A stretch of 49,294 bases of DNA from NCBI GenBank assembly GCA_025352785.1, contig JANXSD010000186.1, positions 1-49,294 of the forward strand, given 5' to 3'. This document shows positions 1 to 49,294 of the stretch, piece by piece; the stretch's first letter is position 1, and each line of letters begins with the position of its first letter. The notes under the pieces were generated by a model. The model ran no database searches. It was not told the DNA's origin and was given only the letters and a program-made list of their open reading frames with translations. The position numbers and the translations under genes are program-made. Source of the DNA: Bacteroidota bacterium. GTDB lineage: Bacteria > Bacteroidota > Bacteroidia > AKYH767-A > OLB10.

Positions 1-140
1 TCCAATCTACTTGTCCTTTTTCATCAATACTTCTTAAAAAAATAGTTCCGTAGGCAAAGGCTATGCAACGATTTTTTAAATCGTCTTGATAAAAAAATTA
101 CATCGCATCTTTGGACTAAAATATATTTGCAATTGGTATT
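1..140. mobile_element. Truncated MITE-like inverted-repeat element, copy 1
   Basis: This stretch is about 95% identical, in the opposite orientation, to 42462-42628, with small homopolymer-length and point differences. It ends at about 114-140 in a terminal repeat (GACTAAAATATATTTGCAAT followed by TGGTATT) that matches the termini of the other copy. The other terminus would lie about 20-25 bases left of the window edge, so this copy is cut by the window. It contains an internal A/T palindrome (ACGATTTTTTAAATCGT) and no open reading frame. It is non-coding and probably a non-autonomous transposable or dispersed repeat. The remaining bases, 141-357, are AT-rich and I see no gene or clear signal in them. 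Confidence 0.7.
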
Positions 141-357
141 ACTTTAAATTGTAATTTTTATTTACGACTTTCTTCTCTTATTATTTTATCAAGTGTAGCT
201 TATGTACTTCTGAAATACCCCAAATTTGATAGTGTACATTCAGGTGAACGATTAGAGATAATAAATACCTCCCCGCTACATCAATTGTGCAAAAAAAAAT
301 CAAAGTATAATCCCTGACAAAACAGAAGGTGCTAACTATTTAGCAGCGTTATATGAA

Positions 358-2892
358 TTAATTTTCAATAAAAAATTTCTTTACAACAGTTTTTTCTCCA
401 ATTAAAGTTTTGATTAAATATGTTCCGTTGTTAAGTGATGAACAACTAATTTTAAAATTATTTTTTCCAGGATTTGCTATTCCGAGTAATTTATTCACTA
501 TAATTTTACCAGATAAATCATAAATAACTATTTCCACTTTTGATGTATGTGATGATACAATTTCAATATTTAAAATGTCTTTTACAGGATTCGGATAAAT
601 TTTTTCATAAACATTTTCACTAATATTTTTAACATTCACTGATAATTGATCTAATGAAATTTTATATGCACCATGACCAAAAGTAAATGCTACCATATTT
701 CGATCAGAAGGTGAATATTCTAAATCAAAAACCATAACTGCCTCTGGTAATCCCGTATTATAAGCAGACCATGTTATTCCTTTATCAGGAGAAATAAATG
801 TTCCAAAATCACATCCTGCAATGATCGTATCTGTATGTAAAGGATCAATTGCTAAACAATGAAAAGGAATATTGGGCAATGTTGTGCTGATATCAATCCA
901 GGATGCTCCAGCATTTATAGATTTAAATATATGTCCGGTACCAAATCCTGAATAGATTAAGTATACTTCATCACTATTATTTGGATTTATAGTTATATCT
1001 CTTGGATATCTATTCGGCAATCCACTACTAATATCTGTAAATGTTGCTCCTCCATCAATACTTCGATAAACATGACTAGGTGAATTTTCGGGTGCTGTTG
1101 AACAATATAGAGAATCACTATTTGTATTTGAAACAGCAATTGAAATTATTTTATTCCCATTATCTAATAAAGCAGGCCCTATAGGATTCCATGTTCCTCC
1201 TTGATCGGTTGATTTTATTATTCCTTGAGCTCCACCATAAAGTATTAAATCATCGGATGGACTTAATACAAATGGGGCAATAAATGCAGTAGGATTATTC
1301 CCGGCTGGAGCAGATGGACTTGTATACGATTGAAAAAAGTTAAATCCTTGATCGTACGACGAAGAAATGTTTAAATATTGAGATGAAGCGAATTGAATGA
1401 GATCATCAAAAGGATCAATTGCATTAAAACTTCCATCGCCACCTAAAACAGCATCCCAATATAAAGTACCGTTGTATCGTTGTGTATTATGATCTTGCAG
1501 TCCTGCCAATGCAATTGTAGAATCAGTAGAAGAAACGGAGCCCATATACATTTGAGAAACATTGTATCCATCTATACAATCATAAAAAGTTTGCCCTAAA
1601 TCATCGGATCGAAACAAGCCAATATCTGTTAATGCATAAATTTTATTAGGCTCAAGTGGATTGGAAATTAATCCGTGAAAGTCAGACCAAATATTTGTTG
1701 CGGCAATTTGATTCATCGTATTCCCAGAGTCAAATGATTCAAACATATTAACCCCTCCGGCAAACACATGACTTGAGTCATTTGCAGCCATCATAAGACA
1801 ATGCGCATACCATCCTTGATACGAAACGATATTTGTTCCCCCTGTTAACATATTTGTCCACGTTGCTCCTTGATTTAATGAACGATAAATACCTACGGTA
1901 CTGAAACTATCAGCAACCATGCACATTACTACTTTAGGATTAAGAGGATATGTTGCAATAGAGATTCTACCTCCTTGTGTATTTGCAGGGAGTCCATTTG
2001 TAAGTATTGACCATGATGCACCACTGTTATTTGTTTTATATAATCCCTTATTGGCACTTGTTAAATTACCAACACCTGCATAAACAATATTGGTATCATT
2101 AGCATCCATTTCTAGATCCATCACCATTAATTGATGCAAAACATTATTCCACGATACTCCATTGTTAATAGATTTAAAAACACCTTCGGTAGTTGCAGCG
2201 TAAACAACATTTGGATTTTTAGGATTAATAATTACATCCCAAACACCTCTTCGTTGCTTATAATTCCAGTTGAGTGATTGTGTCCATGTAACTCCTCCAT
2301 CAATTGATTTTAATATTCCTATTCCATTACTACCTCTTGTTGTTCGTCTTACTAAACCATTTACAGACGACCCATAATCATAGGTTTCGCCAGTTCCGAT
2401 AAACATAATATTAGAATTTGTTGGATTAATAGCGATACTGCTAACTCCTAATACTGGAAATCCTGTGGGAATATTTGTCCATGCATTTGTACCTGTTCCA
2501 CCCGATGTTGATTTCCACAAACCGCCAGATGCTGCTCCCAGCCATACTATAGAAGTATCATTGGGATCTATTGCAATTCCAATTGTTCTTCCTCCACCAT
2601 TTACTGGTCCTATTGCTTGCCATTGACTAGAAGTTTGTACTACTTTACTTGAATTATTTAGAAAATTTGTTTTATAATAATCATACGCTTTTCCATATCC
2701 ATCCTCAGGAATATCTTTATCGGGATAGGCGCGGCTTTCGCTTAAGAAGCGTAATGATTCTAAGGCTTCAGTTTTTTCGCTTTTCTCTTCGTTATTTTTT
2801 ATTTGATGCGATGAACGAAATAAAAATAAAGCAGCGAACGATGCAATGCAAATTGAAATTAATGATCCAGTTAGTAAAATTCTATTTTTCAT
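358..2892 (-). CDS. T9SS-sorted Asp-box (BNR/sortilin-like) beta-propeller protein
   Basis: An 844-residue exported protein. The N-terminus is a short charged start followed by a hydrophobic stretch (about residues 5-25), a signal peptide or signal anchor. The body contains roughly ten Asp-box motifs of the form S-x-D-x-G-x-T-W, for example KSIDGGVTWT, YRSLNQGATWT, KSTDQGGTWN and YRSIDGGATFT. These are typical of sialidase/VPS10-sortilin-type propellers. The last 80 or so residues (from IYPNPVKDILN to KFFIEN) form a type A T9SS C-terminal sorting domain, so the protein is expected on the cell surface or outside the cell. Asp-boxes alone do not show sialidase activity and I see no catalytic triad, so the substrate is unknown. 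It is transcribed alone. A TAnnTTTG element (TAACTTTG, 2913-2920) lies 20 bases upstream of the ATG. Confidence 0.85.
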   Translation of the reverse strand: MKNRILLTGSLISICIASFAALFLFRSSHQIKNNEEKSEKTEALESLRFLSESRAYPDKDIPEDGYGKAYDYYKTNFLNNSSKVVQTSSQWQAIGPVNGGGRTIGIAIDPNDTSIVWLGAASGGLWKSTSGGTGTNAWTNIPTGFPVLGVSSIAINPTNSNIMFIGTGETYDYGSSVNGLVRRTTRGSNGIGILKSIDGGVTWTQSLNWNYKQRRGVWDVIINPKNPNVVYAATTEGVFKSINNGVSWNNVLHQLMVMDLEMDANDTNIVYAGVGNLTSANKGLYKTNNSGASWSILTNGLPANTQGGRISIATYPLNPKVVMCMVADSFSTVGIYRSLNQGATWTNMLTGGTNIVSYQGWYAHCLMMAANDSSHVFAGGVNMFESFDSGNTMNQIAATNIWSDFHGLISNPLEPNKIYALTDIGLFRSDDLGQTFYDCIDGYNVSQMYMGSVSSTDSTIALAGLQDHNTQRYNGTLYWDAVLGGDGSFNAIDPFDDLIQFASSQYLNISSSYDQGFNFFQSYTSPSAPAGNNPTAFIAPFVLSPSDDLILYGGAQGIIKSTDQGGTWNPIGPALLDNGNKIISIAVSNTNSDSLYCSTAPENSPSHVYRSIDGGATFTDISSGLPNRYPRDITINPNNSDEVYLIYSGFGTGHIFKSINAGASWIDISTTLPNIPFHCLAIDPLHTDTIIAGCDFGTFISPDKGITWSAYNTGLPEAVMVFDLEYSPSDRNMVAFTFGHGAYKISLDQLSVNVKNISENVYEKIYPNPVKDILNIEIVSSHTSKVEIVIYDLSGKIIVNKLLGIANPGKNNFKISCSSLNNGTYLIKTLIGEKTVVKKFFIEN

Positions 2893-2912
2893 AAAATATG
2901 TGTTTTAATATT

Positions 2913-2920
2913 CAAAGTTA
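2913..2920 (-). promoter_or_regulatory. Bacteroidota -7 promoter element for the Asp-box protein
   Basis: On the minus strand this reads TAACTTTG, an exact match to the TAnnTTTG -7 consensus of the Bacteroidota primary sigma factor. It is 20 bases upstream of the ATG at 2892. A weak TTGG lies about 18 bases further upstream. The call rests on motif and position only. Confidence 0.5.
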
Positions 2921-3129
2921 ATGTTTTTTGTTGGTTCCAATATACACTACTATTCATTCGAAAAATTAGGGATTATATTTCCATAAAAAGTGTATGGTCT
3001 TCCTAGATAAAAATTGTGAAAAAGATACTCTCTAAATATCTAAAAAGGAAAATAGATGATTTATATTTATTTGTTATTTATTTAAACGGTACTTTTCAAT
3101 ATAACAACGTAGTAATCATTAAAAATAAT

Positions 3130-3163
3130 AAAGCGGATTTGGTATAAAAACCAAACCCGCTTT
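3130..3163 (-). terminator. Hairpin terminator downstream of the Omp28-like gene
   Basis: AAAGCGG-TTTGGT pairs with ACCAAA-CCCGCTTT across a short A-rich loop. The hairpin lies 26 bases past the stop codon of the minus-strand gene that ends at 3189. The surrounding sequence is A/T-rich. The position and stem strength fit an intrinsic terminator. The rest of the 2893-3188 spacer shows nothing beyond the promoter element at its right-hand gene. Confidence 0.6.
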
Positions 3164-3188
3164 AAACAAGCATTATAAATAATAATTA

Positions 3189-5270
3189 TTATTTCGCAAC
3201 AACAATTCTTCTTACGAATGAATTATGTTTAGAATCAGAGATTGCGATATTATAGAATCCCGCAGCTAATCCTTTAACATTAAATTGCGATTTAGTGATT
3301 CCACTTTTTCCATCAATTTGTCTTAATTCAATTTTCTTTCCACTAGCATCCATCAATTGAATAGTAATTTTTTCTACGTCAGTAAGTGAAATTTCAACTG
3401 TAGCAACATCAGTTGCTGGATTTGGATAGACAACAATAGAATTGATGCTTTTGTTCATAGGATAAATTCCTGTTGCTGATTGAAGAACGAAGTTCCCAGC
3501 TTGTAACACTTGCTTAGATCCATTTGATTCTTGCAACCAACCCATCATCATTAAATCTGAAAATTCTTCTACAGAATTCTCCGTAGCATTATCAATAATG
3601 TTTGCTGTAAGTCCATCAATAGGTAGACGATAATTACCATTAAAAGTATACGTTACAGATACGGAATCCCATGCTCCTAATGCAATTGAACCTAACACCG
3701 TTCCATTTTCATCTGGCAACATTTTCTTCATTACATGATAAAATTCTGTTTCACCATTTGATTGAACATTCATGGTGGTTGTTCTTTCCGCAATAACTGC
3801 ATTTAACACAACGTTAGAGGAAGGAAAAAGAGGAGAGTATCTCACCATTGCTGAATAGGTTTTTGTTATTGTATCTGCGGTATATGTTCCAATCATTTTA
3901 TAAGCTGCAGGTACTGCTCTAGCAGATTGATAAAGCGCATACGTAAATGAATTCGCATTACCATCCCAACCGCCATCATTTTCCATTCTAGGAATAGAAT
4001 TGATAGCGTAATAAGATGATCTTCTATTAATCGTTTCAACAGTTGTGTAGGGATCACCATTCCCTGGGAAATTTTGTTGGTATTTAACCGACACAAATTC
4101 ATCTTGATTAATAGTATCCACTATCGAATGGAAATTTGCATTCCCTGGTTGACATGGAGGACACGTTGAACTAGTGAAAATCTCAAACAATGGAACACGT
4201 TGCTCAATTGAATATAAAATATTTAATGTTTTACTATAACTATCATTTGATGTATTTTGATCCGTATTAGTTCCGTTTAAGTTAGTTGCCTTACAGGAAA
4301 CATTGTATGCCCCTGGAATTGTTTCATTCCATGGAATACTATGCGTAAATGAATAACTCGTTAAAGGCGCAATTGAAATACCAGTAACATTATCAATCAC
4401 GGCAGATCCCCCATTTACTTGATAAACTAATGTTAATGATGTTATAGTAGATAATCCTAAATTTTTAATCGTTCCTGTAATCGTATTATTACCCCCTAAC
4501 AAATAGGGAGTTGTTGTTATATCTGAAACTGACAAATCATAGTCAGGTTGAGTTCCATAGTTGAATTCATAATAAGAATTATCGGCTGGAGTTGGATCGG
4601 CTGTAGTAGCTTGTGATGCAAGAGCTGGGGAACCAGCAACAGAGTACGCTGTTGTAGCGTTAACTTGTATTCCTGCCGAAACCAATGCTGTCGTAGCATA
4701 TCCACCTGTGCGCTCATCAACAATAAAAATTTTGTTTGTTGTTTCTTCTAAAACAATACTCCAATATGTATAGTTGGTTCCATTAGATGCTGTTGCACCA
4801 TATCCAAAAGAAGTAAACTCGACCCATAATTGACGATTTGGGCTACTTCCAAAAATTTTCGTTGCAACATTATCATTTGTTCCTTTACCTGCCAATCCCC
4901 AAATACAAACTGATTTATCAGGAATCAATGCGCTTGGCAATGCTGCCTTTGTATACGTTGGTGCTGCGAGTGCAGAAGCAACATCAAAAGTTAAAATGGC
5001 AGAAGATGAAACTTTAAATTGCGTTACGGCCACCCCATTAAAGGAAAAGCTGAAAGGAAGAGTTTGCGTTGCACTCCACGCTGGTGTTGCATTAGTTGGT
5101 CCGAGGATTGCTGTCCAATCGACTGGTAATCCACCCCCAACTGGATATTCAGGATCATTATTTAGGTTTCCTGGATTCTGCCCTGTTCCCGAGAAAGGCA
5201 AGTAATAATATTGTGCATTTGCAACCTGACTAATGCATATTAAAAGAAATAATTGTAATAGTTTTTTCAT
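3189..5270 (-). CDS. Omp28-like secreted protein with thioredoxin-type CPPC motif and T9SS domain
   Basis: A 693-residue protein. A classical signal peptide (MKKLLQLFLLICISQVANAQ) is followed by a beta-rich region and a CARDB/Ig-like segment (around residues 240-350, DLSVSDITTTPYLLGG). Next comes a domain starting near residue 360 with LFEIFTSSTCPPCQPGN, in which CPPC is a thioredoxin-like redox motif. Proteins with this arrangement are annotated as Omp28-related in the Bacteroidota. The last 80 or so residues (YPNPATDVATVEIS to RRIVVAK) are a type A T9SS sorting domain. The likely role is an extracellular or surface thiol-disulfide or adhesion protein; the substrate is not evident. A strong hairpin terminator follows the stop. 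The upstream spacer contains TATATTTA, one base off the -7 consensus. Confidence 0.8.
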   Translation of the reverse strand: MKKLLQLFLLICISQVANAQYYYLPFSGTGQNPGNLNNDPEYPVGGGLPVDWTAILGPTNATPAWSATQTLPFSFSFNGVAVTQFKVSSSAILTFDVASALAAPTYTKAALPSALIPDKSVCIWGLAGKGTNDNVATKIFGSSPNRQLWVEFTSFGYGATASNGTNYTYWSIVLEETTNKIFIVDERTGGYATTALVSAGIQVNATTAYSVAGSPALASQATTADPTPADNSYYEFNYGTQPDYDLSVSDITTTPYLLGGNNTITGTIKNLGLSTITSLTLVYQVNGGSAVIDNVTGISIAPLTSYSFTHSIPWNETIPGAYNVSCKATNLNGTNTDQNTSNDSYSKTLNILYSIEQRVPLFEIFTSSTCPPCQPGNANFHSIVDTINQDEFVSVKYQQNFPGNGDPYTTVETINRRSSYYAINSIPRMENDGGWDGNANSFTYALYQSARAVPAAYKMIGTYTADTITKTYSAMVRYSPLFPSSNVVLNAVIAERTTTMNVQSNGETEFYHVMKKMLPDENGTVLGSIALGAWDSVSVTYTFNGNYRLPIDGLTANIIDNATENSVEEFSDLMMMGWLQESNGSKQVLQAGNFVLQSATGIYPMNKSINSIVVYPNPATDVATVEISLTDVEKITIQLMDASGKKIELRQIDGKSGITKSQFNVKGLAAGFYNIAISDSKHNSFVRRIVVAK

Positions 5271-5387
5271 GTTATAATAATTGTTTGGTTTTACTAATGA
5301 TTTGTTGGTAAATATAAATAATAGTTTGAGCTTTTGAATGAATTATTCCAATCCTATTATTATTCTTGAATTAAGATGTGAATGCGA

Positions 5388-7172
5388 CTATTTTGCCTTT
5401 TTAGTGGTTACCATCTTTAACATCGCAACTTCATTTTCATTTAACATACGCCATCTGCCACGACCTAAATCCTTTTTTGTTAGGCCTGCAAACACTACAC
5501 GATCAAGTTTTCTAACATCATAACCCAAGTGTTCAAACATACGTCGAACAATACGATTTTGTCCGGAATGAATTTCTAAACCAACTTGTTTTTTATCACT
5601 CCCATCACCATCGTAAGCGATGTCATCAACTTGGATAAATCCTACTTCTTCCATCTCAATACCTTCAACTAATTTTTTCATGTCGGATACTTTTAAACTT
5701 TTGTCTAACTCCGCATGATAAATTTTTCGAACGTGTGAACTAGGATGTGTTAATGTTTTTGCAAGATCGCCATCATTTGTAAAAAGTAACAATCCAGTCG
5801 TGTTTCGATCTAATCTTCCAACAGGATAAATTCGTTCTTTACAAGCATTCGCGATAAGTTCCATCACTGTATGGCGTTGTTCTGGATCATCCATTGTGGT
5901 GATATAATCCTTCGGCTTATTCAACAAGAGATAAACATTTTTTTCATTGCGAATACGTTCTCCGTTATAACGAATATCATCGGTAGGATTTACTTTGGCT
6001 CCCAACTCCGTTACAACAATTCCATTCACAGTAAACAACCCTGCTTCAATCATGACATCCGCTTCTCTACGCGAACAAATTCCAGCCATCGATACAAAAC
6101 GATTCAAGCGAATTGGGCTTCCATCTGATGACGGTTCGCCAAAATAATCGGGAGTTTTACTTCGTGATTTCTTTGCTGATTTATCAAATGATCGTTTTGG
6201 ACGATCTTCTGTGTTATCAAACGATCGTGATGGCTTACTATCCTCATCAAACGATTTAAAATCATCCGACGGTTTTTTATCGAATGCTCGTTTTGGTTTT
6301 TCCTCACGATTTAAAGATGGCCGATCATCGCTTCTTGGTTTTGAAGGACGGTCGTCTCTTTCAAATGATTTTTTGGGACGATCATCACTTCCTGCTTTTG
6401 CTGGACGGTCATCTCTTCCAAATGATTTTTTCGGTCTTGCTTCCCGATTATAAGGTACGCGGGACCCTTTATCTGAACCGGCAGAACGATCGTCCTTCTC
6501 GAATGTCTTACGCGGACGATCATCGGATCCTCGTGCTTCTCTATCACTACTACTTGGTCGGGATGGGCGATCAGTACTTGCTCCTCGCGAAGGGCGTTCT
6601 GTTCTATCAAACGATTTTTTTGGTCGTTCTTCCCGATTATATGGAACACGAGAAGTTTTATCCGCTCCAGCTGATCGATCCTCTTTATCAAACGACTTAA
6701 GAGGGCGTTCATCACTCGATGCTCCTCTACTTCCTCGATTATCTCTATCGCTAGAGGGTCTGGAGGGACGTTCCTCTCTTGGAACTCTAGCAGGACGATC
6801 GTCTCCTCCTCCTTCGTTCGGACGACTATTTCGTGTAGGTTTTTCGTATGCTTTACGAGGGCGATCTTCACGAGAACCAAATGGTTTACGTTCTGGACGA
6901 TCAGCATCACCACCTTCTCTACGAGGGGGGCGAGCATCCTTATCAAAACCTCTTCCTGGTGCTCTGTCTTTTCTGTCGAATGAAGCGGGGCTTCTTCCAG
7001 AGGATTTACTGTCGGAAAAACTATCGCTTTTTGTTGTTCTTTTACGCGGACCTGAAGAAGCGTCTCTCTCCTTAAAATCACGACTTCCTGGAGCCTTACC
7101 TCTTGCTGCTGAAGTGTTTTCTCCTGTGGTCGTACGGGAAACTTTTCGACCAGGCTTATCTTGCCTTTTCAT
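5388..7172 (-). CDS. rluB: RsuA/RluB-family 23S/16S rRNA pseudouridine synthase with long disordered N-terminal extension
   Basis: 594 residues, against about 240-290 for an ordinary family member. The catalytic part starts near residue 354 with an S4 RNA-binding domain (IRLNRFVSMAGICSRREAD). The pseudouridine synthase domain follows, with the catalytic Asp in VGRLDRNTTG at about D455 and the family motif SGQNRIVRRMFEHLG near 536-550. Residues 1-350 are almost entirely Arg, Lys, Asp, Glu, Ser and Pro, built from DDRPxKSF-like units. They include a repeated block of about 66 residues (around 153-218 and 217-285) sharing DRSAG-DK-SRVPYNRE. The extension is probably a disordered RNA-binding tail, by analogy with RGG/DEAD-box tails. 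The subfamily (RluB, RsuA or RluE) cannot be fixed from sequence alone. The upstream element GACCTTTG is one base off the -7 consensus, about 20 bases before the ATG. Confidence 0.88.
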   Translation of the reverse strand: MKRQDKPGRKVSRTTTGENTSAARGKAPGSRDFKERDASSGPRKRTTKSDSFSDSKSSGRSPASFDRKDRAPGRGFDKDARPPRREGGDADRPERKPFGSREDRPRKAYEKPTRNSRPNEGGGDDRPARVPREERPSRPSSDRDNRGSRGASSDERPLKSFDKEDRSAGADKTSRVPYNREERPKKSFDRTERPSRGASTDRPSRPSSSDREARGSDDRPRKTFEKDDRSAGSDKGSRVPYNREARPKKSFGRDDRPAKAGSDDRPKKSFERDDRPSKPRSDDRPSLNREEKPKRAFDKKPSDDFKSFDEDSKPSRSFDNTEDRPKRSFDKSAKKSRSKTPDYFGEPSSDGSPIRLNRFVSMAGICSRREADVMIEAGLFTVNGIVVTELGAKVNPTDDIRYNGERIRNEKNVYLLLNKPKDYITTMDDPEQRHTVMELIANACKERIYPVGRLDRNTTGLLLFTNDGDLAKTLTHPSSHVRKIYHAELDKSLKVSDMKKLVEGIEMEEVGFIQVDDIAYDGDGSDKKQVGLEIHSGQNRIVRRMFEHLGYDVRKLDRVVFAGLTKKDLGRGRWRMLNENEVAMLKMVTTKKAK

Positions 7173-7403
7173 AATATTCGGTAATTGGAGGTCAAAGGTC
7201 GCAATAAATGTCGTAGAATATCCGATATTGACACCTCAATATCGGATTATAGGCACAAAATAAACGGGATGCTAGTTCTTCACACACAAACTCTAGAAAT
7301 GTAAAACATTGGTTTACTAAAAAATCAAGCGCATTTATTCTCTTCACGTAATAAAATCTTTCATTGCTCCATAATTTTCAACCGCTTATAAAATAATTTT
7401 ATC

Positions 7404-10012
7404 ATGAAAAAAAATTACAAAATTTTATTAGCATTATTAATTTCTTGTTTGTCTATCACTTAAAGTTTTGGGCAACAAAAGGATTATTGGAAAATGTTTT
7501 TTCCTGGATATATTCAAGAGGTTTATAAAGCCATTTTAGATAAAGAAGGAAATTTGAATCTAACATTAACAAATAAAATATATACACTTCCCGACAAATT
7601 TGTATCAATTGATAAATATGGAAAAATATTTACCAAATTAACACTAATGAAATTGCATTATTGCATTTTAAAGATAGTTTATTAAACAGGTACCTTGTAA
7701 CGTATAGTTACCCTAACTTAAACATACAAAAACTTAATGCATTAGGTGCTTTGATATGGAACAGTAGTATTCCCTTAGCCAATGCAATTAATTTTAATCC
7801 ATCTTTTTCAAACTCTATTTTAGAGCAATTCATTTCTGCTTCCCAATTTTTATTTACTTCAAGTGGGAAATTAATTATTGCAGGACAATTTCAATTGGAC
7901 ACCATAGCAGCGCAATTGGGGACACCGAGTACAAATATAATATTCATTGATAATACGACAGGAAATTTTATTAACGAATATTTGTCCTCTTTTTTCTATG
8001 ATCCGTATAACTATCATTTGCAAGAAGATTCCCTTGGTAATATTAACATTGTAGGTTACACGCGATATTCTTATGATTTTTATTTGGAGAAAATTTCACA
8101 AGCTGGAGTATTAATTACACACCGAATTTATGGGGATGCTAATGCAAATTTACAGAAACACTTTATAGTGCTTACCAAAAATTATATTTATTTAGCATTT
8201 ACGGATTCAGTAAATTATTTTAATGTATTTAAATCAAATAAAACTCAGCTTGATACTGTTTTTTATTCGACATGCGGTTTAAATCTATTTTTCGATAGTG
8301 ATTTATTTGATGCAACTGATTCGAATTTATTTATCTATTCTACCACTTATGGGTTATTCCAAAATTTCGATGCTAATGGTAGTCTTATTTGCACATCTCT
8401 TATTAACGGATATTTCGGAACCAAAGTAAGTTTGACCGATACTTCATGTTTTATCCTTGGGAATGGTTTAGAAAAAATGGACACAAATTGCAATTTCAAT
8501 TATTATAGTGATACTCTTGATCTGAATGCAAATTATATTGCTGCAACTATAAATCCATATTCTTACCATTCAAAAGATGTGGTTCCATTTGCTCATGGAA
8601 GCTATTTCTTAGGTGCATTAAATGGTAGTCTTGGAATATTAGGATTTGTTGATTCCTACAATAAAGATTTTTCAGGGAATGTTTTTTTCGATGCCAACAA
8701 CAATTGTGTGTTAGATACTAGTGATATTGGAATTCCCAATCAACTTATACAAGTTAATCCTCAAGGCAGCTTTATCTTTACTAACGAGAATGGATCATTT
8801 TCGAATTATTTAGATGCTGGAAATTATTCGTTAAATGTTCAACCATTTAATACTACATCAACTTTTTGTCCTCCTTCGATAGCTTTAAATATAATTGATA
8901 CTACACTAACCTACAGTGGAAATAATTTTGCTGTTCAAGATCAATTAGCAAATCTTCAGGATTTAAGTATTTCTATAAATCAATTTGTAGCTATTCCTGA
9001 ATATCAAACATTTGTTGATTTAACAGCAAGAAATGTTGGTCCTGTTGTTGCATCAGGAATAATTAAACTTACAATGGACTCTTCGCTATTCACTTTTAAT
9101 TATTCTTCTGTTCCTCCAGATTCCACTTCAGGAAGTAATTTTTTCTGGCATACAACTAATTTAGGGTTTTTAAATCAGTTTGGCGTTTTTGCTTATTTTT
9201 TAACTAATTCAAATGCAACTCCGGGAAATAGTTTTACTACAAGTGCTGAAATTATAAATATTAACGGCGAAACAAATTTGTCAAACAATATTGATATTTA
9301 TACAGGTAAAATTATTGGTTCTTACGATCCAAATGTAAAAACAGTTTATCCAAAAGGGTTGGGCGCAAATGGCGTAATTAGTCCGGTTGATACTCTTTTA
9401 AAATATAAAATTCAATTTCAAAATACAGGATCATATCAAGCATTTAAAATTGTTGTTACTGATACAATTGATCCGTCATTGGACATTTCTACATTTAAAT
9501 TACTATCAACAAGTCATAAATGTAAAATGTCATTTGCAGCTGCGAATGTTTTGCAATTTACATTTGAAGACATCAACCTTCCTGATAGCACAACGGATGA
9601 AATGTTAAGTCATGGTTTTATTAATTATAGCATTGAAACAAAGCGTGGTTTACCGTTGTTAACACAGATTAAAAAAAAAGCGAATATTTATTTTGACTTC
9701 AATGATCCTGTGATCACGAACGAAACATTAAATACCATTGATGTATTGAGTATGAAAGAAAATCCAAGCGAAATATTCTTAAAGATATTTCCAAATCTAG
9801 TATCGGATAAAATAAATCTTGTTACAAATAGTAAATTCAAAAAATTTAATGTAACAATTGTTGATTTACAAGGAAGAATAATTCAATCGGAAGTATTACA
9901 ATCAGAGAACGGAGTTTCATCGATGACTGTACAAAATTTACAAACAGGATTTTATTTGTTAAAAGTAGAAAGTGGAGCTTTTTCCCTTACACGATCATTT
10001 GTAAAAAAATAA
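7404..10012 (+). pseudogene. T9SS-sorted surface protein gene broken by a nonsense codon and a frameshift
   Basis: The frame opens at ATG 7404 with a signal peptide (MKKNYKILLALLISCLSIT), then meets TAA at 7461-7463 exactly at the expected cleavage region (it continues SFGQQKDYW). The same frame stays open to 7685. The downstream coding continues in the -1 frame. Both frames overlap from 7616, and restoring one A in the A5 run at 7622-7626 gives a continuous reading KYGKNIYQINTNEIALLHF, so a one-base deletion is the simplest explanation. From 7661 to 10012 the product resembles a cargo protein. It has an SdrD-B-like segment (NVFFDANNNCVLDTSD), a domain carrying GSYDPNVKTVYPKG as in many T9SS proteins (DUF7619-like), and a C-terminal sorting domain ending TRSFVKK. 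It is paralogous to the gene at 40162-42390. Two independent lesions argue for a pseudogene; a sequencing error could explain the homopolymer one. Confidence 0.8.
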
Positions 10013-10026
10013 TCCATCATATCATT

Positions 10027-10380
10027 TTAAGGATGAAAGGCTTCTTCGATATGAATGATTTCTGCAGAATTTCCTTTCATTACGATGGATATAATATCGA
10101 ATCTCGTTTCAAGATCCAAGTCTTGTGCTTCTTGATATGCCGCTGCTGCTTCGGCTAAAAAATCAATCTTTCGATGACCGACAGCCTCATCGGGTGACCC
10201 GAAATCGGAAGAACTTCGTGTCTTCACTTCAATAATAATTAAATAAGAGCCGAATAAAGCAATTAAATCTACTTCTAATCTGCCGAATCTCCAGTTTTGC
10301 TCCAGGATTGTATAATCCTTTTGTTCGAGGTATTCTCGAGCTAACTTTTCTCCGAAAGATCCAAACTCAATATGATTCAT
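10027..10380 (-). CDS. yraN: YraN/UPF0102 family putative endonuclease
   Basis: 117 residues, the usual size of this family. The conserved core is visible: GEKLAREYLEQKDYTILEQNWR at the start, then GRLEVDLIALFGSYLIIIEVKTRSS. This carries the E-x-D and E-V-K residues of a restriction-endonuclease-like (PD-(D/E)XK) fold. The biochemical role is not established for the family. It lies 50 bases downstream of the LD-carboxypeptidase gene on the same strand and is probably co-transcribed with it. It converges with the decayed gene to its left; only 14 bases separate the two stops, and no clear terminator hairpin lies between them. Confidence 0.88.
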   Translation of the reverse strand: MNHIEFGSFGEKLAREYLEQKDYTILEQNWRFGRLEVDLIALFGSYLIIIEVKTRSSSDFGSPDEAVGHRKIDFLAEAAAAYQEAQDLDLETRFDIISIVMKGNSAEIIHIEEAFHP

Positions 10381-10430
10381 TTAAAATTTTTTATGAAAAA
10401 TATTTTCAAATACTGTTGAGAATTTCTGAA

Positions 10431-11345
10431 CTAAATTGATTCAATTTTTATAGTATCTACACTCACTTCCAAATTAATTTTTGCTCCTAAAATCAACGGT
10501 AAATTTCTAGGAATATGTCCTGCAGGAAAACCAAAACAAACTGGAAAATTATATTCACGAACAGCTTCTGCAATAATTGCAACTGCCGTTTTTCCAAAAG
10601 GAATTGTATTGTCGCGCATGTCGCTCATTCCACCAACAATTAAACCTTTCAACCCTGCTAGTTTCCCTGATCGCTTTAACTGCATCATCATTCTATCGAT
10701 ATGATAAAAATACTCGTCAAGATCTTCCATAAAAAGTATTTTACCAGTTGTATCCACGTCAGAAGCTGAACCACTCAAAGAATAAAGTAACGATAGATTT
10801 CCACCGATTAATGTTCCACTTACGTTTCCTTTTCTTGTATAATCTGAAGCATGAGAATCAATTTTAGCAACATATTCCATCGGCTTTCCCAATAATAAAT
10901 CTATCATTCCTTGCGCTGCTTCGTCATTTCGTCGTTCATCGGCTAACCCATAAAGCATATTTGCGTGGAGCGTAGCAATCCCATAATGGGTATGAATATG
11001 TGAATGAAAAACGGTGATATCGCTAAACCCAACCAGCCACTTAAGCGATTTCGTAAACGTAGTAAAATCGAGTTGATCAATTAGTCGAACGCAACCATAT
11101 CCACCACGCGCAGAAAGAATTGCTTTTACCTCTGGATTGTCTAATAGAGATTGAAAATCACTCGCTCGTTGACTATCATTACCCGAAAACTGGTTGTATT
11201 CACTGTATAAATTTTCAGCTTCAAGAATCTTGAAACCCTTTGATTTAAGCCAGTTTATCCCAGTAATGAGTTCTTCTTTGCTCACTTTCCGGGCTGGGGC
11301 GCAAATGCCTATCGTATCGCCTTTTTGTAGAAATGGGGGAAGCAC
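10431..11345 (-). CDS. ldcA: Muramoyltetrapeptide (LD-)carboxypeptidase, peptidase family S66
   Basis: About 304 residues from a GTG at 11345, giving the N-terminus VLPPFLQKGDTIGICAPARK typical of the family. It removes the terminal D-Ala from murein tetrapeptides in cell-wall recycling. The family landmarks are present: ARGGYGCVRLIDQLD, the nucleophile Ser in the VGFSDIT region, Glu in LFMEDLDEYFYHIDRM and His in FPAGHIPRNLPL. A longer reading from a TTG at 11369 is possible. However, that TTG lies inside a perfect TAnnTTTG promoter element (11367-11374), so the transcript would start after it. I therefore prefer the GTG. There is no signal peptide, consistent with a cytosolic recycling enzyme. 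yraN follows on the same strand. Confidence 0.88.
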   Translation of the reverse strand: MLPPFLQKGDTIGICAPARKVSKEELITGINWLKSKGFKILEAENLYSEYNQFSGNDSQRASDFQSLLDNPEVKAILSARGGYGCVRLIDQLDFTTFTKSLKWLVGFSDITVFHSHIHTHYGIATLHANMLYGLADERRNDEAAQGMIDLLLGKPMEYVAKIDSHASDYTRKGNVSGTLIGGNLSLLYSLSGSASDVDTTGKILFMEDLDEYFYHIDRMMMQLKRSGKLAGLKGLIVGGMSDMRDNTIPFGKTAVAIIAEAVREYNFPVCFGFPAGHIPRNLPLILGAKINLEVSVDTIKIESI

Positions 11346-11366
11346 GGTCTCTTGGTTATCTTTGTA

Positions 11367-11374
11367 CAAAATTA
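11367..11374 (-). promoter_or_regulatory. Bacteroidota -7 promoter element for the LD-carboxypeptidase gene
   Basis: The minus strand reads TAATTTTG, an exact TAnnTTTG match, 21 bases before the GTG at 11345. It decides the start codon, because the alternative TTG start at 11369 overlaps the element itself. Confidence 0.45.
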
Positions 11375-11479
11375 GAATATGTTCTTAACAAGGTTCCGAA
11401 GATAATTGATTCCAATAGGAATTGAAATTTTTATAAAAAGGAAAATTGTGAAGGATAGAAAACAGAGCTTAAATTTATT

Positions 11480-13528
11480 ATGTCGAAATATTTAATTACT
11501 GCTGCATTACCTTATGCCAACGGTCCATTACACATCGGACACTTAGCGGGTTGCTATTTACCATCTGATATTTTTGTTCGCTATTTAAGATTACAAGGTC
11601 GTGATGTAAAATACATTTGTGGTTCGGATGAGCATGGCGTTGCGATAACTATTCGTGCACGCAAAGAAGGAAAAACTCCTCAAGAAATTATTGATTTATA
11701 TCACACACAAATTCGTGATAGTTTTAAAGAATTCGGAATAAGCTTCGACATCTATCATCGCACAAGTGATCCTATACATCATCAAACTGCATCAGATTTT
11801 TTCACCACACTTTATGATAAAAAATTATTTTTAGAAGAAGAGAGTGAACAATATTTTGATGAAGAAGCGAATCTATTTTTGGCCGATCGTTACATTACTG
11901 GAACATGTCCGAATTGTGCGAATCCAAATGCGTATGGTGATCAATGCGAACGTTGCGGAACAAGTTTAAGTCCGAAGGAATTGATAAATCCACAATCACA
12001 ATTAAGCGGACAAGCACCCGTTTTGCGCACCACCAAACATTGGTATTTACCCCTCGATAAAATTCAACAAAATTGGTTGAACGATTGGATCATGTCGAAG
12101 GAAGGTTATTGGAAAAAAAATGTATTTGGACAATGTAAAAGTTGGTTAGATCAAGGGTTGCAACCTCGTGCAGTTACTCGAGATTTAGATTGGGGAGTTC
12201 CTGTTCCCATAAAAGGAGTAACGGGCAAAGTATTGTACGTTTGGTTTGATGCGCCGATAGGATATATCTCAGCAACGAAAGCATTATTACCAGATACATG
12301 GGAAGATTATTGGAAAGGAAAGGATTCTAAATTAATTCATTTCATCGGTAAAGATAACATCGTTTTTCATTGCATTATTTTTCCCGCTATGTTGAAAGAA
12401 CATGGTGGATATAATTTGCCAGAGAATGTTCCTGCCAATGAATTTTTAAATTTAGAAGGTGATAAATTATCTACATCACGAAATTGGGCAGTTTGGTTAC
12501 ATGAATATTTAAAAGATTTTCATGATAAACAAGATGTACTTCGTTATGCGCTTTGTGCCTCTGCGCCAGAAACAAAAGACAATGATTTTACATGGAAAGA
12601 ATTTCAGGATCGTAACAACAATGAATTAGTTGCAGTGCTTGGAAATTTTATCAATCGCACATTCGTACTAACAGAAAAATATTTTGAAAATAAAGTTCCA
12701 CCGATTAGCGCTTTGTCAGAAAGTGATCTTGATTGCTTACAAATATTAAGAGAAGCGCCCGCGAAATTAACTGATAGTATTGAGCGATATCGGTTTCGTG
12801 AATCATTAGCTGGAGTGATGGATATTGCACGCTTAGGAAATAAATATTTAGCGGATAATGAACCATGGAAACTTTACAAAACAAATCCAGATCGTGTTGC
12901 AACCATTTTAAATATTGCTTTGGAAATTTCTGGATTTTTATCTTACATCATGGAACCTTTTCTTCCATTCACTGCAATTAAACTTCGTGCAATGTTGAAC
13001 CTACCATCAAAACAATGGAGCGAAGTATTTGGGGGAAATATTTTTGAAGCGGGACATCAACTAGGAACAGCATCATTGTTATTCTCTAAAATTGAAGACG
13101 ATATTATTTTACAACAAATGGAAAAGTTAAATGCAAGTAGAACTGTGCTTGCTACATCCTCCACTGGAAATATAACAAAACCAACATTGAATCCCTTTAA
13201 AGAAACTACGTCGTATGATGATTTCTCGAAAATGGATTTAAGAGTGGGAACAATTATTGCGGCTGAAAAAGTGGAGAAGGCAGATAAATTATTGAAACTT
13301 ACCATTGATACCGGACTGGATCAACGTACTGTTGTTTCAGGAATTGCCCTACACTTTAAGACGGAGGAAATTATTGGACAACAAGTAACATTATTGGCAA
13401 ATTTAGCTCCGCGTAAAATCAAAGGAATTGAATCGATGGGAATGATATTGATGGCTGAAGATGCTGAAGGGAAACTAATTTTTATGCAGCCTTCCAATAA
13501 AACGATCAATGGAAGTAGCATTTCATAA
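11480..13528 (+). CDS. metG: Methionyl-tRNA synthetase with C-terminal tRNA-binding domain
   Basis: 682 residues; charges tRNA-Met in the cytosol. The class I signature HIGH is in [14 protein letters not shown] (H18-H21). A zinc knuckle with CPNC and CERC lies near residues 145-165. The KMSKS loop appears as [10 protein letters not shown] near residue 335. The anticodon-binding helical domain follows. The last hundred or so residues ([25 protein letters not shown] onward) form a Trbp111/EMAP-II-like tRNA-binding domain, so this is the long dimeric form. It is transcribed rightward, divergent from the LD-carboxypeptidase gene. An imperfect promoter-like TAAATTTA lies just before the ATG. Confidence 0.97.
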
Positions 13529-13635
13529 ACATTACGTTGCCAGTATTTATTCTGAAACGTAAAAAAATTGCAGGTTTCCAGGAATTTAATTACAATTTAT
13601 GTACATCATTAACTTCTCCTTCCGATATTTGCAGG

Positions 13636-15282
13636 ATGATTAAATATCTTACATTCATTAGTTGTTTGTGCCTTCTTGGTTTGTTTGGAAATGCCCAACA
13701 GCTTTCTGTTAATTCACAAGTACTATTTGGTTCAGTTACGGAAACTACTCCCGATAGTTCTCAAATAACATTATCCAATAATTCAGGACAAACTATTACA
13801 GTAACTGGATATCGTTTTTATGATACGTATGGTGTTCCAGCATTTTCAACTACTGCTACTTCTTTCGCAATTTCGAATGGGAGTTCTCAAAATATTTGGA
13901 TAAAATTTTCTCCAAAGCATAATATTTATCATAATTCAGAACTTGTTATTTTTACTGATGTACATCGAGGAACTTTGCATGTTGATTTGCAAGGACAAGG
14001 TCATTATTCAAACACTTATTATAATCAATCTGAAAATTTAGAAGAGGAAGCATTAAAAACAACTTTACAAACTATTACTGGAGCAGGATATATTTCATTA
14101 GGATACAGCAATGTTGCTCGTGATTTTATGTTTATGACTTTAGATAACAAATTAGTAAACGGACAAGGTGCTACACAAAATACTATTGAATGTGTTTATA
14201 CTGGTCGTGAAGCGATTGGTTATTTTAATAGAGTTGATTGTCAAACCAACTCCAATTTTAATACAGAACATACTTTTCCGCAAGCATTCTTTAGTAGCTT
14301 AGAACCTATGAAATCCGATTTATTTCATTTATACCCTACTGATGATGTTACTAATAACACACGGGCTAGTTATCCTTTTGGCATGGTGAATAATCCAACG
14401 TGGGCTGTTGGTGGAAGTAAATATGCGAGTGGAGTTTTCGAACCTCGCGATGCGCATAAAGGAGAAGTTGCAAGAGCAATGCTTTACTTCGTAATGCGAT
14501 ATCAGAATTACAATAATTTTTTAAATACACAAGAAAGTATTTTAAAACAATGGCATCAACAGTTTCCTCCAACAGCAGTTGAAACAACCAGAGCGAACAC
14601 TATTTTTACACAACAAAATAATCGAAATCCATTTATTGATTATCCACAATTAGTAGATAGAATTTCATCCTTTTCAACTACATCAGTTGCAACTGCTAAT
14701 TACTCGCTTGATCTTGTTCAAGATACTATTGATTACAGCACGGTAGTGAATGGAGTTGGTAATCTTTATCAATACATCATTGTAAATAATGGAAATCAGC
14801 CAATTGATTTTACGGCATTCACACTCCAACCTGCCAATCAATTAGTTTTTACACCGCCATTTACTGGCGGTATTGTAACTTTACAACCCGGGGAATCACT
14901 TCCAATATTATTTACTTTAACAACCTTTCAAACGGGATCATTTGATGGTACTTTACAAATCAATACAAATAGTGTTGCACAACCACTTTTTACTATCCCA
15001 ATTATTGCGAATGCAGTAGTGACAGGGATCAAAGTAAATTCAATTTCTGGTGGATATTCTACTTTCCCAAATCCATTTAAAGATCATATTTGTTTATCAC
15101 CATCTCCATCTGCAAAAGCTATCATTCGATTATTTGATGTTGAAGGAAGAGTAATTCAAACAAGTATTGGCTCAGATTTTCAGTCGTGTGAAATAATTTC
15201 TAATGCATTAAATGCAGGTGTTTATTTGCTGGAGATAAAAGAGGAAAATCACGTGAGTAGAAAAGTAATAGTGAAAGAATAA
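13636..15282 (+). CDS. Extracellular endonuclease I (EndA/NucM family) with Ig-like domains and T9SS sorting domain
   Basis: 548 residues from the ATG at 13636, which gives a clean signal peptide (MIKYLTFISCLCLLGLFGNAQ). Upstream in-frame codons reach 13537 but add no conserved sequence. After an ASPM/SPD-2/Hydin-like Ig domain (around 25-120) comes the endonuclease I domain. Its landmarks are NFNTEHTFPQAFF (catalytic His region, about 209), MKSDLFHLYPTDDVTNNTR and FEPRDAHKGEVARAMLYF. A second Ig-like domain and a T9SS domain (STFPNPFKDHICL to RKVIVKE) complete it. It probably degrades extracellular DNA for phosphate or nucleotide uptake or in biofilm matrix. The sequence GATATTTG ends four bases before the ATG, suggesting a very short leader. 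A perfect bidirectional terminator follows. Confidence 0.9.
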   Translation: MIKYLTFISCLCLLGLFGNAQQLSVNSQVLFGSVTETTPDSSQITLSNNSGQTITVTGYRFYDTYGVPAFSTTATSFAISNGSSQNIWIKFSPKHNIYHNSELVIFTDVHRGTLHVDLQGQGHYSNTYYNQSENLEEEALKTTLQTITGAGYISLGYSNVARDFMFMTLDNKLVNGQGATQNTIECVYTGREAIGYFNRVDCQTNSNFNTEHTFPQAFFSSLEPMKSDLFHLYPTDDVTNNTRASYPFGMVNNPTWAVGGSKYASGVFEPRDAHKGEVARAMLYFVMRYQNYNNFLNTQESILKQWHQQFPPTAVETTRANTIFTQQNNRNPFIDYPQLVDRISSFSTTSVATANYSLDLVQDTIDYSTVVNGVGNLYQYIIVNNGNQPIDFTAFTLQPANQLVFTPPFTGGIVTLQPGESLPILFTLTTFQTGSFDGTLQINTNSVAQPLFTIPIIANAVVTGIKVNSISGGYSTFPNPFKDHICLSPSPSAKAIIRLFDVEGRVIQTSIGSDFQSCEIISNALNAGVYLLEIKEENHVSRKVIVKE

Positions 15283-15347
15283 TTTATTCTTAATTAAAAT
15301 TAGGAAGGAAAATATTTTTTAAAATTTCCATAAAATATTACATCATT

Positions 15348-15388
15348 ACAAAATAAAAGGAGACCTATTTGGTCTCCTTTTATTTTGT
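15348..15388. terminator. Perfect 18-bp bidirectional terminator
   Basis: ACAAAATAAAAGGAGACC and its exact reverse complement flank a five-base loop (TATTT). This gives an 18-bp stem with A-tracts on one side and T-tracts on the other, so it works in both directions. It sits between the convergent endonuclease I and lectin/SprB genes. Confidence 0.85.
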
Positions 15389-15403
15389 AAATTATTTCGT
15401 CAA

Positions 15404-18400
15404 TTATTTTATTACTACAATTTTTTTAATTGTTAGAAAATTACTTTCTTCATTCTGAATAAAATAAACTCCAGTACTTAAATTTTCAATTGAAACTGCA
15501 TAATGGTTATCAGCGGTTAATTGAATTCGTTTAACAATTTGTCCGAGGCTATTTTTTAATACCAAGTTACTTCCATGATTACCTTTAATATTAAACTTAC
15601 CATTATTTGGGTTAGGATAAACATCGAATAGAGAATTTAAATTATTTTGATTTATCCCTACAGATGAGCCTACGGAAATTGTTTCCATGTGTAAGCATCC
15701 ATAAGAATCCGTAATCGTTACCGTATAATTTCCTGATGCGAGATTAGATAAATCTTCTGTTGATGAACCGTCACTCCAACTATAGGAATAAGGAGCAACG
15801 CCTCCTGAAACTGTTAAATCAATACTTCCATCATTACTTATCGTTTCATTAATTGTTGTTGAAGTAATCACAATCAAATCGGGTTCAACGATTGTAACAA
15901 CACCAGTGCTTTGACAATTTGCTGCATCCGTTACAACATAAGAATAACTTATTGGTGACAACCCTGATAAACTTGCAGTGGTATCTCCGTCACTCCATGT
16001 ATATGTAAAATTTCCAGAGCCTCCACTAACAGAAAGGTCTATTGTTCCATTATTATCACCATGACATAACACACTTGTTTGTGAAACAACAACTGATGGT
16101 GCACCGATATTAGAAACGGAAATAGTGTTTGCTTGTGAGCATCCATTAACATCAGTAACTATTAAGGAATAGTTTCCTGCTGCAAGATTGTTTTCTACAT
16201 CGGCAGTGCCACCCGACGACCAATTATACGTATAAGGCCCAGATCCTCCACTTGCAACTACTGATGCTGATCCATTTGATTGTCCACAATTTGCAGCTGC
16301 GAATGATGTTGATTGAATTAATTGAGTAGGTTCTACAATTGTTATATTACTTTCTACAGAACAACCGTTAAGATCTGTTACAGTAACGGTATAAATTCCT
16401 GCGGTAAGATTGTTTTCTAAATCAGCAGTTCCTCCTGTTGACCATAAAAAAGAATAAGGAGCAGTACCACCATTTCCTAATGCTGTTGCAGTTCCTGAAT
16501 TTCCTGCATTACATAAAACATCCGTTTCAGTAATATTTACAGATAAAATTATTGGCTCAGTAATTAAAACGGAGGCACTTTGAATACAACCCTTTGCATC
16601 AATAATTTGAACTGAATAATTTTGTGCATCTAATGGTGTTGCTAATGTAGTTGTATCACCTGAAGTCCAAGAATAGTTATAAGGAGCCGTTCCACCAGTT
16701 ACCACAATTGTTGCAGTTCCATTGGCACTTCCATTACACGTAACATTCGTTTGCGTTATAGATGTAGCTAGAGGTTGCGGTTCTGTTACTGTTACACTTT
16801 CAATAGCGGTACACCCATGATCATCGGTTATAGTAACCAAAAAAGTATTCGCCCCTAATCCAGTTTCTGAATTAGTATTACTTCCTGTTGACCAAGAATA
16901 ATAATATGGACTTGTACCACCAGTTGCATTAATTATTGCTTCACCATCAGAACCACCATTACAACTAACAGCAGTCGAAGTAAAGGACGATGAAATTATT
17001 GTGGGTTGTTGAATTGTTACTACTTCATTTAATATACAACCATGGTCATCAGTAATTGTTACTAATAATGTTTGTGCAGCTAATCCAATTGCGCTTGCAG
17101 TTGTTTGTCCATCCGCCCAAGCGTAAGAATATGGAGAAGATCCTCCATATGGAAGTGTTGTTGCAGTCCCATCTGATAATCCATTACATGATGCGTTGGT
17201 AGTGGTGACGTTTGATATGATAGTTGAAGGTTCTCCAACAGTTGCCGTTGTATTAAAAGTACATCCATTATTATCAGTAATAGTAACGGTATATATTCCT
17301 GCGATTAATCCATTAGCTGTTGAATTTATATTTCCATTGGACCATGCGTAACTGTATGGATTTGTACCACCACTTGTACTGATTACTTCTGCACTACCAT
17401 CTGCGTTACCAAAACAATTTGCTTCGACAGAAGAAATGTTGGCACTAATCGTATTTGGTTCGCTGATAGAAATACTATTTGATGTTTCACATCCATTGTT
17501 ATCCGTAACAATTACAGAATAAGAATTAGCTGATAATCCATTAATGGAAGAAGTAAGTTCTCCATTAATCCACGCATACGAATAAGGTGTAGTTCCACCT
17601 GAAGGTAGTATTGCAGCGAAACCATTATTCCCACCATTACAACTAACATTTGTTGAAGAGATCGAAGAGGATAACGTATAAATATTTGATAAGGTAATGG
17701 ACGAATTACTTGTGCAATTATGACTATCTGTTACAGTAACAGAATAAATACCAGCAGCTAAAGAACTTATTGATGCCGTTGTTTCTCCTGTTGACCATTG
17801 ATAAGTGTAGGGTGATGTTCCTCCAGATGTTGAAGCTGTTGCAACTCCATCTGCTAAAGAGGAACATGTAGCATTTGTTTTTGAAATTGATACGGATAAT
17901 ACTGTTGGTTCAGAAACATTTATTACATCACTAAATTGACAACCATTATTATCAGTAATTGTTACCGAGTAATTATTAGAAGCTAATCCTGTTGAAGTAC
18001 TTGTTGAACTTCCATCCGACCAATTATAAATATACGGTGTAGTTCCCCCTGTTGGAATTACAGTAGCAGTTCCTGATGAACCACCATTGCACAATACCTC
18101 CGTTGACGAAAGTGACGCTGATAAAATTAATGGTTCTGAAATTGTAAAGTTCTTTTCTAATGTGCAACTATTTGCATCAGTTATTGTGCAAGTATACGTA
18201 CCTGTTCCTAAACTTGATTCTACATCGTTTATTCCACCAAAATCCCATAAATAATTATATGGACTAGTTCCACCTGATACATTATATACTCCTGCGATTC
18301 CATCTGTTAATCCATTACAACTAATATTTGTTTGTGATGTTGTTGAAGTGATTGCTGATGGCTGTGTAATTGTAAAAGAAGTTGATTTTAAACAAGAGTT

Positions 18401-20947
18401 CGCATCAGAAACATTACACGTGTATGTTCCAGCTGCTAGTGATGATAAACTTGAAGTAGTTATTCCGTTATTCCAAAAATAAGTATACGGTGATGTTCCT
18501 CCTGTAGGTGTTAATTGTATTGATCCCGTTGAACCACTATTGCATGAAACATTTATTTTAGAAGAAGAAACAGCAACCACAGTTGGTTGAGTAATAACAT
18601 TGCTTTCAACAACAGTACATGAACGCGAATCGGTAATAGTACACGTATAAGTACCTACAGATAGTGAGTTATGAATAGGGCTCGAACCTCCATTTGACCA
18701 TGCATAATTATATGACGAGGTTCCTCCTGATGCTTGAATAATTAATTTACCATTTGCACCCCCATTGCAAGAAACATTATTTACTAATATAAACGCTGCA
18801 GATAGAACTGCGGGTTGAGAAATAGTAAAAGATTTTGACGTTGTGCAACCATGCGCATCTGTCATGTTACATGTATAAATTCCACTACTTAAATTTGTTG
18901 CTGAAGCTCCTATACCACCTGACGGTGACCAAGCATAAGAATAGGGAGTTGTACCTCCAGTAAAAATTCCTGTTGCTATACCATCCGTTAAGCCGTTGCA
19001 ACTTATATTAGTTTGTGATCCTGAAATACCAAAACCATTGGGTGCAACTATTGAAATACTTTTTGAGATAGTACATCCATTTGCATCAGTTACAACGCAA
19101 GCATGGTTAGCAGTAAATAATCCTGTAATTGTAGCTGTTGTTTGTCCGTAAGGAGACCACGCATAAGTGAATGGTGCTGTACCACCACTTGGTGTAATAG
19201 TAGCATTACCATCGGTACTTCCGTTACAACTTGGATTAGTTTGAGATGTGGTAGCACTTAATAATGTGGGTTGTGTAATAGTGACCGTTGATGAAACAGT
19301 TGGGCATAAATTGGCATCAGAAATTGAACATGTATAAGTACCTGTTGATAATCCCGAGGCTATTGCACTTGATCCACCAGAAGGTGTCCATGAGTAAGTA
19401 TATCCTGTAGTTCCTCCATTTGCAACTACAGTAGCTGATCCATTAGAGCCGCCATTACAACTTACATTCGTTTGTGTTGAAGTAACAGTTAAAGCTGATG
19501 GTTGAGTGATTGTAAATACGCTTGCCACTGTACAACCTAGTGCATCTGTAGTCGTGCATATCCATGTACCAGCCGCTAATCCCATCACACTCGAAGTGCC
19601 ATCGCCTGTTGGATTGCCCGGTGTCCAATTGTAAGAATAGGGTGATGTACCTCCGCTAACAACTACTGAAGCAGCTCCAGTTAAAGCGCCGTTACAATTT
19701 ACATTTGTTTGTGTTGAAGAAGTAGAAATTGCTGCATCAACAGTTATTGCTATTGCAGATGTGGTATCTTTTAATGTTCCGGAAGTAACAACTCTTTTAT
19801 ACCAAGTGTTTACGGATAATGATCCTGGAGAATAATTTATAGAATTTGTAGTTCCATTTGCAACAACAAATCCTGTGGAAGCATTCGTTGTAGAAGATAA
19901 CCAACTATAGCTATAGGTTCCATTTCCTCCAGTAGGTGTTGATCCAGTAAAAGCTGTTGCAGTAGCTCCATTACAAAGTGTTTGAGAAGAAGAAGCAGTA
20001 TTGGTAGAAATTAAAGTATAGATAGTAGTGTTGGAAGTAATTGATTGAACCGGATCAGTAGAAAGTCCACCATATTCAACAACATAACCAATAGAACTAC
20101 CTGTTCCTAAATCATTCCATTGACCTGTTCCAGAAGAATAAATTTCACCGAAATCTTCACTTCCTCCCCAATTGTTTGGTTCGCCAGAATTCCAATAAGC
20201 AAACTTTCCCGTTTGTGTAACTGGCGAATTATTTCCAACCGAAAATAAAGTCCCTTTTTCTGGACCAGTCACCCAAGTCCATTTACCTTCTGAAGCTGTT
20301 TGATTAGCGTAAGTAGTAGTTCCTGTTGCAGCATTAATCTGTAAATAGTTATCTGAACATCCAATCCATGCATCAGCACCTAGAACTTGTTTTATAAATG
20401 CGTTTTCAGCTGCCGAAGTTATCGTTGCCAGATATCCTCCGTATCCTAAATAGGATCGTGCTGCAGCTGCCGCTTTTGCGGAGGTCCAACTCATAGAAGA
20501 GGAGTTAATCAATTCATAAAAATGTCCATTAGAAAATGCAGAACTAATTCCTGCAGAAAAAGTAATTATCCTATCGCCATATTGTGCTGAATTGCTATTT
20601 GCAAAAGTAATAGTTCTTAAAAGTGTTTGCCAATTTGTTGCAGATGTTGAACCAGAAAAAGAAAGAATTCCTGTTGAAGCGTTGTATGCTGTTGCCGAAA
20701 CTCCTGCGGGCAACGATCCAGTATAAGAGAGAACATCATTGCTTTTTAATCCATTCGAAATAGTAATTCTGAATCCGTTAATGTTACTAGAAGAGGTGAT
20801 AACGATTGCAGGATCTACAAATGTTGCAGCACTCACTAAAGCATACCCATTTGTAAGCGTTCCTGCTGTTACTGATATTTGTGCATACGCACTTGAAGTT
20901 ATTAGAAACGAAACTAGGATGGCGAAATAATTATAAGAAATACGCAT
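15404..20947 (-). CDS. Giant T9SS-sorted surface protein: C-type lectin domain plus 18 SprB repeats
   Basis: About 1847 residues from the ATG at 20947, which gives a typical signal peptide (MRISYNYFAILVSFLITSSA); the frame extends 45 bases further with no added value. A C-type lectin-like domain spans about residues 143-293, with the WTSAKAAA helix, the calcium/sugar motif EPNNWGG and the WND motif (GQWNDLG). An EPN triplet in this fold usually means mannose-type binding. One degenerate repeat is followed by 18 SprB repeats (about 77 residues each) of the form CNG..DG.A....GGT.PY.Y.W...DANGC. The C-terminal sorting domain (DVYPNPNNGKFNIKG to IKKIVVIK) marks T9SS export. SprB is the gliding-motility adhesin of Flavobacterium; this protein is more likely a related adhesin than an orthologue. 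Repeats 1-7 carry an extra cysteine that repeats 8-18 lack. Confidence 0.9.
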   Translation of the reverse strand: MRISYNYFAILVSFLITSSAYAQISVTAGTLTNGYALVSAATFVDPAIVITSSSNINGFRITISNGLKSNDVLSYTGSLPAGVSATAYNASTGILSFSGSTSATNWQTLLRTITFANSNSAQYGDRIITFSAGISSAFSNGHFYELINSSSMSWTSAKAAAAARSYLGYGGYLATITSAAENAFIKQVLGADAWIGCSDNYLQINAATGTTTYANQTASEGKWTWVTGPEKGTLFSVGNNSPVTQTGKFAYWNSGEPNNWGGSEDFGEIYSSGTGQWNDLGTGSSIGYVVEYGGLSTDPVQSITSNTTIYTLISTNTASSSQTLCNGATATAFTGSTPTGGNGTYSYSWLSSTTNASTGFVVANGTTNSINYSPGSLSVNTWYKRVVTSGTLKDTTSAIAITVDAAISTSSTQTNVNCNGALTGAASVVVSGGTSPYSYNWTPGNPTGDGTSSVMGLAAGTWICTTTDALGCTVASVFTITQPSALTVTSTQTNVSCNGGSNGSATVVANGGTTGYTYSWTPSGGSSAIASGLSTGTYTCSISDANLCPTVSSTVTITQPTLLSATTSQTNPSCNGSTDGNATITPSGGTAPFTYAWSPYGQTTATITGLFTANHACVVTDANGCTISKSISIVAPNGFGISGSQTNISCNGLTDGIATGIFTGGTTPYSYAWSPSGGIGASATNLSSGIYTCNMTDAHGCTTSKSFTISQPAVLSAAFILVNNVSCNGGANGKLIIQASGGTSSYNYAWSNGGSSPIHNSLSVGTYTCTITDSRSCTVVESNVITQPTVVAVSSSKINVSCNSGSTGSIQLTPTGGTSPYTYFWNNGITTSSLSSLAAGTYTCNVSDANSCLKSTSFTITQPSAITSTTSQTNISCNGLTDGIAGVYNVSGGTSPYNYLWDFGGINDVESSLGTGTYTCTITDANSCTLEKNFTISEPLILSASLSSTEVLCNGGSSGTATVIPTGGTTPYIYNWSDGSSTSTSTGLASNNYSVTITDNNGCQFSDVINVSEPTVLSVSISKTNATCSSLADGVATASTSGGTSPYTYQWSTGETTASISSLAAGIYSVTVTDSHNCTSNSSITLSNIYTLSSSISSTNVSCNGGNNGFAAILPSGGTTPYSYAWINGELTSSINGLSANSYSVIVTDNNGCETSNSISISEPNTISANISSVEANCFGNADGSAEVISTSGGTNPYSYAWSNGNINSTANGLIAGIYTVTITDNNGCTFNTTATVGEPSTIISNVTTTNASCNGLSDGTATTLPYGGSSPYSYAWADGQTTASAIGLAAQTLLVTITDDHGCILNEVVTIQQPTIISSSFTSTAVSCNGGSDGEAIINATGGTSPYYYSWSTGSNTNSETGLGANTFLVTITDDHGCTAIESVTVTEPQPLATSITQTNVTCNGSANGTATIVVTGGTAPYNYSWTSGDTTTLATPLDAQNYSVQIIDAKGCIQSASVLITEPIILSVNITETDVLCNAGNSGTATALGNGGTAPYSFLWSTGGTADLENNLTAGIYTVTVTDLNGCSVESNITIVEPTQLIQSTSFAAANCGQSNGSASVVASGGSGPYTYNWSSGGTADVENNLAAGNYSLIVTDVNGCSQANTISVSNIGAPSVVVSQTSVLCHGDNNGTIDLSVSGGSGNFTYTWSDGDTTASLSGLSPISYSYVVTDAANCQSTGVVTIVEPDLIVITSTTINETISNDGSIDLTVSGGVAPYSYSWSDGSSTEDLSNLASGNYTVTITDSYGCLHMETISVGSSVGINQNNLNSLFDVYPNPNNGKFNIKGNHGSNLVLKNSLGQIVKRIQLTADNHYAVSIENLSTGVYFIQNEESNFLTIKKIVVIK
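15670..19740 (-). repeat. Tandem SprB repeat array inside the lectin-adhesin gene
   Basis: Eighteen coding repeats with a unit of about 230 bp. Seven at the N-terminal side (about 18130-19740) have a third Cys in GTYTC-TITDANSC. Eleven at the C-terminal side have Val, Leu or Tyr there (NYSVTITDNNGC). The last repeat has lost its first Cys. The nucleotide repeats are diverged, so the array should assemble, but copy-number change by recombination is possible. Confidence 0.85.
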
Positions 20948-21183
20948 ATTTATTGCCAACTTAGTTTTAAAGTTTGTAGCGACAGTTATCATGTTGAAGA
21001 ATTTGGATTTTTATGTCTTGTCTTACGTTTGTAAGAAAAAAATGTTTCAACAACAATAATGTGTTCTATAGAGTGTTTAAGACTTCACTACTCCGATAGA
21101 ATAACCTGAAAACTAACTAGCTGATTAAAATAGCTTTGTCCCTCTTTAAGTAAGGAAAACAAGAAATGAAATAAGAAATAACG

Positions 21184-21255
21184 TGGTCTCACCCAGAATC
21201 GAACTGGGATCTAGAGTTTAGGAAACTCCTATTCTATCCGTTGAACTATGAAACC
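21184..21255 (-). tRNA. tRNA-Arg (anticodon CCT)
   Basis: The reverse complement folds as a full cloverleaf of about 72 bases. The acceptor stem pairs GGTTTCA with TGAGACC, the anticodon stem pairs GGAGT with ACTCT around the loop TTCCTAA, and the T stem pairs CCCAG with CTGGG around TTCGATT. The loop gives anticodon CCT, reading AGG. The discriminator base is A and CCA is not encoded. The 20948-21183 spacer contains no other gene that I can support. Confidence 0.92.
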
Positions 21256-21346
21256 ATATAAAGTGCGAAATTAACTAAATAGCTGGATTGGATAAGAAAC
21301 GCATTGTAGGATAGAGTAATTAATCTAAAGTGATGTTGCAAAAATG

Positions 21347-21997
21347 TTACTTAATACATCGTATTAAAACTCTAGCTGGTGCGCCATCTGCATTCTTAAT
21401 TTTTAAGGGTAAACAAATAAGTTCATAATCGCCGGGCTCAATATTTTGAAGATTTAATCCTTCCACTATGCAAATCTGGGAACTTAATAATATTTGATGA
21501 ATTTCTTTTGAATTATTCATTGCAGAAATGGAGAGATAATCAATACCCACTAAAATTATTTCCTTTTGCTTCAAATACTCCGCTGCATCGGTAGTTAATG
21601 CAATTAAATTTTCATCAAAAGGGTTTAACGACCAATCCTGATTAGAATGCTTCGTCTTAAAAATAATTCGATCGCCCTTATTTATGACATAATTTCTAAT
21701 TTCTTCGATGGTAATTTCAGTTTTATGGTGAATCAAAATAATTTTTACCGCACCCATTAAATTTTCTAACGGAATAGAAATAACATCTGTTCCCGTTTCA
21801 AAATAATGTAATGGAGCATCTACATGGGTACCGATATGTGTACAAGTTGAAATTGTTGAAATATTTACACCATCGCCATTTCCAATAGAGGCAATTTTTT
21901 CCAATCTAAATGCAGGATCTCCAGGCCAGTTGACCATTCCGTTTTGAAGAACCGTGGTAATGTCTATCCATCCTTGTGCATCAATAATTGATTTCAT
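21347..21997 (-). CDS. Cyclase / kynurenine formamidase-like hydrolase
   Basis: 216 residues from the ATG at 21997; a TTG four codons upstream is the only other start. The family's metal-binding signature is clear: CTHIGTHVDAPLHYFETG, where H-x-G-T-H-x-D binds a divalent metal. The N-terminal part, IDITTVLQNGMVNWPGDP, matches the usual start of the fold. Members hydrolyse N-formylkynurenine or related amides or lactams. No other tryptophan-degradation genes are nearby, so the substrate stays open. The gene is monocistronic, divergent from the TetR operon, and next to the tRNA. TTCCTTTG (22018-22025) is a near -7 element. Confidence 0.8.
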   Translation of the reverse strand: MKSIIDAQGWIDITTVLQNGMVNWPGDPAFRLEKIASIGNGDGVNISTISTCTHIGTHVDAPLHYFETGTDVISIPLENLMGAVKIILIHHKTEITIEEIRNYVINKGDRIIFKTKHSNQDWSLNPFDENLIALTTDAAEYLKQKEIILVGIDYLSISAMNNSKEIHQILLSSQICIVEGLNLQNIEPGDYELICLPLKIKNADGAPARVLIRCIK

Positions 21998-22150
21998 GAA
22001 TTTTTCCAATTTATTTTCAAAGGAAGTAAAAATATTATTTACTTGATAATTTAAAGAGGCTCAGGCGAAAAAGATTGTCCTAATTATCAACGATTTACAA
22101 TGGCAAAGAAACATTTACTTTCATTCCTGAAATCCTTACATACCTTAGCA

Positions 22151-22179
22151 TTAACCAAAAGGTTAAACTAAATGGTTAA
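22151..22179 (+). promoter_or_regulatory. Candidate TetR operator overlapping the operon start codon
   Basis: A perfect inverted repeat, TTAACC-AAAA-GGTTAA (22151-22166), lies six bases before the ATG of the TetR gene. A third half-site, GGTTAA (22174-22179), overlaps the start codon. This position suits autorepression of the export operon by the regulator it encodes. Binding is inferred only. Confidence 0.55.
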
Positions 22180-22816
22180 AAATAAAATCGATAGCACTAC
22201 ACAAGATAAGATTCTTGACGCTGCGCGGGAAATTTTTTTTAAACAGGGATATGCTGGTGGAAAGATGCAAGATATTGCAGATGCAGCAGGTATTAACAAA
22301 GCACTTCTCCATTATTATTTTAAAACCAAAGAAAAATTATTTGAAGTAATTTTTTTAGATGCCTTTTCAAAATTTGTTCCTAAAATAGATTTATTATTAG
22401 AAACCGAAAACCCCTTTTTAGAAAAGATAGAAAACTTTATTGGCATATACATTTCATTTTTATCAAGTCATTCAGCAATACCCTTATTTGTTATTAATGA
22501 AATAAACAAAGATCCCGAAGCTTTCACACAAAGAATGTTTGGAACCAAGTCTTTACCATTTCCCATCCAAAAATTATTTTCCTTAATTAATAAAGAAGTT
22601 GAGCAAGGAAACATTATTGAAATTGCACCGCAACATTTATTAATTAATATGATTTCATTATGTGTATTTCCTTTCTTAGCAAAACCACTTATGTACCGTG
22701 TGATGGGGCTAAGCGAAAAACAATTCACTCTAATTCTCGATCAAAGAAAATCAGAAGTGTTTGTTTTCATAAAGAATGCATTGCACCCAACAATTTATTC
22801 ACGACAAAAAAATTAG
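22172..22816 (+). CDS. TetR/AcrR-family transcriptional regulator of the export operon
   Basis: 214 residues. The N-terminal helix-turn-helix is typical (ILDAAREIFFKQGYAGGKMQ, then DIADAAGINKALLHYYFKTK). The C-terminal ligand-binding half is unassigned, as usual for the family. It is the first gene of a run of seven on the plus strand: TolC follows 3 bases after the stop. The E. coli counterpart CecR (YbiH) precedes ybhGFSR in the same arrangement, which suggests regulation of the exporter in response to a toxic compound. A palindrome directly upstream is a plausible operator. Confidence 0.9.
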   Translation: MVKNKIDSTTQDKILDAAREIFFKQGYAGGKMQDIADAAGINKALLHYYFKTKEKLFEVIFLDAFSKFVPKIDLLLETENPFLEKIENFIGIYISFLSSHSAIPLFVINEINKDPEAFTQRMFGTKSLPFPIQKLFSLINKEVEQGNIIEIAPQHLLINMISLCVFPFLAKPLMYRVMGLSEKQFTLILDQRKSEVFVFIKNALHPTIYSRQKN

Positions 22817-22819
22817 TTT

Positions 22820-24088
22820 ATGAATAAAACATCTAAATATCTACTGTTATTATTCCTAATACCATTATATACCTCAGGACAAACAATAACTTCTTACACA
22901 CTAGATCAGATTCAAGAATTAGCAAAAAACAATTTTCCTTTATTAAAGCAACACGATTTAATTAATCAATCTTCTACTTTAGCTAATGCGAACTATAATA
23001 GAAATTATCTTCCTCAATTAAGTATTAACGGACAAGCAACTTATCAATCAGATGTTACAAGTATTCCTATAAAAATTCCAGGAATCACTATTGAATCCTT
23101 AGACAAAGATCAATACAAAGTATATGGTGAAATAACACAAATTATTTTTGATGGCGGCGCAACAAAAAATCAAAAAAGGATTCAATCAATTAATGCATTC
23201 TCTGAAAAGGAAAAATTAAATATTGAACTCAACAAATTACGAGACCGAATAAATCAAATTTATGTTGGGATACTTTTATACGATGAACAATTAAAACAGA
23301 ATGCAACGGTTCAAATCGATATAGACGAAGGAATTAAAAAAGTAGATGCTCAGATAAAAAATGCTGTTGCATACAATTCCAATCTCTATACGATTCAAGC
23401 TGAATCAATAAAAAACAAACAACGTAAAGAAGAAATTGGGACAAGTAGAAATATATTAATTTCTACATTAGGACTTCTTATTAATCAAGAGACGTCAAGT
23501 AATATTATTTTAATAACTCCAATTATTAATCAAAATACCTCTTTAATTGTTAACAGGTTTGAACTAAAATTGCTTAGTATACAAGACAGTTTATTAATTT
23601 TTCAAAGAAAATTAATAGAAGTAAAGAATCGTCCTAAGTTTTTTGCGTTTGCCCAAGGAGGTTATGGAAAGCCAGCATTGAATCAACTTAAAAATGAATT
23701 TGACACTTATTACATGGGTGGAATTAAATTAAATTGGTGGTTGGGTGGACTATATACCAGTAAAAAAGAGAAGAAAATAAATACAATTAATAGAAGTATT
23801 GTCGACACTCAAAGAGAATTGTTTCTATTAAATACGAAAGCAACACTGAAACAATATCAGCTAGAAATTGCTAAATTTAATGAGTTACTCAAAAGTGATG
23901 ATGAGATAATTGAGCTTAGAAATAAAATTAAAACAGCCGCGAATGCCCAGTTAACCAACAACATAATTACCACTTCAGATTATATCCGCGAAATAAATGC
24001 CGCAGACCAAGCAAACCAAAACAAAATAATTCATCAATTGCAATTATTACAAGCGCAACTTAATTATCAATTGACACTTGGGAATTAA
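22820..24088 (+). CDS. TolC-family outer membrane efflux protein
   Basis: 422 residues with a signal peptide (MNKTSKYLLLLFLIPLYTSG). It shows long alpha-helical regions typical of the TolC barrel: YTLDQIQELAKNNFPLLKQH at the start, the helical pair around 110-200, and a second half ending AADQANQNKIIHQLQLLQAQ. It should form the trimeric outer-membrane channel for the adjoining HlyD/ABC pump. The gene is three bases after tetR, and the membrane-fusion gene starts 10 bases downstream. E. coli ybhGFSR lacks its own TolC, so including one here is a difference from that operon. Confidence 0.88.
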   Translation: MNKTSKYLLLLFLIPLYTSGQTITSYTLDQIQELAKNNFPLLKQHDLINQSSTLANANYNRNYLPQLSINGQATYQSDVTSIPIKIPGITIESLDKDQYKVYGEITQIIFDGGATKNQKRIQSINAFSEKEKLNIELNKLRDRINQIYVGILLYDEQLKQNATVQIDIDEGIKKVDAQIKNAVAYNSNLYTIQAESIKNKQRKEEIGTSRNILISTLGLLINQETSSNIILITPIINQNTSLIVNRFELKLLSIQDSLLIFQRKLIEVKNRPKFFAFAQGGYGKPALNQLKNEFDTYYMGGIKLNWWLGGLYTSKKEKKINTINRSIVDTQRELFLLNTKATLKQYQLEIAKFNELLKSDDEIIELRNKIKTAANAQLTNNIITTSDYIREINAADQANQNKIIHQLQLLQAQLNYQLTLGN

Positions 24089-24098
24089 AAATATATCT

Positions 24099-25034
24099 AT
24101 GAAAAAATCAATTCTATTTCTAAGCCTAATAGTGTTTATTGCTGCTTGCAAAAGCGGGAATATCGATCATGACGCATCTGGTATGTTTGAAGCAAATGAA
24201 GTAATTGTATCCTCTGAAGTAAGCGGGAAGATATTAAAAATGAATGCTGACGAAGGAATAGTTTTTACATTGGGACAAGTTTCTGCGATTATTGATACTA
24301 CCACATTGCTATTGCAAAGAGATCAAATTGAAGCAAGTATTCACGCATTAAAACTTAAGACGAGTGATCCCGCACCCTTCATACAAGTATTGGAACAACA
24401 ATTAATAGTTCAGCAATCTCAATTAGCAACAGCGGAAAAAGAATTAATAAGAGTACAAAATTTAATTGCTGCTGACGCAGCAACAGGAAGGCAGTTAGAT
24501 GATATAAAGGCTCAAATTGATGTAATCAAAAAGCAAATGGAGGTAACAAAGAAGCAGACCATTCAGCAGCGTACCGTATTGTTAACACAAAATAGAAGTA
24601 TATTGAGTGAGCAAAATCCTCTTGAGAAAAAAGCAAATCAAATTGATGATCAACTAAAGAGAGCGATTGTTAGTAGTCCTATTGCAGGGACAGTGCTTAT
24701 AAAATATGCAGAAGCCGGAGAGGTCACAACAATAGGAAAAGCACTTTACAAAATCGCTGATTTATCGTCGTTGAATTTACGTGCATTCATTACAGGAAAG
24801 CAATTATCAGAGATAAAATTAAACCAAACAGTAAAAATATTTACCGATGATGGTGCCGATAAATACAAAACATATAATGGAACAATTATATGGATCGCTG
24901 ATAAAGCGGAATTTACGCCTAAAACAATTCAAACAAAAGATGAACGAGCAAATCTAGTTTATGCTATTAAAATAAAAGTAAAGAACGATGGACTTTTAAA
25001 AATTGGAATGTACGCTGAAGTAGGATTCAAATAA
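24099..25034 (+). CDS. HlyD/YbhG-family membrane fusion lipoprotein
   Basis: 311 residues from the ATG at 24099. The N-terminus MKKSILFLSLIVFIAACKSG has a lipobox (IAAC), so it is probably a lipoprotein. After a beta-barrel/lipoyl half (GMFEANEVIVSSEVSGKILK) comes a coiled-coil hairpin (around 85-185, rich in Gln, Lys and Glu). The second lipoyl half follows (RAIVSSPIAGTVLIKYAEAG), then a beta-barrel domain. It links the inner-membrane ABC transporter to TolC across the periplasm. It sits between the TolC and ATPase genes of the same operon. Confidence 0.9.
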   Translation: MKKSILFLSLIVFIAACKSGNIDHDASGMFEANEVIVSSEVSGKILKMNADEGIVFTLGQVSAIIDTTTLLLQRDQIEASIHALKLKTSDPAPFIQVLEQQLIVQQSQLATAEKELIRVQNLIAADAATGRQLDDIKAQIDVIKKQMEVTKKQTIQQRTVLLTQNRSILSEQNPLEKKANQIDDQLKRAIVSSPIAGTVLIKYAEAGEVTTIGKALYKIADLSSLNLRAFITGKQLSEIKLNQTVKIFTDDGADKYKTYNGTIIWIADKAEFTPKTIQTKDERANLVYAIKIKVKNDGLLKIGMYAEVGFK

Positions 25035-25056
25035 TTAAAAACAAATTAGATCTCTT

Positions 25057-25968
25057 GTGATAACGGTTCGAGTAAATAATATTTCAAAGAAATATTCGCA
25101 AAACAAAACGGAAGTTCTTGCCTTGGATAAAATTTCATTTGATGTAAATCAAGGGGAGTTATTTGCAGTGATTGGTCCTGATGGGGCTGGGAAAACATCT
25201 TTGTTTAGAATCCTCACTTCATTGATTTTAGCTGAAGAAGGAATAGCAACTGTTGATGGGTTTGATGTAATCACGCAATACAAAGAAATCAGGAAACGCA
25301 TTGGATACATGCCTGGAAAATTTTCGTTGTATCAAGATTTAACTGTAGAAGAAAATCTAAATTTTTTTGCATCTATTTTTCATACAAGTATTGAAGAGAA
25401 TTATGATTTGATTAAGGATATCTACGATCAAATAGCGCCCTTCAAAGATCGAAGAGCGGGAAAACTTTCTGGTGGTATGAAACAAAAACTGGCATTGTCA
25501 TGTGCGTTAATACATCGTCCTTCTATATTGTTTCTTGACGAACCTACTACTGGGGTAGATGCAATTTCTCGAAAAGAATTTTGGGAAATGTTGAAGCGAT
25601 TAAAACAGCAAGGAATAACGATTCTTGTTTCAACTCCTTACATGGACGAAGCTTCCTTGTGTGATCGAGTAGCATTATTGCAGAAGGGAAAAATATTAAG
25701 TATCGATACTCCTGAAAATATTATGAGTCAATTTAAAAATAAACTATGGGCTATAAAATCGGAAGAGATGTACCCGCTTCTCTTAGCGTTGCGATCAAAT
25801 GCATTTATCGAACAGAGTTATCCTTTTGGCGAGTATCACCATGTCCTTACAAATAATGAAAAAGAGCTAGCGCTATTTGCACAAAACTATAATGCAGAGT
25901 TAAAAATCGTGGATCCTACTATTGAAGATTGCTTTATCGCATTGATGCAAAACCATGTCAATTTATAA
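25057..25968 (+). CDS. ABC transporter ATPase, YbhF N-terminal-half-like
   Basis: 303 residues from a GTG start (MITVRVNNISKKYSQNKTEV). Walker A is GPDGAGKTS, the signature is LSGGMKQKL and Walker B is ILFLDEPTTGVD. The H-loop reads LVSTPYMDE: the switch histidine is replaced by Pro, so this subunit's own ATP site should be impaired. E. coli YbhF has two ATPase halves fused in one chain; here they are separate genes, and this one matches the first half. The next gene's ATG follows immediately after this stop codon (TAAATG), so they are translationally coupled. It powers the two permeases downstream. Confidence 0.92.
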   Translation: MITVRVNNISKKYSQNKTEVLALDKISFDVNQGELFAVIGPDGAGKTSLFRILTSLILAEEGIATVDGFDVITQYKEIRKRIGYMPGKFSLYQDLTVEENLNFFASIFHTSIEENYDLIKDIYDQIAPFKDRRAGKLSGGMKQKLALSCALIHRPSILFLDEPTTGVDAISRKEFWEMLKRLKQQGITILVSTPYMDEASLCDRVALLQKGKILSIDTPENIMSQFKNKLWAIKSEEMYPLLLALRSNAFIEQSYPFGEYHHVLTNNEKELALFAQNYNAELKIVDPTIEDCFIALMQNHVNL

Positions 25969-26724
25969 ATGAAGATGGAAACTGAAAAAGTGATTATTGT
26001 TAAGGACCTCACAAAATCATTTGGTGATTTCATTGGCACAAATGCCATCACTTTTGATGTTCATAAAGGTGAAATATTTGGTTTCTTAGGAGCGAATGGT
26101 GCTGGTAAAACTACTGCAATGCGAATGTTATGCGGACTAAGTCGACCAAGCTCAGGCGAAGCAAGTGTTGCAGGCTATGATGTGTACAAATATCCTGAAG
26201 AGATAAAGCGAAATATCGGATATATGAGTCAAAAATTTTCGTTGTATGAAGATTTAACTGTTAAAGAAAATATAAGATTTTATTCTGGAATCTATGGATT
26301 AAATAAATCTCAAATACATGAAAAAACATCTTCCTTACTTGATCAATTACATCTCCTTAATGAAAAAGATTCCTTAGTAAAATCATTACCATTAGGATGG
26401 AAACAAAAATTAGCATTTTCAATTGCTATTGTTCATAATCCAGCAATTGTATTTCTAGATGAACCAACTGGAGGTGTCGATCCTATAACGAGAAGAGAGT
26501 TTTGGGAAATGATTTATCAAGCATCTGCCAATGGAACAACTGTATTTGTTACAACACATTACATGGACGAAGCAGAATATTGCAATCGTGTATCAATAAT
26601 GGTAGATGGTAAGATTGAAGCGTTAGACACTCCATCAAATTTAAAGAGGTACCATAATGCAAAAACAATGGACGATGTTTTCTTAATTCTTGCGAGAAAA
26701 GCACAACGACAAGCAGACCAATAA
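25969..26724 (+). CDS. ABC transporter ATPase, YbhF C-terminal-half-like
   Basis: 251 residues. Walker A is GANGAGKTT, Walker B is IVFLDEPTGGVD and the H-loop His is present (VTTHYMDEA). The signature is altered to LPLGWKQKL in place of LSGGQ. With the preceding ATPase this makes a heterodimer in which both defects fall on one composite ATP site: the first subunit's H-loop and this subunit's signature. The other site has a normal signature and histidine. This is the usual layout of an asymmetric ABC pair. It directly abuts the first ATPase gene and is followed eight bases later by the first permease. Confidence 0.92.
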   Translation: MKMETEKVIIVKDLTKSFGDFIGTNAITFDVHKGEIFGFLGANGAGKTTAMRMLCGLSRPSSGEASVAGYDVYKYPEEIKRNIGYMSQKFSLYEDLTVKENIRFYSGIYGLNKSQIHEKTSSLLDQLHLLNEKDSLVKSLPLGWKQKLAFSIAIVHNPAIVFLDEPTGGVDPITRREFWEMIYQASANGTTVFVTTHYMDEAEYCNRVSIMVDGKIEALDTPSNLKRYHNAKTMDDVFLILARKAQRQADQ

Positions 26725-26732
26725 ATTCACCT

Positions 26733-27839
26733 ATGAAACAATTTTTAGTTTTTGTTAGAAAGGAATGGTATCACATTTTGCGTGATCCAAAGACCTTATT
26801 TATTCTATTCGGAATGCCAATTGTTCAGATCACGATATTTGGTTTTGCCTTAACCAATGAAGTAAAAAATGCGAAAATAGCAATTCTGGATCCTTCAAAA
26901 GACTTTGCTTCAACAACGCTTATCAATAGGATTGACGCTAGTAAATACTTTGAAGTGAATGATTATTTAGTATCAACCAAAGACCTTGAAAAATATTTTA
27001 AAGAAGGTAAAATTAAAATGGCAATAATTTTTCCGCAACATTTTAACCAATCTATATCCCATACGAATACAGCACAAATTCAAATCATAGCAGATGCCTC
27101 TGATCCCAATACTGCTACTGTTTTAACAAATTATGCCTCTTCGATTATTCAAGATTGGCAAAATGACTTGAATAAAAATCGTAAACTACCTTACAGCATT
27201 CATGCTGAAGTTAGAATGCTTTATAATCCCGAGTTAAAGGGAGCATTTAATTTTGTTCCAGGAGTAATGTCGATGGTCTTGATGCTTGTAAGTACGCTCA
27301 TGACCTCCATCGCCATCGTGCGTGAAAAAGAATTAGGGATGATGGAAGTGCTTTTAGTTTCTCCGCTTAAACCCATTACCATTATACTTGCTAAAACAAT
27401 TCCTTATCTGTTATTATCACTAGTAAATATTATAAGCATTCTTCTATTAAGTGTATTTGCACTTGATCTACCTATACAAGGAAGTATCTTTTTACTTATT
27501 GCATTAAGTTTACTTTTTACCATTACATCGCTATCACTAGGAATATTAATTTCATCGATAACAAATAGCCAACAAGTTGCGATGTTGATTTCATTAATGG
27601 GATTGTTTTTACCTACCCTCATGTTAAGTGGATTTATGTTTCCTATTGAAAATATGCCATTACCATTGCAATTAATTTCTAATCTTGTTCCTGCAAAATG
27701 GTATTACTTCATAGTAAAAGCTGTTATGATAAAAGGGTTAGGTATTCAATCGATCTGGAAAGAGAGCTGTATACTTTTAAGCATGACAATTTTTCTTCTC
27801 ATCATAAGTATTAAGAAATATAAAGTTCGTCTTTCATAA
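26733..27839 (+). CDS. ABC-2 type transporter permease (YbhS-like)
   Basis: 368 residues. A short N-terminal cytoplasmic part (KQFLVFVRKEWYHILRDPKT) precedes the first membrane helix. A large periplasmic domain (about 45-170) and five further helices follow; the family motif FVPGVMSMVLMLVSTLMTSIAIVREKELG is near 175. It pairs with the next permease to form the inner-membrane part of the exporter. The YbhR/YbhS assignment between the two permeases is by order only. Confidence 0.9.
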   Translation: MKQFLVFVRKEWYHILRDPKTLFILFGMPIVQITIFGFALTNEVKNAKIAILDPSKDFASTTLINRIDASKYFEVNDYLVSTKDLEKYFKEGKIKMAIIFPQHFNQSISHTNTAQIQIIADASDPNTATVLTNYASSIIQDWQNDLNKNRKLPYSIHAEVRMLYNPELKGAFNFVPGVMSMVLMLVSTLMTSIAIVREKELGMMEVLLVSPLKPITIILAKTIPYLLLSLVNIISILLLSVFALDLPIQGSIFLLIALSLLFTITSLSLGILISSITNSQQVAMLISLMGLFLPTLMLSGFMFPIENMPLPLQLISNLVPAKWYYFIVKAVMIKGLGIQSIWKESCILLSMTIFLLIISIKKYKVRLS

Positions 27840-27847
27840 TTTCAAAC

Positions 27848-28966
27848 ATGAATATTTTAAGATACTTATTAGAAAAAGAGTTTCGCCAGATCTTTCGTGA
27901 TCCTTCCATTCTTCGGATGATTTTTATTATGCCCATTATTCAATTAATTATTTTACCACAAGCTGCAAATTACGAGGTAAAGAATGTAAAAATTGCGATC
28001 GTCGATCATGATCATTCCACCTATTCAACCAGTATGATTTATAAGATTACTGCATCTGGATATTTCATTTTAACAGGAATAAATGATTCACATCTAGATG
28101 CAATGGAATTAGTTGAACGTGATCATGCAGATATCATACTCGAAATTCCTGCGCACTTTGAAAAAGATCTTGTGAAAGAAAGCGAAACAGAAGTGCTGAT
28201 GTCTGTGAATGCGATTAATGGGATGCGTGCAAATTTGGGAGCCTCGTATCTCTCGGTAATTCTCCGTGACTACAACCAAGATGTGCGATTAAAATGGGTG
28301 CAATTACCTCGATTTGATGAGGTCAAAAGATTAAATATTACATCAACAAATTGGTACAATCCACACATGAATTATAAATTATTTATGGTGCCAGGAATTT
28401 TAGTAATACTTTTAACAATGGTGGGTGCTTTTCTTGCAGCACTAAACATCGTTAAGGAAAAAGAAATTGGTACCATCGAACAGATTAACGTTACACCAAT
28501 AAAAAAGTATCATTTTATTTTAGGAAAACTAATTCCATTTTGGATGATGGGAATGTTTGTACTTTCATTAGGACTTCTGGTAGCAAGAGTATTTTATGGC
28601 ATTGTCCCTTTAGGAAATATCGGATTACTGTATCTTTTTTCTGGATGCTATTTAATTGCAGTTTTAGGATTAGGGTTATTGATTTCTACTATTTCTCAAA
28701 CGCAACAGCAGGCAATGCTGTTAGCATTTTTTTTGATGATGATTTTTATAATGATGTCGGGATTATACACGTCAATTGACAGCATGCCATATTGGGCGCA
28801 AGTAGTTACATGGTTCAATCCAGTATCCTATTTCATCGAAGTAGTTCGAATGATCGTATTGAAAGGGAGTACCTTTCGCGATATACAATTTAACTTAGGA
28901 ATTATTTTAATTTTTGCTATTGTATTAAATTCATGGGCAGTTTTCAGTTATAAGAAACGGAATTGA
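27848..28966 (+). CDS. ABC-2 type transporter permease (YbhR-like)
   Basis: 372 residues, with the same six-helix plan as the preceding permease, to which it is paralogous. It has an N-terminal helix (PSILRMIFIMPIIQLIILPQ), a large periplasmic domain (about 45-170), and then LFMVPGILVILLTMVGAFLA with the ALNIVKEKEIGT motif. It is the last gene of the run starting at 22172. xseA begins shortly after, with its own promoter element, so the operon probably ends here, although no hairpin terminator is evident. Confidence 0.9.
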   Translation: MNILRYLLEKEFRQIFRDPSILRMIFIMPIIQLIILPQAANYEVKNVKIAIVDHDHSTYSTSMIYKITASGYFILTGINDSHLDAMELVERDHADIILEIPAHFEKDLVKESETEVLMSVNAINGMRANLGASYLSVILRDYNQDVRLKWVQLPRFDEVKRLNITSTNWYNPHMNYKLFMVPGILVILLTMVGAFLAALNIVKEKEIGTIEQINVTPIKKYHFILGKLIPFWMMGMFVLSLGLLVARVFYGIVPLGNIGLLYLFSGCYLIAVLGLGLLISTISQTQQQAMLLAFFLMMIFIMMSGLYTSIDSMPYWAQVVTWFNPVSYFIEVVRMIVLKGSTFRDIQFNLGIILIFAIVLNSWAVFSYKKRN

Positions 28967-28986
28967 TTTTCTTCGATATTCTTGAG

Positions 28987-28994
28987 TATTTTTG
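28987..28994 (+). promoter_or_regulatory. Bacteroidota -7 promoter element for xseAB
   Basis: TATTTTTG is an exact TAnnTTTG match, 17 bases before the ATG at 29012. It favours that ATG over the TTG at 28982, which lies upstream of the element. Confidence 0.45.
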
Positions 28995-29011
28995 TGAACC
29001 AATTTTTGCAA

Positions 29012-30406
29012 ATGTCATCTTCCGAATCTATCCTTACGCTTTCAGCGCTAGCGCGTCAGATCAGTGCTACTGTCCGCCATATTTTCGGACAAGAGCGTTT
29101 TTGGGTGGTGGCAGAAGTTATCGGTTTAAAAGTGAGTCGTGGACATTGTTATTTGCAATTGGCAGAAAAAGATGAAATTAATATTACTCCTAAGGCAGAA
29201 TTTAGAGGGATTATATGGGCTTCGGCATTTGAAAAATTACATAAACGTTTTGTTCAAGAAACTGATGGTGATTTACGTGAACAATTACAAATTCTTATTT
29301 GTGTAGAGGTACAATTTCATGAGCGCTATGGCTTAAGCCTTATCGTTCATGATCTAGATCCATCTTACACGCTTGGTCAATTGGAACTCGAACGACGTAA
29401 AACAATTGAGCGATTAAAGCAAGAAGGGATATTTGAATTAAATCGAAATCGTAAATTGCCAGAAGTGATTCAAAGAATTGCTGTGATTTCGGCGAAAGAT
29501 TCACGTGGCTATGAAGATTTTATTAAACGTTTAGTGGAAAATAATTATAGATATCATTTTAAAGTAAAATTATTCCCTTCCTTATTACAAGGAGATTTGG
29601 CTGCAACAGATATCATTGCGAAGTTGATTGAAATTTACGAGCAACTAATAGTTGAAGAGTTTGATGCTGTTTTAATAGTTCGTGGTGGCGGTGGCGCATC
29701 TAGTTTAGGATGCTTTAATGATTATAGTTTAGCAAGAGCGGTAGCAAGATTTCCCTTACCTATCATAACGGGAATTGGTCATTCCGCAAACCAAAGTATT
29801 GTGGATGAAGTTGCAAATTTAGCTGTAATAACACCTACCGATGCTGCTGTGTTTTTAGTGAATCATAATGCAAATTTTGAATCAGTAATAATTTCGCTTT
29901 GGCAAGAAATGGAAGGACGACTCACCGAACAAATTGATACAGAAAAAATATTTTTAAATGATGCTGGATCGCTATTGTCATCAAATTCAAAATTCGCTTT
30001 AAAAAATGAGCAACAATTATTGGATTACACATTATTAAATTTTAGAACGAATGTAAGTAGCAAAATAAATCAAGAACAATCCGAATTAAAATTTATCATT
30101 CATAAAATATCTTCGTCTGAAAATTATATTTCTGATAGTCAACTGCGCGAATTAAAATTAAACCATCAAGAGCTCTTGCGATTATCGAAATCTACATTAA
30201 ATTCACAGGAAGATTTATTCAAATCAATTGAAAATAAAATCCGAATATTAGATCCATTAAATGTGTTAAAAAGAGGATATTCGTATACGTTAAAAGATGA
30301 TCAATTAATTTCAGATCTTACTTTATTATCAATAGGAGATAACATCAAAACAGTTTTTGCAAATGGAGAATTAAATAGTACAATTACAACAATAAAAAAT
30401 GGCTGA
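29012..30406 (+). CDS. xseA: Exodeoxyribonuclease VII large subunit
   Basis: 464 residues from ATG 29012, the usual size. An N-terminal OB-fold (ILTLSALARQISATVRHIFG, then FWVVAEV) is followed by the catalytic domain with its conserved RGGGGASSLGCFNDYSLARA and ITGIGHSANQSIVDEVAN segments. A coiled-coil region and the terminal RGYSYTLKDDQ segment follow. With XseB it degrades single-stranded DNA in repair. It is coupled to xseB by an 8-base overlap. A TTG start 30 bases upstream is less likely because a promoter element lies after it. Confidence 0.95.
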   Translation: MSSSESILTLSALARQISATVRHIFGQERFWVVAEVIGLKVSRGHCYLQLAEKDEINITPKAEFRGIIWASAFEKLHKRFVQETDGDLREQLQILICVEVQFHERYGLSLIVHDLDPSYTLGQLELERRKTIERLKQEGIFELNRNRKLPEVIQRIAVISAKDSRGYEDFIKRLVENNYRYHFKVKLFPSLLQGDLAATDIIAKLIEIYEQLIVEEFDAVLIVRGGGGASSLGCFNDYSLARAVARFPLPIITGIGHSANQSIVDEVANLAVITPTDAAVFLVNHNANFESVIISLWQEMEGRLTEQIDTEKIFLNDAGSLLSSNSKFALKNEQQLLDYTLLNFRTNVSSKINQEQSELKFIIHKISSSENYISDSQLRELKLNHQELLRLSKSTLNSQEDLFKSIENKIRILDPLNVLKRGYSYTLKDDQLISDLTLLSIGDNIKTVFANGELNSTITTIKNG

Positions 30407-30608
30407 AAAATTTAATTACGAGAAATCGAAAGCAGAACTCGAACAAATATTAGAAGAACTGGAACAAGGTGAAGCAAGTATTGATACCCTTGCAAAACAT
30501 GTTAAACGCGCAAGTGAATTGATTCGTTTATGCAGAGAAAAACTTCGACAAACGGATCAAGAGGTACAAAACATTTTGAAAGACGTAGATAAAGAAGAGC
30601 CCCGATAA
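30399..30608 (+). CDS. xseB: Exodeoxyribonuclease VII small subunit
   Basis: 69 residues, the family's usual length. The helical hairpin is recognisable in FNYEKSKAELEQILEELEQG and ASELIRLCREKLRQTDQEV. It binds the coiled coil of XseA to form the active nuclease. Its ATG is within the end of xseA. A convergent META-domain gene follows 39 bases later. Confidence 0.93.
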   Translation: MAEKFNYEKSKAELEQILEELEQGEASIDTLAKHVKRASELIRLCREKLRQTDQEVQNILKDVDKEEPR

Positions 30609-30647
30609 ATTAATAAGACTCAGTAAATTAATTTCCAACATATGAAA

Positions 30648-31103
30648 TTATTGGAGATTAACTGCATCAAATTTTGCAACTTGATTTATGTCGTTGTATA
30701 AAATTAAACTTTCTTTTTCAATACCACCTTCACGTTTCTTTTTTAATTCATACCGATTTGCTTTTGATAGCATCAAAAAATATTCCGCCTCAATTTCCAT
30801 ATTTGGGCAAGCCATTTTGGTACTTACCATTTCATGAATATTTATCATCTCGTCTTGCACAGTATACATCCCATTCATCGAATTGCAATTTCCACTTCCA
30901 CCGTACGTATTATCTTTTGTATCAAATAATATAAACATAACTTTACCTTCAGCAGTTGGAGTAATCGCTTTCCCATTCATTTCTCGTAAAACCCATCTCT
31001 TATTTTCTAATTCCAGATTTCGTCCAAAGGGTTGTGATGTTCGAGTTTTGCATGAATAGATAGATAGCGTTATAAAAAGAAATAACAGATAGCGTTGTCG
31101 CAT
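30648..31103 (-). CDS. META-domain (HslJ-like) lipoprotein
   Basis: 151 residues. The N-terminus MRQRYLLFLFITLSIYSCKT contains a lipobox ending in Cys-18, so a lipoprotein is likely. A META domain follows: NKRWVLREMNGKAIT, then GGSGNCNSMNGMYTVQDE and MVSTKMACPNMEIEAEYFLML, as in HslJ, which is associated with heat shock and novobiocin resistance in E. coli. The function is not known in this phylum. It converges on xseB and shows no operon partner. Confidence 0.82.
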   Translation of the reverse strand: MRQRYLLFLFITLSIYSCKTRTSQPFGRNLELENKRWVLREMNGKAITPTAEGKVMFILFDTKDNTYGGSGNCNSMNGMYTVQDEMINIHEMVSTKMACPNMEIEAEYFLMLSKANRYELKKKREGGIEKESLILYNDINQVAKFDAVNLQ

Positions 31104-31274
31104 AATATAGTGATTGATAGTATAAGAATAATTTTATAAAGGTATTCCTCTAATTCATCACAAATATAATATTATCCTGTTTGACAGTGAATTGAAGAAT
31201 TGATGAATTGTATCACCTTCATTAGGAAATCTATGATCAATTAATTATCATTGACATACTAAATAACATCTACC

Positions 31275-31739
31275 ATGAAAAAGATCCTCCTTATTTTTAT
31301 TCTTTTAGTAAGCGTACAAGTTACAGGCTTTGCTCAAAAGCATAAAAAACCCACTGTTCCATCACTAAGTGAAGAATCAGTAACTGCCACCAATAAAATT
31401 ATTTCTGATTTTACAAGTCATCTAAATCAAAACGCTTATGGTAAGAAATGGTCGAAAGTTAAAGACGAATGGACGAAAAAATTAGGCAGTGCTTCTACTG
31501 CTGAAGGTTTTGGTAAAGCGATTCAGATGCTTGCAAAAAATATTGATTCTGATATTTATAAAGATTCTTGGGATGGTATCCGATCTTCATGGAATGATAA
31601 AGCGGAAAAAGTTAAAAGTTTAAAACAGATTGGAACCTTGTTAAAGCAACTTGAAAATCATTTAAAACCAACAGCTTACGATGAAGGTTGGGCACCTTTA
31701 CGTGATGCATGGATTGCTAGTTTAGCAACTCTAAAATAA
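31275..31739 (+). CDS. Secreted protein with three exact 40-residue Tyr/Trp repeats, unknown function
   Basis: 154 residues; I recognise no family. A signal peptide (MKKILLIFILLVSVQVTGFA, cleaved near Gln-21) is followed by a Lys/Pro-rich linker and three copies of a 40-residue unit. In each unit Y-x3-W-x6-W sits at exact 40-residue spacing: Y55/W59/W66, Y95/W99/W106 and Y135/W139/W146. The motif is Y-x3-W-x2-[VIL]-[KR]-x2-W, preceded by a leucine-rich helix. The unit is probably a helix-turn-helix hairpin repeat; this is an inference. No T9SS sorting domain is present, so it is likely periplasmic. The DUF937-like gene lies 47 bases downstream on the same strand and may be co-transcribed. Confidence 0.8.
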   Translation: MKKILLIFILLVSVQVTGFAQKHKKPTVPSLSEESVTATNKIISDFTSHLNQNAYGKKWSKVKDEWTKKLGSASTAEGFGKAIQMLAKNIDSDIYKDSWDGIRSSWNDKAEKVKSLKQIGTLLKQLENHLKPTAYDEGWAPLRDAWIASLATLK

Positions 31740-31786
31740 TACTAATAAATTATCTTGATAGCAATCTCTGATAAAATTATATAATC

Positions 31787-32236
31787 ATGTTTGAAAATCT
31801 TCTCAACTTAGTAAAAGAAAATGCTGGAGAACCGATTATTAATAATCCTTCGGTTCCGAATGAAAAAAATGATGCAGTAATAGCCCAAACAGCTAATGGT
31901 ATCATGGACGGCTTAAAAGAACAACTTTCAGGAGGAAATCTTGACGGCATAAGTAATCTTTTTAAAAGTGAAAATATTGCTGGCAATCCAATTGTTGGAC
32001 AAATTTCGCAAATGGTAACATCACAGCTTTCTCAAAAATTCGGTTTGGATGCTAACTCTTCTGGCAACATCGTTTCTGGATTAATCCCGAAAGTAATGGA
32101 GCAGTTTGTTCACAAAACAAATGATCCAAATGATCAATCTTTTACTATGGATAGTCTCCTGGCATCATTGTCGAGCCAATCTGGCGGATTAGGTGGAATG
32201 GTAGACTCCTTAAAAGGGATATTCGGAGGAAAATAA
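31787..32236 (+). CDS. DUF937/YidB-like protein
   Basis: 149 residues without a signal peptide. It has the Gly/Ser/Asn-rich composition and repeated short helices of the DUF937/YidB group (MFENLLNLVKENAGEPIINN, NIVSGLIPKVMEQFV, GGLGGMVDSLKGIFGGK). No function is established, so confidence in the family is moderate. It may be co-transcribed with the repeat protein upstream. A hairpin with a T-run follows 16 bases after its stop. Confidence 0.65.
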   Translation: MFENLLNLVKENAGEPIINNPSVPNEKNDAVIAQTANGIMDGLKEQLSGGNLDGISNLFKSENIAGNPIVGQISQMVTSQLSQKFGLDANSSGNIVSGLIPKVMEQFVHKTNDPNDQSFTMDSLLASLSSQSGGLGGMVDSLKGIFGGK

Positions 32237-32251
32237 GTAATTGAAATTTAG

Positions 32252-32288
32252 ATGGGTGTAGGAAATTTTTCGCTGCACCCATTTTTTT
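32252..32288 (+). terminator. Intrinsic terminator after the DUF937-like gene
   Basis: ATGGGTG pairs with CACCCAT around a 16-base loop, followed directly by a run of seven T. It ends transcription from the plus-strand pair at 31275-32236. The spacer from 32289 to 32426 shows nothing else I can name. Confidence 0.75.
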
Positions 32289-32426
32289 GTTTTTCAAAAT
32301 CGAGTAGTAACATTAAAGCTAAAATAAAATGAATAAATAATTTGGTATTATTATATCAAAAAAACATTTTACTGACTTAATCGTTATAGTTTTTGTTAGT
32401 TCTACTAATTTTACCCTTACATCAAA

Positions 32427-32903
32427 ATGAATATTGCCATTAATATCTTCGCACTTATCCTCACCTTCTTCATTATGGAGTTTGTGGCATGGTTCACACA
32501 TAAATATGTGATGCATGGATTATTATGGATATTACACAAAGATCATCATCAAACGGAATCAGGTTTTTTCGAAAAGAACGATGCTTTCTTTTTAATCTTT
32601 GCCGTGCCAAGTATGATTTTAATTATGCTTGGTGTTTTAAAAGGAAATGATATCCGTTTATTTATCGGAATTGGAATTGCCCTTTATGGATTTGCCTATT
32701 TTTTTGTGCATGATATTTTTATACATCAGCGATTTAAAGTTTTCAGAAAAAGTGAAAATATTTACATGCGAGCTATCCGTAAAGCGCATAAAATGCATCA
32801 CAAACATTTAAATAAAGAAGAAGGAGAATGTTTTGGAATGTTGCTTGTTCCCTTTCGTTATTACAAAGAGGCTAAAGCATCCATTGATTTACAGGAGCGC
32901 TAA
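32427..32903 (+). CDS. crtZ: Beta-carotene 3-hydroxylase (CrtZ type)
   Basis: 158 residues with about four membrane helices. The di-iron histidine clusters of the fatty acid hydroxylase superfamily are all present: HKYVMH, HKDHH, HDIFIHQRF and HKMHHKH. The length and spacing fit CrtZ, which hydroxylates beta-carotene to zeaxanthin. No other carotenoid gene is in the window, so the upstream pathway must be encoded elsewhere. It overlaps the last four bases of the convergent DMT exporter gene. Confidence 0.88.
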   Translation: MNIAINIFALILTFFIMEFVAWFTHKYVMHGLLWILHKDHHQTESGFFEKNDAFFLIFAVPSMILIMLGVLKGNDIRLFIGIGIALYGFAYFFVHDIFIHQRFKVFRKSENIYMRAIRKAHKMHHKHLNKEEGECFGMLLVPFRYYKEAKASIDLQER

Positions 32904-33826
32904 TTAATTCCACAAATTTTATTCATTACTAATTGTTTTTTTCTAGCTCTCGACATCCCTCTATTAACGATAAAAACGCCAATCATCGTAACAACCATTG
33001 CCATGATTGTACGTTTACTTACAGGTTCATGCAAAAGAATCCATCCAAGCCATAATGCTACAATTGGATTAACATATGCATAAACTGATACCATCGCAGC
33101 AGGCAAATGATTTAATGCGTATACAAATAAGCTGTATCCTATTATTGATCCCGCAATAATTAAATAAATCATCGCATACCATCCTTCAGCGTTTGAATGC
33201 ATTGCCGGCATTTCTCCTCTTGATAATCCAATTACGGTAGTAACACATCCACCAATTAACATCTGTAATCCACCAGTTAAAATAGGATTAATGTTTACTG
33301 GATTTTTTTTCATGTGTACCGATCCAAGAGATCCATTAATAACACCTGCAACTAAAAAAATTATTCCACCTAAGTATGCTGCGTTTTGCAAAAGAAATAA
33401 TTGCTCATAGAAAATCATTAGTTGTCCTGCAAAACCAATGAGGATACCAATGATGGCGAGCCATGGCGTTCGTTCAACAGGATTCCAGATACGTGTAATT
33501 ATTACAATCCATAATGGAAATGCGGTATTCACTAAAGCTGCTAGACCACTAGGTACACTTACTTCTGCCAAACATAGAAATAAGTTTCCTCCTACAAATA
33601 TTAACATGCCACTTATAGATAGTTTTATAAGCTCATTAGGTGTTGGCCATCGTGTACTTTTTTGAATTGCGAACACAAAAAGTATAAGCCCTCCTGCAAT
33701 GATGAATCGAATACCAGAAAAAAGAAATGTTGGAAAATGTTGCAAGCCAATTTTAATTCCCAAATAGGTGGTTCCCCATAAAAAACATAAGCCTACGAGT
33801 GCTCCATACGGTTTCCAATTATTCAT
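32900..33826 (-). CDS. EamA/DMT-family transporter
   Basis: 308 residues with ten predicted membrane helices in two EamA halves (first half to about 150, second from about 160). The motifs are YGALVGLCFLWGTTYLGIKI near the start, NPIVALWLGWILLHEP near 265 and FIVNRGMSR at the end. It is probably a metabolite or amino-acid exporter of the drug/metabolite superfamily; the substrate is unknown. A TACCTTTA element (one base off the -7 consensus) ends five bases before the ATG. It is convergent with crtZ with a four-base overlap. Confidence 0.88.
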   Translation of the reverse strand: MNNWKPYGALVGLCFLWGTTYLGIKIGLQHFPTFLFSGIRFIIAGGLILFVFAIQKSTRWPTPNELIKLSISGMLIFVGGNLFLCLAEVSVPSGLAALVNTAFPLWIVIITRIWNPVERTPWLAIIGILIGFAGQLMIFYEQLFLLQNAAYLGGIIFLVAGVINGSLGSVHMKKNPVNINPILTGGLQMLIGGCVTTVIGLSRGEMPAMHSNAEGWYAMIYLIIAGSIIGYSLFVYALNHLPAAMVSVYAYVNPIVALWLGWILLHEPVSKRTIMAMVVTMIGVFIVNRGMSRARKKQLVMNKICGIN

Positions 33827-33831
33827 TTTGT

Positions 33832-33839
33832 TAAAGGTA
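33832..33839 (-). promoter_or_regulatory. Near-consensus -7 element five bases before the DMT exporter start
   Basis: The minus strand reads TACCTTTA, one mismatch to TAnnTTTG, ending five bases before the ATG at 33826. It resembles the spacing seen at rbfA and the MsbA-type gene. Weak on its own. Confidence 0.3.
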
Positions 33840-33883
33840 GAAAAAATAGCGTGTTATCATTTAAAGGAAACCATACATTGTTA

Positions 33884-35125
33884 TTACTTAATTAATTGTT
33901 TTGGAATTTGCCGTTTAACAATTTGATGCGAAGTGTACCACGAAGCAATGAATCCAATCGAGAATACTATTGCAAAGACAATTAAAAAATCTTGTGCCTC
34001 CATAGCAACAGGATATGCATCAATAAGAAAACCTCCACCATTATTTAATTTTAATAGACCAAATGTTTGTTGTAAAAAACAAATTATTGCACCAAGAAAC
34101 ATTCCTATCAACGCTCCACCTACCGAAACTAATAATCCTTCTAATAAAAATATTGTTTGAACCAATTTTAATGATGATCCCATATTCATCAAAATAGTAA
34201 TATCTTTTCGCTTATCAAGAATAAGGATACTTAGTGTTCCAAATAAATTAAATGCAGCAATTAAAAGTATAAATCCTAGTATCAAATAAACGGCAAATTT
34301 CTCTGACTTTAAAATTTTATAAAGAAAGTCATGTTGTTGCAAACGACCTTTTACATCAAATTTATTTCCCGCTATTTTATTAATAGTTGCCATTGTTAAT
34401 TGTTCATTAGCATCTTTTGCAAATTTAATTTCTAATGCTGTAATTCCTTGATCAATTCCTGTGAGCTCACGCATAAATTCAATTGGAACGATGACATACT
34501 TACTGTCAAAATCTTGTTGAACAGAAAATATTCCAGATGCTGAAATATTTCTTTGCGAAAATGCAGACGTCGGATCCAACATAGCAGTAGATGCATCTAA
34601 TCCCTTCTTAGGCATGAAAACAGAAATAGAATGCGTAGGATCGTTAATGCGTAATCCCAATGAATAGGCAATTTGTCCTCCTAAAATCATGAAATTAATA
34701 GAATCTTTTTGCAGAAAATAATCACCATCTACAATTTTATCATCCAACTTACTCGTTTTCATAAACGATTCGTCAACACCTTTCACAGTGGCGATGTATT
34801 GATGTTCGTTATAACGTAACAGCGCATTTTCTTCTAACGAAAAAGTAATTGCTTCAACGCCCTTAACTTTTCTAATCAAAGAAACTGAAGCTTCTTCTGG
34901 TAAAAAAGTTTTTCCTTCTATCAATGTAATGCGTACATCAGGATCAAAACTATTGTAAAGTTCAAGTACTAGATTTCCAAAACCATTAAAAACAGAAAGC
35001 ACGATGATCAAACCCATTGTTCCAATACCAACACCAATCACACTCATACCACTAATCAAATTGATCATGTTATGAGATTTCTTCGCAACAAGATATCGCT
35101 TTGCAATAGTCCAGGCTAACTTCAT
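33884..35125 (-). CDS. LolC/LolE-type ABC transporter permease (FtsX family)
   Basis: 413 residues. The first helix is in NMINLISGMSVIGVGIGTMG, followed by a periplasmic MacB-like domain (about 50-265). Three C-terminal helices carry the FtsX-type core (ILGFILLIAAFNLFGTLSIL, then LDKRKDITILMNMGSS). Members extract outer-membrane lipoproteins (LolCDE) or act in related exporters. No LolD ATPase is adjacent, so the partner lies elsewhere. It lies downstream of the methyltransferase and rbfA on the same strand. Confidence 0.88.
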   Translation of the reverse strand: MKLAWTIAKRYLVAKKSHNMINLISGMSVIGVGIGTMGLIIVLSVFNGFGNLVLELYNSFDPDVRITLIEGKTFLPEEASVSLIRKVKGVEAITFSLEENALLRYNEHQYIATVKGVDESFMKTSKLDDKIVDGDYFLQKDSINFMILGGQIAYSLGLRINDPTHSISVFMPKKGLDASTAMLDPTSAFSQRNISASGIFSVQQDFDSKYVIVPIEFMRELTGIDQGITALEIKFAKDANEQLTMATINKIAGNKFDVKGRLQQHDFLYKILKSEKFAVYLILGFILLIAAFNLFGTLSILILDKRKDITILMNMGSSLKLVQTIFLLEGLLVSVGGALIGMFLGAIICFLQQTFGLLKLNNGGGFLIDAYPVAMEAQDFLIVFAIVFSIGFIASWYTSHQIVKRQIPKQLIK

Positions 35126-35199
35126 TGTGAAGAAATTATTTTAAGGCGAATTATATTTTATGGAAGAATACTGTTGCTAAAGAAATTTTTGAAGCATTA

Positions 35200-36009
35200 T
35201 TACTTCCAAGCTTTAACAATCAGTCCTGTTCCTGTTGAATGACTCATCGATACATCCATCCAATTTAACACATAAGAAATTGGATATGCAATGAGGTAAT
35301 AAAATGGCAAGAAGATAAAGAACAATTTTGTAGCGCCTAATGCAAGAATTGGATACTTCATCGATAATCTCCACGAAATTTTTCCTGGCGTTCCGTATTG
35401 ATATCGTGCTTCCACTTTTGAAAATCCAGCACCACGCATTTTATCTTCAATCTCTTTGATGTTGTATCCATCACGCACATGCTCTTCAATAAAAGATGAT
35501 TCCCCTTCACCACTTACATCTGATCCTCCTTGATCGCTCGGAGTAGAAATTAATACCATTCCTCCTTGTTTTAAGGAAGCATGGAAATTCTTAAACACTT
35601 GAACATCTTCCAGAATATGCTCCATCACATCAATGGAAATTACCAGATCGTACGTTTCAGAAGTTTTGTAAATGGTCAAATCATCCACTACAAATTTCAC
35701 TTGATTGCTTGCGCCAATCGAATCAAAAAACGAATTACAATCCGCAACTTGTTCTTCCTTCACATCCACGGCCAAAATTTTCGACTTCTTATTCCTATTC
35801 CACAACCAAAAACTATACTGACCATAACCAGCACCCGCATCTAAAATTTGAGGTGTGTTAGGAGCTGTTTTTTCCCAAGTTCGTAATTCTTTGTGAACAT
35901 GCCAAGCTCTTAAAAGTAAAAGATCAAGCAAATTATAAAAGGTTTTCCTTAGGAATGGACTCTTATTAAAGACGTTGCCAAGACGGCGTTTTATCGGATC
36001 GTACTGCAT
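35200..36009 (-). CDS. Class I SAM-dependent methyltransferase
   Basis: 269 residues. The SAM-binding motif I is ILDAGAGYGQYSFWL (about residues 55-69), the acidic motif II is AVDVKEEQV, and motif IV is LVISIDVMEHI. A hydrophobic region near 225-250 could anchor it to the membrane. The methyl acceptor cannot be told from sequence; UbiE/COQ5-like and lipid or sugar methylases share this pattern. It lies between rbfA and the LolC/E permease on the same strand. Confidence 0.85.
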   Translation of the reverse strand: MQYDPIKRRLGNVFNKSPFLRKTFYNLLDLLLLRAWHVHKELRTWEKTAPNTPQILDAGAGYGQYSFWLWNRNKKSKILAVDVKEEQVADCNSFFDSIGASNQVKFVVDDLTIYKTSETYDLVISIDVMEHILEDVQVFKNFHASLKQGGMVLISTPSDQGGSDVSGEGESSFIEEHVRDGYNIKEIEDKMRGAGFSKVEARYQYGTPGKISWRLSMKYPILALGATKLFFIFLPFYYLIAYPISYVLNWMDVSMSHSTGTGLIVKAWK

Positions 36010-36102
36010 AATTAGATAAAGAAATTGGCTACGAATCTACTAAATGTAAGAGGAATGGTCGACAGATATCGCCTTTAAGGCAACAAAAAGGAAAGAAATC
36101 GA

Positions 36103-36474
36103 CTATTCTTTATCGTCTTCAGCAGGGGGAATATGCAGATTCTTAAACAGTTTATCAATATGCTCTACATAATCCAAACTATTATCGATAAAAAACTCCA
36201 GTTGAGGAACAATACGAGCTTGTTTACCAATACGAAGCCCCAATTCTTTACGGATTTCAGAAAGATGTTTCTTGATATCTTTAAGGATCAGTTTAGGGTC
36301 GGGAGCTTTGAAAATACTTATTTGTACCCTTGCCAAACCTAAATCAGGAGTCACTTTAACACCTGTTACAGTGATAAAATGATTTCCATACCAATTACGT
36401 CCCTCTCTTTGAAAGAGTTCTCCTAGTTCTTTCTGAATCAACTTGGAATATTTCTGTTGGCGTACCGAATCCAT
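36103..36474 (-). CDS. rbfA: Ribosome-binding factor A
   Basis: 123 residues from the ATG at 36474. The KH-like fold is recognisable: SVRQQKYSKLIQKELGELF, then VTGVKVTPDLGLARVQISIF and RIVPQLEFFIDNSLDYVEHI. It matures the 30S subunit by binding 16S rRNA. The open frame extends upstream to 36507, but TACCTTTG at 36480-36487 ends only five bases before this ATG, which rules out the upstream reading if that promoter is real. It is divergent from the MsbA-type exporter. Confidence 0.93.
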   Translation of the reverse strand: MDSVRQQKYSKLIQKELGELFQREGRNWYGNHFITVTGVKVTPDLGLARVQISIFKAPDPKLILKDIKKHLSEIRKELGLRIGKQARIVPQLEFFIDNSLDYVEHIDKLFKNLHIPPAEDDKE

Positions 36475-36479
36475 AAGTA

Positions 36480-36487
36480 CAAAGGTA
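36480..36487 (-). promoter_or_regulatory. Bacteroidota -7 element of rbfA, five bases before the ATG
   Basis: The minus strand reads TACCTTTG, an exact TAnnTTTG match. With the ATG only five bases downstream, transcription should begin at or next to the start codon, suggesting a leaderless or nearly leaderless mRNA. Confidence 0.5.
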
Positions 36488-36518
36488 ACAATTTGAAGTG
36501 CACCCATAATGGATTAAT

Positions 36519-36526
36519 TATCTTTG
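36519..36526 (+). promoter_or_regulatory. Bacteroidota -7 element of the MsbA-type gene, four bases before the GTG
   Basis: TATCTTTG is an exact TAnnTTTG match, followed by CCCG and the GTG start at 36531. It faces away from the rbfA element 31 bases to the left; together they form a compact divergent promoter. Confidence 0.5.
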
Positions 36527-36530
36527 CCCG

Positions 36531-38357
36531 GTGAAAAATTATCTACGACTCCTCAGCTTTCTTAAACCTTATAAAAGCACAGCAGCCATTTCCGTGTTTT
36601 TTAATATCCTAACGGTTATCTTTTCGCTTTTCTCCTTAACGATGATCGTTCCTTTTCTGAACGTATTATTCAGTCAAGCGCGTAATTATAAAATGATGCC
36701 GTGGAGTTTATCGGTAAATGCATTATTAAATAATCTCAACTATTTTCTTTCTGATTTAGTAATTCGCGAAGGACAAATTCAAGCATTACTTACGATCAGT
36801 ATTTTAGTAGTGATCATCATGTTTCTAAAAAATTTAACACGATATCTTGGGATGTATTATATCATTCCAATTCGTAATGGTGTTGTTAGAGATGTGCGTT
36901 CGATGTTGTACAATAAAATTCTTTCTTTGCCTATCGGTTACTTTACGGATGAAAAAAAAGGTGATTTAATTTCTCGCATGACGAGTGATGTGCAAGAGGT
37001 AGAATACGGAATCATGAATTCATTAGAGGCAGCATTCCGCGAACCATTAAACATTATTATTTTTCTTATTACAATGTTTACGATGAGTGTTCATCTAACC
37101 ATTATCGTATTAATTTTATTACCTATCGCAGCATTATTGATTGGAAGTGTTGGAAAAAGTTTGCGTACCAAATCTACATTAGCAATGGATAAGATGGGCG
37201 AACTTTTAAGTAACATCGAAGAAACACTTGGCGGATTAAGAATCATACATGCATTCACAGCAGAAAAAAACGCAACAGAAAAATTTGGGACACTTAATAA
37301 AGATCATTACAAGTTACAAGTAAAAATAAATCGCCGTCGAGATATGGCTTCTCCAATGAGCGAGTTTTTAGGAACTGTTGTGATGATGGTAGTGATGTAT
37401 TTAGGAGGAATAATTGTTATTCATAACGAAGGCAATCTGGGACCATCAGAGTTCATCGCATACATCGCCATTTTTTCGCAACTACTACCTCCAATAAAAA
37501 GCTTAACAACTGCATTTTATAATATTCAAAAGGGAATGGCTTCTTCCGAGCGAATTTATAAAATTTTAGATGCAGAAATTAAAGTAAAAGAACCATTAAA
37601 TCCTAAAACATTAAATACCTTTGAAAAGGGAATAGAGTTTAAAAATGTTTCTTTCTCGTATCGTAAAGGGGATGAAGGTTCTGTTTTAAAAGATATCAAT
37701 CTTGTTGTTCCTAAAGGAAAAACAATTGCATTAGTAGGTCAATCAGGATCTGGTAAAACTACATTAGCAGATATGCTTCCTCGTTATTATGATCCAGATA
37801 ATGGCGAAGTGCTAATGGATGGAATTAACATTCGTGAATTCAGAATTCATGATGTACGGACGCAAATGGGTGTTGTTACGCAGGAGTCAATTTTGTTTAA
37901 CGATACTGTATTTAATAACATCGCTTTCGGGATGCCTGACATGAAAGAGGAAGAGGTGATTAATGCTGCTAAAGTTGCAAACGCGCATGAATTTATAATT
38001 GCAATGCCGCAAGGTTATCAAACTCCAATTGGTGATCGTGGTGGAAAATTATCAGGTGGTCAGCGACAACGATTAAGTATTGCTCGAGCTGTATTAAAAA
38101 ATCCTCCAATACTTATTCTTGATGAAGCAACGTCTGCATTAGATACAGAATCGGAAAGATTAGTTCAAGATGCGTTAACGAATTTAATGCGTCAACGAAC
38201 AACATTAGTCATCGCACACAGGTTGTCAACTATTATACATGCTGATGAAATTATTGTGTTACAAAAAGGAAAAATTGTTGAACGCGGAACCCATAATGAT
38301 CTCTTAGCACAAGCAGGATATTATAAAAAGTTATACGAACTTCAATCGTTTGCTTAA
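36531..38357 (+). CDS. MsbA-type ABC exporter (fused membrane and ATPase domains)
   Basis: 608 residues from a GTG start. Six membrane helices span about residues 15-320. The ATPase domain spans about 360-600 with Walker A GQSGSGKTT, signature LSGGQRQRLSIARA, Walker B ILILDEATSALD and H-loop VIAHRLSTI. The fold and length match half-size lipid flippases such as MsbA; drug or peptide exporters look alike. The GTG start is supported because the next ATG would remove the first helix. A TATCTTTG element ends four bases before it. Confidence 0.9.
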   Translation: MKNYLRLLSFLKPYKSTAAISVFFNILTVIFSLFSLTMIVPFLNVLFSQARNYKMMPWSLSVNALLNNLNYFLSDLVIREGQIQALLTISILVVIIMFLKNLTRYLGMYYIIPIRNGVVRDVRSMLYNKILSLPIGYFTDEKKGDLISRMTSDVQEVEYGIMNSLEAAFREPLNIIIFLITMFTMSVHLTIIVLILLPIAALLIGSVGKSLRTKSTLAMDKMGELLSNIEETLGGLRIIHAFTAEKNATEKFGTLNKDHYKLQVKINRRRDMASPMSEFLGTVVMMVVMYLGGIIVIHNEGNLGPSEFIAYIAIFSQLLPPIKSLTTAFYNIQKGMASSERIYKILDAEIKVKEPLNPKTLNTFEKGIEFKNVSFSYRKGDEGSVLKDINLVVPKGKTIALVGQSGSGKTTLADMLPRYYDPDNGEVLMDGINIREFRIHDVRTQMGVVTQESILFNDTVFNNIAFGMPDMKEEEVINAAKVANAHEFIIAMPQGYQTPIGDRGGKLSGGQRQRLSIARAVLKNPPILILDEATSALDTESERLVQDALTNLMRQRTTLVIAHRLSTIIHADEIIVLQKGKIVERGTHNDLLAQAGYYKKLYELQSFA

Positions 38358-38371
38358 AATAAATTACGTCC

Positions 38372-38383
38372 CGATAGCTATCG
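38372..38383. repeat. Perfect 12-bp palindrome
   Basis: CGATAGCTATCG follows the MsbA-type gene by 15 bases and begins a repeat-rich spacer. Its role is unknown; it may be a short repeat-element end or a weak terminator. Confidence 0.4.
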
Positions 38384-38406
38384 CATACGAATTAAAAATT
38401 ACGAAC

Positions 38407-38644
38407 ATAAAATATCAAGTCCCTCCTTAGGAAGGATTTAGGGAGGTCAAAAAAAACGAGAACACAACTCTAATTTAACTTAGCCTCCCCTAACCCCTCC
38501 AAAGGAGGGGAACAAAGAAAATTTAGTTCTTAGAATTAATATTAAAAATCAAAATATCAAGTCCCTCCTTGCGGGGGGGGATTTAGGGAGGTCAAGGGGG
38601 TTTTGGGGGGCATTGGCACATCAGCATATTGGCATATCAGCACA
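38407..38644. repeat. Intergenic repeat cluster upstream of deoC
   Basis: The spacer holds two direct copies of a unit, AAAATATCAAGTCCCTCCTT followed by GGATTTAGGGAGGTCAA, at about 38407-38450 and 38551-38595. A similar CCTCCCCTAACCCCTCC-AAAGGAGGGG hairpin in inverted orientation lies between them (about 38483-38511). A 16-bp tandem pair follows (TTGGCACATCAGCATA and TTGGCATATCAGCACA, 38613-38644). No ORF is supported. It is probably a nest of small non-coding repeats; the hairpins could also end transcription of the preceding gene. Confidence 0.65.
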
Positions 38645-38653
38645 TTAATAAAT

Positions 38654-39550
38654 ATGAAATACAACATCCACCTTTCACCAGCAATCGATCAGATTGGAGT
38701 TGAAGAACGCGTTTCTCGCTTTACAAAACGCAGCATTAAAAACGAAAGTAAGTTGATGGGATTAAAGCTTGCACTGAGCATGATGGACCTTACAACGCTT
38801 GACGCGCGCGACACTCCTGGAAAAGTACGTCAGTTATGTGCGAAGGCAATTCGTCCGCATGATGCGATGCCCGATTTACCTGCAGCAGCAGCAGTTTGTG
38901 TTTATCCAAACATGGTACGTATTGCTAAAGAGGCGTTAGGTAACAGTGGAGTTAAAGTGGCATCTGTTGCAACCGCTTTCCCGAGTGGAATGAGCACACG
39001 TAAAGTTAAGTTGGAAGAGACAAAATATGCTGTGAACGAAGGCGCAGATGAAATTGATATGGTGATTTCACGCGGACATTTTTTACAAGGTGATTATAAT
39101 TATGTGTTCGATGAAATTGCAGCTGTTAAAGAAGCGTGTGGACATGCGCACTTAAAAGTAATTTTAGAAACGGGAGAATTAAGTACACTCGACAATGTTC
39201 GTCGCGCTTCTGATTTAGCGATGCATGCGGGTGCTGATTTTATAAAAACATCAACAGGAAAGATTCAACCTGCGGCAACAATGCCAGTTACATTGGTGAT
39301 GCTTGAAGCAATTCGTGATTTTTATTATAGCGAAGGAAAAATGATTGGGATGAAACCTGCAGGTGGAATTGCAACAGCTAAACTAGCATTACATTATTTA
39401 GTGATGGTTCGTGAAACATTAGGCGAAGCATGGTTAAGCCCTGATTGGTTTCGCTTTGGGGCAAGTTCATTAGCGAATGATCTCCTGATGCAAATTGTAA
39501 AACTCGAAACAGGAGTTTACCAAAGTGGGGATTATTTTTCGAAAGATTAA
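38654..39550 (+). CDS. deoC: Deoxyribose-phosphate aldolase
   Basis: 298 residues from the ATG at 38654; upstream codons lie in the repeat cluster. This is the longer DERA form. The Schiff-base lysine is in GADFIKTSTGKIQPAATMPV, a second active-site Lys is in GMKPAGGIATAKLALHY, and the Asp pair region includes NEGADEIDMVISRGHFLQG. It cleaves deoxyribose-5-phosphate to acetaldehyde and glyceraldehyde-3-phosphate in nucleoside salvage. The kinase-like gene follows 13 bases later and is probably co-transcribed. Confidence 0.94.
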   Translation: MKYNIHLSPAIDQIGVEERVSRFTKRSIKNESKLMGLKLALSMMDLTTLDARDTPGKVRQLCAKAIRPHDAMPDLPAAAAVCVYPNMVRIAKEALGNSGVKVASVATAFPSGMSTRKVKLEETKYAVNEGADEIDMVISRGHFLQGDYNYVFDEIAAVKEACGHAHLKVILETGELSTLDNVRRASDLAMHAGADFIKTSTGKIQPAATMPVTLVMLEAIRDFYYSEGKMIGMKPAGGIATAKLALHYLVMVRETLGEAWLSPDWFRFGASSLANDLLMQIVKLETGVYQSGDYFSKD

Positions 39551-39563
39551 TAAATTAAAAATT

Positions 39564-40082
39564 ATGAAATACCCACGTAAACTTTCTGCTGGCGCCAATA
39601 ATACGGTAATTGTTATTAGTGAAACGGAAGTTGGCAAGTTATTTCTCGGTGACACGCGTTCTGAAATTGGAAGTGAAGCAGAGAAAATGCAATACGCAAA
39701 CGGTATTAATAATTTAGTAGCAAAATTTATTCGGTTAGATTTTAATGAATCTATTCAAGCAGAAATGTTGGTGATGGAAAGGATTCATCCAATAGATTAC
39801 AGAGCTTATGAAGTCGAGATAAGGGAGTTATGGTTTGATGTTTTTGAAGACGAGCTTAATACTCTAAACAATGCTGGATTTGCACACCGTGATTTAAAAA
39901 GACCTTCCAATATCGGTGGATTAGTCTTTGATAATATTTTACTTACACAAACAGGATTACGCTTAATTGATGTAGGAATCTCTGCATTGCGCAAACAAGT
40001 AGGTGATAAAATATTTGAAAAATATATTGAAATAGAAAACAAAGAAATTCAAGAGTTTAAAGAATATTTTTTGAATCGGTGA
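39564..40082 (+). CDS. Miniature protein-kinase-like protein with enlarged catalytic loop
   Basis: 172 residues from ATG 39564, too short for a complete Ser/Thr kinase (about 250). Core kinase elements are visible: Lys in EVGKLFLGD (K25), Glu in SEIGSEAEK, a hinge-like LVMERIH (about 69-75), HRDLK (H108-K112), DNILLTQTGLRLIDVG, and the metal Asp in DVG (D136). Between HRDLK and DNILL there are ten residues (RPSNIGGLVF) where standard kinases have two, so the distance from the catalytic Asp to the Asn grows from 5 to 14. There is no activation or substrate lobe beyond about 40 residues. It may be a kinase or a nucleotide-binding pseudokinase. It is 13 bases after deoC, so a role in nucleoside or sugar metabolism is possible but unproven. 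Confidence 0.75.
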   Translation: MKYPRKLSAGANNTVIVISETEVGKLFLGDTRSEIGSEAEKMQYANGINNLVAKFIRLDFNESIQAEMLVMERIHPIDYRAYEVEIRELWFDVFEDELNTLNNAGFAHRDLKRPSNIGGLVFDNILLTQTGLRLIDVGISALRKQVGDKIFEKYIEIENKEIQEFKEYFLNR

Positions 40083-40161
40083 GTTTATTTTCTTTGTGAA
40101 ACACTACTTTTTTTTAGTTCCTGATGTCATAAATTTTATCCGCACCATCACTCTTTAAGAT

Positions 40162-42390
40162 TTATTCCTTCACTAACCTCTGTGGTGCTAAATGATAAGT
40201 CGATCCTTTCGTATCTTTTACAATTGCATCAATTAAATAAACACCAGATTGAAAACCTGAGACATCAATCGAAATAATATTTCCTGACTGGTTACTGTTT
40301 TTAATTTGTCTCCCTTGCAAATCAATAATTCGAATTGCTGTTAATGTTAAAGCATTATCAATTTTTACAAAGAGTTTTTTGCTAACAGGATTTGGAAATA
40401 ATTGAATCGTTTTATCTGCTAAATGTTCATTCAATCCTACGGAAACATCTAAAGTGTTAAAAATTGTATTTGTTGTAACGGGAGGATTGAAGTCGAAATA
40501 AATATCTGCTTTGTTGTTTAATACATAGGGGATATTTACAATTTGATTAGCTTGTTTTGTAAATATTTTATAGCAAAATGCACTATGACTTTCTGATTCG
40601 TTTGTATTACTATCAGGCAGTAAAATAGTATTGAAATAAACTTTCAAAATATTATGTCCTGTTAATTCCCAATGCGATGGATGTGAGGATCCAACAAATT
40701 GAAATGATGCAACATTTAAATTCATGTCTAATGTATCAACTACAACAATATTGAATGCGGTATCTGTTCCTGTATTTTGAAAACGAATAGTGTATGTTAG
40801 CAATGAATCAACATCAACTAATAAAAAATTATCCAAGCCATTCATGGGCGCTACTGTTTTATCATTCGGATCGAAACTTCCTGTAACAAGTGGATTAATA
40901 CTCGTTGTGTTATTGGTAAGATTATTTTCAGGACATCCCGAAGTTAAACTTGCCGTAAATCCTAAATTGGTTCCGATTAAATTTGGATCAGGAGGAGTGC
41001 TAAAAATTAAATGTGCATTATTTATCTGAAATGTATTTAGTGCACCGAATGTAATATCAACTTGATTATTTCCAACTAACGTAGATGGCAGTGTTGACGA
41101 AACAAATGTTAAATTACTTGGAAAAAAAATGCTTACAATTGATGAACTGCAAGAGATATAACTTAAGTTTCTTTCATCAAGATAAAGTGAAAAATCAAAG
41201 CCCGGTCTTATTGCTGAATTATACATTCCAACTGCAACATCAAAACCAACATTAGAAGAATCAGCAATATTTACATTGGTAATCGAATTACTAATTGCAC
41301 TTACAACGATTCCTGTACTATCACAAACAGAAAAATAATTTGAACTAGAAATGGTACTTACTGTATATGTTCCATACGGTACTTTTGCTGTGTAATTTCC
41401 AAAATTATCCGATGTCGCAAAATAATTTCCTGGATTAAATTCTATCAATCTTCCTGCAAGTAGTGGTTCACTAGCATCCATGTTACAGTTACGAATGGTA
41501 TCTAAATATACTTGACCACTTACTGTTCCACAATTAAATCCTGCATCAGGAATTACAATTGTAAATGTTGAATCACATAAAGAAGCTGTAACTGTATTAG
41601 TGACTGTAAATTGATAAGTGCCTGGTAACAGATTATTTACACCTACTGCTCCTTGAAAATTATAGGATAACGTTTGTGTGGTAGGTCCTGTAAAATTTAG
41701 TGAATATGGAAATGATTGCGAATCATAAAAATCAAAAGAAACGGAACCGTTTGCAACACCATTACACGCTTGAAAAATTGTGGAGTTAAATGCAAAACTT
41801 GTTGGAAGATAATTATAAGTAGGCGCTGGATTTCCTGAGCAACCATTTGCATCAGTAAGTAACACTGTATAAATATCATTCGAACAAATATTTTCTACCG
41901 TTAATGAATTGTATAGAGAAGAAAACCCTGTTGTAATATTTGTATTTGTTGCACAATAGGCAAAGAGTGAATAAGGCGCTGTTCCATTGATTGCATATAA
42001 CTCCAAAAATCCAATTCCATTACAAAAAGTTTTGCAGGGATGAGCTCCGCCATTTGGAATTCCTGGGAAGAGATAAGTGAGTGCTCCTGCATTTAAGAAT
42101 GGATTATTGTTTATTGTATAAGAAGCAGAAGCGGTATCTCCATTGGCATCAGTAACAAGAAGAGAGTAGGTTCCTGCCGATATATTAGTTAGGTTTCCTG
42201 TTGTAATTGCACCACTTGACCATAAAAAAGTATAAGGGGGATTTCCACCATACAGAATCTGAATTTTTACTGTGCCATTTGCTCCTCCACAGGCTTCGTC
42301 CATCCCTTGTAAAACAATTGTAATTGGTGTTGCTGAAGCGATATTCGATAGTGCTAATAGAAGGCAGATGAGTATACGTATCGATTTCAT
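40162..42390 (-). CDS. T9SS-sorted surface protein with one SprB-like repeat and a DUF7619-like domain
   Basis: 742 residues from the ATG at 42390, which gives a clean signal peptide (MKSIRILICLLLALSNIASA). An SprB-like repeat (GANGTVKIQILYGGNPPYTF, then SAGTYSLLVTDANGD) is at about 25-90. The central part includes an SdrD-B-like segment with GQVYLDTIRNCNMDASEPLL. A domain with GSFDPNDKTVAPMNG, then IYFDFNPPVTTNTI and a T9SS type A sorting domain (LFPNPVSKKLFVKI onward) follow. It is paralogous to the broken gene at 7404-10012 over the GS-DPN domain and C-terminus. Its role is unknown, probably surface attachment. Confidence 0.85.
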   Translation of the reverse strand: MKSIRILICLLLALSNIASATPITIVLQGMDEACGGANGTVKIQILYGGNPPYTFLWSSGAITTGNLTNISAGTYSLLVTDANGDTASASYTINNNPFLNAGALTYLFPGIPNGGAHPCKTFCNGIGFLELYAINGTAPYSLFAYCATNTNITTGFSSLYNSLTVENICSNDIYTVLLTDANGCSGNPAPTYNYLPTSFAFNSTIFQACNGVANGSVSFDFYDSQSFPYSLNFTGPTTQTLSYNFQGAVGVNNLLPGTYQFTVTNTVTASLCDSTFTIVIPDAGFNCGTVSGQVYLDTIRNCNMDASEPLLAGRLIEFNPGNYFATSDNFGNYTAKVPYGTYTVSTISSSNYFSVCDSTGIVVSAISNSITNVNIADSSNVGFDVAVGMYNSAIRPGFDFSLYLDERNLSYISCSSSIVSIFFPSNLTFVSSTLPSTLVGNNQVDITFGALNTFQINNAHLIFSTPPDPNLIGTNLGFTASLTSGCPENNLTNNTTSINPLVTGSFDPNDKTVAPMNGLDNFLLVDVDSLLTYTIRFQNTGTDTAFNIVVVDTLDMNLNVASFQFVGSSHPSHWELTGHNILKVYFNTILLPDSNTNESESHSAFCYKIFTKQANQIVNIPYVLNNKADIYFDFNPPVTTNTIFNTLDVSVGLNEHLADKTIQLFPNPVSKKLFVKIDNALTLTAIRIIDLQGRQIKNSNQSGNIISIDVSGFQSGVYLIDAIVKDTKGSTYHLAPQRLVKE

Positions 42391-42461
42391 GATCGAAAGA
42401 TTTAGGTATATCAAATATATAAATATAATTGTTTAGATATCCTATTTGCTGTTGCCACATC

Positions 42462-42628
42462 TAATACCAATTGCAAATATGTTTTAGTCCAAAGATGCGA
42501 TGTAATTTTTTATCAAGACGATTTTAAAAAATCGTTGCATAGCCTCTGCCTACGAAATTATTTTTTTAAGAAGTATTGATGAAAAAGGACAAGTAGATTA
42601 GACTAAAACATATTGGCAGTTGGTATAA
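42462..42628. mobile_element. MITE-like inverted-repeat element, copy 2 (complete)
   Basis: About 167 bp bounded by 26-27 bp terminal inverted repeats: the left end reads ATACCAATTGCAAATATGTT and the right end, reverse complemented, ATACCAACTGCCAATATGTT, both continuing TTAGTC. The inside holds an A/T palindrome (ACGATTTTAAAAAATCGT) and no ORF. Copy 1 at the left edge is its inverted near-duplicate. A clean target-site duplication is not obvious. It lies between the T9SS protein gene and the end of the atp operon. Confidence 0.75.
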
Positions 42629-42661
42629 TACCTATTCTTTCGATCAAAATTATACTAATGC

Positions 42662-42690
42662 AAAGAGCCACCCTTTAGAGGTGGCTCTTT
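42662..42690 (-). terminator. Intrinsic terminator of the atp operon
   Basis: AAAGAGCCACC pairs with GGTGGCTCTTT around a seven-base loop, 20 bases past the atpG stop. On the minus strand it ends in a T-run. It is the 3' end of the ATP synthase operon. Confidence 0.85.
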
Positions 42691-42710
42691 AAAAATATCA
42701 TTTTAATCTT

Positions 42711-43595
42711 TTATCCATTCAATGCTTCTGCACCTGCAACAATTTCAAGAATTTCATTTGTAATAGATGCCTGACGCGCTTTATTATAAGAAAGCTTAAG
42801 ATCCTTAATTAATTCACCAGCGTTGTCTGTAGCCTTGCTCATTGCTGTCATACGTGCACCATGCTCAGAAGCATGAGAGTCTAACAATGCTTTGTACAAT
42901 TGCGTTTTGATTGATTTAGGAATTAACTCCAACACTATTTCTTCTTTGCTAGGTTCGAAGATATAATCATGTTTCATTTTACTTGCATCCGCTTTTGCAG
43001 CTGGTGGTTGAATCGGTAACAACTGTTCTGTTTGAACTATCTGTACAGCAGCATTTTTAAATTGATTGTAAATAACAACTACCTTATCGTATTTACCTGC
43101 TGTAAAATCATGCATCGCTTGTGTTGCAATTGCTGAAGCGGATGCAAAATCTAGATGATTATAAATCTCATTATGATGACCAATGTATAGATCTTTCGTT
43201 TTACTAAACGAATCACTTCCCTTCTTGCCAATGCACAGAACTTTCACATTACCCGTTTTATAAAGATTGCTGTATTCATCGGCCAACAAACGATTTGCTG
43301 TACGAACAATATTTGCGTTGAATGCTCCAGCTAATCCTCTATTAGAAGTAATCGCAATAATTAAAATATTATTTACCGGACGAACTTGCGCATACGCACT
43401 TCCATCTGAACCTTCCATTGAAGAAGATAAATTCTCTAATATATCACGTAACTTATTTGCATAAGGACGTAATTGTGTGATTGCATTTTGTGCACGACGA
43501 AGCTTTGCAGCACTCACCATTTTCATTGCTTTGGTGATCTGCTGTGTGCTATTTACAGATACAATACGTAAACGAACTTCTTTTAAATTTGCCAT
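42711..43595 (-). CDS. atpG: ATP synthase F1 gamma subunit
   Basis: 294 residues. The conserved ends are evident: LKEVRLRIVSVNSTQQITKA then MKMVSAAKLRRAQ at the N-terminus, and ATDNAGELIKDLKLSYNKAR then QASITNEILEIVAGAEA at the C-terminus, forming the rotor coiled coil. It is the last gene of the operon. A remnant gene separates it from atpA by 440 bases, which is unusual for adjacent atp genes. Confidence 0.96.
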   Translation of the reverse strand: MANLKEVRLRIVSVNSTQQITKAMKMVSAAKLRRAQNAITQLRPYANKLRDILENLSSSMEGSDGSAYAQVRPVNNILIIAITSNRGLAGAFNANIVRTANRLLADEYSNLYKTGNVKVLCIGKKGSDSFSKTKDLYIGHHNEIYNHLDFASASAIATQAMHDFTAGKYDKVVVIYNQFKNAAVQIVQTEQLLPIQPPAAKADASKMKHDYIFEPSKEEIVLELIPKSIKTQLYKALLDSHASEHGARMTAMSKATDNAGELIKDLKLSYNKARQASITNEILEIVAGAEALNG

Positions 43596-43646
43596 CTTTT
43601 TGAATGCAGAATGCAGAATTTCTTTTAATTAACTCTGATTTCTAAA

Positions 43647-44003
43647 TTAGTTACTCCGGTTCCTTTTTGAACTATTAATGATAGAAACTAATAATTTAAT
43701 TATTTCTTGAAGATCTTGTTTTAATTTCTCTTCAATTTTAAAGACTTTCAAATCAATCAGGTCAAGCCAATATTCTGTTTCATCAGCTTCTTTAAGAGCA
43801 ATTGCTAATTTGTTTTCAAAATCAGCAGTACTTACAGCCCTCTGTGATTCACGTGTATTTGCCCCTATACTTGTTCCACTCTTTACTACCTGATTTGCAA
43901 GAACAAATTGCTTGCATGCAACTTATGATTCATTTAAATCCAGAATTTTCGCAGCAAAATCAAATGTCTTTTTTACTATAATATTGTCTTCCCTACTTTT
44001 CAT
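43647..44003 (-). pseudogene. Decayed four-helix-bundle (23S rRNA IVS/S23-type) protein gene
   Basis: A 119-codon frame from ATG 44003 to TAA 43647 is interrupted once by TAA at 43923-43925 (codon 27). Otherwise it reads like the S23/IVP four-helix-bundle family: KKTFDFAAKILDL, then FVLANQVVKSGTSIGANTRE, DFENKLAIALKEADETEYWL and IIKLLVSIINSSK. These small helical proteins are found in intervening sequences of 23S rRNA and scattered between genes in Bacteroidota, and related ones act with diversity-generating retroelements. Flanking sequences at about 43614-43633 and 44011-44032 are imperfect inverted repeats (TTAATT...AAATTCTG type), though AT-rich. It sits between atpA and atpG. Confidence 0.8.
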
Positions 44004-44034
44004 CTACACAAATTAATTTTAGTAAAATTCTGAA

Positions 44035-45615
44035 TTACGCAGCATATTTCTTCGATAGATCTTTCGCCACTTTTTCAAGTACACCTGTGATCTCATCATT
44101 AATAATTCCTTTCGCTAATTGCGCCAATACTGTTGCGTGACTTGCTTTTAATAATGTTAAGAAGTCAGCTTCGAACTCACGTACTTTACGCAAAGGAACA
44201 CTTTGTAATAATCCTTTTGTTCCAAGATAAATAATCGCAACTTGTTCTTCAACACGTTGTGGTGAATATTGTCCTTGCTTCAAAATTTCTACGTTACGTG
44301 ATCCTTTGTCGATTACCGCTTTTGTTGCAGCATCTAAGTCGGAACCAAATTTCGAGAACGCTTCTAATTCGCGGTATTGTGCTTGATCAAGTTTTAAAGT
44401 ACCTGCTACTTTTTTCATCGATTTAATCTGCGCATTTCCTCCAACACGTGATACCGAAATACCTACGTTAATTGCAGGACGAACACCTGCGTTGAATAAA
44501 TTCGCTTCTAGGAAAATCTGACCATCAGTAATAGAAATTACGTTAGTAGGAATGTATGCTGAAACGTCACCAGCTTGTGTTTCAATAATTGGAAGTGCAG
44601 TTAATGATCCTCCACCTTTTACTTTACCTTGTAATGAAACAGGTAGATCATTCATTTGTGATGCAATGTCATCCGACTTAATAATCTTCGCAGCACGCTC
44701 TAATAAACGACTGTGTAAATAAAATACATCACCAGGATATGCTTCACGACCTGGAGGACGACGAAGTAATAAGGAAACTTCACGGTATGCAACTGCTTGC
44801 TTCGATAAATCATCATACACTACTAATGCAGGACGACCCGTATCACGGAAAAACTCACCGATGGATGCACCTGCCATTGGCGCGTAGAATTGCATTGGAG
44901 CAGATTCAGAAGCGGTAGCAGCAACAACAACAGTATATGGCATTGCTCCACGTTCTTCTAATGTCTTAACGATATTAGCAACGGTAGAACCTTTCTGTCC
45001 GATCGCAACATAAATACAATATACCGTTTGACCTTTATCGTAAAATTCTTTTTGGTTGATGATGGTATCAATGGCAACAGCAGTTTTTCCTGTTTGACGA
45101 TCACCAATGATTAACTCACGCTGACCACGTCCAATAGGAATCATCGCATCAATTGCTTTGATACCCGTTTGCAAAGGCTCAGCAACCGGCTGACGATAAA
45201 TTACTCCAGGAGCTTTACGCTCAAGTGGCATTTCGTATGTATCACCAGTGATAGGACCTTTTCCATCGATAGGATTTCCTAGTGTATCAACAACACGTCC
45301 AAGCATCCCTTCACCAACGCGGATCGATGCAATTTTACCGGTACGTTTTACTGTATCACCTTCTTTGATATCATTTGAAGCTCCTAACAAAACAACTCCA
45401 ACGTTATCTTCTTCGAGATTTAATACGATCCCTTTAAGACCGTTTTCAAATTCAATAAGCTCACCTGATTGCACTTGTGTGAGGCCATAAATACGAGCGA
45501 TACCATCACCCACTTGGAGTACAGTACCTACTTCTTCTAATTCAGTAGCTGACTTAAATCCTGCCAACTGTTGGCGTAGGATAGCTGATACTTCATCTGG
45601 TCTTACTTCTACCAT
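44035..45615 (-). CDS. atpA: ATP synthase F1 alpha subunit
   Basis: 526 residues, normal length. It has the Walker A-like P-loop [11 protein letters not shown], the [16 protein letters not shown] region, [21 protein letters not shown] and the arginine finger area [13 protein letters not shown]. It forms the non-catalytic half of the F1 hexamer. Upstream is atpH, 33 bases away. Its catalytic partner atpD is absent from this window, as is common in Bacteroidota. Confidence 0.98.
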
Positions 45616-45648
45616 TACTTTGGTTATTTAATAATGTTATAATCGTTG

Positions 45649-46206
45649 TTAAATTTCCTTGTTATACAAGTTATCGTCAAATTGATTTTTCAACTGACGT
45701 AATTTTGTACTCACACTTGCATCATGTTGCTTATCACCTACACGAAGAACAAATCCTCCGATAAGATCTTTATCTACTTCTTCTACTAATTCTACTTTTT
45801 CTCCTTGCGATGTTTTTAATAAGCCCATAATTTCAGCTCTTAATGCTGTATCCATTGGCGTTGCCGTTTTTACAAATGCAGTTTTAACTCCGTTTTGAAA
45901 TTTATACATCTGAATATATTCAACAGCTATTGCAGGAAGATAGGCTTCACGTCCTTTACGCGTAATAATATCCATAAAGGAAATTGTTAATGCATCCACT
46001 TTATCAGCAAAAATTGCCTTTAAAACAATGTTCTTTTTATCTGTTTGAACGATAGGATTATTTAGCATTAAAACAAGATCGCGATTTGCATCACACACAG
46101 AGCGCACCAATTCCATATCAGCATACACTTTATCTGTAAGATTACGTTCCTGTGCTAGTCCGATAAGTGACTTTGCATACCTACGTGCTACTTTTGAATC
46201 AACCAT
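45649..46206 (-). CDS. atpH: ATP synthase F1 delta subunit
   Basis: 185 residues. The family pattern is seen in VARRYAKSLIGLAQERNL at the start and DKDLIGGFVLRVGDKQHDAS, then VSTKLRQLKNQF, at the end. It joins F1 to the peripheral stalk. It follows atpF after a 139-base gap that holds an inverted repeat at the atpF end. Confidence 0.93.
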   Translation of the reverse strand: MVDSKVARRYAKSLIGLAQERNLTDKVYADMELVRSVCDANRDLVLMLNNPIVQTDKKNIVLKAIFADKVDALTISFMDIITRKGREAYLPAIAVEYIQMYKFQNGVKTAFVKTATPMDTALRAEIMGLLKTSQGEKVELVEEVDKDLIGGFVLRVGDKQHDASVSTKLRQLKNQFDDNLYNKEI

Positions 46207-46309
46207 TTTTATTGGCTCAATATTTAAAGTTTAATCTCCAATTAAATTGCTTTGCAACAATTATTTTATCCTATTAAACGCTTGTTAATTTTTAACTTAA
46301 ATTTAGTGT

Positions 46310-46345
46310 AGAGTCTGATTCAGAATGGCATTATGGGCAGACTCT
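46310..46345 (-). repeat. Inverted repeat directly after atpF
   Basis: Arms AGAGTCTG (46310-46317) and CAGACTCT (46338-46345) with a 20-base loop start one base after the atpF stop codon. No T-run follows on the minus strand, so it is not a standard terminator. It may stabilise the 3' end of an atpBEF message or be a relic. Confidence 0.45.
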
Positions 46346-46840
46346 TTAGTTAAGTTTTACTTCTTTAAGAAGATCTTGTACTAAAGCTTTTTGTTTATCA
46401 TCATTCGCTAATTGCTGACGAATAACTTTTTCGGCGATACCGATTGAAAGTGTTGCAACTTGATTTTTTAATTCAGTGATTGCAGCCATCTTTTCATTCT
46501 GAATAGATTCACGCGCGATGTTTAATAAACGATCTGCTTCAACAGTTGCTCTTGAACGTGCTTCATTAACAATTGCATCTTTCGCTTCACGTGCTTCTTT
46601 CAACATGATATCACGTTCGTTACGTGCTTCTTGTAAAATGCGTTCGTTTTCTGTTTTCATATTCGCCACATCTTCTTTGGCTTTCTTAGCAGAATTCAAT
46701 GCATCTTGAATAGAATTTTCACGTTCCTTTAATGATGACAAGATTGGCCCCCATGCAAATTTGCGCATTAAGAATACCACAATCAGGAAGGATACGGTCA
46801 TCCAAAAAACGAGGCCGAAGTCGGGTTTAACGAGTTCCAT
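46346..46840 (-). CDS. atpF: ATP synthase F0 b subunit
   Basis: 164 residues. One N-terminal membrane helix (FGLVFWMTVSFLIVVFLMRK) is followed by a long charged coiled coil (LKERENSIQDALNSAKKAKE onward), as expected for the peripheral stalk. It lies between atpE and atpH. Confidence 0.96.
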   Translation of the reverse strand: MELVKPDFGLVFWMTVSFLIVVFLMRKFAWGPILSSLKERENSIQDALNSAKKAKEDVANMKTENERILQEARNERDIMLKEAREAKDAIVNEARSRATVEADRLLNIARESIQNEKMAAITELKNQVATLSIGIAEKVIRQQLANDDKQKALVQDLLKEVKLN

Positions 46841-46971
46841 ATTAATTAATGTTTTACAGTTTTATTTAGATGCTAATGAATAGCGAATAATTTTTTTTAG
46901 CAATTCCAATAAACCGGTGCTGAGCCAATCGCTTTCGCACCGGTTAATAAATTTGCGAGCAATCTTAGGAA

Positions 46972-47256
<285 letters not shown>

Positions 47257-47280
47257 TTAAATAATTTCTTGATTGAATAA

Positions 47281-48468
47281 TTAAATGATGGACTCTTGAT
47301 GTGCATCTTCCGTTAAATGTCCTTTTTCATGATGATGCTCTTCTACGGCAGCTCCAATATATACTGCTGAAAGCATCGTGAAAACATACGCTTGAAGAAA
47401 TGCAACTAACAATTCAAGTGTTGTCATGAACACTGTAAACACTAATGATAATGGTGATACCGCTAATCCAACTCCAGTACCATTTTCACCAAAGATGAAA
47501 ATCAAACAGAAGAATGCTAGTCCGATAATATGACCCGCCGTAATGTTTGCAAAAAGTCGAATCATCAATACAAAGGGACGAAGGAATACACCAAGAATTT
47601 CGATAGGAGTTAACAGAATTAAAATTGGTTTTGGAACACCAGGCATTGCGAAAATATGCAACCAATATCCTTTGTTTGCACTTACCGAAACAATGATAAA
47701 TGTGAAAATCGCTAAGGTCATTGTTACTGCAATATTTCCTGTAAGATTCGCTCCTCCTGGAAATACAGGAATCAATCCCATTAAATTTGATATCCAAATA
47801 AAGAAGAATACCGTTAGTAAATACGGAACATATTTTTCAAATTTCTTTTCACCGATGCCAGGCTTTATTACTTCATCGCGAACAAATAAAATTATTGGTT
47901 CAATTGCATTTTGTAATCCTGTTGGTGCTAATCCTTTTCTTTTACGTGTGTAAGCTCCTGCAACATTTGTAAATATCAATAACATAAGAGCTATCGAAAT
48001 AAATAACGACATTACATTTTTAGTGATCGAGATGTCATACATCCCAGCAGTAATTTCTTCGTTCACTGTTGTTTCTTCAGCAGGCACTGGTGCTGTTTCA
48101 TTTACTGCAACTACTCTTCCTTCTGCTAATTTGAATCCTTCGTAGGCTTTATGTCCGTGTTCAAATTCACTCGACATAAACGTAGTTAGACCGCGCGCCT
48201 TGCTATAAATGATAACAGGCAAAGGGATTTCAGTATGTCCCCACAAATGCCATCCATGACTATCGGCAATATGCTCCATAATCACTTTCCCTGCGTTTAG
48301 CTTTTCAGCTGGTTTAGCAGATTCAGGATTAGTTCCTTCAGCCGGCAATGCGTGCGAAGCTGGAAGATTAGAAGGTTGTGCTTCCTGTGCATGATTCGAT
48401 ATAGAAAACGCAATCGTAAATGCGAGGAAGGTAAGGATCGAAATAAGTGATAACTTGCTGATTTTCAT
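47281..48468 (-). CDS. atpB: ATP synthase F0 a subunit with exported N-terminal extension
   Basis: 395 residues from ATG 48468. It has an N-terminal signal peptide (MKISKLSLISILTFLAFTIA), a Pro/Ala/Glu-rich region and a soluble segment with HGWHLWGHTEIPLPVIIYSK to about residue 145. The membrane domain follows, with the essential Arg in MIRLFANITAGHIIG. Such an extended AtpB is usual in the phylum. The frame reaches 48549, but the -7 element TACCTTTG (48503-48510) lies inside that extension, so the later ATG is preferred. It is the first gene of the operon. Confidence 0.94.
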   Translation of the reverse strand: MKISKLSLISILTFLAFTIAFSISNHAQEAQPSNLPASHALPAEGTNPESAKPAEKLNAGKVIMEHIADSHGWHLWGHTEIPLPVIIYSKARGLTTFMSSEFEHGHKAYEGFKLAEGRVVAVNETAPVPAEETTVNEEITAGMYDISITKNVMSLFISIALMLLIFTNVAGAYTRKRKGLAPTGLQNAIEPIILFVRDEVIKPGIGEKKFEKYVPYLLTVFFFIWISNLMGLIPVFPGGANLTGNIAVTMTLAIFTFIIVSVSANKGYWLHIFAMPGVPKPILILLTPIEILGVFLRPFVLMIRLFANITAGHIIGLAFFCLIFIFGENGTGVGLAVSPLSLVFTVFMTTLELLVAFLQAYVFTMLSAVYIGAAVEEHHHEKGHLTEDAHQESII

Positions 48469-48502
48469 AATGATACGTAGACCTATAGGCTCAACAGAGG
48501 CG

Positions 48503-48510
48503 CAAAGGTA
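48503..48510 (-). promoter_or_regulatory. Bacteroidota -7 promoter element of the atp operon
   Basis: The minus strand reads TACCTTTG, an exact TAnnTTTG match, 34 bases before the atpB ATG at 48468. It supports the shorter AtpB start. Confidence 0.55.
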
Positions 48511-48590
48511 GTTAAAATCATATAAAAAGCTAACTAAAAAATTTAACAAAACAGGACCTTACCGCACAATTCCAATAAACATTTTTGCCA

Positions 48591-48896
48591 CTAGCCGTTT
48601 GTCCCGTTTCGAAACGAAGTTTTTTTTAAAAGCTCTTCTTTAATTTCTACTGCTAATGCAAGTTTGGCAACGAGCTTCTTTAACTGCAAGTTCTCTTCTT
48701 TCACCGCCTTTAACTCAGGATCTATTTTGGCTCCATAACTCAATGCTTTTGATCCTCCATTCTGAAGCTTATCTCGCCATCGATAAAGCTGCCTCGCTGA
48801 GATATTGTGCTTTAATGAGGTTTCTGTAAACCCTAGTTGCTCTGCTTCATGAACAATTTTCACCTTTTCTTCTAATGTTAGTTTTCTGATAGCCAT
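48591..48896 (-). CDS. IS3-family transposase OrfA (orphan)
   Basis: 101 residues. A helix-turn-helix (RKLTLEEKVKIVHEAEQLGF, then SLKHNISARQLYRWRDKLQN) is followed by a leucine-zipper-like coil (LKAVKEENLQLKKLVAKLAL), as in IS3-group OrfA. It ends just after an A8 slippery run, where the shift into OrfB would occur, but no OrfB follows: the atpB promoter region begins within 100 bases. A regulatory HTH protein is possible, but the left-end sequence makes an IS remnant more likely. Confidence 0.75.
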   Translation of the reverse strand: MAIRKLTLEEKVKIVHEAEQLGFTETSLKHNISARQLYRWRDKLQNGGSKALSYGAKIDPELKAVKEENLQLKKLVAKLALAVEIKEELLKKTSFRNGTNG

Positions 48897-48957
48897 AGTT
48901 TGATAAAGTTAATTAATTTTAACTTTGTCTCTACGTGCCTAATCTATTAGGGGGTCA
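48591..48957 (-). mobile_element. IS3-family remnant: left end plus orfA only
   Basis: Reading leftward, the element begins TGACCCCCTAATAGATTAGG at about 48957. This is a TG-starting terminus with an internal near-palindrome (CCTAATCTATTAGG, 48938-48951), typical of IS3 ends. orfA then starts at 48896. OrfB and the right inverted repeat are missing, so the copy is truncated just upstream of atpB. Confidence 0.65.
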
Positions 48958-49113
48958 ATACAGAACCATTCCTACGCTTTTCAACACTTCCAAATTTTTC
49001 AACCACAACTAGCAACTTAAAATAAATCTTCTTAAAAGTAGCGACAATGTGTTGATACGTTTTTTACAACGAAATTTTAAAGTAAATAAAACAAGGAAAG
49101 ATGTTTTTTCACG

Positions 49114-49244
49114 GCCTGACGTTTCGGCGCTTGGCGAAGAAGCGGTTTTCGAAGCACAAAACTGTCAACCCAGGACAAAATTTGATACGAGGTAGAAGGT
49201 TCAATTAACCACTGAACCCGCTTTTTTGCCAAACGCCTGTTAGC
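49114..49244. repeat. Large imperfect hairpin resembling an integron attC site
   Basis: GGCGCTTGGCGAAGAAGCGG (49126-49145) pairs with CCGCTTTTTTGCCAAACGCC (49218-49237): 17 of 20 Watson-Crick pairs plus two G-T pairs. The arms are bounded by GCCTGAC (49114-49120) and GTTAGC (49239-49244), close to the RYYYAAC/GTTRRRY core boxes of attC sites, and the spacer is 72 bases. The region between 48958 and 49113 shows no gene. An ORF across the hairpin (49077-49283, minus) is probably incidental. I infer an attC-like recombination site or a related Bacteroidota hairpin repeat; there is no integrase in view. Confidence 0.55.
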
Positions 49245-49294
49245 TTGCGTAATTTTGTTTAATGAAAAGTTCAAATACATCAATCATTTCTTTG

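Follow-up and report, generated by a model that had tools for sequence, protein, structure and literature searches.

A compact protein-kinase-like protein of Bacteroidota with nine additional residues in its catalytic loop

The window analysed here, a stretch of 49,294 nucleotides of DNA from a member of the Bacteroidota (contig JANXSD010000186.1), contains a gene for a 172-residue kinase-like protein that has retained the residues for ATP binding and catalysis but carries nine additional residues in the catalytic loop. From the sequence comparisons and the structural model the protein is best read as an active, stand-alone, horizontally transferred phosphotransferase, which probably represents a new family of the protein-kinase-like (PKL) superfamily.

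The gene and its product

The open reading frame (39564-40082, plus strand; 172 codons plus stop) begins 13 nucleotides past the stop codon of deoC (38654-39550, plus strand), which encodes deoxyribose-phosphate aldolase (NCBIfam TIGR00126, 188 bits). Its product was assigned from the translation, the alignment of 64 family members, an AlphaFold2 model and fold comparison. A sequence-only reading of the DNA had recognised in the translation the lysine, the glutamate, the HRDLK and the DVG of a kinase, and this set was confirmed. The equivalent of the glycine-rich loop comprises residues 10-15 (G-A-N-N-T-V; 39591-39608, plus strand), of which G10, corresponding to G52 of PKA, is kept in every alignment row having a residue there and N13 in 63 of the 64. 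K25 (39636-39638, plus strand), the beta-3 lysine (K72 of PKA), is found in all 64 members, and E38 (39675-39677, plus strand), the glutamate of helix C (E91 of PKA), in 62; beside it the window protein also has E40. The catalytic HRD is formed by H108-R109-D110 (39885-39893, plus strand; H in 64/64, R in 61/64, D in 59/64), the catalytic-loop asparagine (N171 of PKA) is N124 (39933-39935, plus strand; 64/64), and the metal-binding DFG equivalent is D136-V137-G138 (39969-39977, plus strand; D in 64/64, G in 62/64).

In 2007 Kannan and colleagues listed ten key residues of protein-kinase-like enzymes, which in PKA numbering include G52, K72, E91, H158, H164, D166, N171 and D184 (PMC1821047). 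Eight key residues are kept in the family at 92-100%: G10, K25, E38, H102, H108, D110, N124 and D136. The window protein, with an asparagine at position 102, is the only member without the otherwise conserved H102 (H158 of PKA). The equivalent of D220, assigned to position 148 because helix F begins there, is aspartate or glutamate in 58 of the 64 members, and the equivalent of P104 is not conserved.

AlphaFold2, run on the 64-row alignment, returned a kinase fold with a pLDDT of 90.9 and a pTM of 0.86, in agreement with the kinase-like structure that the sequence-only reading had supposed. The predicted chain runs through beta-1 to beta-3 (beta-3 at 22-27), helix C (32-48), beta-4/5, helix E (84-103), HRD (108-110), beta-7/beta-8 (125-134), DVG and helix F (148-170), where it ends. 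Most of the C-lobe is indeed missing, as had been claimed from the sequence: helices G-I and a C-terminal helical subdomain are absent from the model. The region of the insertion is predicted less surely (residues 111-120, mean pLDDT 74).

The Foldseek matches of the model are kinases (best E 6e-8). With VIA the best match was Rio2 from Archaeoglobus fulgidus (Z 15.1 over 149 residues, 3.1 A); the kinase domains of SYK, IRE1 and LanKC, and many other Ser/Thr and Tyr kinases, follow within 1 Z, and since the values are thus tied, Z does not tell which family is closest. All 999 chains in the VIA list, human RIO1 among them, have a Z of at least 8, and a family missing from this list is not taken as excluded.

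The catalytic-loop insertion

Where canonical kinases have HRDLKPxN, the window protein has HRDLK-RPSNIGGLVF-DN, a net gain of nine residues (R113-V121, RPSNIGGLV; 39900-39926, plus strand, delimited by alignment and by deletion in silico). In most members thirteen residues lie between the HRD aspartate and the asparagine, as against four in canonical kinases. The insertion had been noticed from the sequence, and it proved to be common to 62 of the 64 aligned homologues. Its consensus is RPSxxxG, with R113, P114, S115 and G119 nearly invariant; at 1.00 its mean column entropy is close to the values for the beta-4/5 and helix-E regions and below the value for helix F (1.42). Of the two fates proposed for the catalytic asparagine, displacement or replacement by N116, the first is borne out, since N124, nine residues further on, is invariant; position 116 is N, D, G, E or S across the family.

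By itself the window protein scores only 12.4 bits (E 0.1) with the Pfam Pkinase profile and 14.6 bits with the NCBIfam Bud32 profile TIGR03724, whose cut-off is 125 bits, and a sequence comparison with PDB chains gave no match. When residues 113-121 were deleted in silico, the Pkinase score rose to 26.0 bits (E 7e-6), which indicates that the protein is poorly recognised by profiles because of the insertion; the shortened protein also gave 19.1 bits with the APH profile.

The insertion is missing from two natural members, L072 and L075, which have HR(D/C)-xTYE-N with the canonical spacing of four residues. L072 reaches 30.5 bits with Pkinase, and against Pfam RIO1 (gathering score 22) the two score 29.7 and 22.6 bits, respectively. 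Both genes sit behind rpsF-rpsR, as in insertion-bearing relatives, and are neighbours of those relatives in the tree. Since locus and tree position are shared, the two have probably lost the insertion rather than never having had it. They are under purifying selection (omega 0.12), and the insertion is therefore not strictly needed for the selected function.

There is further variation around the loop. L072 and L075 (6001-6489 in each locus) both have Q38 for the helix-C glutamate and serine for the glycine of DVG, and L075 additionally lacks the HRD aspartate. In the Spirosoma members L044 and L048 (6001-6531 in each locus) the insertion is longer by five residues (PRR...GL).

Kannan and colleagues found the four residues that separate HxD166 from N171 to be conserved within families and distinct between them, a discriminative signature right at the acceptor (PMC1821047). 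No described kinase with an insertion at exactly this place was found in PMC1821047, in PMC4702295 or in a literature search, which does not prove priority.

Conservation and decay

Among 84,980 prokaryote species scanned, 74 family loci were found, all of them in Bacteroidota in the broad sense of GTDB, in which Chlorobi, Ignavibacteria and Kapaibacteria are included; full-length matches are 59-87% identical. Of 395 genomes spread over the phylum, 12 contain an undoubted member (276-325 bits) and two more gave weak matches of 25 and 22 bits, a gap that shows the family to be sharply bounded. Omega is 0.03-0.13 in all computable pairs but one, a very close Spirosoma pair, which indicates strong purifying selection, to be read with the caveat that silent sites are saturated in many pairs. 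That the kinase-like motifs arose by chance is ruled out by family conservation, selection and the predicted fold.

The HRD aspartate, D110, is replaced in 5 of the 64 aligned members, and about eight further copies, including L020, L064, L073, L074, L078, L080 and L086, are broken by frameshift, stop or truncation, each of which could individually be an assembly error. The gene is therefore dispensable, and it may be that some copies have no activity; broken copies are as expected for an accessory gene. L020, L064, L073 and L074 (gene near 6001-6516) have single stops or frameshifts and come from isolate genomes of Runella and Hymenobacter, which suggests repeated decay.

Horizontal transfer and genome context

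Between the window genome and G347, which belongs to another class of Bacteroidota, AtpG is 47% and the kinase 83% identical, whereas for G341, of the same class as the window genome, the values are 58% for AtpG and 60% for the kinase. The kinship of the kinases is therefore not that of the organisms. Misbinning was ruled out as the cause of the high cross-class identity of the G347 copy: CysS encoded on the same 102-kb contig is 80-88% identical to that of congeners and 52% to that of the window genome, and 20 relatives of G347 are without the kinase. For the cross-class copy in G253, some 850 bases short of the end of a contig of 9.4 kb, misbinning could be the explanation. In sum, the protein identities support horizontal movement of the gene between classes of Bacteroidota, and since silent sites are saturated, the transfers behind the compared pairs were not very recent.

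The kinase gene does lie directly after deoC, as the sequence-only reading stated, but the functional link to deoC and deoxyribose that the position invited did not hold. deoC was found in 16 of 18 genomes of the window's own family and has the kinase beside it in none of them; the kinase was absent from all 23 other genomes of that family. The adjacency is local and not conserved, and by this comparison the deoC neighbourhood is due to chance and not part of the system. On its other side the kinase gene adjoins one for a 750-residue secreted-type protein that has a sorting-like domain at its C-terminus (40162-42414, minus strand); in 16 relatives deoC had no such neighbour.

A conserved operon or partner gene was likewise ruled out: no neighbour cluster was common to many genera, and those clusters that are shared are mostly confined to one genus or clade. 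Nor was a mobile-element signature recognised at the gene edges, where hairpins occur at 0.89/kb compared with 0.86/kb in other intergenic DNA and where no flanking DNA is common to the family loci. Neither the phage nor the plasmid collection contained a family match, and the viral contigs held only one copy, truncated at a contig end. This copy (L110:240-533, on IMGVR_UViG_3300025288_000803) comprises the first approximately 79 residues of a member and is cut at the junction; the contig also has tail-like genes and a DNA adenine methyltransferase, and is possibly a prophage that had inserted into a kinase gene.

Proposed function and alternatives

The enzyme would consist of little more than the PKL core, that is N-lobe, helix E, catalytic loop, metal loop and helix F, lacking an activation segment, a C-terminal helical subdomain and any substrate-binding insert ahead of the catalytic loop. 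Mg-ATP would be held between G10, K25/E38 and N124/D136, and D110 would act as the catalytic base. Lying at the presumed position of the acceptor, the RPSxxxG loop may stand in for the missing substrate-binding parts and select the acceptor; this placement we infer only, because the insertion is a low-confidence part of the model. The protein would work without a dedicated partner gene. Since a single gene works in very different hosts with no partner, a dedicated partner encoded alongside is a less likely acceptor than a cell component of wide occurrence or a small molecule of foreign origin. The sequence-only reading had itself put forward a compact phosphotransferase for a small molecule, and the acceptor may be one. 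Taken as a whole, the proposal that an undescribed PKL family is active despite the 13-residue gap between aspartate and asparagine, that RPSxxxG forms a built-in acceptor site replacing the substrate-binding part of the C-lobe, and that the gene spreads alone is tentative: it may well be correct, though we stop short of calling it probable.

Four other explanations were weighed. The protein could be a RIO- or Bud32-like ATPase or autokinase that serves a house-keeping particle, such as the ribosome or a tRNA-modification complex, through ATP hydrolysis and not through a dedicated substrate. That archaeal Rio2 has the best Z and human RIO1 also appears among the matches, that the two insertion-less members pass the RIO1 gathering score and that the activation segment is absent all agree with this. 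We nevertheless consider it rather unlikely: Ser/Thr and Tyr kinases are tied with Rio2, the window protein lacks both a RIO1 match and the insert between beta-3 and helix C and has HRD-DVG in place of the RIO loops, and the patchy, horizontal distribution speaks against house-keeping.

Spread as a single gene, loss and decay would be explained by a phosphotransferase that confers resistance or detoxifies by inactivating a natural antibiotic or another foreign small molecule. The gene is solitary, patchy, horizontally moved and easily lost, and the weak APH match after removal of the insertion points in the same direction. Aminoglycoside and choline kinases, however, bind their substrates via an insert before the catalytic loop and a C-terminal helical subdomain (PMC1821047, PMC4702295), neither of which the window protein has; the gene had no plasmid match, and the protein is unusually well conserved for such an enzyme. 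This function is therefore unlikely.

The sequence-only reading had also considered a regulatory pseudokinase, which would bind a nucleotide or a partner without catalysis. The altered geometry of the catalytic loop and the five replacements of D110 would fit, but the ATP-binding and catalytic residues are kept in about nine of ten members (K25, E38, H108, N124 and D136 in 62-64 of 64, D110 in 59), where a wider loss would be expected, and no partner gene was found among the neighbours, which makes a pseudokinase improbable.

Least probable is a single-gene anti-phage defence kinase with a logic like that of Stk2 or PD-T4-6: the distribution is patchy and horizontal and the PADLOC profiles PD-T4-6 and Stk2 match an insertion-less member (best E 7e-8), but these matches are limited to the catalytic core that kinases have in common, the window protein gave no significant one of its own (E 0.05), no defence neighbourhood was recognised at the family loci, and the high conservation is unlike that of arms-race genes.

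If the preferred reading of an active, stand-alone phosphotransferase with its own acceptor loop is true, the natural members that lack exactly the insertion are the control. A conserved family that has nine residues inserted at the signature site, hardly any other substrate-binding parts and natural variants without the insertion would test both what a kinase minimally needs and where acceptor specificity can arise. As a single gene able to pass from one class of Bacteroidota to another, it probably brings a portable benefit.

Relation to known kinase families

The spacing of four residues in HxDxxxxN is found only in L072 and L075. Almost every key feature has been lost in individual families, as the 2007 survey notes (PMC1821047), and the deviation therefore bars the protein from the listed families and not from the PKL superfamily. 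The additions by which the larger families (ePK, RIO/Kdo, CAK/APH) are recognised are missing from sequence and model. We therefore treat the kinase-like protein as belonging to a PKL family of its own that works in the manner of a kinase, separate from RIO, Bud32 and PknB.

With the Hanks-type kinases (PknB, Pfam Pkinase) the family shares the fold and the motifs HRD-LK, N-I-L-L and D-x-G, and 60 of the 64 members give a PF00069 match with E no higher than 1. Hanks-type ePKs have an extended activation segment, whereas in the window protein DVG ends at 138 and helix F starts at 148; helices G-I are absent, HRD aspartate and asparagine are 13 instead of 4 residues apart, and the 12.4 bits, or 26.0 without the insertion, lie below the gathering score of 31.7.

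CAK/APH enzymes have an insert between helix E and the catalytic loop and a C-terminal helical subdomain (PMC1821047, PMC4702295); the window protein has neither, helix E ending at 103 and HRD starting at 108. RIO kinases resemble it in their compact core without activation segment and in the best Z of 15.1. RIO and Kdo kinases, however, have an insert in subdomains II/III, between beta-3 and helix C (PMC1821047), which in the window protein (beta-3 at 22-27, helix C from 32) is absent, and RIO kinases have an N-terminal winged helix and catalytic and metal motifs of their own, in place of which the window protein has no winged helix, HRD...DVG and the nine-residue insertion. The Pfam RIO1 profile gave no match with the window protein.

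Bud32/PRPK, the kinase of the KEOPS complex, is likewise a very small core kinase, and its profile matches the window protein weakly; the 14.6 bits are, however, far below the cut-off, no KEOPS partner adjoins the gene and the catalytic loop bears the insertion. Bud32 also has HGD where the window kinase has HRD. HopBF1 and other compact bacterial effector kinases, likened here by description only, are similarly described as having a minimal, atypical kinase fold; HopBF1 is a secreted effector and belongs to another lineage.
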